A stretch of DNA of 64,000 nucleotides from assembly GCA_036320915.1 (NCBI GenBank), contig JAXBDG010000010.1, positions 1,302,001 to 1,366,000 on the forward strand, given 5' to 3'. Shown piece after piece: positions 1 through 64,000 of this stretch. The first letter of the stretch is position 1. Every line of letters begins with the position of its first letter. Source of the stretch: Linnemannia elongata (Eukaryota > Mortierellomycota > Mortierellomycetes > Mortierellales > Mortierellaceae). The translations under genes were made by a program, and so were the position numbers. The notes below the pieces were generated by a model. The model was given only the letters and a program-made list of their open reading frames with translations. It did not search any database and was not told where the DNA came from.

Positions 1-411
1 CCCTCACGCTTTAAAGCAGAGCTCGAGATCTTCAGACGTCAAACTTGACCCATGAGCAAGCCATCCACAAAGCGGACCTATACCGCCGCTCTGGTATGTG
101 TCCGTCAAAGACACGCACAGAAGCGGACCCACTTTCTTTCTTATTCCTCTCAATCATAGATAACCCGGCATTGGTTTGCATGACAAAAAGGCACATGTTC
201 TCACTCCTGTGCTTGCCAATGCCAAACATGATAACTGCAAGATAGTGCATTCCAATCTTGTGCCACCTGCCATTTCCCCCTACAAACTATATTTTCCATG
301 CCCCGTCCATCTTTTTCATTCTTTTTTTTACCAGACTTCATTTTTCTCTTCTCTCGCAGTCCTTCCCTCTGTTCTCTCTTCCCTCTGTCACGGAATCTAT
401 ACTGTCAAGTG
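1..411. other. No gene recognised, left edge
   Basis: I see no convincing coding sequence. Positions 295-400 are pyrimidine-rich, as in the leaders of other genes in this window, and could be the 5' leader of the small candidate gene that follows. Confidence 0.4.
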
Positions 412-702
412 ATGACAATCGAAGCAGAGAACAACACAGCAGAGAACAACACAGCAGTGGACAACACAGCAGTGGAAAAATTGGAGGGGTGTTTGACTAT
501 GGATGCTTGGGACGTTTGGCACCCATGTGCCTCGGTTGAAAACGTATGTTTGATTGATTGAAAGTGGGATATTCTAGTGTATCGCCATATGCTCAAGAAG
601 AGGACCAAGAGAAGAACAGGACGACAAAGAGCCGTCAAAGTTATTGACGATGGAAGATCTGAGATGGATGTGCCTCCCCATGGTAGCTCTTTCTATGAAT
701 AG
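412..702 (+). CDS. Possible small two-exon gene of unknown function (78 aa)
   Basis: Low-confidence model: exons 412-543 and 598-702, joined in phase 0 by a 54-nt intron with a GTATGT donor and a CAAG acceptor. The first exon starts MTIEAENNTAENNTA and carries a 15-bp tandem repeat encoding E-N-N-T-A / V-D-N-T-A units. It then has a Trp/Cys-containing stretch (MDAWDVWHPCASVEN). The second exon is strongly basic at first (KRTKRRTGRQR), then acidic, and ends in SSFYE before a TAG. A CT-rich stretch precedes the ATG, as for other genes here. I recognise no family and do not assign a function. Chance reading frames separated by a splice-like sequence remain a real alternative. Confidence 0.3.
427..475. 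repeat. 15-bp tandem repeat, about 3 copies
   Basis: A 15-bp unit of the form GCAGAGAACAACACA is repeated about three times, with AGAGAA becoming AGTGGA in the later copies. The length is a multiple of three, so it keeps the reading frame of the candidate small gene. Confidence 0.8.
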
Positions 703-1711
703 TGCGTGCAATAATTAAACCATTTTTCAGCCCAGACGCTGTCTAGACCACGTTGATGATTTTGTATGAAGACAGTTCCCTTCCTGTGGATTTGGGGGTC
801 GTGCAGACAAGGCTTCCTTTTGTCCCCGTGGGAAATGAACAAATAAGGTGTTGAGGGGTTTACTCTGCTGGTGGGATGTGATTTGTTGGTGGTGGGCATT
901 GGATTGGGCGAAGAAGGGTGGGAGGGGGGTTGTGCTTGGGGACACAAGACATAGCAAACAGAGCGACTGTCAAGAAAGAAAAAAAAACAGTGCGGTTCCT
1001 GAACTGCTGGTACGCATCCAGGGTCCGCTCTCTTTTTTTTTGCTTTCAGTTTTCTCTTTTAACGACTGGTGAAGGGCTAATTGACAGGAGGTTCACGGTG
1101 GCCGGTGGTTTGTAACATGATCCCTTTTTGAAAAGGGGTTTAATATGTCAACAAAAGAGAGAAGGTAAACAAAAGAAAAAAGAGAGGCTAGTTTGTTCTA
1201 ATGCAAAAATGCAGAACACCCCTTGGTTACCCCAGAATGGCGCAATGCCCGCGTTGCTTGTTATGGACATGGTTTTGCTGTTTCCCCACACTCTCTTTTG
1301 TTGTGCTCTGTCCCTCTCTCTCTCTCTCTCCTGCCCCTTTCCCTTGTGTTCGCCTTCCCTTTTTCAGATTACATCGTTATTTTTACTTTTTGTTCCCACA
1401 GTGTGAACACTTAACAGGTACATACTCATTTCATTCATTTTCAAAGTCCACGGACACTCTTCCCCAATGATTGATGCAATTCGCCCTTTGTCATGACATT
1501 CATTCCTTGCAGTCATATCATATTAGCCCAAAGGTGCTGGACTCTTCACCTTCCCTTTCCCCCCTTTCCTTCTTCTTCTTCACTCTCTTCTTCACCATTC
1601 CCTTCTTCTCGTCGACTCATCCCACCAACCCCCTCCCTTCTTCCCCCTCTCTCCCTCATTACAACATCAACAAAAAAGCAAACAAAAAAAAAAGAGTCAT
1701 CATACTTCACA
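703..1711. other. Intergenic and 5' leader region
   Basis: No gene supported. A (TC)n run lies near 1313-1330 and strong pyrimidine tracts at 1540-1660. These lead into an A-rich stretch just before the ATG at 1712, which is the usual leader pattern of this genome. Confidence 0.5.
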
Positions 1712-3595
1712 ATGGAGACAACAACGACGTTACTACCACAAGCACAAAAACAGAGTCCTCTCGACATCCCAGAGATACTCATCCGTATAGGTCAATTCCT
1801 CCCTCTCTGGTCAGGAGAAGGCTTCCGTCTCGAGTTTAACCCGCTACCCCTCCTCCGCTGCTGTCTTGTCTCACGCGCGTTCCGTCAAGCCTTCCTCCCC
1901 ACCCTCTGGTACCTCTACGACGGCTACCGCATGCGCAACATCCCCCCTTCCATCCTCAGTCGCTACTCGCCTTACTTCCGCATCATCACCAGTACTGGCC
2001 CTTTCAAAGGCCCCTTCCAGTGCAAGAACCTGACAGAACTCAACACCGTCTATGGCCAGGAATGGTCCCGCGCCCTCTTAGTCTCCAATCCTAACCTGAA
2101 ACGTCTCGTCTGGGGAGGTCCCTTCTCGAGACGCATTGAGACTCTGGAGCAGCAACAGGAATGGCAGTTGGAACTCAAGGTCCTGATGGGGCTTGAGAAC
2201 TTGGACGAGATTAGGATGTCGGGCTTCAGTCTGGGCGAGGGGATCTTTGTCAAGCTGTTGAGGAATAATGCGAGCAGTCTGTCGAACCTGGCCATGACGA
2301 CCGTTGCTGGAGTGACATCCATTGAAGGGTTGGAGTTGCCTCATCTGACAGAACTGCAGGTGACCTTTGGGTGTGCCGAGAGCCCTGCGCTCCTTGATCT
2401 CGTCAGGTGCTGCCCCCGTTTGCAGAGACTATCCCTCCTAGGATCCAAGACGAGGGCGTCAGCCGCCTTTGTCCCACCTCATCATCAACAGCAACAGCAT
2501 CAACAACAACTCCAGGCAGGACAGCATGTTCAGGAACTGGATAGCGAGGTCGTGCGTCTTGCTCAGAACATTGCAGAGTGCTGTCCAGAGCTGACACACA
2601 TTAAATTCACAACCACCAGCACCACAGGAGGCGCCCAGACCAACGCTGTCTTCCGTAACCAGAGTTTCCTCCAGGGTCCTGAACTCGCCCTGATTGCAAA
2701 TGCTTGTCGTCGACTGGAGGGGTTCACTGCAGAATTGGCTACCCTGGACCAGTCATTGAGCTCTGCCCTGATGGCCCACTCGAGCACACTCAAGTCTTTG
2801 TCGTTGACCTTTCACGAGACGGATTTGGAGACCAACACCAGGATTGTTGACCGCACAAGGGAGATGAACTCGTTGCGACGTCTCAAGGCTTCCTTGTCTC
2901 ACCTTCAGGATCTACATCTGGACTGGGCTGGTCGTCTCTCTGCTAACATAGCCCTACCTCCAGGAGCAACTGCAGGAGCAACAACAGGAGTACTCATCCC
3001 TACTACTGCCCCAGTCCTTCCAACACCAGCTTCAGACCCAGCTGCTACGACCGCAACTCATCCACCGACAGGATCTATCGGAGTTGCTCCCCAGACCACA
3101 CTAACTATCGCTGCTGCTAGCCCCGCAGTCAATGCAGAGGAGATGACGATGATGAACGTGGGAAGAAACGCCTTTGCAGTCCAGGAAGAGGTCGCTGCGT
3201 TCCTGGAGGAGCCTTGGGCGAGTTTGGAGCTGGAAACACTTCGACTCCACGGCATGTTCAGATCGGCGCCTCCCACAGCAACCTTGACCGCAGGACCTTC
3301 TGAGGAAGAGGATGATGATGGTGTGAGCATGGCCGTAGGAGATAAGGGCAAGGAGACGACGAAGAAGAAGGCTAAGGTTGTCTGGAGATTGGCCAAGGGA
3401 GCTCATTCTGGAGCAACATCGTCGCCACATCACCACCACCTTCAGCTGAACAGCATCGCCAGCGAGGGAAGCAGCAAGAGTAACAGCAGGAAGACGGAGC
3501 AGCAGACTCGATTATTGGAGAACGTGACGGGATTGACTCGCCTTCGACACCTCTGCTTCAACTACACAACCTACGAGCGCATCCCTCTTCTTTGA
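1712..3595 (+). CDS. F-box-like protein (627 aa)
   Basis: Single-exon gene. I chose the ATG at 1712 (METTTTLLP) because the in-frame upstream stretch is a translated pyrimidine-rich leader. Residues about 14-65 look like an F-box: L-D-I-P-E-I-L-I-R-I-G-Q-F-L, then LLRCCLVSRAFRQAFLPTLW. The family pattern is 'P-E-I-L, then L-x-x-C-x-x-V-S-R-x-F/W'. The central part has irregular leucine-rich segments such as LKRLVWGG, LENLDEIRMSGF and LQRLSLLGS, of the kind that bind substrates in F-box/LRR proteins. The second half holds low-complexity inserts rich in Gln/His and Ala/Thr/Pro. The protein ends abruptly after an LRR-like stretch (LTRLRHLCFNYTTYERIPLL). By family knowledge it would bind Skp1 and recruit a target to an SCF ubiquitin ligase; the target is unknown. 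Confidence 0.75.
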   Translation: METTTTLLPQAQKQSPLDIPEILIRIGQFLPLWSGEGFRLEFNPLPLLRCCLVSRAFRQAFLPTLWYLYDGYRMRNIPPSILSRYSPYFRIITSTGPFKGPFQCKNLTELNTVYGQEWSRALLVSNPNLKRLVWGGPFSRRIETLEQQQEWQLELKVLMGLENLDEIRMSGFSLGEGIFVKLLRNNASSLSNLAMTTVAGVTSIEGLELPHLTELQVTFGCAESPALLDLVRCCPRLQRLSLLGSKTRASAAFVPPHHQQQQHQQQLQAGQHVQELDSEVVRLAQNIAECCPELTHIKFTTTSTTGGAQTNAVFRNQSFLQGPELALIANACRRLEGFTAELATLDQSLSSALMAHSSTLKSLSLTFHETDLETNTRIVDRTREMNSLRRLKASLSHLQDLHLDWAGRLSANIALPPGATAGATTGVLIPTTAPVLPTPASDPAATTATHPPTGSIGVAPQTTLTIAAASPAVNAEEMTMMNVGRNAFAVQEEVAAFLEEPWASLELETLRLHGMFRSAPPTATLTAGPSEEEDDDGVSMAVGDKGKETTKKKAKVVWRLAKGAHSGATSSPHHHHLQLNSIASEGSSKSNSRKTEQQTRLLENVTGLTRLRHLCFNYTTYERIPLL

Positions 3596-3828
3596 GCTCG
3601 GATGTCATTCATTACAGCCAAGGCTGTCAACAACAGCAGCAACAACTACAACATACAGTACTATTACAAGCATTAGACACAATACCCTTTTCATCGTAAT
3701 TTCAAAACCGGCACTGAACAATAACTACAGCATTGTTGGTTTTTTTTTCTTCTACCTACTAATAATAACATCATTCTTCGGCTAACTTTATGACACCACC
3801 CTATTCTGTTGTTTTTGTTTGTTGGGGT

Positions 3829-3863
3829 TTGGTTGGTTGGTTGGTTGGTTGGCTGGTTGGTTG
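3829..3863. repeat. (TTGG)n microsatellite
   Basis: About eight TTGG units, with one GGCT interruption. Confidence 0.9.
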
Positions 3864-4244
3864 TAGTGGCTGTAAGGATGAGGAGAGAGTGGACAGGGGA
3901 GGAATTTAATATGATCGCAAGCGCTGGCTGCCTTGGGCTTTGCATTTGAGTAGCATTGAGCGGGGAACCTCACGAAGGAAGAGATGAAAAAGAGTTTCGA
4001 AGTAGGCAAGAAAGGAAGCGAGGGAGAGTGCAACCCCCCACCCCCATAGAGATACGTGAGAGCAAAGAGTAAAAGACGAGGCGAGTCAAACAAACACAAA
4101 CAAAAAGAAGGAGGAACAGAACACGATGGGCAAACAGGAAAAGAGGAAGCCAAAGCGAACTGTAACAAACAACGAAACGCATGAATACAGTTGAACAAAA
4201 GATGATGTTGTGGCCAAGACGAAGGACAAGCGGGCCACAGCAAT

Positions 4245-4272
4245 CACACACACACACACACACACACACACA
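4245..4272. repeat. (CA)14 microsatellite
   Basis: Uninterrupted CA dinucleotide run. Confidence 0.95.
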
Positions 4273-4550
4273 GGCAGACAAGGCAGGCAGACGCAGACAG
4301 ACAGGCACATGCAACTCAACAACAACAAACCAGCAAGGAAAAGTGCGCAACGGCCGGGCCACCTCATCAAGAAGCATAAAATTGCATTTTTTCACACTTG
4401 GCTTTAGTACACCGACCCTTCTCTCCCTTCTTCAAAGTCGACCACCCTCCCTCATTCATTCCTCCCTCACACGCTCCATCCTCTTTCCTTACTTTCTTCT
4501 TGTCACATCACTCATCACTCATTATCACCAGTTCCAGCAACAAACAACAA

Positions 4551-5467
4551 ATGACACAGCAAGTCGACCCTAGGAACCCAGCCGTCCACGAACAGACTGC
4601 CGGTTTTGAGTTTCAGAGCCATGGTAGTGGCCCCGGCGACAACAATACCTCCTCTTCCTCCGCGCCCAACAACAGCAACAACAGCGGAGGTAACGTTGAT
4701 GGTAGTCTAGGAGACCGCTGGCCATCGCTGTTGAACGCCCGTCAGGTGGTGGTGGCGTTTGTTCTCGAGACCGTGTCGCGGTCGAAACCTTTACAGGAAA
4801 AGCTGAACATTATCATCGTCCGAGCTTGGCATGTTTACTTGTCTTACGCTCGTGTCTACCCTGTCGCCACTGTAAGTTCACTTTCTTGGTTGTGTTTTGT
4901 ATTAGCTGTTGTCTATATACTTTTTGCGAACATCCATACATGCCATCAATCGAACGATCACCTGGGAGCACACACACCCATGCTCTCTCTCCTTCTCCAC
5001 CTTCCTCCTCCACATACTAACAGCCCACGCGCCCATCACTACTGCATAACCCTCCCTACCTTTATAATTAGGCCTTACTCTCCTGCCTGTTAGTCCTCTC
5101 TGCACTTCCCATCCTAATCTTTGCATCCATCACCGGCGTCTCCCTTGGCTTCCTAGTCGGGGCCGCAACCGTCATTGTCATTGTCATCCAATCCATCATC
5201 GTCAGCATCGCAGGGGTCATCCTCCTCTTTGTCCTGGGGTTCATTGTGATCGTGACGATTTTCACCTTCTTTTGGTTGGTTGTCGGGTACTTTGCGTTCC
5301 AGTTTATGAAAACTGCTTATGGGAGCTATAAGGCACAGCGATTGAAGCAAGCGCAAGAGGAGAGGAGGAAGGAGCAGAGAGAACGCGAGGATGAGGATGT
5401 TCATGAGTGGGAGAGGGAGGATTCTCCTATCGCTGCTGGAGGAGGGACGCGTGAGAAGCAGTTGTGA
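4551..5467 (+). CDS. Promethin/LDAF1-like lipid-droplet membrane protein (238 aa)
   Basis: Two exons, 4551-4871 and 5072-5467, joined in phase 0 by a GTAAGT...TTAG intron. The N-terminal 60 residues are Ser/Asn/Gly-rich and disordered. Residues about 60-100 are amphipathic. After the intron, residues 108-170 are almost entirely hydrophobic: ALLSCLLVLSALPILIF, then several Gly/Ile/Val-rich helices ending FFWLVVGYF. The last 50 residues form a charged Arg/Glu-rich tail that is probably coiled or cytosolic. A long hydrophobic block with an L-S-A-L-P motif between polar tails is the layout of promethin (LDAF1/TMEM159; yeast Ldo16/45), which works with seipin at sites of lipid-droplet formation in the ER. 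The assignment rests on layout and local motif only. A reticulon-like or other ER-hairpin protein is the main alternative. The gene is convergent with the Dbp4 gene. Confidence 0.62.
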
Positions 5468-5827
5468 ATGAGGGGAAGGAAAGGATGAAGGAAGGGATAA
5501 GTTAGGGCGAACAGGACCGAAGAGCGTGTGAACATCGCATTCCTTGTACAGGAAACGACTTTTTTTTGATGAGACATATGAAACCACTAGTTGTACAGAC
5601 ATTCGTTTTTTTTTTCTTTTTCTTTTTCTCAGGAATAAAACAAAGCTACCATCAACCCACTTTCTATCTAGAGTCTTTTTTGTCTTGTTGCCATGCATGA
5701 AATGAAAATAGAAAAGTGTGTATGCGAGAATGCTTTAATAAGGGCGCGTGTGTTAAATGAAATGCAAGATGATAGAGGGGATGATAAAAAACAAGAAAAG
5801 TAAACATATAAAGAATATTTAGAACGT

Positions 5828-8797
5828 CTAAAGACCGAGAAGCTTGAGGGCAAGGGCTTCTTGTTCTGCGAGGGTCTGGGGCTCGTCGACCTCGACAACC
5901 TTGCGCTTCTTCTTGGACTCTTCTGCATCTGCCTTGTCCTGCCACCATCCACGCTTCTTGGGTGTCTCCTCGTCATCATCTTCGTTATCACTGTTGTCGT
6001 CTCCAGAGTAGTTGTCCTCGTCCATAGAGTAGTCGTCGCCCTGGTCATCCGAGTCGTCAGGGTTACCGAGTGTTACCACCATCTCACCATCATCCTCAGA
6101 GTCCTCATCCATCTAGTAATAAATTGAAAAATGAGGAAAAAATGATGAGTAAAAGCACAAACGTAATGTTAACCTAACCACAAATGATGCCAGAAAATGA
6201 ACAAAAAATGTACCATGTCTTCGCGTTCGCGCTGCTTCCGTTTAGCCTTCTTCTCGCGGAGCTTCTCCTTGGCGGTACTCTTATCGACGACATCAGCGCG
6301 GTCCATGACCTTCTTCTCCTTCTCCAAGAACTCCTTCTGCTGGCTCAAAGCGTCGCCCTTGGCGTGGAAGGAAGCCTCGTCCTCAAGCTCATACAACTCG
6401 TGAGCTTGACCATCCTCGTCAAACAGCAACTTGTTACCCTGGCCCTGGTTCTTGGTCTTCTCTAACTTGGACATCCTCTGCTGTCTCTTCGAGGTCGGCA
6501 ACACAGTGTCCTCAGGAATCTCGTCTCCGCCCAGATCGTGGTCAGCACGCTTGATAGTGAAAATATCGTCGTCATCGTTATCGTCACCTCCGGTTCTGGC
6601 CTTAGCGGCCTTGTTATCGTTGTCATGATCGACCAGTTTGGTATAATGGTCGGCCAAGACCGACTGGTTCTTGCGGTTGAACATCTTCTCAATCTTGGAC
6701 TTGACCTGCTTCGATCCCGTCGCCTCGGCATCCTCCTCGTCCTCAGGCACGACCTCCTTCTTGCTCTTCTTCTTCTTGGCGTCCAGAGCCTTGACCTTGC
6801 TCCTCTCCTCCTCTTCTTCCTCCTGCTCATCCGCACTCTCATCCTCATCATCGCTCGACTTCTTTTGGGAGCCCCGGACCGCATTCTTGGCTTTGGACTT
6901 TTCAACAAACTTGATCTTAGGAGCTCCAGGAAGTCCGAGCGACGCCGCAAACTCCTCAGCGGGTAGGGCATTGACGTCAAAGACAGTCTTATCCTTCTGC
7001 AGGTAGACCGACCGCATGTAAGAGATGAACGCCTTCTGTCCCAAGTACTTGATCTCGGGATCGTTAAAGCAGAGACGCTGCATCTGCTTCTGAATAGGCT
7101 CCTTCTTGACATCCTTAGCATCCTGCTTCAACTTGACCTCCTGGATAGGGACCTTGGCGCGCTCCAGTCCTTGAATCATACCAGTCTCCTCGCTGGGGCA
7201 CAACATCAACATGGCCTGTCCGCTGGCCTCATAACGGGCTGTACGACCGACACGGTGAATATAGGTCTCGGGGTCCTCGGGACAGTCCAGCTGGATGACC
7301 CAGTTCACAGCAGCAAAATCCAATCCACGGGCCGCAATATCCGTGCAGAACAAGTAAGCAGCCTTTTGAGCTGCGAATTTGGCGTACGTCTCGGCTCTCT
7401 TCTGTTGCTTCTGCTTTCCGTGCAAGTGCAACAATGGTACTCCTGGGTGCATCTTACAGAAAGTCTCAAACACAAATCGAACCTAATTGAAAGGGATAAA
7501 AATGTTAGTTAGGTATATATGATCATTACCTCGTGTACTTCCAAAGCAGAATGACGGAGTACAAAAGAATAACGCCTATGATGCATACCTGTTTACAACT
7601 TGAAAGGAAGACGATACCCTTGGCGGTCAAATGGGTCTTGATAAAGTTGAACATGACATCAAGCTTTTGCTGCAGAGGGACAACCATGTAATACTGGGAG
7701 AGGTTCTTGGGGGTAGCATGCTCAGACTTCTCGTGGACAGCGACGTACTCGGGGTCCTTCAAACTCAAACGAGCCAGATCCTTGACGGACTTTGTCTGTG
7801 TGGCCGAGAACAACATAGTCTGACGCTGAGGAGGCAAGTTCTCGACAATGGCGTTGATGGTTTTCTTGAATCCCATGTCCAGAATCCTGTCAGCCTCATC
7901 CAGGACCAAGAGCTGCAAGAGATCGCAGTTAAATCCTGCCGACTGATCCATATGTTGCAAAAGACGACCAGGTGTGCAGACCAGGATGTTCATCTTGGAG
8001 ATCAACTCGCGCTCAATCTTCCAGTCCTTTCCTCCGATGATCAATCCTGCCGAGAACGAGTGCTCTCGACCAATCTTGCGGAGTACCTCAAAGATCTGCA
8101 CCGCCAACTCGCGTGTAGGCGAAATAATCAATGCGCCCAAGCCATCCTGAGGTCCCCACTTTTGGCGATACAACATCTCAATCATCTATTTTCGTTGACA
8201 TGAACGAACTTGTGGTTAGTGAATGATTGAGGGTGGTTGATGGGGGACAAAATTCGAACATGTGGAAGGTCACTCACAGGAACGAGGAAGGCAAGGGTCT
8301 TTCCGCTTCCAGTCTTGGCGGCACCGAGGATATCCTTGCCGCAGAGTCCCAGAGGCAAGGCCTTACGCTGGATATCAGTCATCTTGATAAAGTTGGCACG
8401 CTTCAAACCCATGAGGGTCTTTTGCGATATTGGGAGCTCGTCAAACTGCTGCATCGAGTCAGTTCCTGCAATCTGTGTGATATTTCCCGTGTGAAAATCG
8501 AGTCGTTTTGAATGTTGTTCAATGTCATTGTCGTTGTCGTTGTGCAAAGGTGAAATGTGAGGTCCAGCGTAGTAGAGGAATGAAGGAAATAGAGTATCAA
8601 TTGTTAGTGTATGCTCAGGTGAAATCGAATAAAAGTACAGAAAACGGATGAAGCATGACGAGTAGGCTTACAGGGTGCTTGCATTTGTCGTCGAGCTGCT
8701 TGAGTTCCTGCGCCTCGGAGAGACGCTTCTCCTTGCGGAGCGAGTTGGTTGTGGAGTGGGAGTGCTTGGCTCCGCCCTTCTTCGAACTGGAAGGCAT
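5828..8797 (-). CDS. DBP4: DEAD-box ATP-dependent RNA helicase Dbp4 (DDX10/Hca4 family), 823 aa
   Basis: Five exons: 8672-8797, 8278-8472, 7589-8185, 6214-7482 and 5828-6112. All junctions are phase 0 and sum to 824 codons. Helicase motifs in order: Q motif ([11 protein letters not shown]...IQRKALP, about 52-82), Walker [10 protein letters not shown] (93-101), PTRELA (130-135), TPGRLL, DEAD (203-206), SAT (234-236), [10 protein letters not shown] (353-362) and HRVGRTAR (382-389). All catalytic residues are present. The C-terminal half is the long acidic/lysine-rich extension typical of Dbp4, ending with acidic clusters and a basic [19 protein letters not shown] tail. In yeast, Dbp4 is a nucleolar helicase needed for U14 snoRNA release and 18S rRNA maturation. 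Length fits fungal Dbp4 (about 770-820 aa). It is divergent from the zinc-cluster factor at 10417. Confidence 0.95.
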
Positions 8798-10416
8798 TAT
8801 GTTATTGTCGGTGTCGTCTGTTGGTGAGGTGAATTGAGGTGAGGAGTAGGTGTCGGAAGTAAAGAAAAGGACAGGCAACAGTAAATGAACAAATGCTTCC
8901 GGTGACTGCCGTGATGGACCAAAGAAAGTAATGAAGAAGGAATGTGCCTTTGGGCGCTTTAACTATGTTGTCAATGGTTAGGAGAAGGCAGTCCCTTTTT
9001 TTTCTTTTTTTTTTTGAGGTATGTTGTTCTTTTTCATGTTTCTGTGGCTTTGTCAAACTCTTTGGTTAATGATGTTAACCATGCGACTTAGATTTGCTTC
9101 CTGAAGATAATTGACTGACCTCTAATTGGTTACTATGTCTATGTCTTGGCTTCCCATGTGAAGAAGAGGACGAAGACATTTATTTCATCCTCGGCTCGCG
9201 AACCGAGCGAATCAGCTTAGTTGTTTCTGCTGTTCAAATAATGCCTGCAAACAACATAAGCCCACAAAGGCTAAGCAAAAGGACAAACATAACACCACGC
9301 TTTCATTCCTCGTTATGTAACAACTGAACTGGAAGCATTAGATCGAGAACGCCCTTGTTGAGTGAGATATGTTTTGCTATCCTTGTCTCTCACCCCACCC
9401 TTCTGTTGCATCCATACCAACCAACGGGCATACAGAGTTGCACCCTTTTTTTTTGTTTACTTCGAGTGCCATGTGTTCTTGCTTTGGCTGTTGAAGTAGC
9501 AGTTTTCTTCCCCTGTATTTGTTGTTACCCCAATGATTCATCTCTACAAACAGGTAAATCGTGAATGTTCCTGCAATTGACCACCCCCACTTGCTTTTCT
9601 TGCTCTCATAATACACATCTCTTCTTGTGCGTCCTTCTCTGTGTTCATCTGCACACATCCACACACACAGTTTAGTCAGTTTGTTGCACCTTGGGGTTGT
9701 CGTTGAATACCCAAAATATTCAACTTCACCACCACCACCACCACTGCATAGCAGTAGACTTTGACACGCGTGTGTGGTCGGTTGTTTGCTCAAAATTGAA
9801 CTACAGCAAAGTGAGGCAACCAAGAAAGAAAGAGGAGCAAACAAACACAAACAAATACACAATCAAAGTGACCCCCCACGTACCCTCCCCTCCCCATCCT
9901 TGATAGTTTGTTCATCTTCTCCCCCACCGATCTATGTATGACTCGCTTCTTCCCTTCGTCAACCCTTCTTTACTTTTGTAATTGTTGATCCAACAATACT
10001 CATCCCCTCCCTTGTCCTCTCCCTTCTCTTTTCTTCCTTGTTCTTCCCTCTTTCCCCTTCAACTTCAACTTCTCTTTCTCCTCTCCTACCCATCGAACTG
10101 TCCTTCATCCTCTGCCTCCCTTTCAATTCGGCTATTTGACAAATCATTATCACCGCCAAGGCTACTACTGTATTCTTAAGGCGTGTGAGCACTTTTTTGT
10201 GCCCCTTCGTCGCATTAGAGTTCTTGCACTCACCCTCCCTCCACACTTTCACCTCTCCCTCGTCTCTTCTTTCTTGTGCTGCTCTTCTGCTCGCTCTCTT
10301 CACTTCTTTCTCTACCTTTTCTCTTTTTTCTTCCCTTCCAACTTCTTCTCCACCCCTCACTCCTACTCTCCCTCCTCCCTCTCTTTCAACCAATCAACCA
10401 CAACAACAACCTTTTA
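8798..10416. other. Divergent intergenic region between Dbp4 and a transcription-factor gene
   Basis: 1.6 kb with no supported gene. It contains a (CAC)n run at about 9727-9744 and a CT-rich tract from about 9990 to 10395 that is probably the leader of the gene at 10417. Reading frames here have low-complexity, chance-like composition. Confidence 0.6.
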
Positions 10417-13400
10417 ATGGAATCAGAACTCGCCCAGGCTGCCCGCCAGAAACGCCTCAAGGCAGGAACAGCCTGCACTAACTGTCGCCGCAAGAAGCTG
10501 CGTTGCACTGGAACTCCCGCCTGTGCCAGATGTGTCACCCACAACCTTGAGTGCGTCGTCGACGAGGCCCTCTTCCTCAAGACCAACTCCCCTCAGTCGC
10601 TCTACGCCAAGTCAACCGCGTCCTCGTCTCAAGGACTCATGGGCTCGACCTCTTCCTCCTCTCATCACCACCAACACCAACAGCATCACCAGGGACACCA
10701 TCACAGTCTTCACAACAACCATAATAACCGCCACAACAGCAGCCTCAACAGCCAACAACAACAGCATAGGTCAAAGAGCAATAGTAGTCATCATAATGGA
10801 GGCGGCTCATATCATCATAACGACGGACACATGTCCTCCTCGTCCGATGTCGACGACTTTATGGACAGGAGGACCTCGGTCGAGTCCCAGTCTGACCGCC
10901 GTATGTCTGCAAGCAGCGCAAACAGCTACTCGAGCATGAGTCCTAGTCCCTCCCCTGCCAACTACCCTTACAACAATAACTACAACAACAATAACAACAA
11001 TAACAACAACCAGGATGACTTTTCCAGCAACAACTTCAACAAGAAGTCAACACCCCCAATATCGTCTTCGTATCGGTCAGGATCGGGACTCGACCACTCC
11101 TCGCCTTCATCCTCCTCAACCAACCACCAGCAGAACAACAGCAACAGTGGATACATCTCGCAGTCGTCGTCAGGGAACTTGAACAAGAAGCGGACGTCGA
11201 GGGATCAGGGTATGATCAAGCCCAAGCAGAAGCGGCGGGACTCCCGTCCAAACCGAGACAGCGATCCTCCATCTCCGCAACTTGCTCCACAAGACTCGGG
11301 ACCTTCGACTTCATCGTCGTCCTCAAATGGTGCGAGTAGGAGTAAGAATGGAGGAGCGAACGGAGAGGATTTTAAATCCGTTGTGAGCACAATGAGCTTG
11401 GATGGTCACGGTCAACAGTACGTATCATATCTTTCCTCTCTCCTGTTCTCTTTCTCGCTTCGCTTTTGCGCCCGTTTGGTCGAGTTGGTTGGGTTGATTG
11501 AGGTAATAATCAACCTTATTTCTCTGGTCCTTTGTTATTTTAACATGATGATTCCTTTTTCTCCCTTCCATTCTCTCCTTGATGTAGCTTCCATGGAAGT
11601 AGTTCGGGATTCTATGTGTGCCAGCTCAGTTCCCGGTACCGCCAGGGTGTCTGTAAGTAACCACCGCTACTCGGTGTTATCTGTCAATTTAACATACCTT
11701 TTGCGTTGACGCTAAAAAACAAAAACTAATTCTTGTCCTTGGAACTGAAAACAAAAAAAAAAAAAAAAAAAACTATAGACCCGCTGCCAATGGCCCATTT
11801 GAACGACAGTGATCTGTGGTCGCACTCCCTCCAGATGACAAGCGAACGGGAGCTGCCTCCAAGGGAAGAGATGGATGTCTTGCTCGGCCTTTACTTCCGC
11901 TACATGTACCCTTTCGCACCCATGTTCATCCGTAGGGCCTTCATGGAACAACACCAAAAGCGACCCGACCTCTCCCAGATCTTGATCCTTAACGCCATCT
12001 TCTGTAACGCTTGCTGGTACTCGGATGACCCGCTTATCAAACAGGATTCGACAAAGTACTTTAACAGGGCCAAGATTATCCTTGACGAGACGTACCATGT
12101 CTCCAGGATCAGTACTGTTCAGGCCTTGCTTCTGATGTCTCACCACCAGTATGCTGTCGGCAATTACTCTGGAGGTTGGCTCTACACTGGCATGGCCACC
12201 CGTATCGCTCACGTAAGTTTTTTCTACTCGTTTTTGCAAGTATTTTTGTTGCCACCAGTTCCTTGGCTTTTCCATAACTAACTTTTTTTGTAATGTTTCA
12301 ATGCCCCCACGGTAATAACAGGATATCGGACTTCATCGCCAAGATTTCCAGGTGAACGAGCCTGTGGAGGCAGAGATTCGCAAGAGAGTATGGTGGGCGG
12401 TCTACATTGCGGATAGACTTGGAGGCGGTGTTCTTGGACGACCACTGAACCTGCGGGACAAGGAGTACAATGTCCAGATGCCCTCGGATGACTGGATCAA
12501 CGAAATCGGAGGCGACGATGAAGTCGAGTACCCATACGAGCCCGAACGCATCGTCTCCTGTCGACTGCTCTGGACTGTCAAGCTATTCATGCAGATGGGC
12601 AATGTCCTCAACACGATGCACTGTATCGAGGCTGAGATCAACGGTGCCTTCTTGGCGGACATCTCCAGGACACAACTTCCTCAGCTCCACAACAGTCTGA
12701 CGTCTTGGTTCTTGTCGCTCCCTAACGAGCTCATGTATACGCCTTACACCATGTCGCCCAACTCGAACCACCCTCCTTCACCACCTACAGCGTTGATGCA
12801 CATGTTCTACTACACGACCTTGACGATGCTCCATCGTCCATATCTTCGACCTGTCAACTCGGCTGCGATCGACTCCAACTTTTTGATCTCTTCTCGAAAC
12901 ATCTGTACAGCGGCTGCGACGAACGTCTGCCATATTGCCGACTCGCTGATGCTTCATGGACAGCTGCGGGATACATGTTACTATGGAATGGCCTGTCTCT
13001 TGGCCGCAGGAACCGTCCATGTCCACAACGCCATCCAACCTACTCCAAGCAACCGTGAGACCACCCGTGCAGGACTGTCCAAGACTGTCAAGGCCGCTCA
13101 CGAGTTGGTCAAGACTTTCCCAGTTGCCGAGTCGTTGATTGCAGTGGCACTGGATGTTTTCGCCAGTCAGACAACATCGGCCCCGACAGAGATGGCAGCC
13201 TCGTTCATCGATATTTCGACCTTTGTGGCACCCTTCCTTGACATGACACAGTTGCAGTCGTCATCCATCGGGAACATTTATGAGGCGGCTCGGTTGGCAA
13301 AGTTGGCCAAGGATGGACCCGGACCGGCACCTTCGATCCAACTTCGCCATCCCTATGGAAACTTTTCGATGCCCCTACCTGAGCAAGGCAAGGATCAGAG

Positions 13401-14550
13401 CTCGACCAACCTCAGTTCGATGTGGCAGAGTCAGATTGCGACTGCGGTTGCTATGGCGGCCATTGCTTTTGGTGGAACCGACCCTCAGCAGGAAGAGCAG
13501 CAGTTCTTTGCCAACCCATTGGAGTTGCCAGAGGCGTTGCGTTTGGCGCCTATTGATGCTATGATGTTTGGTATGGATGGTAATGGAGCTGGACTGGATG
13601 CTTTTGGTGTTGATCCTTTGGCACATCTTGGTGGGCTTGGCACTGGTGCAGGAGGTGCTGCTGCGACTGGTACAGCGACTACTAGTGCAGCGACGGCTTC
13701 GGTTGGGGCGACGACTGCAACGACTACAGCCTCTGCAACTGTCGCTGCTGCGATGGGTGGGTTCGGGATGCCTTTTCAGCATTCAGAGTCACACCTGCTC
13801 CAATACCAGCATATGCAGCCTCACTTGACCTTCCAGCAACAGCAGCAACAACAGCAGCAACTCCTCCTCCAGCAACAACAACAACTCCAACAGCACCAGC
13901 AATTACAGCAACAGTTGCAACAACAGCAACAACAGCAGGCTCAGCAGGCTCAACAACAGGCACAGCAGAACCAGCAGTTCCAACAACAGCTTCAGCAACA
14001 GCTTCAACAACCCCAACAGCAGCAGCAACCAGTGGCAAAATCCTCTGTCCCTGTCACTCAGCCTGCCCCACCTACTACTGCTCCTGCACAGACTGCCCCT
14101 CCACCTGCTCAGTCACACACTACTGGCTTGTTCGGACAGTCAGGTGGAAGCACGTTCAACACCTCTCAGGCACTCAACTTTATGCAGGCTGCTCTTGCAT
14201 CCTCCCTGCAAGTCACCTCCCCAACCCCTCTGCAGCCTACCACCCAAGCGACGCCCACTCCTGCTGCCGCACCTACTGCTACTGCAGTGCCCATGTCGGT
14301 CTCGCCCCAAATGGAAGACGACAGTGCAGACCCACCCTCGCCACCAGCCATCTTTTCTTCAGACGATATGGATATGGAGGCCGCCTCGCTCTCGGACGAC
14401 ACTCCCAGTCCTGCCCACTCTCGTCAAGCGACCTCCGCTTCCTTTGATTCTTCTGCAGGTGCCACCAACAGCAGAAGCAACGCGGTTCTGGATGTTGACA
14501 AGAGCCTTGCCTTCTTTAACGAGGCCCTGATGCACAACTTGGAATGTTAA
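10417..14550 (+). CDS. Zn(II)2Cys6 transcription factor with fungal transcription-factor domain (1242 aa)
   Basis: Four exons: 10417-11417, 11588-11652, 11779-12212 and 12322-14550; phases fit. The zinc cluster has Cys20, 23, 30, 36, 39 and 46 with the canonical 2-6-5-2-6 spacing (CTNCRRKKLRC...CARC...C). A long Ser/His/Asn/Gln-rich linker follows. The 65-nt second exon encodes FHGSSSGFYV (about 335-344), matching the G-S-S-S-G element that opens the middle homology domain in such factors. Exons 3-4 continue this domain (LYFRYMYPFAPMFI; ATRIAHDIGLHRQ; KRVWWAVYIADR). The C-terminal 250 residues hold a polyglutamine block (about 1004-1070) and an acidic Ser/Pro tail, probably the activation region. 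It is a nuclear DNA-binding regulator by family; its targets cannot be read from sequence. The acceptor of exon 3 is preceded by a run of about 21 adenines. Confidence 0.92.
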
Positions 14551-14769
14551 AAACTGAGGCGTCAATTACCAGCTTATTTTTTTTTTCTTTTCCTCACCTT
14601 TTCTTACTTCAAAAGGCAACAACATTTCTGTACTCTATCTATTCTCTCCTCTTCTCTCTTTTTTCTTTTGTACCAACAAACTACAATGATCTCAGATATC
14701 TTTGACAAATAAAATAAAAAAAGTCTATATTTCATGAAACAACATCTATGAAAAACAATAAAAAGAAAA
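14551..14769. terminator. Shared 3' region of two convergent genes
   Basis: The 219-bp gap between convergent stop codons is T-rich on the left (14577-14587) and contains AATAAAA-like signals near 14708 on the plus strand. Exact poly(A) sites cannot be fixed from sequence. Confidence 0.4.
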
Positions 14770-17700
14770 CTACATACCGCGACTACGAGCATTCTCAAGA
14801 CCCTGTCGCAGCCGCTGCGTATCCCTGGCCATCCGCTGCTGTCCAATAACACGAGGCATGACCTTGTACAACGCCCAGTCGGCCTCCTCCAGCAGGTCCG
14901 CAGATCCGTCACGGATACAGGTGTCAATATATTCTCCGAGAACATACTTGTTGATGAATAGCAGGCGGCCCGTCTTGTCTGCCGCCATGGGCGAGGACGA
15001 GGACGACGTCTGGAAGGTCGAAGGGGATGAGGCCGTGGTGCTTGAATTGTAGAGAAGGGAAGGTGATGGTGATGGTGACGACTCGGGGGAGGCATCGGGT
15101 ATTGTTGGTTTTGCCGAAGATGACGGTTTGGTCTCGCCGGTCAAGTAGTGCATGACAATCTGAGCATCCCGCATCCGATCCTTCGAGCCCGCTCCGAAAC
15201 CAGACCGCTTCTCCAACTCCAACATCTGTGCCCGTTCCCGGATTTGCGCCAACACCAACAAGTTCAGCATCGACGCCGTTGTAGGCGAAAGATCCACCCT
15301 CTCCACCAAGTGCTCCACAGGTCTCAACCATTTCTCGGAACGCCAGACAAGCTCCTTCTCCGACACCTCCACAACCCCATCCTTGTTATGGAGGAACTTG
15401 TTGTTGCCCTTGGCCTTTTGGGCCTTGGATTCGGCGACCAGTTTCTCGATCTTGGCCTGCTCAGACTTGAGGTAACTCTTAAACACCTCCTGGCCCGCGG
15501 CATAGTCCCCACGCTTGTTGACAAAGTACCCCATCAAGAACTCCAAGAACGCCCCTGAACCATTAGAATCCATCGTCATCTCATTCCTCCGCATCTCCTC
15601 CAGCAAGAACTCGCCTTCCTCCTCCATCCCCTCAACCATAAGACAAGTCCGGACCATGGGTGCATACCAATCTGCAGTCTTCTGGATCTCCCCCGAGGCG
15701 GTGCACTGTGAAATGAGACTCCGTGCCGAGGTAGCATCCTGAACACGAACACAGCAGTTCAACAGTCCCTCAAAGATCTCGGGCGTCATCGCAATAGCAG
15801 GCTCTTCTCTCAACATATCGTACCGGACCTTGCGAAGAACATACCGCGCCATCTTCTCCTGCCCGTGCGAGGCACCAATAACGGTCTGGTACAACATCGC
15901 ATCCCTCTCGACTCCTTGAAGTGCCAAATCATCCCACCGCTCCCAGATCTCCTCGACTTGATCTCCGTGAGCCAATCCTGCCAACACATTGGCGATGGTG
16001 TCGCGGTCATGGTACTGCTGCACACTGAGTCCACCCTCCGCGTCCTTATTGTTGTTGTTATCGTCCTGGGTGGTAGCAGACAAAGCGTTCGACGACAGGC
16101 TCTTGCGCATCATGTCCTCAACTGTCTTGAGGGCATCCATCGAGACCGGGTAGAGCTGGTTCGAGTACATCCACTGGCCAGCAACAAACGGCGAATGCGA
16201 GTACATTCCAAAGCAAGACTCCAACAGCGGCAAGAAATCCTTGGGCGACTCGGCAGCGTACCCTGCCGGGCCCGTCATCTCCTCAAAGACTTTCATCACC
16301 CTCTGCGTAACCGATCCATCCTCACGAGACGATCCAAACTCGCGTGTCCGTGCCATGGTCTCCATCAATGTCAAATACGTGCTCTTCAAAGGCTGCAGCC
16401 CTTGCTGTTTCATCTCTGTCAACAAGTTCAGGGCATGGTCCTGAAGGGAGCACCTCTTGGGTAATAACAGGTTGAGTCGGGTTGAGATCCTCATCAGCTG
16501 GTCATAGTCCTCTGCTGTCAAGCTGCTCTTGGGAATCGCTGCAAAGGCATCCTGACTCCGGGCCCAGAGGAACGTCGCCTCGCTGTACTGGTACCGGTTC
16601 AGCTGAGTAGGCGCCGCCATCCCGATAAGGACTTGATCTGGAAGCGTGTCCGACTGTCGATCCTTGCACGTCCTCGAGATCGTCTTGACCAAACGATCCA
16701 ACGCAACCGCACTCGCCTCCAAACTCGACCGCTGCAAATCCGCCAACAATCCCACTCTGTTCTCCTCGGCCGTGGCATCCTGTTGACCCCTGGTAGCCCA
16801 TAACTTTTCGTCCGCAATGATCGCTTCATAATTGCCACGCTTGGCATGCTGACGCGCCAAGGCCGTGAAGGGTCGGATTGAGGGCAGAGTGTCGAGGGTT
16901 TTTGAGAGCGTGTTCACGATCTCGGTCGCTTGTCCTGTCAATCCACAGTTGGCCAAGGCTTCCGCAACATTAGAGTAGAGTCTTCCTCCAGATGTCTTTT
17001 CAATCGCTGGGAGCCTTGGCAACAAGTCGTTCAGCTTTGCCGCCGATCCCGCCTTTCCATATGCCTATCAAGTTGGATTTTATGAATAAAAACTTAGGTT
17101 AGCCTCAGAGCTGGTGCGTGATATATTATTGTTCCTGCATTACAAAACATCAACATGTAACATACCTGGAGGACATGACCCCAAAGATCCTCGTCCATCT
17201 GAACATCTTGAGATCGGGTCAACTGATCCGCCATTAAGAAGTTCATCACATCCACCTCTCTCTGCACTCCAGCTCCAGCTCCAGCGGCCGCAGAATGAAT
17301 GCACTCAAACATACTCTTCCAAAGAACCTGGTCCAAAGGAATATCCAAATCAGGCAACTCCCACTGATCCAACGATAAGACAGCCGGCAAACGGCCATGA
17401 CGGACCGCCTCAACCAACATCCTTGCAGATTCCCAATCACCCGATCCACTACCGGCGACTTGAAGGACTAACCGCAAAGTTTCCCGATCAGGCTGGACCT
17501 CGGTCTTGCCGAGCACGTTAGCTTCCCGACTCATGTCTGTCAAGATCCCGATCGCGCTGTTCAATGGGTCCACCAAGCCATCTTCCGTTCCTTCTTGTCC
17601 TACTGCTGCTGAAATAGTTGCAAAAGCCTGAGGTCTCTCGCCCAAGGTCTTGAGCAAGAAGTGGTACAACTCCTTGGTCACTGGTGCTGTTGCTGCTTTT

Positions 17701-18260
17701 GAGTTAGATGTGGCCAGGGTGCAAGCCTCCTGAAAGCCCTTGTAATCGTTCTTTGCCAACAATTGCTCCAGTTCCTGAACCGTTGCCGATCCTCCTGCCG
17801 ATGATGTTGATGTAGAATATGACTTGGTGTTGTAAACTTAATATTAAAAAAAAAAAAAAAAAAAAATGGCCATTGTTATGTCAGTTTTCTGCATGAACGA
17901 CAGTATCACGAAGATAAACATGCCAATTGCAAATAAGATGATAATCAACTTAGCATTTGTGTAAAACTTACAGCGTCGCGTCCAAAGGTTTCGTGTAGTA
18001 TGTGCCATAGGCATCGCAAACTTGGTCTGACTAGCAGCAGTTGTGGTGGCGGTAGAAAAGTAGCGTGAAGCCAACGTTGCGACAGGCCTATAACTGTTGC
18101 GTGAGGAGAGTGTTGCCAGAGCCTTGGAGGGTTGCAGCAGCAGCAGCAGCGCTGTCGGTGTGTGTGAGGAGGAAGCGGTTGTGGAAGTGGCAGAGGTGTG
18201 AAGTAGGGCTTTGCTCAGAGGCGCGCCTCCAGCCTTGGCCGTCCTGACGACGGAATGCAT
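14770..18260 (-). CDS. Mitochondrial pentatricopeptide-repeat-like protein (1084 aa)
   Basis: Three exons: 17972-18260, 17166-17836 and 14770-17064, sum 1085 codons with consistent phases (1, then 0). The N-terminus (MHSVVRTAKAGGAPLSKALL...) is rich in Arg, Ser, Ala and Thr with almost no acidic residues for 95 residues, a typical mitochondrial presequence. The rest is predicted helical. Several stretches of about 35 residues read like PPR units: DAMLYQTVIGASHGQEKMAR, TPEIFEGLLNCCVRVQDATS and TADWYAPMVRTCLMVEGMEE, each with the 'Y/F-x-x-h-h...A' pattern and followed by LLEEM-like ends. By family knowledge it would bind organellar RNA for processing or translation, like fungal Ccm1/Pet309-type proteins. 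I cannot name an ortholog. The first intron ends with a 21-nt oligo-T on the coding strand followed by AATATTAAG, an unusually long pyrimidine tract. Confidence 0.72.
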
Positions 18261-18729
18261 TATGTGTGAATGAGGAGGGAAAGGTGATGTGATGTGTCGT
18301 AGCTTCTTGTCGTCGAGGACGAAGAGTAGGGAGGGTAGAGGGTCGAGTGCTGATCCTTGCTTGAGAGTGTGAACCCTGATCAGTCTACGCTCTTAGGAGA
18401 CAAGTGACAGTGTCGGTGCTGTAAAGGTAGAGAGTGATGAAGGAAAGGAAAAGCGACGACAGCAACCAGGTCAAGAGGAGAGGCAAAGAAGACAACTGAT
18501 TGACTAAAGGATCGAGGAGTGGAGTGTGTGTAAGAGCTTCAGAAAGGGAGAGATGCAAGAGGTGTGTCGAAGTGGTCAAGCGTGGGGGAAAGCGGCTCGA
18601 CTGCAGGTTGCCAGTCGTATTTGTTGTGGCTTAGATAACAGTTCAGGTACAGTGTAAAAGAGAATTTCCTTTTTAATCATTATATTTTTTATATAGCATT
18701 AGCTTGCAGTACAGTTTCTAGGTGTTTGT
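18261..18729. other. Intergenic region between tandem minus-strand genes
   Basis: No gene seen. It must hold the 5' leader of the PPR-like gene, which is CT-rich on the minus strand, and the 3' end region upstream of 18730. Confidence 0.5.
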
Positions 18730-21700
18730 CTAGAAGGCCTCAATAAGCTTGGCCTCGAGGTTATGTTTCCGTCCATAGTGCATCACTTGGTTGCGCTCAA
18801 GCAACCGCCGGATCGCCTGGCCCAACATGACCATCCTAATCTCTCCTTCTGTCTTGGCTAGATCTGCCATCCGTCCTCCCGAAAGACCACTCGCAATCGA
18901 TCCTCCAGAGCTAACAACCGCCGCCAACATCAGCTCCTCCTCAAAGTTGGTCACTCCGCGCATCTGGAGGGTGCGCAGCGCCAAATTGCCACGAAGGTTG
19001 TTCTCCAAAACCTCCATCCATGCAGCTGCGGCCTCCCATTGACCCTCGAGATCCTTGCCCATTCCCTGATATGCCAATGTCCAGAACGACCAGGGCAAAC
19101 GGATCTTGAGCTCCTGGAGGGTTTGGTTGACCGACAGACCTTGGCAGAGACTGTTGAAACAGACCAGCGCATAGTTGGGGTCCTGGGGCGAGGTCAAGAC
19201 AAGATCGTCGACCTGGAAGGAAACCAGAGTCTTGTTGACGTTCACGATCTCAGCGGCGATGCCAAACGAGATCTTGGACAGGGACAGGTGCGTCAAGGAG
19301 GGGTGGTTACCAACCATCTGGAAGATCTCGCCGTCCATGCTTGCGGGGAGACTGTTGGTGTTCGTCTGTTGGCTCAACAACAGGCGGCGCAAAGGTGAAC
19401 CGGATCCAGCGCGGTAGGCACACGACATCAAGGCGACAAGACCGGGCTTGGTGATCAGGTTGCCAGAGACATTGATGTTGTGGAGGGCACCGATACCCTC
19501 GGGTTTTTCAATGTTCTGGGCCAAGAACAATGCCGAATCGTCGCAGAAGCCAGTGTTGGCCAAATTGAGCGTGATCAAGTTCTTTTGGCGGGTTCCGTGC
19601 GAAGAAGGGGGCCAGATCGCTTTCAAGAGCGTGGTGCAACCGGCAGATCCAATGTTAGGGTTCTCGCTCAGATCCAAGAAGCGGAAGTCCAGAGAGGTTG
19701 GCAAGACCAGGGTGGCCAACTCCTTGACACCCTCGCCGTCGAGTCGGTTGTACGACAGATCGAGGCGGTTCAATCGGCGGAGATTCTTGTGCGCACCGCA
19801 GAGGATCTTGAGACCGGATCCTGTGATGTGGGCGCGGGTCAACGACAGGACCTCCATGTCCGAGTTCTCCGTGATGAGCTTCTTCATGTTCGCGACAGCC
19901 TTGTCATTGTCAATCAAGACACCCTCAAAGGTGAGGCACTTGGCGTGATTGAGGAACCCAGGCAACTTCTCGCGGAGAAGGAAAGGGAAACCCGTCAGCT
20001 TCATGACCTCGATCGAGAAACAGGCAAAGAGACGGCGGATATGGAGGTAGATGTTGTCCTTGTCCATCAGCTCGGCCGACTCGCGGACCTGGTTGCCGTT
20101 GATCTCGACTATTGTCAAGTGGGCCTCAGTCAGGGTCTTGGTCAGATTGAAGAACAGCTGCTGACTGGCGGCAAAGATGGCCGTCGCCTTGCGATCGGGG
20201 TGGTCGAAGTATGCAGGCGAGAGGTGGAGGAGGACACTCTTCATGCGGCTTTGCTTCTTGATCATCTGGGTATAGACATCGACGGCGATTGAGTTCTGGA
20301 GAAGTGCCTCACTCTTCATGCCAGAACGGTCCGGGAAGGCAATCAGGTCGTCCAGACTGGCCTGCTCGTCGTTCCAGATATACCGTCCTGTCTGCATGCC
20401 CCTGAAGCAGTCGTCGCAGACCCACATGTTCCTACCGGTTCCTGGAGACACAATCCTCTGAAGTCCACACGACCAGTCCGAAGACGAGCTCGAGCCTGTG
20501 ATGTCCTGCATCAGCTTGCCGTAGCCTTCGAGGTGAAGGTGGTCGATCATAAACGACTCGATCTGCACACTGGTGCCGTCAACTGCGGTTCCGGTCTGGA
20601 TCGAGTCCTTTGGAGCTGGTACGCGAGTCGAGGGCTTGACGGATTTGAGGAACTTTTCGGCATGCTTGGCCAAATTCTTGCCCATCGTGACCTCCGTCGC
20701 ACCTGAGACCAGCCAAGCCATGTTAGCCATGTGTTGGAGGGCGGTGCCGTGTTTCTTCATAATCTCCTCAGGACGGTTGACGGCATAACCTTGGTGATCG
20801 GGGAAGTGGATCTGGTTGGTCTGGTCGCGGACACCGAGACCTTGACAGGGGGCCAGGATACGGAAGGGAGTGTAGGCACCAGATGAGTTTCCGGCGACGA
20901 CTGGAGGAGCAACTATGAGGCAGCGGGGCATGTCCTCGAAAGGGAGGGAGGCCAATGCCTCGGCGGTCTTCAGATCCATGACAGTCCTGGTCATAGGGGT
21001 AGCGACCTTTGTGCTGATAATACTCATCGGTCGTGCAACCTTCGAGTTGGCCTAATACGTCAGTGACGTGGGAGAGAAAGTTAGCACTATGGTAAGAGAC
21101 TGGATGTCGATTCTTAACTCCAAAAATAAAAAGAATAGACCAATCGAAATGGACACTTCACATGTTTGTCGTGTGAGTGGGGAAAATGAAAAAAGAGAAC
21201 GACCAATGCATGCCACACCGTTGGTGGGCTCAGCCTTTGGGAAGGAAGGAAGGATAGCATAAGGCGAACAGTGTTGTAATCAAGAGACAAACAGGAAAAG
21301 CGAAAAAATGCTCTAGTTCAACTTACCGATGAATTGGAAGAGACACGCTGCAGAGGTTCATTAAGTCCGAACGAGGCCAAGGAAAGGCTGGAAAGGGAGG
21401 TGTGAAGACTGAACTCGGCGGTATCGATGTTTTGGCCTGCAGAGTACATGCTGCTGCTCTGGAATGATCCGGGCACAGGACTCGAGTTATAGCGGTGGGC
21501 AGGTGGTGCGGGGAACGAAGGAGAGGCCGAGGGCATCGGGGAGCCTTGCATCGAGAGCGAGGAGCGGTGTTCAGGGTGGAAAGGGATGGTTTGCTGGTAG
21601 GATGGGTCACCGGGAGGGGGCGCAGGCAAGCCTCCCTTGGGAGGAGGGGGGAGGTGTGTGGGGGCGCTCTTCTGTTGAGACTGTGTGCGAGGAGGATACG

Positions 21701-22518
21701 AGGTTAATGGGTTAATGGGCTGTGAGAAGTACGAGGAAGGCTGACCACCAACGACAGCAGCCGAGGCAGCTCCGATCGACTGAGCCTGGTAGACTTGCTG
21801 GGAGTGATATGCCTGCTGTTGTTGCTGCTGTTGCTGTTGGGAGAGGTAAGGTGATGGGGTGGGGATGGATCCTGAGGGCATGTAGACGACGGGGGCGGGG
21901 GGAGGGCTTGGGTAAGGGTTGCCGTATTGTTGATATACGTGGTGTTGAGGGCTGTGATGTCCAGCGGCGGCAGCTTTGGCGTCGAGGTACTGGTATGTTG
22001 GCGGTGCAGGTTCGTAGGATCGCTGCTCAGAGTTTAGGAATTGGTGTTGGCCCTTTGGAGGATCACGCTGTCAGATGGGATTGAATAGCGAGAATATATA
22101 CGAGAGGGTAAGAAAAAGGGCTCTCTCTTTCTTTCTCATTCTCTCTCTCTGTACTTCATTCATTCACTCTACTCTTTACTCTTTACTCTTTTTTTGAACT
22201 TGCTCACTTGAGTAAAAGTGTAAAAGAAAAATCGCTCTCTTCATATCACACACACAAACACACCCCAACAAGATAAACTTGTATCTTTCTTTGTTGTGCT
22301 GTACATTTTCTCCTCTTGTATTACCACTGGTACCACTAAAAACCCTGCCCCCCCCCCCTTTTTTTTCAAGAAAATGTAACACTACTCACATCGGGAGGCA
22401 TATAGTAGCTCTGGGGACTTCGGATGATAGGAGACGACATATGTGATTCCGCATAAACGGGCATCGCCATAGGAGTCTGGGCGCGCTTGTTCTGCTCGTA
22501 TTGTGCGTTGGGGTTCAT
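18730..22518 (-). CDS. Leucine-rich-repeat (RNI-like) protein with Pro/Gln-rich N-terminus (1063 aa)
   Basis: Three exons: 22390-22518, 21327-22067 and 18730-21051, all phase 0, 1064 codons. Residues 1-290 are disordered and rich in Pro, Gln, Ser and Tyr, with a run of nine Gln and a PPPPKGGLPAPPPG segment that could bind SH3/WW partners. Residues about 310-420 hold a folded segment with FRILAPCQGLGVRDQTNQIH and GYAVNRPEEIMKKHG. From memory this resembles a block found in large LRR proteins of Mortierella. After about 640 come RNI/CARMIL-type leucine-rich repeats: LRRLNRLDLSYNRLDGEGVK, FRFLDLSENPNIGSAGC, and LITLNLANTGFCDDSALFLA with HNINVSGNLITKPGLVALM. The role is unknown; a protein-interaction scaffold is the modest inference. 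There is no signal peptide or membrane helix. Confidence 0.75.
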
Positions 22519-22828
22519 TTTGAACTAAGAGTGATCGACGACGAGGAGGAGGAGGGGGTATGCAGGGATGAGAGAAACGAGGAAGAAGTGTGGGGTGGAG
22601 TGCGAAAAATTGTTCGATCCCTGGTCGTCAAGTTTTTTTAAGAATTAAAGATGGAAGTGGTGGTGGTAGCGTGAGGGTAAAGAGGGGAGCGAGAGAGGGG
22701 AAATGTCGGAGTCGTTTTGTCAATACCCTTTCTTTTTAAGTGTTTTCAGAGTGCAAGAGATATGAAGAAGGAATGGTAGGGAGGTATGTAGTATCAAGGG
22801 ATGTATGAATGGGTATGAAAGGGGGTAG

Positions 22829-22859
<31 letters not shown>

Positions 22860-25800
22860 GGTATGTAAGGATGTATGTGTCAACGAAGGAAGGAGTAAAG
22901 TAGATGAAAGTGAGAATGTGAGGGAATGGAGATATGAAAAGGAGGGTGGGGGAGGTAAACAAAGAAGAGTAGAAACGAAGGAAGAGGAGTAAGAAAAAGG
23001 GCAAAGGATAAAGGCCAAAGTCAAAAGAAAAAAAAAGAGAAGAGAAGAAAAAGAAAAGAGAAGGAAGTAAGGAAGAAGCAAAAAAACAGGGGTTGTTGAA
23101 AAAGACAAAAAAAAAAAAAAAAAAAAGGGAAAATAGGGAAAAGAGAAATAAGGCAGATAAGTCAGAGGGTGGACTGAGGACCTTATGAGTTAGTGAAGAA
23201 GGGCAATCACATCAACAAAAACCCTTTTGAGCAGCAACAACCAAAGATAAACACAAACAAAAACGAACGAGCATCAAATCAACAAATGACACCAGTCAGA
23301 CAGGTCCGTCTCGGGTTTGTGCGACTCAAAAAAGACCATGACCTAGAAGGGAGGGTGAAAAGAAGTCGACGGGATTCTGAGGGACAAAGGGGACGAAGGG
23401 CGAATGAAGGAAGAACAAGGGGAGTGGTTTTTTGGGTCGACGAATGGGCCTGGTCTGGTCTATCTCTCTCTCGATGTCACTATTTCACACACTCACACAT
23501 ACATACGGATTGTATCTCTCGCTCTCTCCGCTCTCTCTTGCTGTTGCCCCCCTGCGGCAAATGTTGCTGCTGCTGCTGCTACTGTTGCTGCTGTTGTTGT
23601 TGACTCGTCTCTCTTTACCAACTTTAAAATCAAATGCCATTAACAGCTTGTTTCCTACTTTTTTAAGAAAAAAAAATGAGTGTGAGAGGATTAGGCAACC
23701 AACCAGCCATTCATTCATTCATTAGAGCGACAATTATACCTCGAAGAAGGATAAGGAAAAGGGACAGTGGCAGAGATGCTTATCCGCCCCGTATCTGCCG
23801 AGGGTACCATGGACAGTAGTACCTCTTTGCTATTCAGTGGTATTCAATAGTATTTCCTACTTTTCCGAGACGTAGAAGGTTTAAACCATGGGTATTGATC
23901 AAATCATTTATTTTACTTTTAGGCACTCAACCGATCACTTGTTGTCTCTCACCAACCATCAACTATGAACTCTACTAAACGTCCATTGCCAACGTAGACG
24001 GCAGCAAACATGTCCTTGTATTTGCAGCCGACTCGTCGATGTATGCTCATGTCAATAAAGAAAACACAAATGGCCTGACTACAACAACAACAGCGGAAAA
24101 AAAAGCATATGCGTCTGCAGTGTAAGAGAGTGAGAGCGCGGATATGTTGATTGGGGCATCTGTTTGGGTCAACCTGTGGTATGGCATAGCAAACAACAAG
24201 CAACAGGACAAAGAGGAGAAAAGGCATGAGGTGAAGGAGGTATGTGTGCGGATGTACGCAGCGGCAGCAGAAGCACCCCCTGCACATTGCACATTGTTGT
24301 TCGACAGACAGCGACAACGCATCTGGTCATTTTGCTCATTGCGAGGGGGGACACTCGGATCCATAGACCGATGCAAAGCAAGGACGACATGATGCGTGAT
24401 TGTTTTTAGCGACAACAACGAGACAACTCTTTCAATCGATTTGGATAGAAAGCAAAGATGGATGAGCCCTCTCCCTTTCTGGCAGTTTGGCATGGACAGA
24501 CAGGTAGGTGTTCTGGATACGATACCTGTCGGGCAACGTACAAAACCCAGCCAAGTGGGACCTCGGTTCTGGATGAACGAGAGCCAATCGAGCAGAAAAG
24601 ACGGCGTCAGGTGCAAGGTCACTCCTGGTTGGTGAACCCTATGTATCTATGTATGTATAGACAGGCAATTGTGAGCCTGCTATCTCTTATGTTGCCCTAC
24701 TTTTTTCTGATGGATAAGAACATTACAAAAGGATATCCAAGACAAAGAAGAGGCCACTTCTTCCTTCGTTCTTGGTTCTTGACAGACCCAGGTCACATGC
24801 CCATGGTTTCTTTGATTTGAAATACGTCTGTGTCCGTCCTCTCTACTTTCTTATTCATTCAATTCTTCAAAACGAAAATTCTTGCAGTGAATGGTCCACA
24901 GCTGACATAACCACTATCTGTTGTAATTGGACGCTTTTTTTCCGCTCTTCGTCGTTTCGATGGCAACTTCGATGTCCTTTCAATCGAACCGCTGGATCTC
25001 ACCAATGAGTAATGAAATGACAAGTCCTGGACCACGCACAAACACAACATCAACAACCAACAAACGCACCCCCCTTTTTTTTCTTTCTTGTCTCTTGTCC
25101 TCCCAAACCATTTGTTGTGCAGGGGCTCGGTTGTTCATCTTGTCGTCTTTAATGAAATTCTCCTTGGTTGGTTGGAAGATCAGGTATCCAAGTCAAAGTA
25201 GCATTAACCTCCTCTCCTTGGTTCAAGTCTAGATCATGGATCCACGGATAAGGCCAAAAGGAAATGATGGGGCCTAAATGGATTGAGGAGACAGAGAATG
25301 AGTGAGGTAAGTGAGCCAAAAAAAAATGGACTGGCCACCAAGTGCTAGGCCTTCATTATGTCTCCCTGCTTTCATATCCAACACCCCACTTTCGCCGAAT
25401 GACCGAGAAAGAACAGACAAATTTAGGCTGAACAAGCGGTGGCCGAGGCTTTTCAAAGATCGGGGCCTTCGATCATGAATAGACAAATGATGACACTCTC
25501 CTTTCCCTTCTCTCGCTTTGCTCCTTTTTCATTATTCTCCTTCACCCAGTTGTTATGTTTTCCTTGTTTTTTGTTTTCTATTTTTTAATCTCCTTAACAG
25601 GTGGACGCGTGTGCATCACTTTTCAATGTTCTCTGTTTGTTTGTTCTGCTGGTCACCTTGACAAATGACCTCTGATCTTCTGAGAGCATACTTTTCTGTC
25701 TGTTCTTATCCCTGTCGTTACGTTGTTTGTTTTGTTGGTGTTCTGTTGTGTTTGTTTGTTTGCTACTGTTTTCTTTGCCGGAGAGATTGAAAAAACTGCT

Positions 25801-27803
25801 CCACAGATACTTAAACAGATGATGCATGCAAATCGGACAGAAAACACACAGGCAGAAAAGAGAGCAAGGGTCGGTTGAGGGTGAGGGAGCAGGGGGACAT
25901 GGCGGGGTAAGGGCAGTGCAGAAACAAGTTTTTCGAAAGGCATGCACAAAAAAGAAAAGATGATGCAAAGGCGACATTAACAAGAATACCTTTCACCTCT
26001 CTTCTCTCTCTTTCCCTTCTTGCGTGCCGTATTTACTTCGCGCCACTTTCAATCTGGGGGTTTTTTTTCTTTCTTTTGGCATTGTCTGTCTGTGTCTCTG
26101 TTTTGTTTTGCCTTTTGGACAGGAGGATACATGAACAAAGGTACTTCTCACACACAGATACACCTCCGCCTCTCTTTTTCTTTGAAGCATCTCGAAAGTC
26201 AAGAGTAGGAAGCAGTAAACAGGAATATTGTTGTTTTGCCTTTGTTGTGTAAAGAACAGACGAATGCATCTGTGTGGTGCGCTTCAAAATATCAACAAGC
26301 TGCCGAATACTCGAGATATATCTGCCGCTTAGGGTCCGTGTTGTCAGTCCAGCCCAGCCCCTCTGCTCCCGCCCTCGCCTCACCTTACCTCTTCCCTCCT
26401 CTTCCCTCGCTATCCCATCAAATCGACAGCAAGGTTTTCTTCCAAATAAGCTTGCTCGAGCAGTAACTTATGTGTCCTTCACCCCTTTCAGTAATTCCTT
26501 CTATTCGCCCTTTTGCCTCCTCACAACGTCTCGTTTCTCCTTTTTTCATTTCTCTATTTTTCTTCATCTATATAAAAGAAATGAATGAAAGAAATGAATG
26601 CAAGAATGAAAAGAAAGCAGGCAGGCTCTCACCCTTGAAGAAATGCTATTTCTTCTTCTGCTTCACCATATGCTTACCAACTTTTGTCGTTGTTCAAAGG
26701 GCAATGGAGAGGGCCGAATGAAAATATAACGATTAGAGAAAGGAGCAGCTCATCCTCGCTGAAGGTTCTCCTTGTTTCTTGCTGTCATTCTATCCCTCTT
26801 TCAAACCTTCCTGTCTTGATGACAATGTCACACAGGACCACGGAAAACGAGAACCACCACGCTTACACCAACTCAAAAAATAAAGACTTTGCCGTTTTGG
26901 CCTTTTTTTCATTTTAGTTCTCCCCCTTTTCGCCTTTTTACCCTTCTTCTCTCGCTCTGTCAATTGCTCGCTATCTCTCTCTTCTCACCTCTTTTGCGCG
27001 CGCGGATTCTCTCTACCCTGCCACGCATTGACGCCTCGCCCCTAAAAACTATGAGACCCAACTTCCCTTTAACGGCTGGTTTGGATTTGTAAAGGAGTTG
27101 TCTATCTGCTCGATAGCCTCGAGTTACAGAAGCGCGGTGAGCAATTATTTGTTCTTGAAACATATACTAAAACATGGCTCCCTTTGTAGTCCGTGTTATG
27201 ACCCCTTCCCCGCCTCCCATCCCTCCCTCATTAACACTTTTGCGAATGCATCCCCCTCTCTCTCACTCACTCTCTCCATCTCTCTATCTTGAATTTCCTA
27301 CCTGCATGTACCAACAAACAAGTAAAAAGGGCTGCTGTTTTTGCTTTGAGCTTTTGTTTTTGTTTGTTTTCTTTAGATCGAAGATGCAAGTATGAACTAT
27401 GTGTGATGGACGGAACGGACGGATGGATGGAGAAACGAATGGAGAAGAAAAATGGACAGTCGCGACATACGAACAGACAGAAAAAAACAAAACAAAGTAA
27501 GACATTTTTTTAGACTTGCCTGGTGCCTTACGCCACATCATTAGCAAACCCATTTCTGTGTATGGATGGATACCTTGGGAGATTTATTAAATTCTGCTGC
27601 ATCCTCCGAGGGGTACGTGAGAGAAAAGATGTGAAGGGAAGAACTGGGCTATGAAGTGATATGAAAGCTATAGTAGTCTATTATGACACGCTTGTTGTTG
27701 GGGAGGAGGTTGGATTGCTAATTAGTTGGTGATATGTTGCTCTAGGAGGTGAGTGAATGGGCTTATGAGAAGTAGTAAGTGGGAGGACGGCGAGACGGCA
27801 AGC
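22519..27803. other. 5.3-kb gene-poor region
   Basis: I find no gene I can support. Simple repeats are frequent: (GTT)n at 22827-22858, oligo-A at 23107-23126, and a CTG/TTG run at 23560-23602. One short minus-strand frame near 25153-25260 looks protein-like (see findings) but has no start or second exon I can join. The region could hold promoter elements, a noncoding RNA or unrecognised short exons. Confidence 0.5.
22827..22858. repeat. (GTT)n microsatellite
   Basis: About eleven uninterrupted GTT units. Confidence 0.9.
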
Positions 27804-28013
27804 TTATTGTTGACTCAATGATCCCTGTGGAGATGGCTGCCAGGAATCCTCTTGGAGCAGTCGTTGCAATGCCTCCTCGAGCTTGTCAGTTTCCAAGGTG
27901 AGGACGACGGGCTGTGGACGGTCATAGGAGGTGGTGCGGGAGATGGTTGGAGACACGGGGGCTGAGGTTGTGTAGTTCTTGGAGTGTCTCTTGGTTTCGT
28001 TCTTGGGCGACAT
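27804..28013 (-). CDS. Small basic protein, possible outlying member of the local small-protein family (69 aa)
   Basis: Intronless frame starting MSPKNETKRHSKNYTTSAP and ending SPQGSLSQQ. Layout matches the family found further right: a basic N-terminus, a Ser/Thr-Pro-rich linker (TSAPVSPTISRTTS), then an acidic helix with a Leu-Glu-Glu-Ala core (DKLEEALQRLLQEDSW). The residues themselves are mostly different, it lacks the M-T-P-E-E-A and G-P-F-I-R signatures, and I see no TATAAAA box at the expected distance. I therefore treat kinship as doubtful. There is no signal peptide, cysteine or membrane segment. It lies on the same strand as all the clear family members. Confidence 0.5.
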   Translation of the reverse strand: MSPKNETKRHSKNYTTSAPVSPTISRTTSYDRPQPVVLTLETDKLEEALQRLLQEDSWQPSPQGSLSQQ

Positions 28014-28139
28014 TGTATGTGAAATGACTTGCGGAAGTAAATTTTGTCTCGTTTGTGTTCCCTTTTTCTGAGGGCGAGCAGTGGTATTTAATCGTAATTG
28101 ATCTTTTGGTGAATTGGAAGAGATTCTTGGCGTGTTCGA

Positions 28140-28174
<35 letters not shown>

Positions 28175-28985
28175 TTTATTTGTTTGTGTGACCTGAGTGA
28201 GGAGGGGGGGGGGGAGTGGAAGTGTGATGATACTAAGGGTCCTTCCTTTGCACTGCGCCAAGCTTGATAATTGTCACTGAGGGAGGATAAGAGAGGAGTG
28301 AGAATCAGACATCGCATGGAAAAGTAGATAACGCGCAGGGCACGGTGGCTCGGTGGCACGGTGGTTTGATTTTTGGAGGCAGCAACATTACTTCTAGGCA
28401 GTAAAGCTGTGAAGTGGCCAAGGGAACTCTAAAAGGACGCCGCATTTATGCCATTCAGGAACGGCTGTTGTAGAGTGGAAGGTTGAGGTAAAATAGGGGG
28501 TGCATGAAAGTACGATACAGGGGCGCAGATACCAAGAAAGGGTCTGCCTTCATTGACCATGCATACGTTTCCTCGGACTGAGTCTCAAATAGAAGAGCTG
28601 AACAAGAATGATACATATGCCTTCGACTCGCACAGACAGGCAGGCTATCCAACCATCGTGTGAGATTGCAAGGAAGGGGGAAAGACATCGTCCACAGAAA
28701 AAGACAACACCAAATGACCTCAGGCGTCACAAAGCTCCCATCCGATGGAAAGGGCTGTTTACGAACACTCGAAACAAACATCCCCCTCCTTCCCTGTCGC
28801 TCTTTGCCCTTTTCACAACACGATAATGGGACCACAACACCTGTCATAGTCAACAACCTGACCCATGCCTTTTGTTTTCTTGCCTTCGATCCGCTCTTCT
28901 TCTCTAATCTCTTTTCAATCTGACACCATATTCGTCGCCCACACTGTAACCACTCTCTTCTATCATTCTCTCGCTAATTCTCACA
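28014..28985. other. Intergenic region with (TG)n repeat
   Basis: No gene supported. A (TG) run occupies 28142-28172 and an oligo-G run lies at 28203-28214. Confidence 0.5.
28142..28172. repeat. (TG)15 microsatellite
   Basis: Uninterrupted TG dinucleotides in the presumed 5' flank of the small gene at 27804-28013. Confidence 0.95.
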
Positions 28986-29370
28986 ATGCAACTCAAGTTC
29001 TTGGCCACCCCCATCGTCCTAGTCGTTCTCACGTGATCAAGACCCCAAGGTTTCCGCAATACCACTCAACGACAGATTGTCACTACGGACAGAGCGGGTA
29101 CAATACAGCCTTTACTCTGAAACCGGGGGACCACTCAACAGCGGTGTATACCCTTTTTTCGCTCTCGCAAACCACCCTGTTCTTACTCCTCCTCCACCCA
29201 TCGACACACTTCAGTTCGCTCTGACGACGGCTGATTTTAACAAAGTGATCACTCAGTACCGATGCTCCAGGACGGGCGATTGGTACGCCAATTGGACCCA
29301 TCCGACCACAGGCGATATATTAATGGATTCTTCTTTACGCTCTTTTGCCCTGATCACATTTAATTTTTAG
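28986..29370 (+). CDS. Possible small secreted protein, frame broken or split by a 43-nt intron
   Basis: An ATG at 28986 opens a signal-peptide-like stretch, MQLKFLATPIVLVVLT, that hits TGA at once. Protein-like sequence then continues in another frame to a TAG at 29368-29370 and includes ETGGPLNSGVYPFFALANHP and QYRCSRTGDWYANWTH. Two readings fit. Either a 43-nt intron (29033-29075, GTGATC donor, CTCAAC branch-like site, CGACAG acceptor) restores one frame in phase 2, or the gene carries a one-base frameshift and is a pseudogene. Protein-like composition appears to start before the proposed acceptor (DPKVSAIPLNDR), which favours a frameshift. The mature part would be about 95 residues. I recognise no family. 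Confidence 0.4.
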
Positions 29371-29585
29371 ACAGCGTAACGGTAGCTTGTATGGTAAGTC
29401 AAGGAAGTAAAATATCATGATGTCGACTAAATATATAACGCAGAGAAGCAATACATTTTTTTTGGTGTTGATGAAGCAGGGTTTTTTTTATTGTACAGTG
29501 CAGAATTGGTGTTACAAGAGGGTGAATGTGGGTATTGCTTGTTTCAGCTACATGGGTCGCTGAGCCAAAAGAAGAGGGTCGACTC

Positions 29586-29774
29586 TTAGCGGATACAGGG
29601 ACCGGTCGAGGCATTGGTCATCATGTTGTGCGAGATCTTGTAGAGGGCCTCTTCGGGGGTCATCTTGGTACCGGTGGAGTCACGGATGGTTTGCATCGAG
29701 GTGCGAGGGGTTTGGGCTGGAGTCGAGGCAGCAGAAGAGGTCTTGTTCTTGTTGGAGTGCTTGAAGAGAGACAT
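29586..29774 (-). CDS. Small-protein family, member 1 (62 aa)
   Basis: Intronless, 62 residues, beginning MSLFKHSNKNKTSSAASTP. Order of parts: a basic amphipathic start (1-11), a Ser/Ala/Thr-Pro linker with two T-P pairs and a basic R-x-S (12-32), the core KMTPEEALYKISHNMM (about 37-52), and an end G-P-C-I-R. There is no signal peptide or membrane helix. The T-P/S-P and R-x-S sites could be phosphorylated, but that is inference. It differs from the copy at 31762 at about four residues (H6 for R, S-T for A-S in the linker, C60 for F) and lies in a duplicated segment that includes its promoter. A TATAAAAA box lies 143-150 bp upstream. Function unknown. Repeated preservation of the frame in five paralogues is the best sign it is a real gene. 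Confidence 0.8.
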   Translation of the reverse strand: MSLFKHSNKNKTSSAASTPAQTPRTSMQTIRDSTGTKMTPEEALYKISHNMMTNASTGPCIR

Positions 29775-29916
29775 AGTTGGCTTGAGTGTTTCTAGGAGTA
29801 TGTGGAGAGTGATGGTTGAGGGTTGGCTGGGTAGGCTTGAGGCTGGTTGCTTTTGTTGCGTTTGTTGCTTTGAGAATGTGTTTGATGATGAGAAAAAAAG
29901 AGGGGATGGTCGCGTC

Positions 29917-29924
29917 TTTTTATA
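29917..29924 (-). promoter_or_regulatory. TATA box of small-family member 1
   Basis: TATAAAAA on the minus strand inside the shared context CAGGTATAAAAAGACGCG, 143-150 bp upstream of the ATG. Confidence 0.65.
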
Positions 29925-30305
29925 CCTGTTCGTCCCTTCATAATTGTGGAATCTGCAACACTTTGAAAGTCAGAGGGACAAGATTTTGTCATCTTGGTAG
30001 AAGCAGACGTAAACCTTAGTCAGATTAGACGCCGCCAAGTATAAGGCCAAGCAAAGGAAAAAAGAGTGTCTCTCGTCCATGTAAAATCAAGTTGGACCAT
30101 TGTTGTTACTGCCAAGAGAGTAGAAAGATTTAGAGTTGGCCCTGGCAGGGCCATGATGTCAATTGAAAACACAAAACATACTTCTCTACCCGTTCACGTC
30201 GCCGCACACTTTAAAAATATTCTCCGACGCAACGCCATCCGTCCGCAGTATAAACTGAGGGAGAATGAGCGTCATTCACCGATCCTTTCCTAAAGGAGAT
30301 AGCTT

Positions 30306-30916
30306 ATGCGTGTGGTTGTGTGTAATTCGACACATCGATCCTTCTTTGGCTCAAATGAGGGAGGGGGAACAAAAAAAAAAAAGTAATTAATTGCTCTGCG
30401 TCACGATTGACCAGGCGTATTTATGAACGTTTCATGAACACCCCACAAGTCAAGTTACACATTCATGGCACGGATACTTTTAGGGTAACAAAGGACACTT
30501 GCCAAAACGTCCATGGAGTGAAAGGAAAAAAGGGTGCTTGGCACATGCTAGTTCTTCTATTTTCTTCTACAGCGGAGCAGTAAAAGTCAACGATGTATCA
30601 CTGGTCGACTTTGAACTCATGGCTAGAAAAGGACCTGTCCATAACATCATCCACAGGAGGCCAAAGGGAGACTCCGCAAGCAGATAGAGGGTATGTCAGG
30701 TGGCGCCTTTTTTCTTTTTTCTTTCTTGTTTTTCGTTTGTTGATCCTTTGTTTTGGTACATATGAAGCAATAGTAAACAAGGGACGTAGAATATGAGAGA
30801 AAAATGGGTCGGGATGCTTTAAAGTTGTACAAGGTGAAGAGGAAATGGGATGCCGGGGTATATATATACATGATTGAGAGGAGTAAGAGAGAAACGAGTT
30901 CTCATCAGTAAGTGTC
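30306..30916. other. Intergenic region between small genes
   Basis: No gene supported. A TATATATATA-like stretch at 30858-30867 lies just 3' of the next small gene. Confidence 0.5.
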
Positions 30917-31102
30917 TTAACGGACACACACTCCGGCAGCAGTAAAGGTCAGCTTGTTATGTGCGATCTTGTAGATGGCTTGCTCTGGGGTCAACTTGAC
31001 ATCCGACGATCTTGAGCTCTGCATGGATGCGCGAGGGGTCTGGGCAGGGGAGGAAGCAGCCGAGGCGGACTTGTTCTTGTTGGATCGCTTGAAGAAGGAC
31101 AT
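30917..31102 (-). CDS. Small-protein family, member 2 (61 aa)
   Basis: Intronless. It starts MSFFKRSNKNKSASAASSP and keeps the basic start and the S-P/T-P linker (SSPAQTPRASMQ). The core reads KLTPEQAIYKIAHNKL and the end GVCVR. It is clearly a paralogue of the copies on either side but diverged: the core substitutions are conservative (E to Q, L to I) while the segment before the end (TFTAAG) has changed. The surrounding DNA is not alignable with the 29.6/31.8-kb duplication beyond the coding and proximal promoter region, so this copy arose from an older event. A TATAAAA box lies about 130-136 bp upstream of the ATG. Function unknown. Confidence 0.78.
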   Translation of the reverse strand: MSFFKRSNKNKSASAASSPAQTPRASMQSSRSSDVKLTPEQAIYKIAHNKLTFTAAGVCVR

Positions 31103-31761
31103 TGTTGGCGTGTAAGTGTGAATGTAGGTTAGGTTGTTATTGATGGTCTTGGGAAGTGTTGCTTGACTGGCTTTGTTTGTTTGATGATGGTGAAGAAAAA
31201 AAAAAGAAGATTGAGTGTATTTCCTGACGCCTTTTATACCTTTGCACGGAATGTATAAAACGAAAAGAAGGTTGCTGAGTTACTGCGCGTCGTGCTTAGG
31301 ACTAACAGTACTATGATCAGTGTTGGTTCTCATTCGCTTATGAACCATACTGGTCTCAAATGAATCTCAGACAGAATCGGTCCCCCATGTTATTTTTTTG
31401 CCGCAGTATGGACAAGTGGCCAGCGGGGCGAAAAAGGCACTGGAGTCCTTGGAGCTCCATTTATGACTGCAATCGCATAAGTACTTTTGAACAAACAGGG
31501 ATCCAACATAGGTTATCTAGGAACAATGAACGTCTTTATGGCACTGCTTAACACGGGTGATAAAAAATTTAGGAATTACCGTGCTCTAAAACACTGAGAA
31601 CAAAATTGTCAGGCCTCACAGCGCATTCGTCAACAATAAATGATTGTTACAAGATTAAAGGATATGCTGTTTATTGTACAAGATGAATTGATTTAAATGC
31701 AAGTGAGTGGAGGGTATGGTGGTGTCGGCTAGGTGGGTCGCCGATTCAAGGGGTCATCCCT
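31103..31761. other. Promoter of small-family member 2 and spacer
   Basis: Apart from the TATA box at 31232-31238, I see nothing I can name. Frames on either strand are short and chance-like. Confidence 0.5.
31232..31238 (-). promoter_or_regulatory. TATA box of small-family member 2
   Basis: TATAAAA on the minus strand in the context AAAGGTATAAAAGGCG, about 130-136 bp before the ATG. Confidence 0.6.
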
Positions 31762-31950
31762 CTAGCGGATAAAGGGTCCAGTCGAGGCATTGGTCATCAT
31801 GTTGTGCGAGATCTTGTAGAGGGCCTCCTCGGGGGTCATCTTGGTACCGGAGGCATCACGGATGGTTTGCATCGAGGTGCGAGGGGTTTGGGCTGGGGTC
31901 GAGGCAGCAGAAGAGGTCTTATTCTTGTTGGAGCGCTTGAAGAGAGACAT
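31762..31950 (-). CDS. Small-protein family, member 3 (62 aa)
   Basis: Intronless, starting MSLFKRSNKNKTSSAASTP, with linker TPAQTPRTSMQTIRD, core KMTPEEALYKISHNMM and end STGPFIR. This is probably closest to the family consensus. It is the second copy of the duplicated 720-bp segment. The stop TAG is reached right after FIR. The copy is intact, as is its twin at 29586, so both were probably kept by selection or duplicated recently. It lies downstream of, and on the same strand as, the F-box gene at 32616-34853. Function unknown. Confidence 0.82.
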   Translation of the reverse strand: MSLFKRSNKNKTSSAASTPAQTPRTSMQTIRDASGTKMTPEEALYKISHNMMTNASTGPFIR

Positions 31951-32085
31951 GGTTGGCTTGAGTGTTTCTAGGAGTATGTGGAGAGTGATGGTTGAGGGTT
32001 GCTTGAGTAGGCTGGTTGCTTTTGTTGCGTTTGTTGCTTTGAGAATGTGTTTGATGATGAGAAAAAAAGAGGGGATGGTCGCGTC

Positions 32086-32093
32086 TTTTTATA
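32086..32093 (-). promoter_or_regulatory. TATA box of small-family member 3
   Basis: TATAAAAA on the minus strand in the same context as copy A (CAGGTATAAAAAGACGCG), 136-143 bp upstream of the ATG. Confidence 0.65.
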
Positions 32094-32615
32094 CCTGTTC
32101 GTCCCTTCATAATTGCGGAATCCGCAACACTTTGAAAGTCAGAGGGACGAGATTTTGTCATCTTGGCAGAAGCAGACGTAAACCTTAGTCAGATTAGACG
32201 CCGTCAAGTATTTGGCCAAGCAAAGGAAAAAGACTGTCTCTCGTCCATGTAAAATCAAGTTGGATCCTTGTTGTTGCTGCCAAGAGAGTAGAAAGATTTA
32301 GAGTTGGCACTGCCAGGGCCATGATGTCAATGGAACACATACAAACAAACACACTTCGCACCCTGTTCGTTCTGTTCATGTCGCTTCACCTTTGACTAGT
32401 ATTCTCCGACGCTGCTCCATTCATCCGCAGTACGAGCTGAGAGGGATGAGCGCCATCTACCCATCCTTTACTAAAGGAGATAATGCGTCCTTCTGTCCCC
32501 GTTCCATCCTCAGTTCCCAGCAAAGATATCTCAAACGAACATCAGCCAATTATGAAGAAAAGGTGTTGGTTGATTTGATTTGTTTTGTTTTACAAGGTGC
32601 TCAGAAAAATAAGGA

Positions 32616-34853
32616 CTAGAATCTGCCACGATTGGCCTTCCTGCTCCCCCGTCGCCCTCCCCTCTCAGCAACCATACCACCACTCAACGACTCAAACTCA
32701 CGACTATATACGACATGTTCACTATCGAGCCCCTCGTATTCGTCAATGGCATAAGGAAAATCAGTTCGAGTTCCGCAGCTACAACTGCCCCAATATCCCA
32801 CACGATGCTCATACCACAGGTGATCGCTCCAAGTATGACGGCACGCCCTAATAAGGTACATCCAGTCTTCCCAGACACGACCCACACGTCGGTGAAATGG
32901 ATCTACAAGCTGTGCGTACGAGGTGTTGGTTTCGACGTTAGACTGCTTGGTTGCCAGCAATGATAGTTTTTGGGTGTCCGCTCTTTCTTGTTGTTCAGCT
33001 TGTGTGGACCAAGACAGACCAAGCCAGCTAAGATCCACTGCGGTGATGGGACCCCACCAGCCTTTGCTCGTCCTTGGAAGGTCCTCTCTCCGCATGAAGT
33101 TGATACTCCTGGCTTCATCCTCATCAAACTCTGTCTCATAGAACAAGCGAAGGACCTCCTCCAGGGCCATGCTGCGGATGGAAGAGCACGCGCACCACTC
33201 AATCTCCAGCGCACAGAGTTGCTTGAGATCCTTGAGGCGGCCATAGAGTTCTCGAACCTGCAGGATGAATGCCACTCGATGCTCCCACTCCTCCCTCTGT
33301 GTTGCTTGTTTCATCTCTCGGCTGCGGTCGTCGTCTTCGGGTATCATCGCAGGAACATCGCGCATGATCGTATCCCAGTCGTCATCAAACTCCACATCAC
33401 TCCATCCACCCTCATCCTCAAAAACAAATCCAGTACGGTAATCGCAAGGACACTCTTGCCAGAGTGGCTCCAACAAAGACAGTTTCAACTTTTCCAGTCG
33501 ACTGAATATGGTCGAGTAGTCTTCCTCAACGGCGCCCGAAATGGTGCGAGAATGAGCAGGGGCGTTCCAGCAGTAGTCGGATATCGAGTATCCTCCTTCC
33601 TGGTAGAGGACCAACTCCTTGAGCCGAGTGCAACGGGTCCAACTGGTCTCGGTTCCAATGTGAAAAGGGTTCGCGGTGTCCGTATGCCAACCACGGCAAT
33701 CGAACCAAGCAATCTCCAGAGTATCTGTTGACCGGGACACCAATTCTGCAATCGCGTGATGAGTCGACGGTGGCAACTCGCCTTCGATCCTGAACTCCTT
33801 CAGCTTGGTGAAGCGTGATCCTAGTGGTAATGGACTCGTTATTGCTGTTGCCGTCTCGATGTTATCGCCGTTACGTGCATCAATACCCTTGGCCAAAAGG
33901 TCGATCGTCTCCATATCAGGACAAGAAGTGAGCAAAAGTTGCAATAAGTTCTGCAAATTTCCGTGGAGGTGCTGCAGAACAAGATCCTGGAGCCGGGGAG
34001 CCCTTTTGATCAGAATTTCCGCTTCTGCGCCATCGTAGTTGTAATATATGGGTTGCCATGCGGGGGAGAATGGTGAAGGAAAGAACACTTCTTCCTGCCA
34101 ATGCGAAGTCACCGGTTTCGGTTTCTGAGGTCCACAGAGACAGAGACGTTCCAGGCCTGGGAGTAGAGTTGTCGTGAGCTTGTTCTCAAGGATTGCGGGC
34201 TCGTTCTCAATCCAGTGGGAAGGCTTTATGTTTTCGTAGCGGAACTCAAAATCTCGGAGACCAACAGGAAGGCTGTTATAGAGGGTGTATCGGAATGCCA
34301 CAGAGATTATACTGAGGCCGATATGGATCCGGGTAAGGAACTTGTGTGTCGCCAGCGACTTGAAAACTGGTTCTGTGAAGTGGTCGTCTATGTACCTCGT
34401 CTCATTGTGTTCGACGGACAGAGTGTGGAGCATGGGGTTGATCTCAATCAACAGAAGCGCGTTCTTGGTCTGGTCCACAATCGAAGTATATTGTTGAATG
34501 CTATGATATATAGAAGGCTTCATCTGGTAGTCATAGTCGACGCAGTGGAGCTCACGGAGGTTGGTGCATGGCGACGAAGGGTTGTTCAAGAACCATCCGG
34601 CATCGGATATGTCGATGTTGAGGGTCTGTAACCGAGCTGCGCTGTCGAGTATGGCCCACGTCTGGTGCTTCTTAAGGTTGACGAATTCGATATGACGGAG
34701 AACATAGGGTCGGAAGAGGGCGAACCAGTCACGGGAGACTTGGAGGCAGGGGAGGAGGTCATCTTTTGTGAGATTGTCGGAGATGAGGTCGAGGATGAGA
34801 GGGATGTCAAAGATGGAAATGGAGATGGTATGTTTGGTGGGGATGAATTGCAT
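32616..34853 (-). CDS. F-box/LRR-type protein (745 aa), cluster copy 1
   Basis: Intronless. The F-box lies at about residues 14-60: SIFDIPLILDLISDNLTKDD then LLPCLQVSRDWFALFRPYVL. Degenerate leucine-rich segments follow, such as LHTLSVEHNETRYIDDHFTE and LRDFEFRYENIKPSHWIENE, with CTNLRELHCVDYDY in the first repeat region. The C-terminal third is acidic and includes AVDLSWLGLSW, HRRVGRVWEDW and a terminal basic tail RRGSRKANRGRF. It is a paralogue of the gene at 36394: same length, same SIFDIP start, same 'HRRVG-W-W' C-terminal block. By family knowledge it would be a substrate receptor of an SCF ubiquitin ligase; the substrate is unknown. It lies immediately upstream of small-family member 3 on the same strand. 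Confidence 0.85.
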   Translation of the reverse strand: MQFIPTKHTISISIFDIPLILDLISDNLTKDDLLPCLQVSRDWFALFRPYVLRHIEFVNLKKHQTWAILDSAARLQTLNIDISDAGWFLNNPSSPCTNLRELHCVDYDYQMKPSIYHSIQQYTSIVDQTKNALLLIEINPMLHTLSVEHNETRYIDDHFTEPVFKSLATHKFLTRIHIGLSIISVAFRYTLYNSLPVGLRDFEFRYENIKPSHWIENEPAILENKLTTTLLPGLERLCLCGPQKPKPVTSHWQEEVFFPSPFSPAWQPIYYNYDGAEAEILIKRAPRLQDLVLQHLHGNLQNLLQLLLTSCPDMETIDLLAKGIDARNGDNIETATAITSPLPLGSRFTKLKEFRIEGELPPSTHHAIAELVSRSTDTLEIAWFDCRGWHTDTANPFHIGTETSWTRCTRLKELVLYQEGGYSISDYCWNAPAHSRTISGAVEEDYSTIFSRLEKLKLSLLEPLWQECPCDYRTGFVFEDEGGWSDVEFDDDWDTIMRDVPAMIPEDDDRSREMKQATQREEWEHRVAFILQVRELYGRLKDLKQLCALEIEWCACSSIRSMALEEVLRLFYETEFDEDEARSINFMRREDLPRTSKGWWGPITAVDLSWLGLSWSTQAEQQERADTQKLSLLATKQSNVETNTSYAQLVDPFHRRVGRVWEDWMYLIRACRHTWSDHLWYEHRVGYWGSCSCGTRTDFPYAIDEYEGLDSEHVVYSREFESLSGGMVAERGGRRGSRKANRGRF

Positions 34854-35204
34854 GGGAGAAGGGGAAAAGGGTCAAGAAGTGGTGGGAAAGAAAAATAAAA
34901 ATAAAAAAATGCAGACTGTGCTGCTTTTATTACAGCCCTTGGAGGCGTTGGAGGCGTGCATTGATGCTGTTGTTGTTATGGTGGCGCAAGGTATCCAAAG
35001 TTCGAATGAGCGTTGGGAACGGAATGCATTAGAGCGCACAAAATCATGCAACTATTTGGTTGCTGCTAGTGGCGTTTCTCATCGAATATTCGATGAGAGG
35101 CACTAGTTGATAGCCGTTGGCACCGACCATCGTCTGCCACGACACGACTATGAGAGATTATAGAAGTGACAAAACGCGTCTTTCTTTTCTGCAGAAATGG
35201 AGGG
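34854..35204. other. Promoter region of F-box copy 1, with palindrome
   Basis: No gene seen. A/T-rich leader at 34890-34910. The region contains the palindrome listed separately. Confidence 0.5.
35077..35098. repeat. 22-bp perfect palindrome inside a larger imperfect inverted repeat
   Basis: TCTCATCGAAT followed by its exact reverse complement, with no loop. Outside it, CTAGTG on the left (35067-35072) pairs with CACTAG on the right (35101-35106), so the whole structure spans about 40 bp. It could be a dimeric regulator site or the remnant of a small inverted-repeat element. Confidence 0.85.
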
Positions 35205-35479
35205 TTAGTTGTTGACGAGCAGTTCTCCCTTTCTGTTGCAAGGAATAAAAGACAAAAGATAAACTTCAAAACTTCAACTTACACATCTTGCAGGCCTTTG
35301 CTCCTCCAATCTTCCAGAAAACTTAGCCCTATATTGGTCAAGTCTCGATCAGTCGGTCTGCTGGCCACAGGAGCCATTGTCTTCCAAGGTGTCATATTGC
35401 AACCGCATGTTTGCTTCTTATGTTGGAGGCAAGAGCAAGCGATGGATATAATGCAGGGGGTTGCTTTGAATCCGCACAT
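35205..35479 (-). CDS. Possible small Cys-rich protein with one intron (74 aa)
   Basis: Low-confidence model: exon 35283-35479, a 50-nt intron with a perfect GTAAGT donor (35282 downward) and a GCAACAG acceptor, and exon 35205-35232. Phase 2 is preserved. The product starts MCGFKATPCIISIACSCLQ, has six cysteines in the first 27 residues, then a polar helix-like stretch DLTNIGLSFLEDWRSKG, and ends VKGELLVNN. I recognise no family. An overlapping frame (35392-35628) also looks partly protein-like, so the true structure is uncertain. It lies between F-box copy 1 and small-family member 4. Confidence 0.3.
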
Positions 35480-35787
35480 TTGTCCACAATAGCCTCCCCT
35501 TCCCTCTTCTTACTCTCATTTTCCTCATCCCTCTTACAATCATTTTTTTTATCCATTCTTGAATAGATATCTGCCAATATCTGTCTTAATAACCATAACG
35601 AAAGAAAATTAACAACGATTAAGAACAAACACCACAGGGGGACGAGCCAACCACCCTGTCAAGGAGCAGATGGTTGACTATTTGGCGATTGTGTTTATTA
35701 GTTGAAACATGGGCAGTAAATTATGGTCTGCATAAAAGAATGCGAAGGTATAGAGGTTTCTTTTGATCCAAGAAAGGACGCTCGCCT
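35480..35787. other. Spacer between a possible small gene and small-family member 4
   Basis: No gene I can support. It holds the presumed 5' flank of the Cys-rich candidate and the 3' flank of the small gene at 35788. Confidence 0.4.
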
Positions 35788-35973
35788 TTATCGGATAAAG
35801 GGACCGTTGGAGGCATTGGCCATCATGTTGCGTGCGATCCTTTCGAGAGCCTCCTCGGGGGTCATCTTGATACCGGCGTCACGGAGAGTCTGCATCGAGA
35901 CACGAGGGGTCTGAGCTGGAGTAGAGGCAGTAGAGGCGGTCTTGTTCATGTCGGAGCGCTTAAAGAGAGACAT
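35788..35973 (-). CDS. Small-protein family, member 4 (61 aa)
   Basis: Intronless, starting MSLFKRSDMNKTASTASTP, linker TPAQTPRVSMQTLRDAG, core KMTPEEALERIARNMM, end SNGPFIR. The N-terminus, the T-P-A-Q-T-P-R linker and the G-P-F-I-R end are those of members 1 and 3, while the second half of the core helix has diverged (ALERIARN for ALYKISHN). It sits directly downstream of the F-box gene at 36394-38532, repeating the arrangement of member 3 with F-box copy 1. A TATAAAAA box lies about 139-146 bp upstream. Function unknown. Confidence 0.8.
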   Translation of the reverse strand: MSLFKRSDMNKTASTASTPAQTPRVSMQTLRDAGIKMTPEEALERIARNMMANASNGPFIR

Positions 35974-36393
35974 TGTTTGCTTAAGTGTTTCTTGGAGTGG
36001 TTGTAGAGAGCGAAAAATTGGAGATTGCTTGAGTAGGCTTGAGGTTGGTTGTTTTTATTTTGCTTGAGGATGTGTACGAGAATGAGGAAAACACAACGTG
36101 TCGAACATGGATTTTTATATCTATCCCTTTGACGATGGAGTTGAAGACAGTAGCGAAGGCAGGGACGGTATTTGTCAGCTGGACTGTACTCAATGTTTGT
36201 CATAGATGGCTCGCCAAGGGGGCCAAGGACCGAGGGAATAAAAAACAATGAGAAGCATCCAAAAAAGAGCCGACCGCAGCAGCAATAGCACCGCCTTGTC
36301 TCAATAAACAAATGAGCGCCGTGTGTGACAAGTTATTCTCCGCAGACACTGGCCATGCTACACAAACGCAACATAAAGAAAATGACACACACT
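35974..36393. other. Promoter of small-family member 4 and 3' flank of F-box copy 2
   Basis: The proximal 80 bp resemble the leaders of members 1 and 3 (TGCTTGAGTAGGCTTGAGG...TTGG). The TATA box is listed separately. I see nothing else. Confidence 0.5.
36112..36119 (-). promoter_or_regulatory. TATA box of small-family member 4
   Basis: TATAAAAA on the minus strand in the context GATATAAAAATCC, 139-146 bp upstream of the ATG. Confidence 0.6.
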
Positions 36394-38532
36394 TTATTTT
36401 TTCTTGCGTTCCAAGCGCGCCGCCTGGCGACTCAAACACTCGCCTTGACGACCGCCCTTCTTCGCCCTTGTCCATCTCCCCCAGGACCCATTGGTACCCT
36501 CTAACTTCTTTGTCATCGCTTCGAACTCTGTCATCGACAAGATAGGATCCTCCATGTAATTACACTCGGGGTTTTCATCGCCATCTCTGCCAGCAACAGC
36601 ATCCCAATCCTTCCAGCCATGTCCGACGCGCCGGTGGAGAGGGTGTTCTGGATAATCAAACTCATGAGGTGGGCGCTCATGAGGCGAGTTTTTTGCTGCG
36701 TAGAACTCATAATCGCGACGAGTCCAAAATACGGATCCTAAACCCAACCATGCCAAATCCTCATATTTCACCTTCCTTGGTCCAGTCGATTCCGCCCTGA
36801 TATCCACATCAGCTGTTGAAATGTCCTCGCACTCATCTTCGCCTTGATCACAACTCTCACCATTGCTCTCGTCCTCATCCTCGGACTCTAATATATCCTT
36901 ATTGATCATATCCAATAGATCCTCCAACGCCATGCTCATCACAGCCTCGGAAAGATTCCATTTCAGTTTGAGGGCTGACAGTCTTGGAAGAGACTTGAGC
37001 CGCCAAACGAGCTGTCCAATGTCACACGCAAATTTCTGTCGCAACCGCTCAGTCTCACCTGGAGTCAACAGGATCGGCTCCTCGTTTTCCTGAGTAGGGG
37101 CGATCTCGACGTTGCCTGACACTAGTGATGGTGCCGGTGGCAGTGTATCCCTGACCAACAAGTCTAGCGACTCCAGCTCTGTACACTGCCATTCGGACGG
37201 CTGGACAAGATCTTCAAGTAGAGCTCTGGGGAGACACTGTGGAGGCCTGTCATCGACTTCTCCGTCGCAATTGGGACAGCAAATAATCGTGTAGTACTGC
37301 CTCATTCTGACCCTGAACTTTCTCAACCGGCTACAGTCGATCCATGCACGAGAATCCCACGGGTTCGAATTGACGACGTGTTGAAGAGACCATGGATACT
37401 GGATCGAGTTCCAATGATAGTCGTTCATCTCAAACTTGATAACCTCAAGAGTTGAAGCCGAGCAAAGGACCCAGTTGGCCAAGTTCTGATAATCGTCCTG
37501 CGTTCGCGTTTGGTTCCAGATATGCATTCGAAACTCTCGGAGCTTTGCGAGATGCCCCTTCAGAGGAAAACTATCGGCGGCTGTTGATGCTGTCTCTGGT
37601 GGGTCGAGTGGAGGTGGTGCATAGTCGCTCCCATGAAGGTTAACGATCTCCAGATCAAGACAGGAGTCTGTCAGCGCTTGCAGGACGACTCGAGGGTCGC
37701 CCTTGTAATCTCCTATGGTGAACTCTTGAAGCAGTGGACACTTGGCCACAAGGGGGACAACAACAGATTCAGGAAGGTAGCCTCTGTCGAAAGAAATAGA
37801 AGACCAAAACATCGACGATCCCTGCTCGCCATTGGGATACCAGTTGGTCGAATGAAGGCACAGCTTCCGGAGTGACGTCGAAGGCCAGTCCAGCAGAGGC
37901 AGCTCCCGAGCGATCGAAGGCGAGACGTTGCATCTCCATCCAGAAAACTCTAGATCTTGGAGGGTGGACGGAAGATGTTTTACGAGCGTATGCAAGAACT
38001 CTATCTCATACTCGACTATCCTAATTCGGATCTGCGTCAGCGATGAGTGGAACAAGAGCGACTCTAGGATGGATGGCGTAAAATACCTTGTTGAATCTGC
38101 TTTTCTGCGGTGCCGAATATGCAGCATTTCTAACTGGGAGTTTTTGCAGACAAGCGCCATGGCGTTTGTGGTGTTCGGGAAGTCGGAGAAGTCGGATTCG
38201 GGAGAGGAATCGAAATCATAGGAGTCGAAGCAGTAGAGTCGTCGCAGGTTGGTGCAGGCCACGTCTTTGTCAAGAAACCATGCACCGTCAGAAAGGTTGA
38301 TCTCGAGCGAACGGATGACGGCGGCTCGATCGAGGATAGATTGAACTTGGGCTTGGCTATCGCCTAGGGAGTCGAACTTGACGAAACGGCTGATCTGGGG
38401 AAGAAAGAGGTCACACCAGGATCGAGACACCAGAAGACAGGCGGCGACTTGGTTCCTGGAGAGGTTATCGCATATAGAGTCGAGGAGTACAGGGATGTCA
38501 AAGATGGAGGCATAATTTGTGTTGATAGACAT
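36394..38532 (-). CDS. F-box/LRR-type protein (712 aa), cluster copy 2
   Basis: Intronless. The frame stays open upstream to 38646, but I chose the ATG at 38532 (MSINTNYASIFDIPVLLDSI) because it aligns with the start of the paralogue at 34853. The F-box is at about 9-55 (SIFDIPVLLDSICDNLSRNQ, then CLLVSRSWCDLFLP). Leucine-rich segments follow (LEMLHIRHRRK; TPSILESLLFHSSLTQIRIR; TLQDLEFSGW; SLRKLCLHSTNW). A CxxC pair (ICCPNCDGE) in the middle may bind metal. A long acidic segment (about 590-620) precedes the conserved C-terminal block LAWLGLGSVFWTRR...HRRVGHGWKDW and a basic tail. It is probably a substrate receptor of an SCF ligase, by family. It lies upstream of small-family member 4. Confidence 0.85.
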   Translation of the reverse strand: MSINTNYASIFDIPVLLDSICDNLSRNQVAACLLVSRSWCDLFLPQISRFVKFDSLGDSQAQVQSILDRAAVIRSLEINLSDGAWFLDKDVACTNLRRLYCFDSYDFDSSPESDFSDFPNTTNAMALVCKNSQLEMLHIRHRRKADSTRYFTPSILESLLFHSSLTQIRIRIVEYEIEFLHTLVKHLPSTLQDLEFSGWRCNVSPSIARELPLLDWPSTSLRKLCLHSTNWYPNGEQGSSMFWSSISFDRGYLPESVVVPLVAKCPLLQEFTIGDYKGDPRVVLQALTDSCLDLEIVNLHGSDYAPPPLDPPETASTAADSFPLKGHLAKLREFRMHIWNQTRTQDDYQNLANWVLCSASTLEVIKFEMNDYHWNSIQYPWSLQHVVNSNPWDSRAWIDCSRLRKFRVRMRQYYTIICCPNCDGEVDDRPPQCLPRALLEDLVQPSEWQCTELESLDLLVRDTLPPAPSLVSGNVEIAPTQENEEPILLTPGETERLRQKFACDIGQLVWRLKSLPRLSALKLKWNLSEAVMSMALEDLLDMINKDILESEDEDESNGESCDQGEDECEDISTADVDIRAESTGPRKVKYEDLAWLGLGSVFWTRRDYEFYAAKNSPHERPPHEFDYPEHPLHRRVGHGWKDWDAVAGRDGDENPECNYMEDPILSMTEFEAMTKKLEGTNGSWGRWTRAKKGGRQGECLSRQAARLERKKK

Positions 38533-39089
38533 GGCGAGGATGTAGGTGGGAAGATGAAAGAAGTGTTGATGGGAAGAGGGGAGGAGAGGACATGAATTTC
38601 TTTGGCTTGTTTTTATTCGAAAATAATTTTGCGTTTGTACGACCACCGTAATCAGCTCTGCCTCCGGTGGCGTAAGAGCTCGATCCTATTTTTCACGAAA
38701 AATTAGCGAGAGCGAAGGCAACGAATCGACACCACAACGCTCGGTCAGGTATTGTTATAACAGGAATCTGTGCTCTGATGTCGATATAAACGAGTACCAC
38801 TACCAGGGACACTCGTAGCTCGAATAAAGTCCCGTTTGGAATAGAGGGAGTGATAAACGTGTTCATTTTTCTTTCATGGTAGTATCCTGCATTCACATTT
38901 GACAAGTTGCATTTTTTGGGGCAGTACGATATGCCGAGGACACACTCCTCTTCCCTCACACTTTAACGATAATGAAAAGAGAAGTGCAAGGCTGAAAAAT
39001 ATTCTCATTCACATTTGTCCATGTCCCACCCTCGGACTCAGTACTTGAGATTGGAAGCCTTGGCTTCCCTGTCCTTATTCTAATACATT
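38533..39089. other. Promoter region of F-box copy 2
   Basis: No gene supported. Confidence 0.5.
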
Positions 39090-39437
39090 TCAAGGAAGGT
39101 AATGCCAATTCTTGACGCAGAGCTCCAGATTTAAAAGCGACCGCTCGATGTGTTCAAAGAGCGATACCAAAAAAGTAGTGGAAAGACTAACATCCAGACG
39201 GATCGTGATTCCTGTCGGAGAGTTGTGCTTGGTGATGGACTGAAAAACCGCAGGGGTGAAGTTGGTAGGTCTCGTATGTTGTGTTGCCGTGCTGAACTCG
39301 AAGATGCCTCAACTTTGGGTCCTGATGGATGAGAGTCAAAGCGTTCCTGGGCGGATCCTAGATCAACTTCTTTGGTGGCAGAGCAGCAGTACCAGTCGTA
39401 TGTCGATGCTGACAAGTTCTTCGATGTTGGTACAGGA
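39090..39437 (-). pseudogene. Decayed F-box/LRR gene fragment
   Basis: Reading the minus strand in successive frames recovers the order of elements seen in the two intact F-box neighbours. First comes SCTNIEELVSIDIRL (compare CTNLRELHCVDYDY in copy 1). Next is ALTLIHQDPKLRHLRVQHGN (compare LLLIEINPMLHTLSVEHNE). Then, in another frame, NFTPAVFQSITKHNSPTGIT and ERSLLNLELCVKNW (compare YFTPSILESLLFHSSLTQIR and TLQDLEFSGW in copy 2). It then hits TGA at 39090-39092. The F-box itself and the C-terminal half are missing, and at least two frame changes interrupt what is left. I read it as a third, dead member of the local F-box set. Confidence 0.7.
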
Positions 39438-39828
39438 GGTCGGAGAATATCTTGGACCAGCTAGTTTGTATTATTTTCGGGACCAGCTAGAGAATCAGTG
39501 TTTCAAAAGCGCTCTCCCTCTCCTCAAGGTCAACATCATCCATTCACTTCCCATCGTGAAGGTTGCAAGAAGTTTGTTCAAATTGCTTGACTAATGGGGG
39601 GTCGAGGGCTGCTTGTTTAACGTAACAACATCAGGTATCTTGACGTAGGTGCTTGCAAGAACTCGGCTCCTGGAAGATCAAGGGAAAAAATCAAAGTGGA
39701 GATAAAGACGTTGGAAATCTTTAATTGCGTGATTTTAGGTGACAATAAAAGAGAAAGGGTGAGAGGAATGATCGAGGCCGGGTCTAGGGAGACGAGACAG
39801 TTGTGCACAACCTATGCAGTACAACAAC
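39438..39828. other. Spacer between F-box relic and small-family member 5
   Basis: No supported gene. It may contain further unrecognisable remnants of the F-box relic. Confidence 0.4.
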
Positions 39829-40065
39829 CTAGAGTAGAAAAGGTCCATTGATCATGTTCGGCGTCAGGTCCTGCGAGAGCTTGAGAAACGCCTCCTCAGG
39901 GGTCATCTTCGCCTTGGGTTGAGTAGCGGCGGCAGTGTCGCGAGCGGTTAGCGTCGCCTCTGAGGATCGAGGAGCGGCGGTTTGATCCAGTGATTTTAAG
40001 GACTCGGACGCTTTGGTAGTGGAGAGCAGCTTCTTCTTGTCGTTGGATCGGCTAAGGAAGGTCAT
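39829..40065 (-). CDS. Small-protein family, member 5, divergent and longer (78 aa)
   Basis: Intronless. I chose the ATG at 40065 (MTFLSRSNDKKKLLSTT) because it aligns with the basic start of the other members; the frame stays open to an ATG at 40146. The linker is about 17 residues longer and Ser/Thr/Ala-rich. The core KMTPEEAFLKLSQDL and the end INGPFLL are clearly those of the family. Because only the start, the M-T-P-E-E-A core and the G-P-F end survive, these are probably the functional parts. A TATAAAA box lies about 96-102 bp upstream, closer than in the others. It sits upstream of the F-box relic. Function unknown. Confidence 0.72.
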   Translation of the reverse strand: MTFLSRSNDKKKLLSTTKASESLKSLDQTAAPRSSEATLTARDTAAATQPKAKMTPEEAFLKLSQDLTPNMINGPFLL

Positions 40066-40679
40066 TGCATGGGATGAGACGATTGATTGTTGTGGGAGTG
40101 AGATTGAGTGCGTGTTTTTGGTGTTCTTTGAATACTGATTGAGCATGGTTGGTCAAATCCTTTTATAACTGAGCATTTGACATATCCAAAATCATTCCTC
40201 TTTTACTCTCGCTGAAAAGTTGCAAGAAGATCAACACACGGAGAACCGCCAAGCACGCTTGATTTCGAGGTCTGCCTTCATTCTCTGTGCACAGTGAAAA
40301 AAGTTAGTGTCGTTTTTTAGCATCACAACCTTGGCCCGTATGCAGCACCCCAAAATCGACATCGTCCTTTCATTCAAGGTAAGCCCACAAGCCCAATTGC
40401 TTATACCAAAACATGCGCTCTCGCAAACACGATAAAGAAGACGGTCCATGTGTCATGAAAAGATCGACAATTCTCCTCCTAATTTGGATCGGAAAAAAAA
40501 ACCGACAAAGTGAACGAGATTTGTATCCATGTGCTCTCCTTTGTTTACACTCTTGGCATTGTCCATTCCCTGCAAAGAACAAAAAAGCGACACAAAAAGT
40601 CATTTGTGTAATGGCATCCTACAAGATATGCTAAGCAAATGATGTTCTATTGAATGCGTATGCGTATGCGTCTATATGC
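40066..40679. other. Spacer between small-family member 5 and a transcription-factor-domain gene
   Basis: No gene supported apart from the TATA box near 40161. Right edge of the small-gene/F-box cluster. Confidence 0.5.
40161..40167 (-). promoter_or_regulatory. TATA box of small-family member 5
   Basis: TATAAAA on the minus strand in the context CAGTTATAAAAGGATT, 96-102 bp before the chosen ATG. Confidence 0.55.
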
Positions 40680-43600
40680 TTAATTGTAATAGATCTGCTG
40701 GTGGCTCTGAGATGACTGTTGAGGCTGGTATTGTTGGTGGTGACTATGAGGTGGTTGTTGAGAGTATTGCTGAGGAGCACTTCCACTGCTTCCCCCCATC
40801 ATCTGTGGCTGCGACGACAACAAAGAGGTTTCAGATGATCCAGACTGGTCAGCCGTCGAGTAGAACCCTAGTCCGGTACCTCCCGAAAACGCGTTACTCC
40901 CGATCGAGTACACAGGCATAACTTGCTGAGGTGTCGACTGGCTCAGGAGGGGCAAAAACTGTCGGTCATGTCCTTGCCCGTGAGATGCAAAGGCGGACAC
41001 AGATGTAGTTGGGGTCGACAATGACTGGGTGTTGTACTCGAAATGGTAAATCGGCTGTTGAGGCACCGTAGCAGAGGCGATATGACTGGTGGTAATACCA
41101 CTCACATCGCCCACCATAGACATTGCCGTAAAGGATCCAGATTCAGCTCCTGAGCCAACAATAGATCCTGTTCCGGCACTACCACCACTTCCCATCATCA
41201 ATGAAGTGTAATCTCCCGTTTCTGGCATCGAGTATCCAGACGACATATTGACGGCCATGGCGTTCGACACAGGCACCGGATCAGAGCTGCCAGAGTATGA
41301 ATTCATAGCTCCTCCTGGAAACGATGAACCGGCATAGTTTCCAGAGTTGGGCTGTTGTTGAGGTTGTTGAACACTTGAACCAGCAGCGGCGCGCATTTGC
41401 TGTCGTTTCCTGATGATCGTTGGAAGGTCGTGAGATTTGGGGTTTCCTGACCGCTGTTGATACAACTGCTGGATCTGCTGTTGCTGTTGCTGAAGTAATG
41501 CCGGCTCCACGGATGGTGCAGCGGCATAGGCATCTGCACGGGTCCCGGTCGCAGAAAGGAGCCGCTCCTGATTCATGGCCAAGTTCTGCGCTGCAGCGGC
41601 AGCATCCGATGACGTGGAGAGTTCGCTGGACAAGTTCAGCGCAGTCTGCGCACCAAGACACTCATCGATCAGCTTTTGTTGGATCGCATGCTGATGTTCC
41701 TGAAGCGAGTCGAGTTCGACGGTAAGGTAAGAGTAAAAGTACTTGTGCTCCAGATTGTCGAACCGATGCAAAAGTTTCGCAACTCTCGCCACCTGGACAG
41801 CGCACTGACCCTTAAGGCGCGCCGAGAAAACAGGGGCTGAATCCTTGGCCTTGTCATTCTGGTGCCGCATGTCCTCACTGGGCGTGGCAACCTTCTTCTC
41901 CACGATGATTTTATGATAGATACGAAGGCACCATCCCAATGCAGCGCCTGTGCAGGACATGTGCGCCCGTTCTGGATATCTGTGCAACAGAATCTCCGCG
42001 TAATGCACAATCCGGTCGGCTTCCTGCGTACACTGGATGATCTTGTCCAAGAGGTCCTGGCGGCGCTTATAGCGCTGTCGTTGTTGTTGGATGGTTTGTT
42101 GAAGCTGCGTGTCCTGGGTGGAAGCGGTTCCCTCCTTGACGACGGAGACTGGTTGGAGCAGATGGGTCCCTACCGCCAGCATGTTTGGATAGAGCAGCAG
42201 GACGTTGAGCATGCTGTACACCAATTGCAGTCCCAAAGCCCGCCCGTTGACTCGAGGCTCAACGTAATCCATATTGTTGAGTTGTGGTCTCAATCGCATC
42301 GGCAATTCGTCCTTCCACATCTTCAGAGACAGTAACAGCTCCGCTTCCGAGAACTCGTTGACAAGGACATCCTGAAAGGTGGGGCTGAAAACAATCGCCT
42401 TGCCATCCGTGTCCGTCTCGGTACCGGCCGTCGCGATCAACTGGTCCATTTTTTTGAGTCCCGACTGGAAGAATGCATGGATCTTTCGGCCAACCCTCCA
42501 GAGATGAATCTCCTTCAGCATGAACCATCTTGTCCACAGACCGTCGTCGGTATCGAGTTCCGTCAGTGCTGGGAAAGGTGTCTCCAGGAAATCGTCGTCC
42601 AACTGACTCAAGTGACCCCTGACAACCGTTTGCACAGTATCGAACATGTACATTCCCCAGAACAACCAGTATCGGGCCTGCAACACAATAGGTTTTGGCA
42701 TCCATCTCGACGCGTCTACATGGAGTCCCAAGAACGCGCACTCGCTCACAAGTTTCAGCAGCTCGGCTCGGAGTAATGCCTTGGGGTAAACATAGCAGAG
42801 CAGCAGAGCAGCCTGAAGATACACTGTGGAGTACGTGCTCCGAATATCATCCAGGTAAGACATCAATCCTACGACAATGAAAAAGGCACGGTTCGTAAAT
42901 AAATGTGCCATTGCCTTCCGTCATATCACAGCACATAACCATCATCCGATTAACATACCAAAGGCGCGCCTAAAGTATCTTGTGCACTGTGCTTTGTTGG
43001 CAACAGGGTCAGTCTTCCTCGCAACTGGAATCCCCATGTTTTCAATCTCAGGATCAAGACGAAGCGCGATTCCTGCAATGACATTGAGCAGCATCCTGGA
43101 AGTCTGGTTGGATCGGGTCTGCTTGGCGCGCTCTACAACTAGCCGTGTCATGAAAGGAGGGAACAAGTGTGCGTTCTACGGCCCCCCATGTTTGAAAGTC
43201 GATATAGTCGTGTGCGTCAGTTGACCATTCTTTCACATATGCATATGAAAGCAGGCAAAAAAAAAGTGGCGTAGGTCGATACGTACCTGGAAGTAGACCT
43301 CGATAGAGCGTTCAATCTTGGCGACAGAAGGCAAGATCAAGAGTTCCTGGTTTGTTGGAGTCGCTGGTTCGATATAGTTGCGCACCCAAGCAGGATCCTT
43401 GGATTGAATGACCATGTCATCATCCCAGGAGTTTCCCTCAGGTTTGAGGTTGACCGATCCTGTCTTGCCCCAAAACAAGCAAGAGTCATACAGTTTGAGG
43501 TCGTTCATGGCTTCCTCCAACTGTGATACGCCTCGATAAGGCGGCAGAGCCCGAATTGAAGGCTGGACACGAGTGTTACTGCTGGCGTTTTTCCGGATCG

Positions 43601-45211
43601 AGTTCAGATCAAAGATCTTGTTTCCCGACGACACCGACTTTGAGTTGGATGGCGACTGAGTGTTATCCTCCTGATTGTGGCCAAGTTGTTCAGAGGAAGT
43701 CCCTTGTTTTTCCTGCGTGTTCCCCGTGTCCTCTGCCGGGGCTGGGCTCACTTCCGGAGAATATTTCTAGTAGAGTTTGGATGGATGACAAAGGCAAAAA
43801 GTTAGTCAACAAGAGTGCATATCGTTACTGCTCCCCTCCTTGTCGTTCTTGCTTGCTTTATTTGTATGTATCATCATGCAAGCATTGCGAGCCAATCGAT
43901 GTTTGTTTGTTCAGCCAACATTCTAATATCCTGCTAATTTCGTCCAGGTTTTTTGTCGTTTGTCCTTTACGCCGCCGACGTTCTGCCATCGAATGCCTTT
44001 GAATTATGCAAATGATTCTGCTTGTTCATTTACAATAGTTCATTGCCATGCCTGTTAACAAACAACAACCTGCAACTTACCAACATGGCAGGCGGGAAGT
44101 AAGGAAAGCTGGGAATGCTTGGGGATGGACGATCGAGAGGGGTGTCGATGCTCGCAGATAGAGGCGGGAGACTGGAGATTGGGGTGTCAGGAAAGGAAAG
44201 AGGTTGACCGCGTTGTTCCTGCTGCTGTTGCTGTAGTTGCAGTTGTTGAGTCGCCTCCTGGTGCCGTGACAGATGAAATTGAGACGAGTCGATGGCAGGC
44301 CGTTGTGAGCTCGTGGTCGGAGCCGTAACATGATCAGACACACCTCTTGGCACGGCCAACATGCCTGCTGACAGCGACCTTTGAGGCAGTTGCATTGAAT
44401 GAGGCTCGATGGGCGGTGACCGTAACGGGTACTGGGATTGGTACCCTGGTAATTGCTGTTGTATCTGTTGTTGTTGCTGTCCTTTGGGCTGTGGTAATTG
44501 TTGGTAGGGCTCCTGTTGGCTGCCAAGAGACTGTGGCCTTAATGGGCTTCCCTGTTGTGAGCCCAGTTGGGGAGCGTCCAATAGTTCTGAGGATGGGTCG
44601 CGGTATGGCTGTTGCTGGGATGGGTATGACTGCTGGTTCTGGTAATGGCGCAATGGGGAGTTGAGTGACTGTATTGCCTGCGTCTGAGATTGATGCAGCC
44701 CTTGTTGTTGTTGTTGCTGCTCTTGCTGTAGGTGCGAACGTTGTGTGTGAGCCCCCAGATCAAGACGTTGCACTTGTTGCTGCCCATATTGAAACGGCTG
44801 TTGCTCTTGCCTAAATTGCTGCGACTGTTGTTGCTGTTGCTGTTGCGGCTGATGTTGATGTTGATGCTGTTGCTGGAGAACCGATCTGAGAGCCATAGTC
44901 TGGCTCCATTGGTACTCTTCCACTTGATCCAGATATTGCGTCTGAATCTCCTCCTCCGAGAACTCTCTGGCACGCTTGTGAAGTTGGTGGTCCTGTTGAT
45001 GTGAATCCAGAAGAAACGCATAGTCGCTATTTGCAGCGCTTTCAAACGTCAATGGCAGACCATTGTTGTTGTTGTTGCTATTGCTGTTACTGCCTGAAAA
45101 GCCATTCTGGTTCAGCCCCGTGACTACTCCAGACGACGACGAGGTGTACGATGTTGGGAAGAGTGAGCTTGCCAATGAATCGGCGACGCCAGCTTCTTCT
45201 GTTGTGAGCAT
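40680..45211 (-). CDS. Fungal transcription-factor-domain protein lacking a zinc cluster (1338 aa)
   Basis: Four exons: 44081-45211, 43287-43766, 42959-43175 and 40680-42868; phases 0, 0, 1 fit and sum to 1339 codons. Exon 1 is low complexity, with polyasparagine and a long Gln-rich block (about 110-245). Exon 2 ends KIERSIEVYFQ and exon 3 continues NAHLFPPFMTRLVVERAKQT, which is the opening of the middle homology domain of zinc-cluster factors (Y-F-x-x-x-H-x-x-F/P). The domain continues in exon 4 (YSTVYLQAALLLCYVYPKAL; RYWLFWGMYMFDTVQTVVRG). The last 350 residues are Gln/Ser/Gly-rich. No C-x2-C-x6-C pattern occurs in any exon or in the 1.5 kb upstream. It may be a regulator working through a partner, or a far 5' exon may be missing. 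Targets unknown. Confidence 0.82.
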
Positions 45212-46782
45212 GATGGATGGGAAATGGGCAATTGGTATCTTTGGTCTTGTAAGGAGAGCTCAGCTGGGTCGGTGTCTCTTCCCGGATTGGAGTTAATGGA
45301 GAGACTCTGGGTCTAGAATATAAAAAAAATGTCCAATGGGATATGAATGGGTGCCCAAAAGGCGGTGCTTGACAAGACAGAAGGTTCATTTGAAGGCGGT
45401 GCTATTGTGGAGCAATTGGTGCTGAGTAATACCTGCTGCTTGGTTAGTCTGACTAACAGAGGGCCAGGACACTTAAAGTCGGTTCTAGTGAAAGAGAAAC
45501 AACGACGCCAGTACGTGTTAGTCAACCTTCTTTTCTTGCAAGAGAGACTGAAAGAGATGCGGCCTTGTCAGACACAGGCGGCAATGGGCGGAGCAAGACC
45601 GCACTTTGAACGAATGGTACACAAAGAAAGGCTCTGTCCATGCCATGTCTCCCTTTGCCTTTGTAAGTGTTTTTCAGTTGGTTTGTTTGTTAATGAGAAG
45701 GATCAGCTTGGTTGCCAGGTGGGCGTGATGGCAGATGCGAGTTACATTGGTGGCGGTGTGTGTGTGTGTTTGTGTGCAGGCTACCTTTTTGGCGGAGGGG
45801 AGCACGCGCAAACGGTCTACAGGAGAAGGTGTGGGTGTGTGAGAGATAAGGTAGAGAGGACGAGGAGGAGGGCTGTCTATCAATGAGGAGGAGGAGGAGG
45901 GTTTGTTTGTTGTTTGTTGTTATTGTTGCCCTCTTTTGCAAAGGTTGGGCGAGAGCAAGTAGGGATGAGAGAGAAGGGAACGGAGAGAGGAGAGAGAGGG
46001 AGAGACAAAGTTGGACAAGACGACGAAGCGAAGAGAAGATAAGAGAAGTGAAGGGAAGGGAAGAGAAAGAGTGGCTCAGCAGAGATACAACGACAACGAC
46101 GATGAACTAATCGGGCAGATTGATTGGGGGGATGTGGGATGAAGAACGAGGCAAGGTCCGGAGTGGCCCTCCGAGTGGGGAACAGAAAAAGGTAAAAGAA
46201 CGACAAACGACTGTTCCCCGGCTCCCCTTCCAATGTTCGCTTGGATATAAAATAAAATAAAATAAAACAAAATAAAACATAACAAAAGCTCACCCAAGGA
46301 CGGTAAAAGCAATTGGTTGACGTCTTCTTTCTTACCTTCTTCTCTGCTCTGCGCTGCTGTTAGTTTACTCTTCTTGCCTTTCTTTTATTCTTTTTTTCTT
46401 CATTTCAAATCTCATATCGGACATTATCCTTGCTGTTGGTTGTGTGCGCCCAAGGGACCGACCAAGGGAGGGGATGGGAATAAAAAGGAACAAAACAACC
46501 AGTATTTTTATCGCATCCATCCCGTTCATGCCTCGATGGATGTACAACAGCGACATGTACCACCTGCCACCAGGGACCTGAGGAAGGAACAAACAATCTA
46601 TTTTCTTGTCGTCGGATTATCAACAGACACTCTCACACCCACACCCACGCGGCACGTGCAACTTAATCACATAAAATAGAAACTCCCGTCCTCCCGTTCG
46701 CACACTAACCTTCTTTTTTTCCTTACTTTCATTCCTTCTTCCTCAACAGCAGGCTCTTTTTCTCACATCGCTCTCACCTCTC
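45212..46782. other. Divergent promoter region (1.6 kb)
   Basis: Separates the minus-strand transcription-factor-domain gene from the plus-strand polyprenol reductase gene. It contains purine-rich tracts (45880-46070) and an A-rich AAATAAAATA-type repeat at about 46247-46281. No gene supported, and no missing zinc-cluster exon found. Confidence 0.6.
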
Positions 46783-48072
46783 ATGCCAACCATGGCATCC
46801 ACACTCTACCGATTCCTTCTTCAAGACGGACTCACCTCACCCGTTTCCTCATTTGCAACCCTCAACCAGATCTACTTTGCCCTCGCAACAACCTCCGCTC
46901 TCGCCGCCGCTACTCTACCTTTTCTACGCGCTTCCGTCCTCTCCTATGGCAAATTGGATTCTACTCCTTCTGCCTCATCCGCAAAGTCAACCAAGAAGAA
47001 CCCTTCAACCCCTCACGGCAATTGGATCAAGACCATCAAGAGTTTACAAGTCCCAAAAGTCTGGTTCTCTCACTTTTACGTCTTTGCTACCTTCTGGATG
47101 CTTTATTGCACCTTTGATCTCTGGGTCTACTCCTCCCCGGCCGTCGTCTTTCCTCCAACCTCAATCTCTTATTCAACAAAGACAACAGTCATCCGAAATT
47201 CGCCTGCCGTCCTGACCTCCACGCGCCATTATTGGAGTCTCTTGACCTTGCTCAACTACCTCGGGATCATGCCAGCGCACATCCCCCTCCCCGCTTCGGC
47301 GCACCACTCAACAGCGACAACAAACGAACCATTCATCGTTCGAGCATGGACTCCTCCACCCCACGTCTTGCTCACTATGGCCTGTTATCTCTTTCAGGTC
47401 ATCCGTCGCTGGTATGAGTCTTGGTTTGTCGAGCGACCTTCCGTCGCGGCCAAGATTCATGTCACACACTACATTGTCGGGATTACATTCTACTCTGCGA
47501 TGGCTCCCTCCACATGGATCGACGCTTACGAGGCTTGGATCAAACAGGGTGCAGCAACTGGTCCAGCAGGGAACATCACAACAGCATCTGTGATGCTTCC
47601 ACAAGATTCCATGCTCCTTGGACTCAACGGGCAGTGTCTCCTTGGACTGATGGTGTTCATCTGGGCAAGCTGGCACCAGTACAACTGCCACGTCATTCTC
47701 GCCAACCTTCGCCCTAAACCTGTAAAGAAAGATGACAAGCCCAAGGGACAGGACTACAAGGTTCCCTCTGGAGACTGGTTTCAATACATGGTGGCGCCCC
47801 ATTACTCGGCCGAGATGTTGATCTACCTGAGTCTTTACCTCATGGCATCATCGTCGCCCTTGACTAGCAACTCTTCGACTGCACCGACATTGCTGTGTGC
47901 CTGGGGATGGGTGGTTGTTAACTTGGGCATTGTTGCAAGGGAGACGGATCAGTGGTACCGGACCCGGTTTGGAGACCGGTATGCTACCATTGGATCTCCT
48001 ACTGGCGCAGCAAAGGCTTCTCGATCAGGACGAGGTCCAAGGCGATACATCCTGATTCCCTTTGTCTACTGA
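46783..48072 (+). CDS. DFG10: Polyprenol reductase (SRD5A3/Dfg10 family), 429 aa
   Basis: Intronless. Two close start codons exist, 46783 and 46792; the second has the better ACCATGG context, so the N-terminus is uncertain by three residues. Hydrophobic segments occur throughout, consistent with a polytopic ER protein. The C-terminal steroid 5-alpha-reductase domain is clear: WHQYNCHVILANLR, then SGDWFQYMVAPHYSAEMLIY, then ARETDQWYRTRFGDRYA and the ending RRYILIPFVY. The 'GDWF-x-x-V-x-x-P-H-Y-x-A-E' motif and terminal 'IPF-V/I-Y' are diagnostic. The family reduces the alpha-isoprene unit of polyprenol in dolichol synthesis, which feeds protein N-glycosylation (later work describes the activity at an oxidised intermediate). 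It is longer than yeast Dfg10 (about 250 aa), mostly through inserts in the N-terminal half. Confidence 0.88.
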   Translation: MPTMASTLYRFLLQDGLTSPVSSFATLNQIYFALATTSALAAATLPFLRASVLSYGKLDSTPSASSAKSTKKNPSTPHGNWIKTIKSLQVPKVWFSHFYVFATFWMLYCTFDLWVYSSPAVVFPPTSISYSTKTTVIRNSPAVLTSTRHYWSLLTLLNYLGIMPAHIPLPASAHHSTATTNEPFIVRAWTPPPHVLLTMACYLFQVIRRWYESWFVERPSVAAKIHVTHYIVGITFYSAMAPSTWIDAYEAWIKQGAATGPAGNITTASVMLPQDSMLLGLNGQCLLGLMVFIWASWHQYNCHVILANLRPKPVKKDDKPKGQDYKVPSGDWFQYMVAPHYSAEMLIYLSLYLMASSSPLTSNSSTAPTLLCAWGWVVVNLGIVARETDQWYRTRFGDRYATIGSPTGAAKASRSGRGPRRYILIPFVY

Positions 48073-48550
48073 TCTCCACTGATCGACTGATCTTTAATAA
48101 AACATGTATAGTACACTCACACAAAGATAAAATAGCAATTGCGGATCAAATTCTATCAGTCTCACATCTGTAGGTGGTCAACGCGAAGCGCCCATTATGG
48201 CGTCAAAAGACCTATAATGCGTTGTTATGTTGTCTTTCGGAGCAAACACATGTCGGCCGGGCACAAGCGTCCATTGTTACTACAGAATCAGTGTAGACGT
48301 TGTGTATAGACATTACCCTTCAACACTCATTGGAATCGTCTGATGATGAGCTATTCGCAAGGAGTCATTCCCCCTCTCCAGTACCTTCGCCTGCGCCTTT
48401 ACACACCGAAGAAGAGGCTGCACCTCCTCACCGACTTTTTGCTAATAAAAAGACCACTGCAAAGAGATCAAGTTACTTCAAATATTGCTTTCTTCCACCT
48501 TTTCTGGGAAAGCTAAGTCTAATTTGTTATCTCAATACTTTCCTGTACAG

Positions 48551-48591
<41 letters not shown>
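48073..48591. other. Spacer with poly(A) tract before a dead transposase
   Basis: One frame at 48300-48535 has protein-like composition (ESSDDELFARSHSPSPVPSP) but joins nothing known. It could be the N-terminal part of the mobile element or of another relic. A 37-nt poly(A) run lies at 48554-48590. Confidence 0.4.
48554..48590. repeat. Poly(A) tract, 37 nt
   Basis: Uninterrupted adenines directly before the transposase relic. Length may be affected by sequencing slippage. Confidence 0.95.
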
Positions 48592-49300
48592 ACTCTTACA
48601 AACGAGCAACGGAAACGACTATGAGAGAGATACGCTGAAGGTGACCTGCCGCAGAAGACAGCGGGAGAATGGGGCAGGATCGAATTCAACCTGTCAGCGC
48701 CCAGTCATCAACCAACATTCAGCCGTTATCTCACTCAAGGCAAGAAACGTGTCTACAACGACATGAACTCGACAGAATTGACCGCCAAGCGAGTGAACGA
48801 GGTTGTCAATAAGGAGCTGGACGAGACTCTTGCAGCGTGGGGTTTGAAGTGTCAGCAAGCAGGAGCTGCTCTTACTGGCCTCTCCATCATCCAAAAGGGC
48901 GAAACGCTTGCTGAGACGATGTAACCCGCTCCGTCATTCTCTCACGGATGGCTTTTTAGATTCCTTGTCCGTCACAGACTTCAAGGAGTCAAGATGCACG
49001 GAGAGTCCGGATCTGTTGACCAAGAAGCCGTACAAGCCGCAATTACACACATACAACAAACTATCGCTGAGTTCGACCCCAACGATGTGTATAACATGGA
49101 CGAGACCGGGCTGTACTACTGTCTCGCACCCAACCGCACGATAGCATCTGGAAGGGTCTCTGGCTTCAAGAAGGTCAAGACAAGGATGTCTATTGCATTA
49201 GCGTGAATGCAACTGGAACCGACAAGCGTTCCTTGCTCGTCAAGCATGACCCAGCCTACACTCACTATATTTTTCAAGGCCACATAAGAATTGCAAAATA
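48592..49300 (+). mobile_element. Inactivated pogo/Tigger-like (Tc1/mariner superfamily) transposase
   Basis: One frame from 48592 encodes, in order, the family's N-terminal helix-turn-helix (TLTNEQRKRL, stop, ERYAEGDLPQKTAGEWGRIE, then HQPTFSRYL) and the CENP-B-type second DNA-binding domain (ELDETLAAWGLKCQQ; GWLFRFLVRHRLQGVK; HGESGSVD). The start of the DDE domain follows: DPNDVYNMDETGLYYCLAPN with the first catalytic Asp. Two in-frame stop codons (48622-48624, 48922-48924) and a one-base frameshift at about 49203 break the frame; the last frame runs on with VNATGTDKRSLLV to a stop at about 49300. The catalytic centre beyond the first Asp is absent, so it is truncated as well. Family knowledge: such elements move by cut-and-paste with TA target duplication. 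I could not find a convincing left terminal repeat. Confidence 0.85.
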
Positions 49301-49440
49301 AATAAAATATGACGATTCAATACCAATTGCATAGCTTATAGTATACAAAGCGACAGAGTCGATATACTATAGGAGAAAACGATAGTATATACCATATAAA
49401 CGGACGATAGGAGATTATGCTATAGGAGAGGTACGATTGC
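49301..49440. repeat. AT-rich segment with repeated CTATAG/TATACTAT motifs
   Basis: It contains TATAGTAT (about 49337) facing ATACTATA (about 49362), further CTATAGGAG and CGATAGTATA copies, and on the minus strand a CGTACCTCTCCTATAG end. From memory Tigger elements often begin CAG-x-CATACCTC, so this may be the right terminal region of the dead element. Confidence 0.45.
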
Positions 49441-49672
49441 ACACGCATCTAGAGTCCCTGGCGTTGTCGAATAGGATTTAGCCGTCATTACATTCGGCAA
49501 CGCTAACCAAAAATGTGTTGGCTGTTTTCAATGTCCGATGAGATGATGAGAAGGGAGGGATAGAAATCTAATGGTGAAATTAAAGGATAGAGGGACCGTC
49601 AGGGCAAATGGAGACATCACCCACTCTATAAACAAAAGTTCACGGGTTTTAATTATATACATCCCCACCCAC

Positions 49673-51921
49673 CTACGGAGACGGGAGGGGTATCGTAGCT
49701 GGTTGCCGTGGAATCCTCACAGTACCACCCTCAGGATCCACGACTATCTGTGGTCCCCGCGCCTTCCTGACCCACTGCCTTCCACTTCCTGTCATCTGCC
49801 CATACACCAGATCTGGAGTCCCTGGGACGAAACCTGGAGTGAGTCCATACGAGGGCTCAGGCTCCAATTGGACGAGCCCGCCTTGTATGTCCCTATTTGT
49901 ACTTGTCCTGACGATGGAGGATAGGGAGATATAGGATGGTCCTGAGAGGGAGGATGAGGGGGAGGTTGCGGCGTAGGTTGGTGACACTACCCGAGCTTCT
50001 GCTGTTGGTGATGACCATGCAGAGTCCCTATACGAAAACGTCGTTCCTGCGGTATTTGAGGTCCCTGGGGAAGGTACTCCTTGCTGACGTTGCTGATGGT
50101 CTGGATAAGTCGGTGACTGGACAGGGAAATACTCCGCCTCAGGCTCGATATACGCCGTAGGTCCTCGCCTATGCACCTTCGCCACCGCATCCTGCAAGTC
50201 ATGCTCCGGATTATTAGCATGGTGCTGCAACACCAGCAACTGCTGCTTCATCTCCAGTTCCCGCTTCTGCTCCTCCAGATCCATAAGCGTCCGCTCCAGT
50301 TCATACTCCTCGTTCGACTCCATCGGATCTTTGGCTAGATTATCAGGATGTCTACTACCACTACCGGGTCCCAAGGACGCCGCAGCGATCGCATGACCCT
50401 TGGCCTCTTCCGGACCATCACTCAACGCCTTGACAAAGGCCCTGCGATCCTTCCTACGACTCCTCCGACGCCGAAAGAAGAAGATCCCGACAACCGCTGC
50501 GACCAAAACCAATCCACTAACCACGCCTGCGATGACCGCTCCTGTGTTCGAGCTAGGAGTCGGTTTCGACGGAGTATACTGAGTGGTCCAGATCCTCTTT
50601 ACATAATCGTAGATCAACATCTCGGCTGGGGCTACGTCGGTACTGCCGACACCCGTCTTCCCGCCCCAGATCAAGAGCTGGTCCCCGGCGACTGTACAGG
50701 CGGTGTACATCCGTGACTGGCTGGACGAGACTCCTTGAGTCCACGTCTGGCCCACGACGTCAAGGACAAATACATCATTGGTGACGGTGCTCGATCGCAG
50801 TCGTCCTCCGTAAATCAGCACCTTTGACCCGTCTTCGTCTAATACGTGAATTAAACATTGAGGAAGTCATCGGAAAAAAATATTAATTATCTGGGTACCA
50901 TGTTGGCTTCTGCATTTTAATGCCTCGCAGTTGAGGTTTTGATGGACAGAGAGCGCAGCAATCGTACTTGCGGCCATGCAGTGGTCGGCTCTCATTGGAG
51001 GTGCAGTTCCTGTAGCATTCTATACAACATAACCAAAACAAATAATAAAAAATGCATATCGCTGTCAGAAATACAATCAAATACTCTCTATCATTCATCA
51101 CTGTGAACGAAAGAAAAAAGATCCTGCCTACGTTGACTTGCATCCAAAATTAAAAAAGTTGGCAACAAAAACATACAAAAGCAACGTACCAAAGTAAAGA
51201 ATGACATGGTGGCAGGCTTGAACGCAGTTACAACGTTCTCCATCGGTCGGTCATTGTTGGGATTGTTCCCGCCAAAGTATAAAACCACCTTTATCACCTG
51301 ACTCCATACATTGCCGTAGAACAACCGCACAGGGAACACATCGAGAGACGTCGGCATATCTGTTTGGCGGACAGTCAGCGTGAGAGGGTCGAACGTGTCC
51401 ATCTTCGTTAAGGAATTCAAGGAGCTGTAGCCTCCGGGGAGGTACATCAGACCCGTGTTCGGGTCCGTGACAACGTTGACACCCTGTAGTCCCATGTTGT
51501 TGAACGTGTAATTGGTGACTGACCAGGTGTTCGTCTGGACATTATACTGTGCGGGCTTATTCGAGTCATTGAGGTGAAAGACAAACATAGTCTGCTCGTC
51601 AGAGGTGAATGCGGCCGGGAAGAGGCCCTGCGCGGGTCCGTTGGCGAGTCTCGTCCATGCTGGAGCCGCAGTTGTCCAGCCCACGCTAAGATCCAGATAC
51701 ATGAATTGTGATGTAGTGTTCCAGGCGGTGCCACCGAGGATATAGAGCTTTGTTTGTGTCCTTGCAACGGCCGGTGCGCCGACAGTGATCGGAATATAGT
51801 TTGCCTGTGCCGAGGCGGTGTGATGTTGGACGAGCGGGGAGGAGGTGAGAAGAAGGAAAACGAAGGGTGTAAGGAGGTGTATTGGCGACAACGGCCCTGT
51901 AATGGATCGAAGGGACTTCAT
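49673..51921 (-). CDS. Kelch/galactose-oxidase-type single-pass membrane protein (649 aa)
   Basis: Three exons: 51190-51921, 50968-51019 (only 52 nt) and 49673-50838; phases 0 and 1 fit, 650 codons. I chose the ATG at 51921 because it opens a good signal peptide (MKSLRSITGPLSPIHLLTPF...ASAQA). A longer frame to 52122 is less likely. The extracellular part has Kelch-type blades: TKLYILGGTAWNTTS, GLMYLPGGYSSLNS, KVVLYFGGNNPNND, KVLIYGGRLRSSTVTNDVFV and QLLIWGGKTGVG. Each has the G-G pair followed by a Trp/hydrophobic strand. A transmembrane helix (AVIAGVVSGLVLVAAVVGIF) with a basic stop-transfer RRRRSRRKDRR follows, then a cytosolic tail of about 230 residues with a Glu/Gln-rich coiled-coil stretch and a Ser/Pro/Tyr-rich end. 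It is probably a plasma-membrane sensor or adhesion protein; the ligand is unknown. Confidence 0.82.
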
Positions 51922-53065
51922 CCTTCCTTGACTTGGTGTTAAGGTCGTTTCTTGTGCTTTTTTCTGTTGTCGTTGGTGTATAGCCCAGAGTCGACGTGTC
52001 GTTAGGTGAGTGGGGTAAAAGTAAAGGCTAGAACAAAATTGTCCGAAAAAAAGAGGAGGTATTAAAAGGTGTGAGACATGCAAGGGTGCTAGTGACCAAG
52101 GATTACCAAAAAAAAGAAGCATTTTGCCACCACTGCACCGCCTACTGTAGGCTCGCTTTCATCCATTTCATATTACGAGGGCTGGAAATCTACCAATCGA
52201 ACAAAGGCAAAGAGATGGTGGGTTTGGGCGGTGCTGCCTGCTTTTTGAATCACGCTAGCCATGTATGAAATCTAAAACACTGCCTGTCGTCGGTCGACCA
52301 AAGGGCATGGTAAGGCAGGCTGCAGTTATTTGTTGGTCTGTGTTGGCTGTTACAAGGTCGAGACGCAGCATCTCATTTATGTACAGCGGGGATTGCCCTA
52401 CAGTTTATGAGAGAGGAAGACGAGGGTGTAACAAGCGTACAAAAAACAAACGTTGGTTGTCGAGTGAGAAAAAGGGGGGAGAGGGGAGGAAGAAGTGCCG
52501 TGTCACTCTGCCGACAAGGAAAACAAAGTGTAAGAGAGATGCAATTGCGTGATGACTGTGTTGAGATTATGAACTAAGGGGGACATAATGGGTCGTTGGC
52601 TCTAATGCGTCCCACGAGAGAGAGAGAGAAGTCTTTGTTGAAGTAGACAAAGATGGTTGGAGAAATAACGAGAGCAGAAATTCTCGAAACGCGTACATCA
52701 CGATGCAAAATACTCAGTGTGCGAAAATTCAGTTCGCCCTGTGAGAAGCAATATGAGAAAGCGAATGGAAGAAGCGATGCAAAAGGTAAAAAAAGGAGTG
52801 GGAGAATGAGAAGGTTTGCTTACTGCTTGTATGGGGTTCGGTTTATTTCTGTCAGTTGTGCATCCATGTATGTTGAGGGGTGACAAGCGAGAGGGAAGAA
52901 AAGGGGAGAGAGAAGGGGAGGGAGGGAAACTCTTAACACTCAATCAGATAGTCTCGACCCAGTCCTTCAGATTTCGAGTACGGGGAATTCCATTCCCATA
53001 GTATTTTCATCGTATACGTACAACGTTTTTCTTGACGTGTTTGCATCATTGTCATCAACATTATC
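51922..53065. other. Divergent promoter region
   Basis: 1.1 kb between the Kelch-protein gene and the next F-box gene. No gene supported. Confidence 0.5.
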
Positions 53066-55063
53066 ATGTCATCGTCGTCGCCGTCGTTGTCATCAACTCA
53101 GCGATTCTTCAACACCCCGGAGCTCATTGCTCTTTTAGCAAGATACCTGAACAGGAGAGACGTTTCAAGACTCCTCCTGACAAGTCGCCTCTCACACTAC
53201 TCTTGTCAACCCTTTCTCTTCACCCACCTCGACTCGGCGGTCCTTGAGTACGGTTCAGCAAAGTCGGTCAAAAGTGTCTTTCGTCGACAAGACTTCATGA
53301 TTCTTCTTGCCCAACACGTCCACTCTGTACGATCGCTTCACGTCAAAGGACTTGACAGGGTCTATCTCTTCAACTGTTTTCTGGATTACCAGCAAACTCT
53401 TCGAAGAACAGGAACCGACGCGTCCTCTACTGATACTGGTGTGTCCATTCCTACGTGGTTGCCACCCCCGAACAATATGGATTTTTCTGTAATCCCATTG
53501 GCACCCATGTCACAATTGAAAGAGTTATCCATTGATGTGGCTCCAGAGGAGGACGACCGCGACTTCTCCTTCTTTCACCTTACGGTCCAGAACTGTGCCA
53601 CCATCTTCTCCCAAGTGTGTTGGAACCTGCAACTAAGCCCGCGCCTTGTGAAGCTGACTGTGAAGTTATTACCGACAAAGAGCGCCAGGGAGGTCCAGTT
53701 CTTGGCCGGGATCATTGCAAGGATGTCGACACTGAAGGCACTGGACTTAGAGATCTTCATCAATGACATCTCTGACTCCACGGAGTGGTTCCGCATCTGG
53801 GTGGACTTTTTGCGGAGGACCCCGTCGTCGTTGCAAAAATTTGCGTTCTCTGTGGGCTATATGGCAACCTTGGAAGGAGACGTGGGCGAGGGTGTGTTTG
53901 GTGGTACCGAGTTGATGGTGGATCCGCCTGAGAGACAGGATGTGTTGCTTGGGTTGACTGAGCTGGAGTTGACGGGTCCATCCTTTTCCGATAATTTCAT
54001 CCCCGCAAACGACATTCAGGAAGTTCTGGAACGCTGTCCCAATATCGACAAGATCACCTTCAATCGCCTCGACTATTGGGTCGATGAGGATGCGCTGACG
54101 AGAGTTCTACTAAGGTGTTGTCCCAAGTTGAGGAGGATCACTCACGACACAAACTATTCACTCAGCTATTCACTCACCACGAACAACTTTTTGCACAATC
54201 TCATGGCGACTTTACCTCCGAACCAGGTGGAAGAGGTCGAGTGCAAGAACTATTGTCGTGAGCTGGATATCAATGGACCGCAACCAGCCTTCTTCCGACA
54301 TTCGTCCTCTCTCCGACGGATCCTGTTCGACAACTGTGGCATGTCCAAAGGTCAATGTATTGGATTGGTGCTAGCAGAATGCGTGGGTCTGGAGGAGCTA
54401 GAACTTTGTCCAAAAAGGCTAGGCCAGGTCTCGTTCATGTATTTGGAGGATGCCGTCGCCTCTATGCCTTGGGCATGCTCCAAGCTTCGACATCTCTCAT
54501 TCGCCATAGCAAGGGACGCTATTCCTAGAGATCTCGGACACAGAGGATCAGGACAGGTGCCCGACTGCTACCAGATACCAGAATCCGAGGTTGATTTAGA
54601 GAAGAAGACGGTACAATTAGCATTGTTGGAACGCATCTATCAGCAGATTGGTTCGTTGACGGAACTCAGACGGTTAAATTTGAGATCGACGCTCGTCACA
54701 TCTGGAGTCGGGGCCATGGTCGAAGTTCAAGACTACCGGCATAATCTGTTTCCGGGCTTGATGAGCCTCGCAGATGATGAAACGGGTCGGCAGGGCTACT
54801 TGGGGCTGCTTGGTGGACTGAGCAAGCTGCAAGAGCTTCGCGGGTCTATTCAGGCGGCCGTTGAGAAGGGCATGGAGACGGTTGGGTGGCCCGAAGTGAG
54901 ATGGATGCACGCGAACTGGCCGGACCTGCTAGTTGGCGAATTTTATGATGAGAGTGACGACGTAGGGGAACACTTTCTGTGGTTAAGGGATCAACGTCAA
55001 CAATGGAAGCTGGACTTGTGGGCGGCTAGACCTTCTTCGTCTAGAAAGAATTGTCCTATATAA
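53066..55063 (+). CDS. F-box protein (665 aa)
   Basis: Intronless. The F-box lies at about residues 12-60: QRFFNTPELIALLARYLNRR, then DVSRLLLTSRLSHYSCQPFL. The 'F-x-x-P-E-L' start with 'L-L-x-x-S-R' fits the family. Irregular leucine-rich segments follow: HSVRSLHVKGLDRVYLFNC, LKELSIDVAPEED, LKALDLEIFIND, PNIDKITFNRLDYW, LRRITHDTNYS and LEELELCPKRLGQV. The last 170 residues end with LWAARPSSSRKNCPI. It differs from the two F-box proteins at 32-38 kb: no SIFDIP start and no HRRVG block, so it is not part of that local set. By family it is an SCF substrate receptor; the substrate is unknown. It is convergent with the Dim1 gene. Confidence 0.82.
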   Translation: MSSSSPSLSSTQRFFNTPELIALLARYLNRRDVSRLLLTSRLSHYSCQPFLFTHLDSAVLEYGSAKSVKSVFRRQDFMILLAQHVHSVRSLHVKGLDRVYLFNCFLDYQQTLRRTGTDASSTDTGVSIPTWLPPPNNMDFSVIPLAPMSQLKELSIDVAPEEDDRDFSFFHLTVQNCATIFSQVCWNLQLSPRLVKLTVKLLPTKSAREVQFLAGIIARMSTLKALDLEIFINDISDSTEWFRIWVDFLRRTPSSLQKFAFSVGYMATLEGDVGEGVFGGTELMVDPPERQDVLLGLTELELTGPSFSDNFIPANDIQEVLERCPNIDKITFNRLDYWVDEDALTRVLLRCCPKLRRITHDTNYSLSYSLTTNNFLHNLMATLPPNQVEEVECKNYCRELDINGPQPAFFRHSSSLRRILFDNCGMSKGQCIGLVLAECVGLEELELCPKRLGQVSFMYLEDAVASMPWACSKLRHLSFAIARDAIPRDLGHRGSGQVPDCYQIPESEVDLEKKTVQLALLERIYQQIGSLTELRRLNLRSTLVTSGVGAMVEVQDYRHNLFPGLMSLADDETGRQGYLGLLGGLSKLQELRGSIQAAVEKGMETVGWPEVRWMHANWPDLLVGEFYDESDDVGEHFLWLRDQRQQWKLDLWAARPSSSRKNCPI

Positions 55064-55448
55064 TAAATATCATTGGCTTTAATTGAAAACAAAATGGTAA
55101 TGTCTGTCTCCGATTCGAACAGTTCCGTGCACGAGCATATTCACAAAGATATCTAGCTTCGACGTTTTACTGCAATTGTTTCTCACTTCATCAAAAGTAT
55201 TAATTTCGTCCGCCTTTTACAACGCGGAAAAAAATCATACCAGCCGCTCCAAGGTTGCCAACGCTTCGTGTTTTGTCCTGGTCATATCATATTCAATGTT
55301 AAAGTTGTCTTGTAACCCCAGATCCAAATCCCGGTCTTTAGCACAATTGTCCGTTATTGCTGAATGTCTGTTATTTTTTTGGTGTTTATTGCTTCTGTTT
55401 CGTCCCGGATCGATAAACATCCAGGGTTCCGCGTATAGCACCGTCTTT
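55064..55448. terminator. Shared 3' region of convergent F-box and Dim1 genes
   Basis: 385 bp with AATAAAT just after the F-box stop (55062-55069), likely 3'-end signals. No gene seen. Confidence 0.4.
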
Positions 55449-56073
55449 CTAGTACTTGTACTTTGTCGAGTAATCTTTGGGCGAAACAACAAGACCACGT
55501 CCCTTTCTCGCACCACGAAAGACCGTCTCGACAATATCAATCAACTCCTGTTTACTATCCAGCGCCCAATTGATCTTGTTGTTGTTTCCTGTCCCGAGAT
55601 CTACCATGATATGCTTGTTGCGGAAGAAGAACATGGTCGTGCAGGGGTCGTACAACTCGTACATCTTATTGAAATCGGGCACTTCGGTGATATCGACCAA
55701 GTAAACGACAGCAAAGTTCTTGATCTTTTCGGCGACAGAGTAGAGGAGTTCATCCATTTGCATGCAGGTTGGGTCCCAGTCGGTTCCGAACCGGAGGATG
55801 ACGACACGGTCTTCTTCAGAGAGAATTGCTTGATCGACTTGCCAGCCGTTTGTCAAGTGTGGCAGAAAATAAGACTATTTTTGATTAGAAGATAATGAAG
55901 GAAGGGTGAGGATTAGTGACATTGGAGTGTTGGGATATGACACAAAAGCAAAGAAACTTGACAACAAACAATGTTGTTCAAAAATGGTGGCGTATTTTTT
56001 TTTTTCCTTGTGAACAAAAAGGGAAGAAGGTTGAAGAAAGCATTCAGGTGAGGCGTGATTTCTTACGCACCAT
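55449..56073 (-). CDS. DIM1: U5 snRNP thioredoxin-like protein Dim1/TXNL4A (142 aa)
   Basis: Exon 1 contributes only the start codon (56071-56073), followed at once by a GTGCGT donor. Exon 2 (55449-55874) begins after an AAATAG acceptor with SYFLPHLTNGWQVDQAIL and ends DYSTKYKY. Joined, this gives exactly the 142 residues that are nearly invariant across eukaryotes. The body carries FGTDWDPTCMQMDELLYS, VYLVDITEVPDFNKMYELYD, and FFFRNKHIMVDLGTGNNNKI, all hallmark segments. The protein has a thioredoxin fold without a redox C-x-x-C pair. It belongs to the U5 and U4/U6.U5 snRNPs in the nucleus and is essential for pre-mRNA splicing. The ATG is also supported by its ACCATG context. Confidence 0.95.
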
Positions 56074-56950
56074 GGTTGAGGTTTATATGAAGTCGGGGGG
56101 GAGGGTGCTGCTTGGAAGGAAGTGAGGTTGTCGGTTGGTTGGTGAGAGTGTTGTTGAAGTTGTTCGTTGTTGAGGAGGTGTTGCTTAAGTAATGGACGAA
56201 GGTGAAGCTGATGCGTGTGTGGTCGTTGTTGTATTGAGGTGAAGTGGTTAAGAAAGGTTCCTTCTGAAGGCACGGTCAACAGGGTGGCTTAGTAAGTAAT
56301 TTCACCAATAGATCCTCTTTTGATTTGATTGATTCCCCACATATTGCAGAGAGAGAGAGAGAGAGGGAGAGAGAGATGCCCACTTTGTCGACGTTCGACT
56401 CTGGTTGCTCTGTTGCTCTTGACTTGTGCTCTGAGTGGGCGAAAGATCTTGATACCTTAACAACTGCCCATCATTCGTTTATTTCTCTTTCTCTTTCTCT
56501 TTTAGACGCAACCATCATCCCCGTCCTCTCTTCATCCTCTCCCTCTCTGGTACCTGGCAGCTACTTTCTCCCTTCCTTCTCACTCTCTGTCTTTCACTGT
56601 TGCTACTTTGTTACAACGAATCGACTCACTTGTCCATCATCCCGCCCCCTTGACAACACAACTCTGCCTCCTTCCCCCTGACAATCAGTCTCTGACCTTG
56701 TTCTCACTTCTTTCCTTGCCTCTCCTCCTCCTTCCTTTGTTCGCACTCTTCACCGATACGATATCAACCGAACTTTTATAGCCTCACAAGACACTCTTCG
56801 CCATCTCCTTACCTTTCTCTTCTCTCCACTCTCTCCTTCTTCTCATCCACTTCTTGTAACACATCACCAACAGTACAAAGCCAAAATACAACAGCAAGGA
56901 CCACCCGACTGTATATATAACTATCTTTGGACCACAACCCCAATACGACC
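56074..56950. other. Divergent promoter region with (GA)n repeat
   Basis: Between Dim1 and a glycosyltransferase gene. It holds a GAGAGA run at 56348-56375 and CT-rich tracts (56480-56850) that probably form the leader of the gene at 56951. No gene supported. Confidence 0.55.
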
Positions 56951-59153
56951 ATGAACAGGAACGCCAACGGGAACGGACTCCCGTTCCACGCCTCTGGCCA
57001 AAGGCAACAAGGATTCGGGGCCATTATTGCCAGAACGCGTCGTATCAGCCCCAAGAACCTGGCCCTCCTAGCCTGTGTCTGCATCGTCTCTCTCCTCACC
57101 CTGGCCCGCTTCTTTGGTCCCAGTCCCGACGTACCTTTGCCCATCGCCCATCAATCAGAACATGAAACCAAGGACGACTTGGAGCGGGAACTGTTGGTCA
57201 AGCAGATCCTCGACACCCGCAAGTCCGCCTACAGTTTTGACGACTTTACAGAGGAAGGACTGGTGATGGAGACGAACCAACACCTCTTACCGGCGACTGC
57301 GATCTTGTTGGGTTGGAAGCGTCTGGACGGGCTCAAGTTGATTGTCAACTACCTGGCACGGTACCCTTATATCAAGGAGATCATCATCTGGAACAACAAC
57401 CAGGAGTCAAAGTTGAACAAGAAGGACTTTGAGTTTGATGCCAGCTACGGACCTGTACCCGAGTTGCAAGTCTACAACAGTCAAGAGAATTTGCACGACT
57501 TTGCAAAGTACATGTCGTGCTCCCTCGCCAAATACCAGCACTGCTACTTCCAGGATGATGACTGGCTCAACACCCATATGGATGCTCTCTACACCAACTT
57601 TTTGACTAGCCCCAATCTCATTCACACCAACACTCTGCCCTTAATCCATATGGAGCACCGCCGCTGGACCTTTACCAACTCCGGTACGTTGTTCTTGAAC
57701 TGGGATCATTTTTTGCCACGAGGCCATAAAACAACAAATGCCAAAGCCTAGACTATCAGAAGGTGGAATTCAGAGTGTATCCACCCAATCAAGCTAATGC
57801 AGGTGTTTGTCTCCTTTTTCTCTTGATTAGAGTACAAGATGCATACAGGATTTGCATGGATGGGCACAGGATCGTACTTGCCAAGGGAGAAAGCACAGAG
57901 GCTAATGGAGCAAGGAGGAAACAGCAACTTGGCCAAGGATCGTCTGAGGGTCATCGATATGTATTTTTCGATCTGGACCAACCAATACCCTTACCAGTTG
58001 GTCAACTATCTGATGCCATTGGACCAGAAGAACGGATGGAGTACGGATGGCGCGGTTGACCATTGGACTGTCGTCTACAGGAACATGGTAAGCTGGGCAA
58101 AAATGCTTGCTAACTTGTCGTGACTGTTGAATGCGCAAGTTGCTCCAAGGCAACCACTTCCCCACAGACCAATTTGTTTCAGTTCGCTAATCCCTGGACA
58201 TGCATATTGTTTCTGCTTTGGCTGGACCTAGATGGATGCGGCAACCCGACTGTACTCTGCCCTGGTTGCCAACCCCGAAGTCTCGGAGAAAGATTATTTC
58301 CCTCGTGAGGAAGAAGAACCTCTCATGGCCGATCGTCATGCAAGGTACGTCCTACAGTCTTCGGAGAATACTAGGCGTCATAACTGGATAACATTCAATA
58401 GTTCACGTGTATGTTACTGATCCAAGACTACCTTTTCATGCTATTGATAGATCGCCATGCTTCAACGACAAGTGTCTGTTCAAGACCAGTCTAGACCCTT
58501 TCCCTCTGCCACAGGATGTTGTTTTTGACGATGATCTGGAGTCGATCGAGGACCAGAATGCAAAGTTCAGGGCATTGGAGTATCCTTCGAACGAGTTCTT
58601 TGCCTCGTACTCCTATATCCATGCAGTCGACAACGATCCCCAGACCTGCTGGAACAGCTTCAAAGGTGCGTTTTGTGTTCCTTTTTGCGATTTGTCCAAT
58701 TCCGAGGAATGCAATTGAGAGAATTATGTTTTCTTCCCACAACATACTCCAAAGAAGAAAAAAAAGGCCCTATGTTTGCTTACGCTGTTTTTTTCTTCTT
58801 TTTACTACCTTGGACCGTTGTGATTGGCAGTGCCGCAAATCGGAGATTCGTTTGGACTCCAGTTTGTTGCTCCACAACAGGTGAAGACGATGACCGTGAC
58901 CTCATTCAAGTCTCTTATGGGTCTCGAGGGCAAGTTCTCGGTCATGGCATCGGACATGAAGGGCGAGGAGTGGGTCAAGTGTCGTCACACTGCGCGGTCC
59001 CCTCACATAAATACCATGACCCTTGACATCTCCTGCCCATCGGGAACCATTATCCCTGGAGGAGTGGTTTCGAATATCAAGATTGTGTTTGAACAGGCGC
59101 TTGAAAAGCCACTGGAGGTCTGTGGCATGGATGTTGGTGGCATGGTTCTCTGA
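56951..59153 (+). CDS. Type II membrane glycosyltransferase with discoidin-like C-terminal domain (546 aa)
   Basis: Five exons: 56951-57683, 57831-58087, 58232-58344, 58451-58665 and 58831-59153; phases 1, 0, 2, 1 fit, 547 codons. A short basic cytosolic tail is followed by a single membrane anchor (LALLACVCIVSLLTLARFF, about 37-55). The luminal catalytic domain has ILLGWKRLDGLKLIVNYLAR, then IIIWNNNQES, and an acidic Q-D-D-D-W motif at 201-205 that would bind the metal-nucleotide-sugar in GT-A enzymes. Exon 2 continues with HTGFAWMGTGSYLPREKA and TDGAVDHWTVVY. Residues about 420-546 (AVDNDPQTCWNSFKVPQIGD, FGLQFVAPQQVKTM) resemble a discoidin/F5-8C beta-sandwich. It is probably Golgi or ER localised. 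Donor and acceptor are unknown; an exostosin-related or other GT-A family is possible. Confidence 0.75.
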
Positions 59154-59508
59154 GATGTGGGTACCTTTTTATAGACGTAATGTTTGTTTGCTTCTTCGTA
59201 ATACACGTATTTTTTTTATGTATTTATGATGGTGGTATCTCTATTTCTTTCCGAGGAGAGTTTCGTTTACAGTCCTACACCTGCATGGAGTGGTGGGGTT
59301 TTCTTGGAAGTTTCATGCATAGATGTATGCAGCCATATCAAGTTCATCGTGGCGGATCCGAGCAATCTTATTCGATCGTTTCCCTTCTCCTAAATGAGCT
59401 CCTCTACCATCATCCCTTTCGTCGCCCTGGCAGAACATGAAAACCCTTCCTAGGAAGAAAAAAAAACAATGTTATTGAGGGATATGGCGCGCTTTGTTTT
59501 CGTGCGTA

Positions 59509-59511
<3 letters not shown>

Positions 59512-59542
<31 letters not shown>
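59512..59542. repeat. Poly(T) tract, 31 nt
   Basis: Uninterrupted thymines; length may be affected by sequencing slippage. Confidence 0.95.
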
Positions 59543-60057
59543 CGATCATGCTGTGCCACATCTCTGGGCTAGGTTTTGATCGACGAGGTCGCTTGCGCCC
59601 CCACTCCTGCTTGAAGGAAGTGAAAAAAAAATAATATGGAAGCGATCACCCCAATGAGCGTGTGTGTGTATTAGTCTCAAAAAAAACCCCCCACCAGGGT
59701 TCAGGTTCGCATTATGGTTCAAGCAAAGACCAGAATCTTCGACCCTTTTTTTTTTTTTTGTGTGTATGTGTGTGAATCGGTAAGAGTTGGAATGTGGTTA
59801 TCGCATGAGTGTGATGGGAAGAAACGTGTTATTGAGAGTTGATTTCAATTGGGGAATTAAGGTGAGATTGATTAGCAGGACCATGTACGGGAAGGGGGAA
59901 GGGAGGCAAAGGGGGAAGGAAGGGTAAGGGGTGCAACAGCAGGAGTAATTGAATATATTAGATTTTCTTGTTTGTTCCGTTGTAGTCGCAACCGCAGGAG
60001 AGAGGAAACAAAGGGGACGGCCTTAAAGTACGCAGAGAAGCAAAAAAAATAATCTAC

Positions 60058-60088
<31 letters not shown>

Positions 60089-60120
60089 GAAGGAGGGAAA
60101 GGATATGCATTTGGGCATCG

Positions 60121-60180
60121 GTGTGTGGTGTGTGATGTGTGGTGTGTGGTGTGTGATGTGTGGTGTGTGGTGTGTGTTGT
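60121..60180. repeat. 21-bp GT-rich minisatellite, about 2.8 copies
   Basis: Built from GTGTGATGTGTGGTGTGTGG units with a partial copy at each end. The plus strand is purely G and T apart from the A of each GATG. Confidence 0.85.
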
Positions 60181-61533
60181 TGTGGCCGACGATCTGCGTG
60201 TAATTGCGTTTATTTTTATTTTTTTGTGGACGATGACAAAAATACATTTTTCGGTCACCCATTTTTGCAACACGGACCATGGGAACAGGATCTTGCTTGA
60301 CTTTTTAGACGGAAGGACGGACAAAGGAGGGAGAGGAAGTGAGGGGCTTTGTTTTTTTGAGCCGAGTGAACGTGCATGGTATGATGAACATCCGATGCCA
60401 TACCCATGGGATATAAGATGAACCAAGTAAAAAGGAAGGGTGAAAAGAAAGAAAGGGTTAAGAGTCAAGGCGAAACAAACGATGTGTTAGGTGTTTGTGA
60501 ACATGAACACACTATTTGACAGTTGCGTCAATGGAAGTTGAAGAAAGATGTGGTGATCGTAGAAGGGTCTTTGGTTCCGAAATGACCCCACCCGGCGCAC
60601 CGGATAGGTTGCAGTGATTGATTGATTGGTTGATTGACTGATATGATCGGTTCTCATGAAAGAAACCACGCCCAGGACGGGTAATAAGTGATCGTTCCAA
60701 AGGCTTAGCTTTCGTTTTCTTTATTCATAGTCCATGCTCTCTTTCTTCCTGTCTTCTCTGTTCTTGTTCTCTTTCTTTTCCATCAGCCCCCGTTGTAAAC
60801 ATCGCCTCTGTTCTTCTTCTTCTTCTTCTCCTTCCTTATCTAGTTCCAAGAGATTGTATTTCTACCCACGACCGACTTTAAAATAACCCATCTGTCGACC
60901 CTGCAGTGTGTTGGGTGTGTACTGTGTTGGTCTATTCATATCCCGCTCACTCCTCCCCCCATCTGTCCATCTGTTCACCGCAGGCAGGACTGAATTGAGA
61001 AAAAAAAATTACTTTTATATTTTTGTAACATCCGTGCTTAGCTTGCTTGCTGCTTGCTTGCACCTTCCCTCAAAAGTGCTTTGCCTAAAAAGAATAGGCC
61101 TCGTCTCGACCCGTCTCGCCCCGTCTCGCCTCTTTTCATCATCTCACTCACCTGTCATACCTTTATTTAACGTCGCTCTCTTCTTCCCTTATCGCTCCTT
61201 TTCTCACTTCTTTTTTTCTTTATCCCTTCTCTTTATTCCTTTTTCTTCTTTACACTCGACAACCCCCCTCATTCCCTCATTCACTCACCTATTCCTATTC
61301 TTTTTTTTTTATTTATTTCTTTCATTGTTCACGACACCCTCATAGACGCACACACTCTCTCACTTTCTCTCTCTCTCTCTCTCATTCACACTCTCCTTCA
61401 CGCTCATACGTTCGCTCTTCTTTCATTCTCGCCTGCATACTACTCCCTTCCGTCTCACTTACTCTCTACCTTCTGTAACGACACACACACTCACACATAC
61501 CCCCTTCCCCCTCAATTGATACTAAAACAAGAC

Positions 61534-64000
61534 ATGTCCTCTTCTACCCTCACCCCTAAGGGCTACACCTTCTGTTACTACGTCTCTGGCCACGGTATGT
61601 GTCTCTTCTCTCTTTTCTTTCGCAGCAGCAGCAGCAGCACAGCCTGCGGCTTTGTTTGTGCCTGAGTGCTGCAGCACCTCCACCCTCTCCTTCAACCGAC
61701 CAGTCATCGTTGACATTCAACCGCAGAGACAAACCTGACAACTAAGATTCGTCCTCCTATTCTTCTCTCACCCCTGCCTTGTCCTTCTTCATTACAACTT
61801 CTCATGCCACAGGATTCGGCCATGCCACCCGAGTCAACCAGATCATCACAGAGCTGCTGAGGTCAACAACGACGTCAAGCAGTACTTCCTCTTCAAGTAG
61901 TAGTACAGGAACAACAGCAGCAAGCCTTGCACCACCAACGGCCATCACCACCAAGAACACCGAAGGTGCTTCTTCTTCAACAAACAACCATACCCCTACT
62001 TTGAAGAGCAGACATACGATCTATATTGTGTCGGATGCACCCGAGTTTATCTTCCAGGACGTGACAGCCCTGGGAGCCAAGTACCGTAATGCCAAGGTCG
62101 ATGCAGGCGTCGTCCAACCACTGGTAAGTTTCTTTCTTTTATCTGCTGTTGCTTTGTGTGTTTTTTGAGAGATGAAAACGGGGTGTATATAGCTGATTGT
62201 TCTGTTGTACAAGCTTCGTGTACGTTTGTGTGAGAGTGGTTATATGAGTGTGCATGTCTTCTTTGATTTCATTTCCCAACATACGATGCCTTGCCCTTGT
62301 TTCCAACATGGGACATGGATACATTCATTGGCATGGATTTAATAGATGAAAAAAAATGAAAAGAAAAAAAAAAAAAAGAGACCCGTTTCATTGGATCAAT
62401 GCAATGCAATTCATTTTTTGTGTTGATTCTATTTGTGTTCACTCACACCTTAAAATGATCACTAAATCACACATTGAACAAAGACAAAGACAAAGACAAA
62501 GGCATTACTCTGCTTCTACTTGTCAACCCTTCATTACTGACTGACTGACTTACTTACTTGCTTTCTTACTAACATCACCCATAACCTACATTCCTCTACC
62601 TCCTTTACTTAGGCATACTCGGTCGATAGACAAAAGACCATCGAAGGTGTCAAATCCTTTCTCGCCCGTCGTGAAGAGATCCTCCAGACCGAAGTATCCT
62701 GGCTGGCCCAGGTCGGAGCTGACTGTGTCCTCGCCGACGCACCCTTCCTGCCCTGGTAAGCTAAGCACTGAACTGAAAGGGGAGGTTTTTTTTTTTCTTT
62801 TCAACTTTTCTCCGAATCAAAAGCGATACTTTCGTGGAGGTATATCGAAGAAAAAGCGATGAAGGTTCAAGAGGGTATGGAGAGGGAAAACAAAGGCTTT
62901 ATGCAGACAGATGTTTACCCTCACAAGATTACAGCACAACAATCAAGCATGCAAACGAGCGAGAGCAAATTAACATCTCATCCGGGCAAACGGCCCAACA
63001 AATTATATGAATGTGCTCTGCTGTTGATGGCCTACGGGCTTATAGCCCATGGCTCTCTTGCCATGCTCTCGTCACTATTATAATGCCATGTTTTGAGCAT
63101 GAGCATCTCGCAAAAATTGGAGGGAAATGGGTCTAATAACATACGATGCACACCTAGACAATGCATGTTTGATCCTCCCTCACTTACATTTGTTCCCTTA
63201 TCCATCAGCTCTCTCCTTACCCATGCACATACACAAAAAAAAAAAAAAAAAAATAATAATAAGAGAGCATGCTTGAAATGCGATCGCTTATTGTTGAGCA
63301 TTACTTATTTTGCGACTCAACTCCTCGACAACCAACTGTGAACCTAACCATAAAAACTTTTGTTTTTCTTCCATCCATAGTGCGGCTGCAAGTGCTTACG
63401 GAATTCCTGCTTGCTTGATCACCAACTTCACATTCGACGAAGTTTACCGATTCTTGCGGGAGGGAGATACACTGGACAAGGATGTCATGGCAGTCGCCGA
63501 TGCAGCATTGGAGGATTACAAAAAGGCTTCTCTCCTCTTGCGATTGCCTGGATCGATCGACATCCCTTCGTTCGAGGATGAGATTTTGGCAATGGAGACT
63601 TCTCGGTCTAACGGCAGTCCCTCTATTTCGGATATGGATGACACGGAGGAGGATCATCGTATCCTGTCGCTCTCGGCAATTCAGGAGCAAGAACATGATC
63701 TTCAGCAACAGCAGCAGCGCCAACAACTCCAGGCACCTAGCAAAGCCAAGGAGGATGGAAGCATGGCAGCGCCTTTGGCCATGGATGTGGATGAGTACTA
63801 CCGACGAAACAGCGCTATCCGCCAGCACTCAAATGATACCATCATGGGCGATACTACTCCTTCAGGAATTCTGTCCCCCGCCACGAGCACCGGAACCACA
63901 GTCTCGTCGCCCAGTCCTTCAATCATGGGTCGCTTCCGCGCATCGTCGATTGCAGCCGGCAGTGATTCGTCTCTGTCAATGGCGGCCGCATCTCCCATGG
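61534..64000 (+). CDS. Glycosyltransferase-like protein, L-arabinokinase-type N-terminus (partial, 378 aa visible)
   Basis: Four exons in view: 61534-61594, 61813-62123, 62613-62755 and 63381 to the window end; phases 1, 0, 2 fit. The first two exons join to give CYYVSGHGFGHATRVNQII, the G-H-G-F-G-H-A-x-R signature of the nucleotide-sugar-binding N-terminal domain found in plant L-arabinokinase-like and related GT-B proteins. A Ser/Thr-rich insert (about 35-90) interrupts it. It resumes with RHTIYIVSDAPEFIFQDV and AYSVDRQKTIEGVKSFLARR, then GADCVLADAPFLP and AYGIPACLITNFTFDEVYRF, the alternating strand-helix pattern of that fold. The visible C-terminal part (about 225-378) is low complexity, Ser/Gln-rich and acidic. 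Whether a sugar-kinase (GHMP) domain follows lies outside the window. Substrate unknown. Confidence 0.78.

Follow-up and report, generated by a model that had tools for sequence, protein, structure and literature searches.

The window, a 64,000-nucleotide stretch of DNA (C2:1302001-1366000) within a 32-contig genome of 51.1 Mb, carries members of a multi-copy microprotein family of Mortierellaceae, which the selection acting on its sequences shows to be protein-coding. At least 43 copies are present in the genome, with 13 in the cluster on contig C2, 8 in C1, 10 each in C31a and C31b and 2 in C31c, all of these counts being lower bounds. They derive from a first genome search that listed 45 matches, some of them partial and none interrupted by a stop codon (0/45), a pattern well outside what chance frames would give. 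One match on C10, whose frame shares only a short stretch with the family, was dropped, and two pieces at C2 1295552-1295749 represent a single gene, while two further genome queries added only a weak match on C13 (E 0.02) that is left out of the 43. When each start is set at the nearest fitting ATG, the 43 copies encode 22 distinct proteins.

Selection and gene structure of the family

The frames of this family are kept open by purifying selection, in agreement with the original prediction that their repeated preservation reflects translation. Among 22 representatives compared by the Nei-Gojobori method, dN/dS lies below 0.6 in 43 of the 44 printed paralogue pairs; these are the pairs with pN below 0.30, and they share branches and are not independent. 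The exception is the C1 pair 961008/1003956, which differs by six nonsynonymous changes and one synonymous change and counts against constraint. For seven chosen pairs, p values from one-sided Fisher tests ranged from 1.4e-6 to 0.007, and one pair with nine synonymous versus one nonsynonymous change gave p 8e-6. A comparison of the left arms of C31a and C31b leads in the same direction: across four coding regions, 17 of 738 sites (2.3%) differ and the alignment is free of gap columns, with 15 of these 17 differences at third codon positions, whereas 144 of 2,020 intergenic sites (7.1%) differ and 206 columns contain gaps. For the 170-base stretches upstream of the genes, the figures are 49 of 675 sites (7.3%) and 14 gap columns, and these regions therefore diverge like other intergenic DNA and are not slower in substitutions, although their gaps are fewer.

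Each gene generally has its own promoter element. A TATAAA motif lies between -170 and -60 in 38 of the 43 copies (18 of the 22 distinct proteins), and in 41 of 43 if the range is taken down to -190, against a background of 2.6% of random 116-base windows of the DNA examined. By eye, the TATA box is followed by a C- and A-rich leader, and many copies have AATAAA within 250 bases past the stop codon. Preferred codons make up 81% of the total across the 22 distinct copies and 69-79% in the five window copies; the values for four larger window genes are 58%, 56%, 61% and 77%. The fourth of these larger genes nearly matches the codon preference of the family, an observation that counts against the codon argument.

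All five minus-strand frames originally described are present in the window. The first (29586..29774, TATA box at 29919..29924, with TATAAA at -150) encodes 62 residues beginning MSLFKHSNKNK and ending GPCIR, with 94% identity to the product of the 31762 gene. The second (30917..31102, TATA box at 31233..31238) encodes a 61-residue protein of a second type (MSFFKRSNKNK start, GVCVR end) with 61% identity to that product, and an identical protein is encoded at contig C2 1290193. The 31762 gene itself (31762..31950, TATA box at 32088..32093) encodes 62 residues with a GPFIR end, and the same protein is encoded by three further copies to the left of the window. The fourth gene (35788..35973, TATA box at 36114..36119) encodes 61 residues, likewise ending GPFIR, and shows a dN/dS of 0.21 against 31762. 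The fifth (39829..40065, TATA box at 40162..40167) is a probable divergent family gene that encodes 78 residues with a KMTPEEA block and a GPFLL end, detected by genome-query and profile matches. The proposal that all five frames are paralogues thus holds for the first four, the other three being 61-94% identical to 31762, and is only probable for 39829. The accompanying description of GPFIR as the end of most copies does not hold, as the exact sequence occurs in two of the five window copies and in 6 of 43 genome-wide.

The 39829 frame is probably a divergent member of the family, as judged from its sequence. It has 40% identity to 31762 and lacks a clean TPAQTPR. The K-M-T-P-E-E-A block is present, as are a GP-hydrophobic end and a TATA box. 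Against a family profile built without it, the frame scores 10.7 bits (E 0.03 in a set of 1,002 sequences), and only one of 1,000 shuffled versions scored above the real sequence. When it is used as a genome query, eight of ten non-self matches are family copies, the best of them with an E value of only 8.9e-4. The start at ATG 40065 is preferred, since no more than some 16 bases would separate the in-frame ATG at 40146 from the TATA box.

Mirror-image clusters and the likeness of their arms

The cluster on C2 was at first taken for a one-strand arrangement, an appearance that results from the window edge. Eight plus-strand copies on the same contig (1289346-1301404), 0.6-12.7 kb beyond the left edge of the window, face the five minus-strand window copies, so that the locus is an inverted, mirror-image duplication of which the window contains the right half. 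Within it, an older inverted duplication comprises a right arm on the minus strand (30799..34817), with two tiny genes and most of one F-box-like gene, and a left arm outside the window at contig C2 1286456-1290498; the mirror blocks lie in inverted order and are recovered as three inverted blastn pieces of 80-90% identity. With arms only this much alike, the window's own cluster counts against the keeping of arm identity at that locus.

Three other clusters possess far more similar inverted arms. Those of C1 extend over 6.7 kb with 99.8% identity and lie 30 kb apart, those of C31a over 3.8 kb with 99.4% identity and 11.4 kb apart, and those of C31b over 4.0 kb with 98.2% identity and 4.4 kb apart; the two copies in C31c form a divergent pair, for which an arm-scale repeat was not found. 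In a four-way alignment of the C31a and C31b arms, 220 sites are locus-specific, none is arm-specific, none shows a cross pattern and 19 are singletons. Inverted arms thus resemble each other within a locus much more closely than they resemble the arms of the other locus, as expected of a gene-converting palindrome, and the preponderance of locus-specific over arm-specific sites fits arm-to-arm gene conversion.

The main rival to this interpretation is that the near-identity of the arms stems from separate recent inverted duplications rather than from long-term gene conversion, which is considered unlikely on balance. The C1 arms carry a single indel between 961083 and 967483, as would be expected if they were very young. 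On the other hand, C31a and C31b lose outer arm similarity in the same outermost 200-column block, a shared outer edge that fits one ancestral palindrome, and a gradient of divergence is seen at some arm ends. At the inner arm end of C31a identity fades through 97, 94 and 67%, while at the outer end of C1 the stretch from 960790 to 961082 holds 15 differences between the arms, which fall within the outermost tiny gene and next to it; such edge patterns in C1 and C31 are predicted by arm-to-arm conversion with fading edges. The view that arm-to-arm gene conversion keeps the arms of C1, C31a and C31b alike is therefore supported but not proved by these sequence comparisons. It also bears on the earlier claim that the copies are of very different age: gene conversion may have homogenised copies that appear young, so that the claim needs care.

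The nearest known analogues of this layout are the inverted-repeat paralogous pairs of Caenorhabditis and the palindromes of the human Y chromosome. In Caenorhabditis, gene conversion is one mechanism proposed for such pairs, and the spacer at the F44E5.4 locus is 126 bases (PMC1803023). The present clusters resemble that system in their long near-perfect inverted repeats with divergent or convergent paralogues, a structure that is kept while sequence diverges, but they belong to a fungus, contain several tiny genes per arm and have spacers of 4 to 42 kb. The arms of human Y palindromes are more than 99.9% identical, which is attributed to gene conversion (PMC3723533). They share with the fungal clusters large inverted repeats of very high arm-to-arm similarity, whereas three clusters here reach 98-99.8%. 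Concerted palindrome evolution has already been described for human sex chromosomes and nematodes.

Relatives and annotation in Mortierellaceae

Annotated protein relatives of the family numbered 34 in one search and 312 in another, of which the best 120 are listed. The named hosts among the matches listed fall into nine genera, all Mortierellaceae (Linnemannia, Mortierella, Haplosporangium, Podila, Entomortierella, Lobosporangium, Dissophora, Actinomortierella and Benniella); some listed relatives come from metagenomes and carry no host name. These searches covered annotated proteins, and homologues with open frames are accordingly present as annotated proteins across the family Mortierellaceae. 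Neither of the two refuting conditions examined, a dN/dS near 1 between copies and a lack of open homologues in relatives, therefore applies. When half of a Lobosporangium protein was used as the query, only two candidates were retrieved, both from Mortierella. The assumption that such genes are too short for most gene callers is not borne out, as many members have already been annotated as hypothetical proteins, some of them fused to a neighbour.

Several gene models of relatives join two neighbouring family units, as judged by eye. In P0047, P0052, P0054, P0056, P0059, P0060 and P0064 (also by eye), from Podila, Mortierella and Linnemannia, an MHFFKKS-like unit is fused to the following unit, and this second unit ends in a GPFIR-, GPYIR-, GPFIH- or GPFLR-type sequence. 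The C1 cluster has the same unit order (965812 then 967189) as the fused models, and the pairing therefore looks old.

The statement that these proteins match no known family is upheld by Pfam-A, which gives no match at E <=1 for the four clear window members; for 39829 the sole match is far below its cut-off (14 versus 25 bits). Across the 46 sequences of alignment A2, which combines 42 chosen from 123 database proteins with four window genes and leaves 39829 out, only scattered weak matches to 18 families were obtained (17 in one member each, one in two), the best with an E value of 0.0037, so that no Pfam cut-off is reached by the family. A search of solved structures found no relative of the family proteins. 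A fold search also found none, which means little since the query was a model of low confidence (mean pLDDT 64). No paper on this family was recognised by title or abstract beginning in the open-licence literature. A single paper contains the string TPAQTPR, and its listing places it on the subject of FACT and MCM (PMC2848000); a search of PMC9503022 and PMC9004744 for five terms each gave nothing relevant to the family.

Protein features and candidate functions

The encoded proteins are small and hydrophilic, with pI values of 9.5-11.1 and GRAVY of -0.5 to -0.8 in six members examined. Conservation is strongest in the TPAQTPRxS stretch. Within A2, residues S14, Q21, T22, P23, R24, S26 and A43 are invariant (46/46), a conservation of the common motif that was partly selected for because the proteins were found via shared words; in alignment A1, which includes 39829, Q21 and T22 are not invariant. 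For six chosen pairs, pN/pS is 0.25 over residues 1-28 and 0.52 over the rest. The AlphaFold model places one helix at residues 40-50 and leaves the remainder without regular structure, at the low confidence given above.

A basic peptide, disordered over most of its length, is proposed as the product; certain conditions would lead to its abundant production. The first half, which is conserved (M-x-[LF]-F-K...K-N-K...TPAQTPRxS), would serve as a docking and regulatory segment, the Thr-Pro and Arg-x-Ser sites within it may be phosphorylated, and the variable C-terminal helix would set the partner. Control of the peptide would lie with proline-directed kinases. From the motifs it may be inferred that the Thr-Pro sites act as phosphorylation switches. 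Many identical genes would provide high dosage, and gene conversion between arms would cause the copies to evolve in concert. The whole explanation, in which a microprotein family with its own TATA boxes, carried on converting palindromes, supplies a high-dosage, phosphorylation-controlled docking peptide, is considered about evenly balanced between right and wrong.

The chief functional rival is that the family comprises abundant hydrophilic disordered protectants of membranes or proteins, of the LEA/Hsp12 kind, acting in stress or in spores through dosage and not through a specific partner; it, too, is regarded as unlikely. In yeast, TATA-box promoters are associated with regulated stress genes, and the small, basic and hydrophilic members with preferred codons and a TATA box conform to such a role. 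Fungal stress proteins of the Hsp12 kind resemble the family in being short, hydrophilic and likely disordered, but the family has no Pfam match to them, contains a conserved proline-directed motif and exists in many copies. No repeated LEA motif is apparent by eye, and the conservation of QTPRxS, together with the stronger constraint on the first half, suggests a specific contact instead. A further point in favour of a protectant was that one source labels the relative P0046 as SMP domain-containing. This label was not confirmed by a Pfam search with E values up to 10: for P0046 and nine other proteins, the families listed at E <=10 do not include the SMP domain, a setting at which HMMER filters drop most weak matches, and it is absent for the 46 A2 members at E <=1.

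Two F-box-like genes, both on the minus strand, are interspersed with the tiny genes of the window. The first encodes 745 residues (32616..34853, within the right arm of the older duplication) and has a mirror copy at C2 1286426-1288678 with 64% protein identity; the second encodes 712 residues (36394..38532, between the 35788 and 39829 genes) and is 33% identical to the 32616 protein. Neither protein has a Pfam match at E 0.01, and the mirror copy of the first gives an F-box-like match below the cut-off (16.8 versus 24.3 bits).

It has been considered that the tiny proteins might be degrons or adaptors read by these neighbouring F-box-like proteins as ubiquitin-ligase receptors, a role that seems distinctly unlikely. 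In the window, genes of the two kinds follow one another in alternation along a single strand, and C31b contains a gene that matches LRR weakly. In the models P0101 (E 1e-12), P0066 (3e-18) and P0068 (1e-8), moreover, family sequence is fused to sequence resembling the 36394 protein; fused models of this kind suggest a similar neighbourhood of tiny and F-box-like genes in some relatives. P0012, which by eye had been taken for another such fusion, is not confirmed as one, as it matches the 36394 protein at only E 0.047. Close relatives of the F-box-like genes outside the C2 cluster (on C8, C18, C21 and other parts of C2) lie away from tiny genes, and no F-box match at E 0.01 occurs among the subset of C1 and C31a frames scanned. 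The link therefore appears local in this genome, since such relatives are not found at the other tiny-gene clusters, and the linkage may stem from a single duplicating block.

The arms and spacers also bear on a mobile or selfish origin. The spacer frames scanned include some of ordinary families (thiolase in C1, carboxylesterase in C31a) and others with no match or weak ones, and one 813-codon spacer frame extends 70 bases into the right arm of C31b. A composite element with the palindromes as its inverted ends, or a drive system formed by the family, could have spread the genes, but this is very improbable and the transposon reading is disfavoured: C31a and C31b are indeed alike in arm content and outer edge and unlike in spacer content, but no stop-to-stop frame longer than 185 codons is present within the C1 and C31 arms, which leaves no intronless transposase there, the proteins are constrained across genera, and each outer arm edge comes shortly after the stop codon of the outermost family gene, the C1 edge being eroded.

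The preferred reading, that of phospho-regulated docking peptides carried on converting palindromes, has a broader form that is put forward only tentatively and is rather unlikely to hold in full. It states that an early-diverging fungal group possesses phospho-regulated peptides of about 60 residues, and that recombination between palindrome arms actively maintains their gene dosage and sequence identity, each palindrome being a unit of concerted evolution and possibly an invertible segment, with one half of the peptide fixed and the C-terminal helix diversifying between loci. For annotation, such clusters suggest that automatic methods can fail by merging neighbouring genes into one model. 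For the biology of these organisms, the findings reveal, in a widespread group of soil fungi, a microprotein family that is undescribed and under selection, and they provide a candidate fungal example of gene palindromes several kilobases long that may evolve in concert.

Neighbours of the tiny genes and their relatives elsewhere in the genome

The tiny-gene cluster in the window is directly adjoined by a gene (40680-42911) whose product contains a fungal-specific transcription factor domain. Relatives of the window's F-box-like genes, which neighbour the tiny genes, lie on two other contigs of the same genome, two on each (C18:120592-172510 and C21:47204-97417). These relatives carry several in-frame stops, and the scores are identical in one pair, as if a stretch had been duplicated, the genes contained introns or they were decaying.

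Merged gene models and the conserved start

Public annotations from relatives (database gene models P0035-P0068) merge two adjacent tiny genes into one protein, or fuse one such gene with F-box-like sequence. On visual inspection, the DNA that codes for the conserved start in the window copies is rich in pyrimidines and ends in AAG, resembling a splice acceptor.

Palindromes on contigs C31 and C1

Two tiny-gene palindromes on C31, at 608-628 kb and 709-723 kb (loci L039-L043), are 100 kb apart and have arms in common, while their spacer genes are unlike: one holds a carboxylesterase frame and the other a frame weakly matching LRR.

On C1, two arms of 6.7 kb each (960793-967484 and 997482-1004174; loci L033, L034, L036 and L037) are inverted, separated by 30 kb and 99.8% identical. 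The outermost mirror copies of the tiny gene (960811-961008 and 1003959-1004156) differ by six nonsynonymous changes versus one synonymous change; the inner arms, by contrast, are nearly identical. Frame scanning of the spacer found a thiolase frame and one frame weakly matching HSP70. Together, the C1 arms and spacer possibly constitute an invertible segment.
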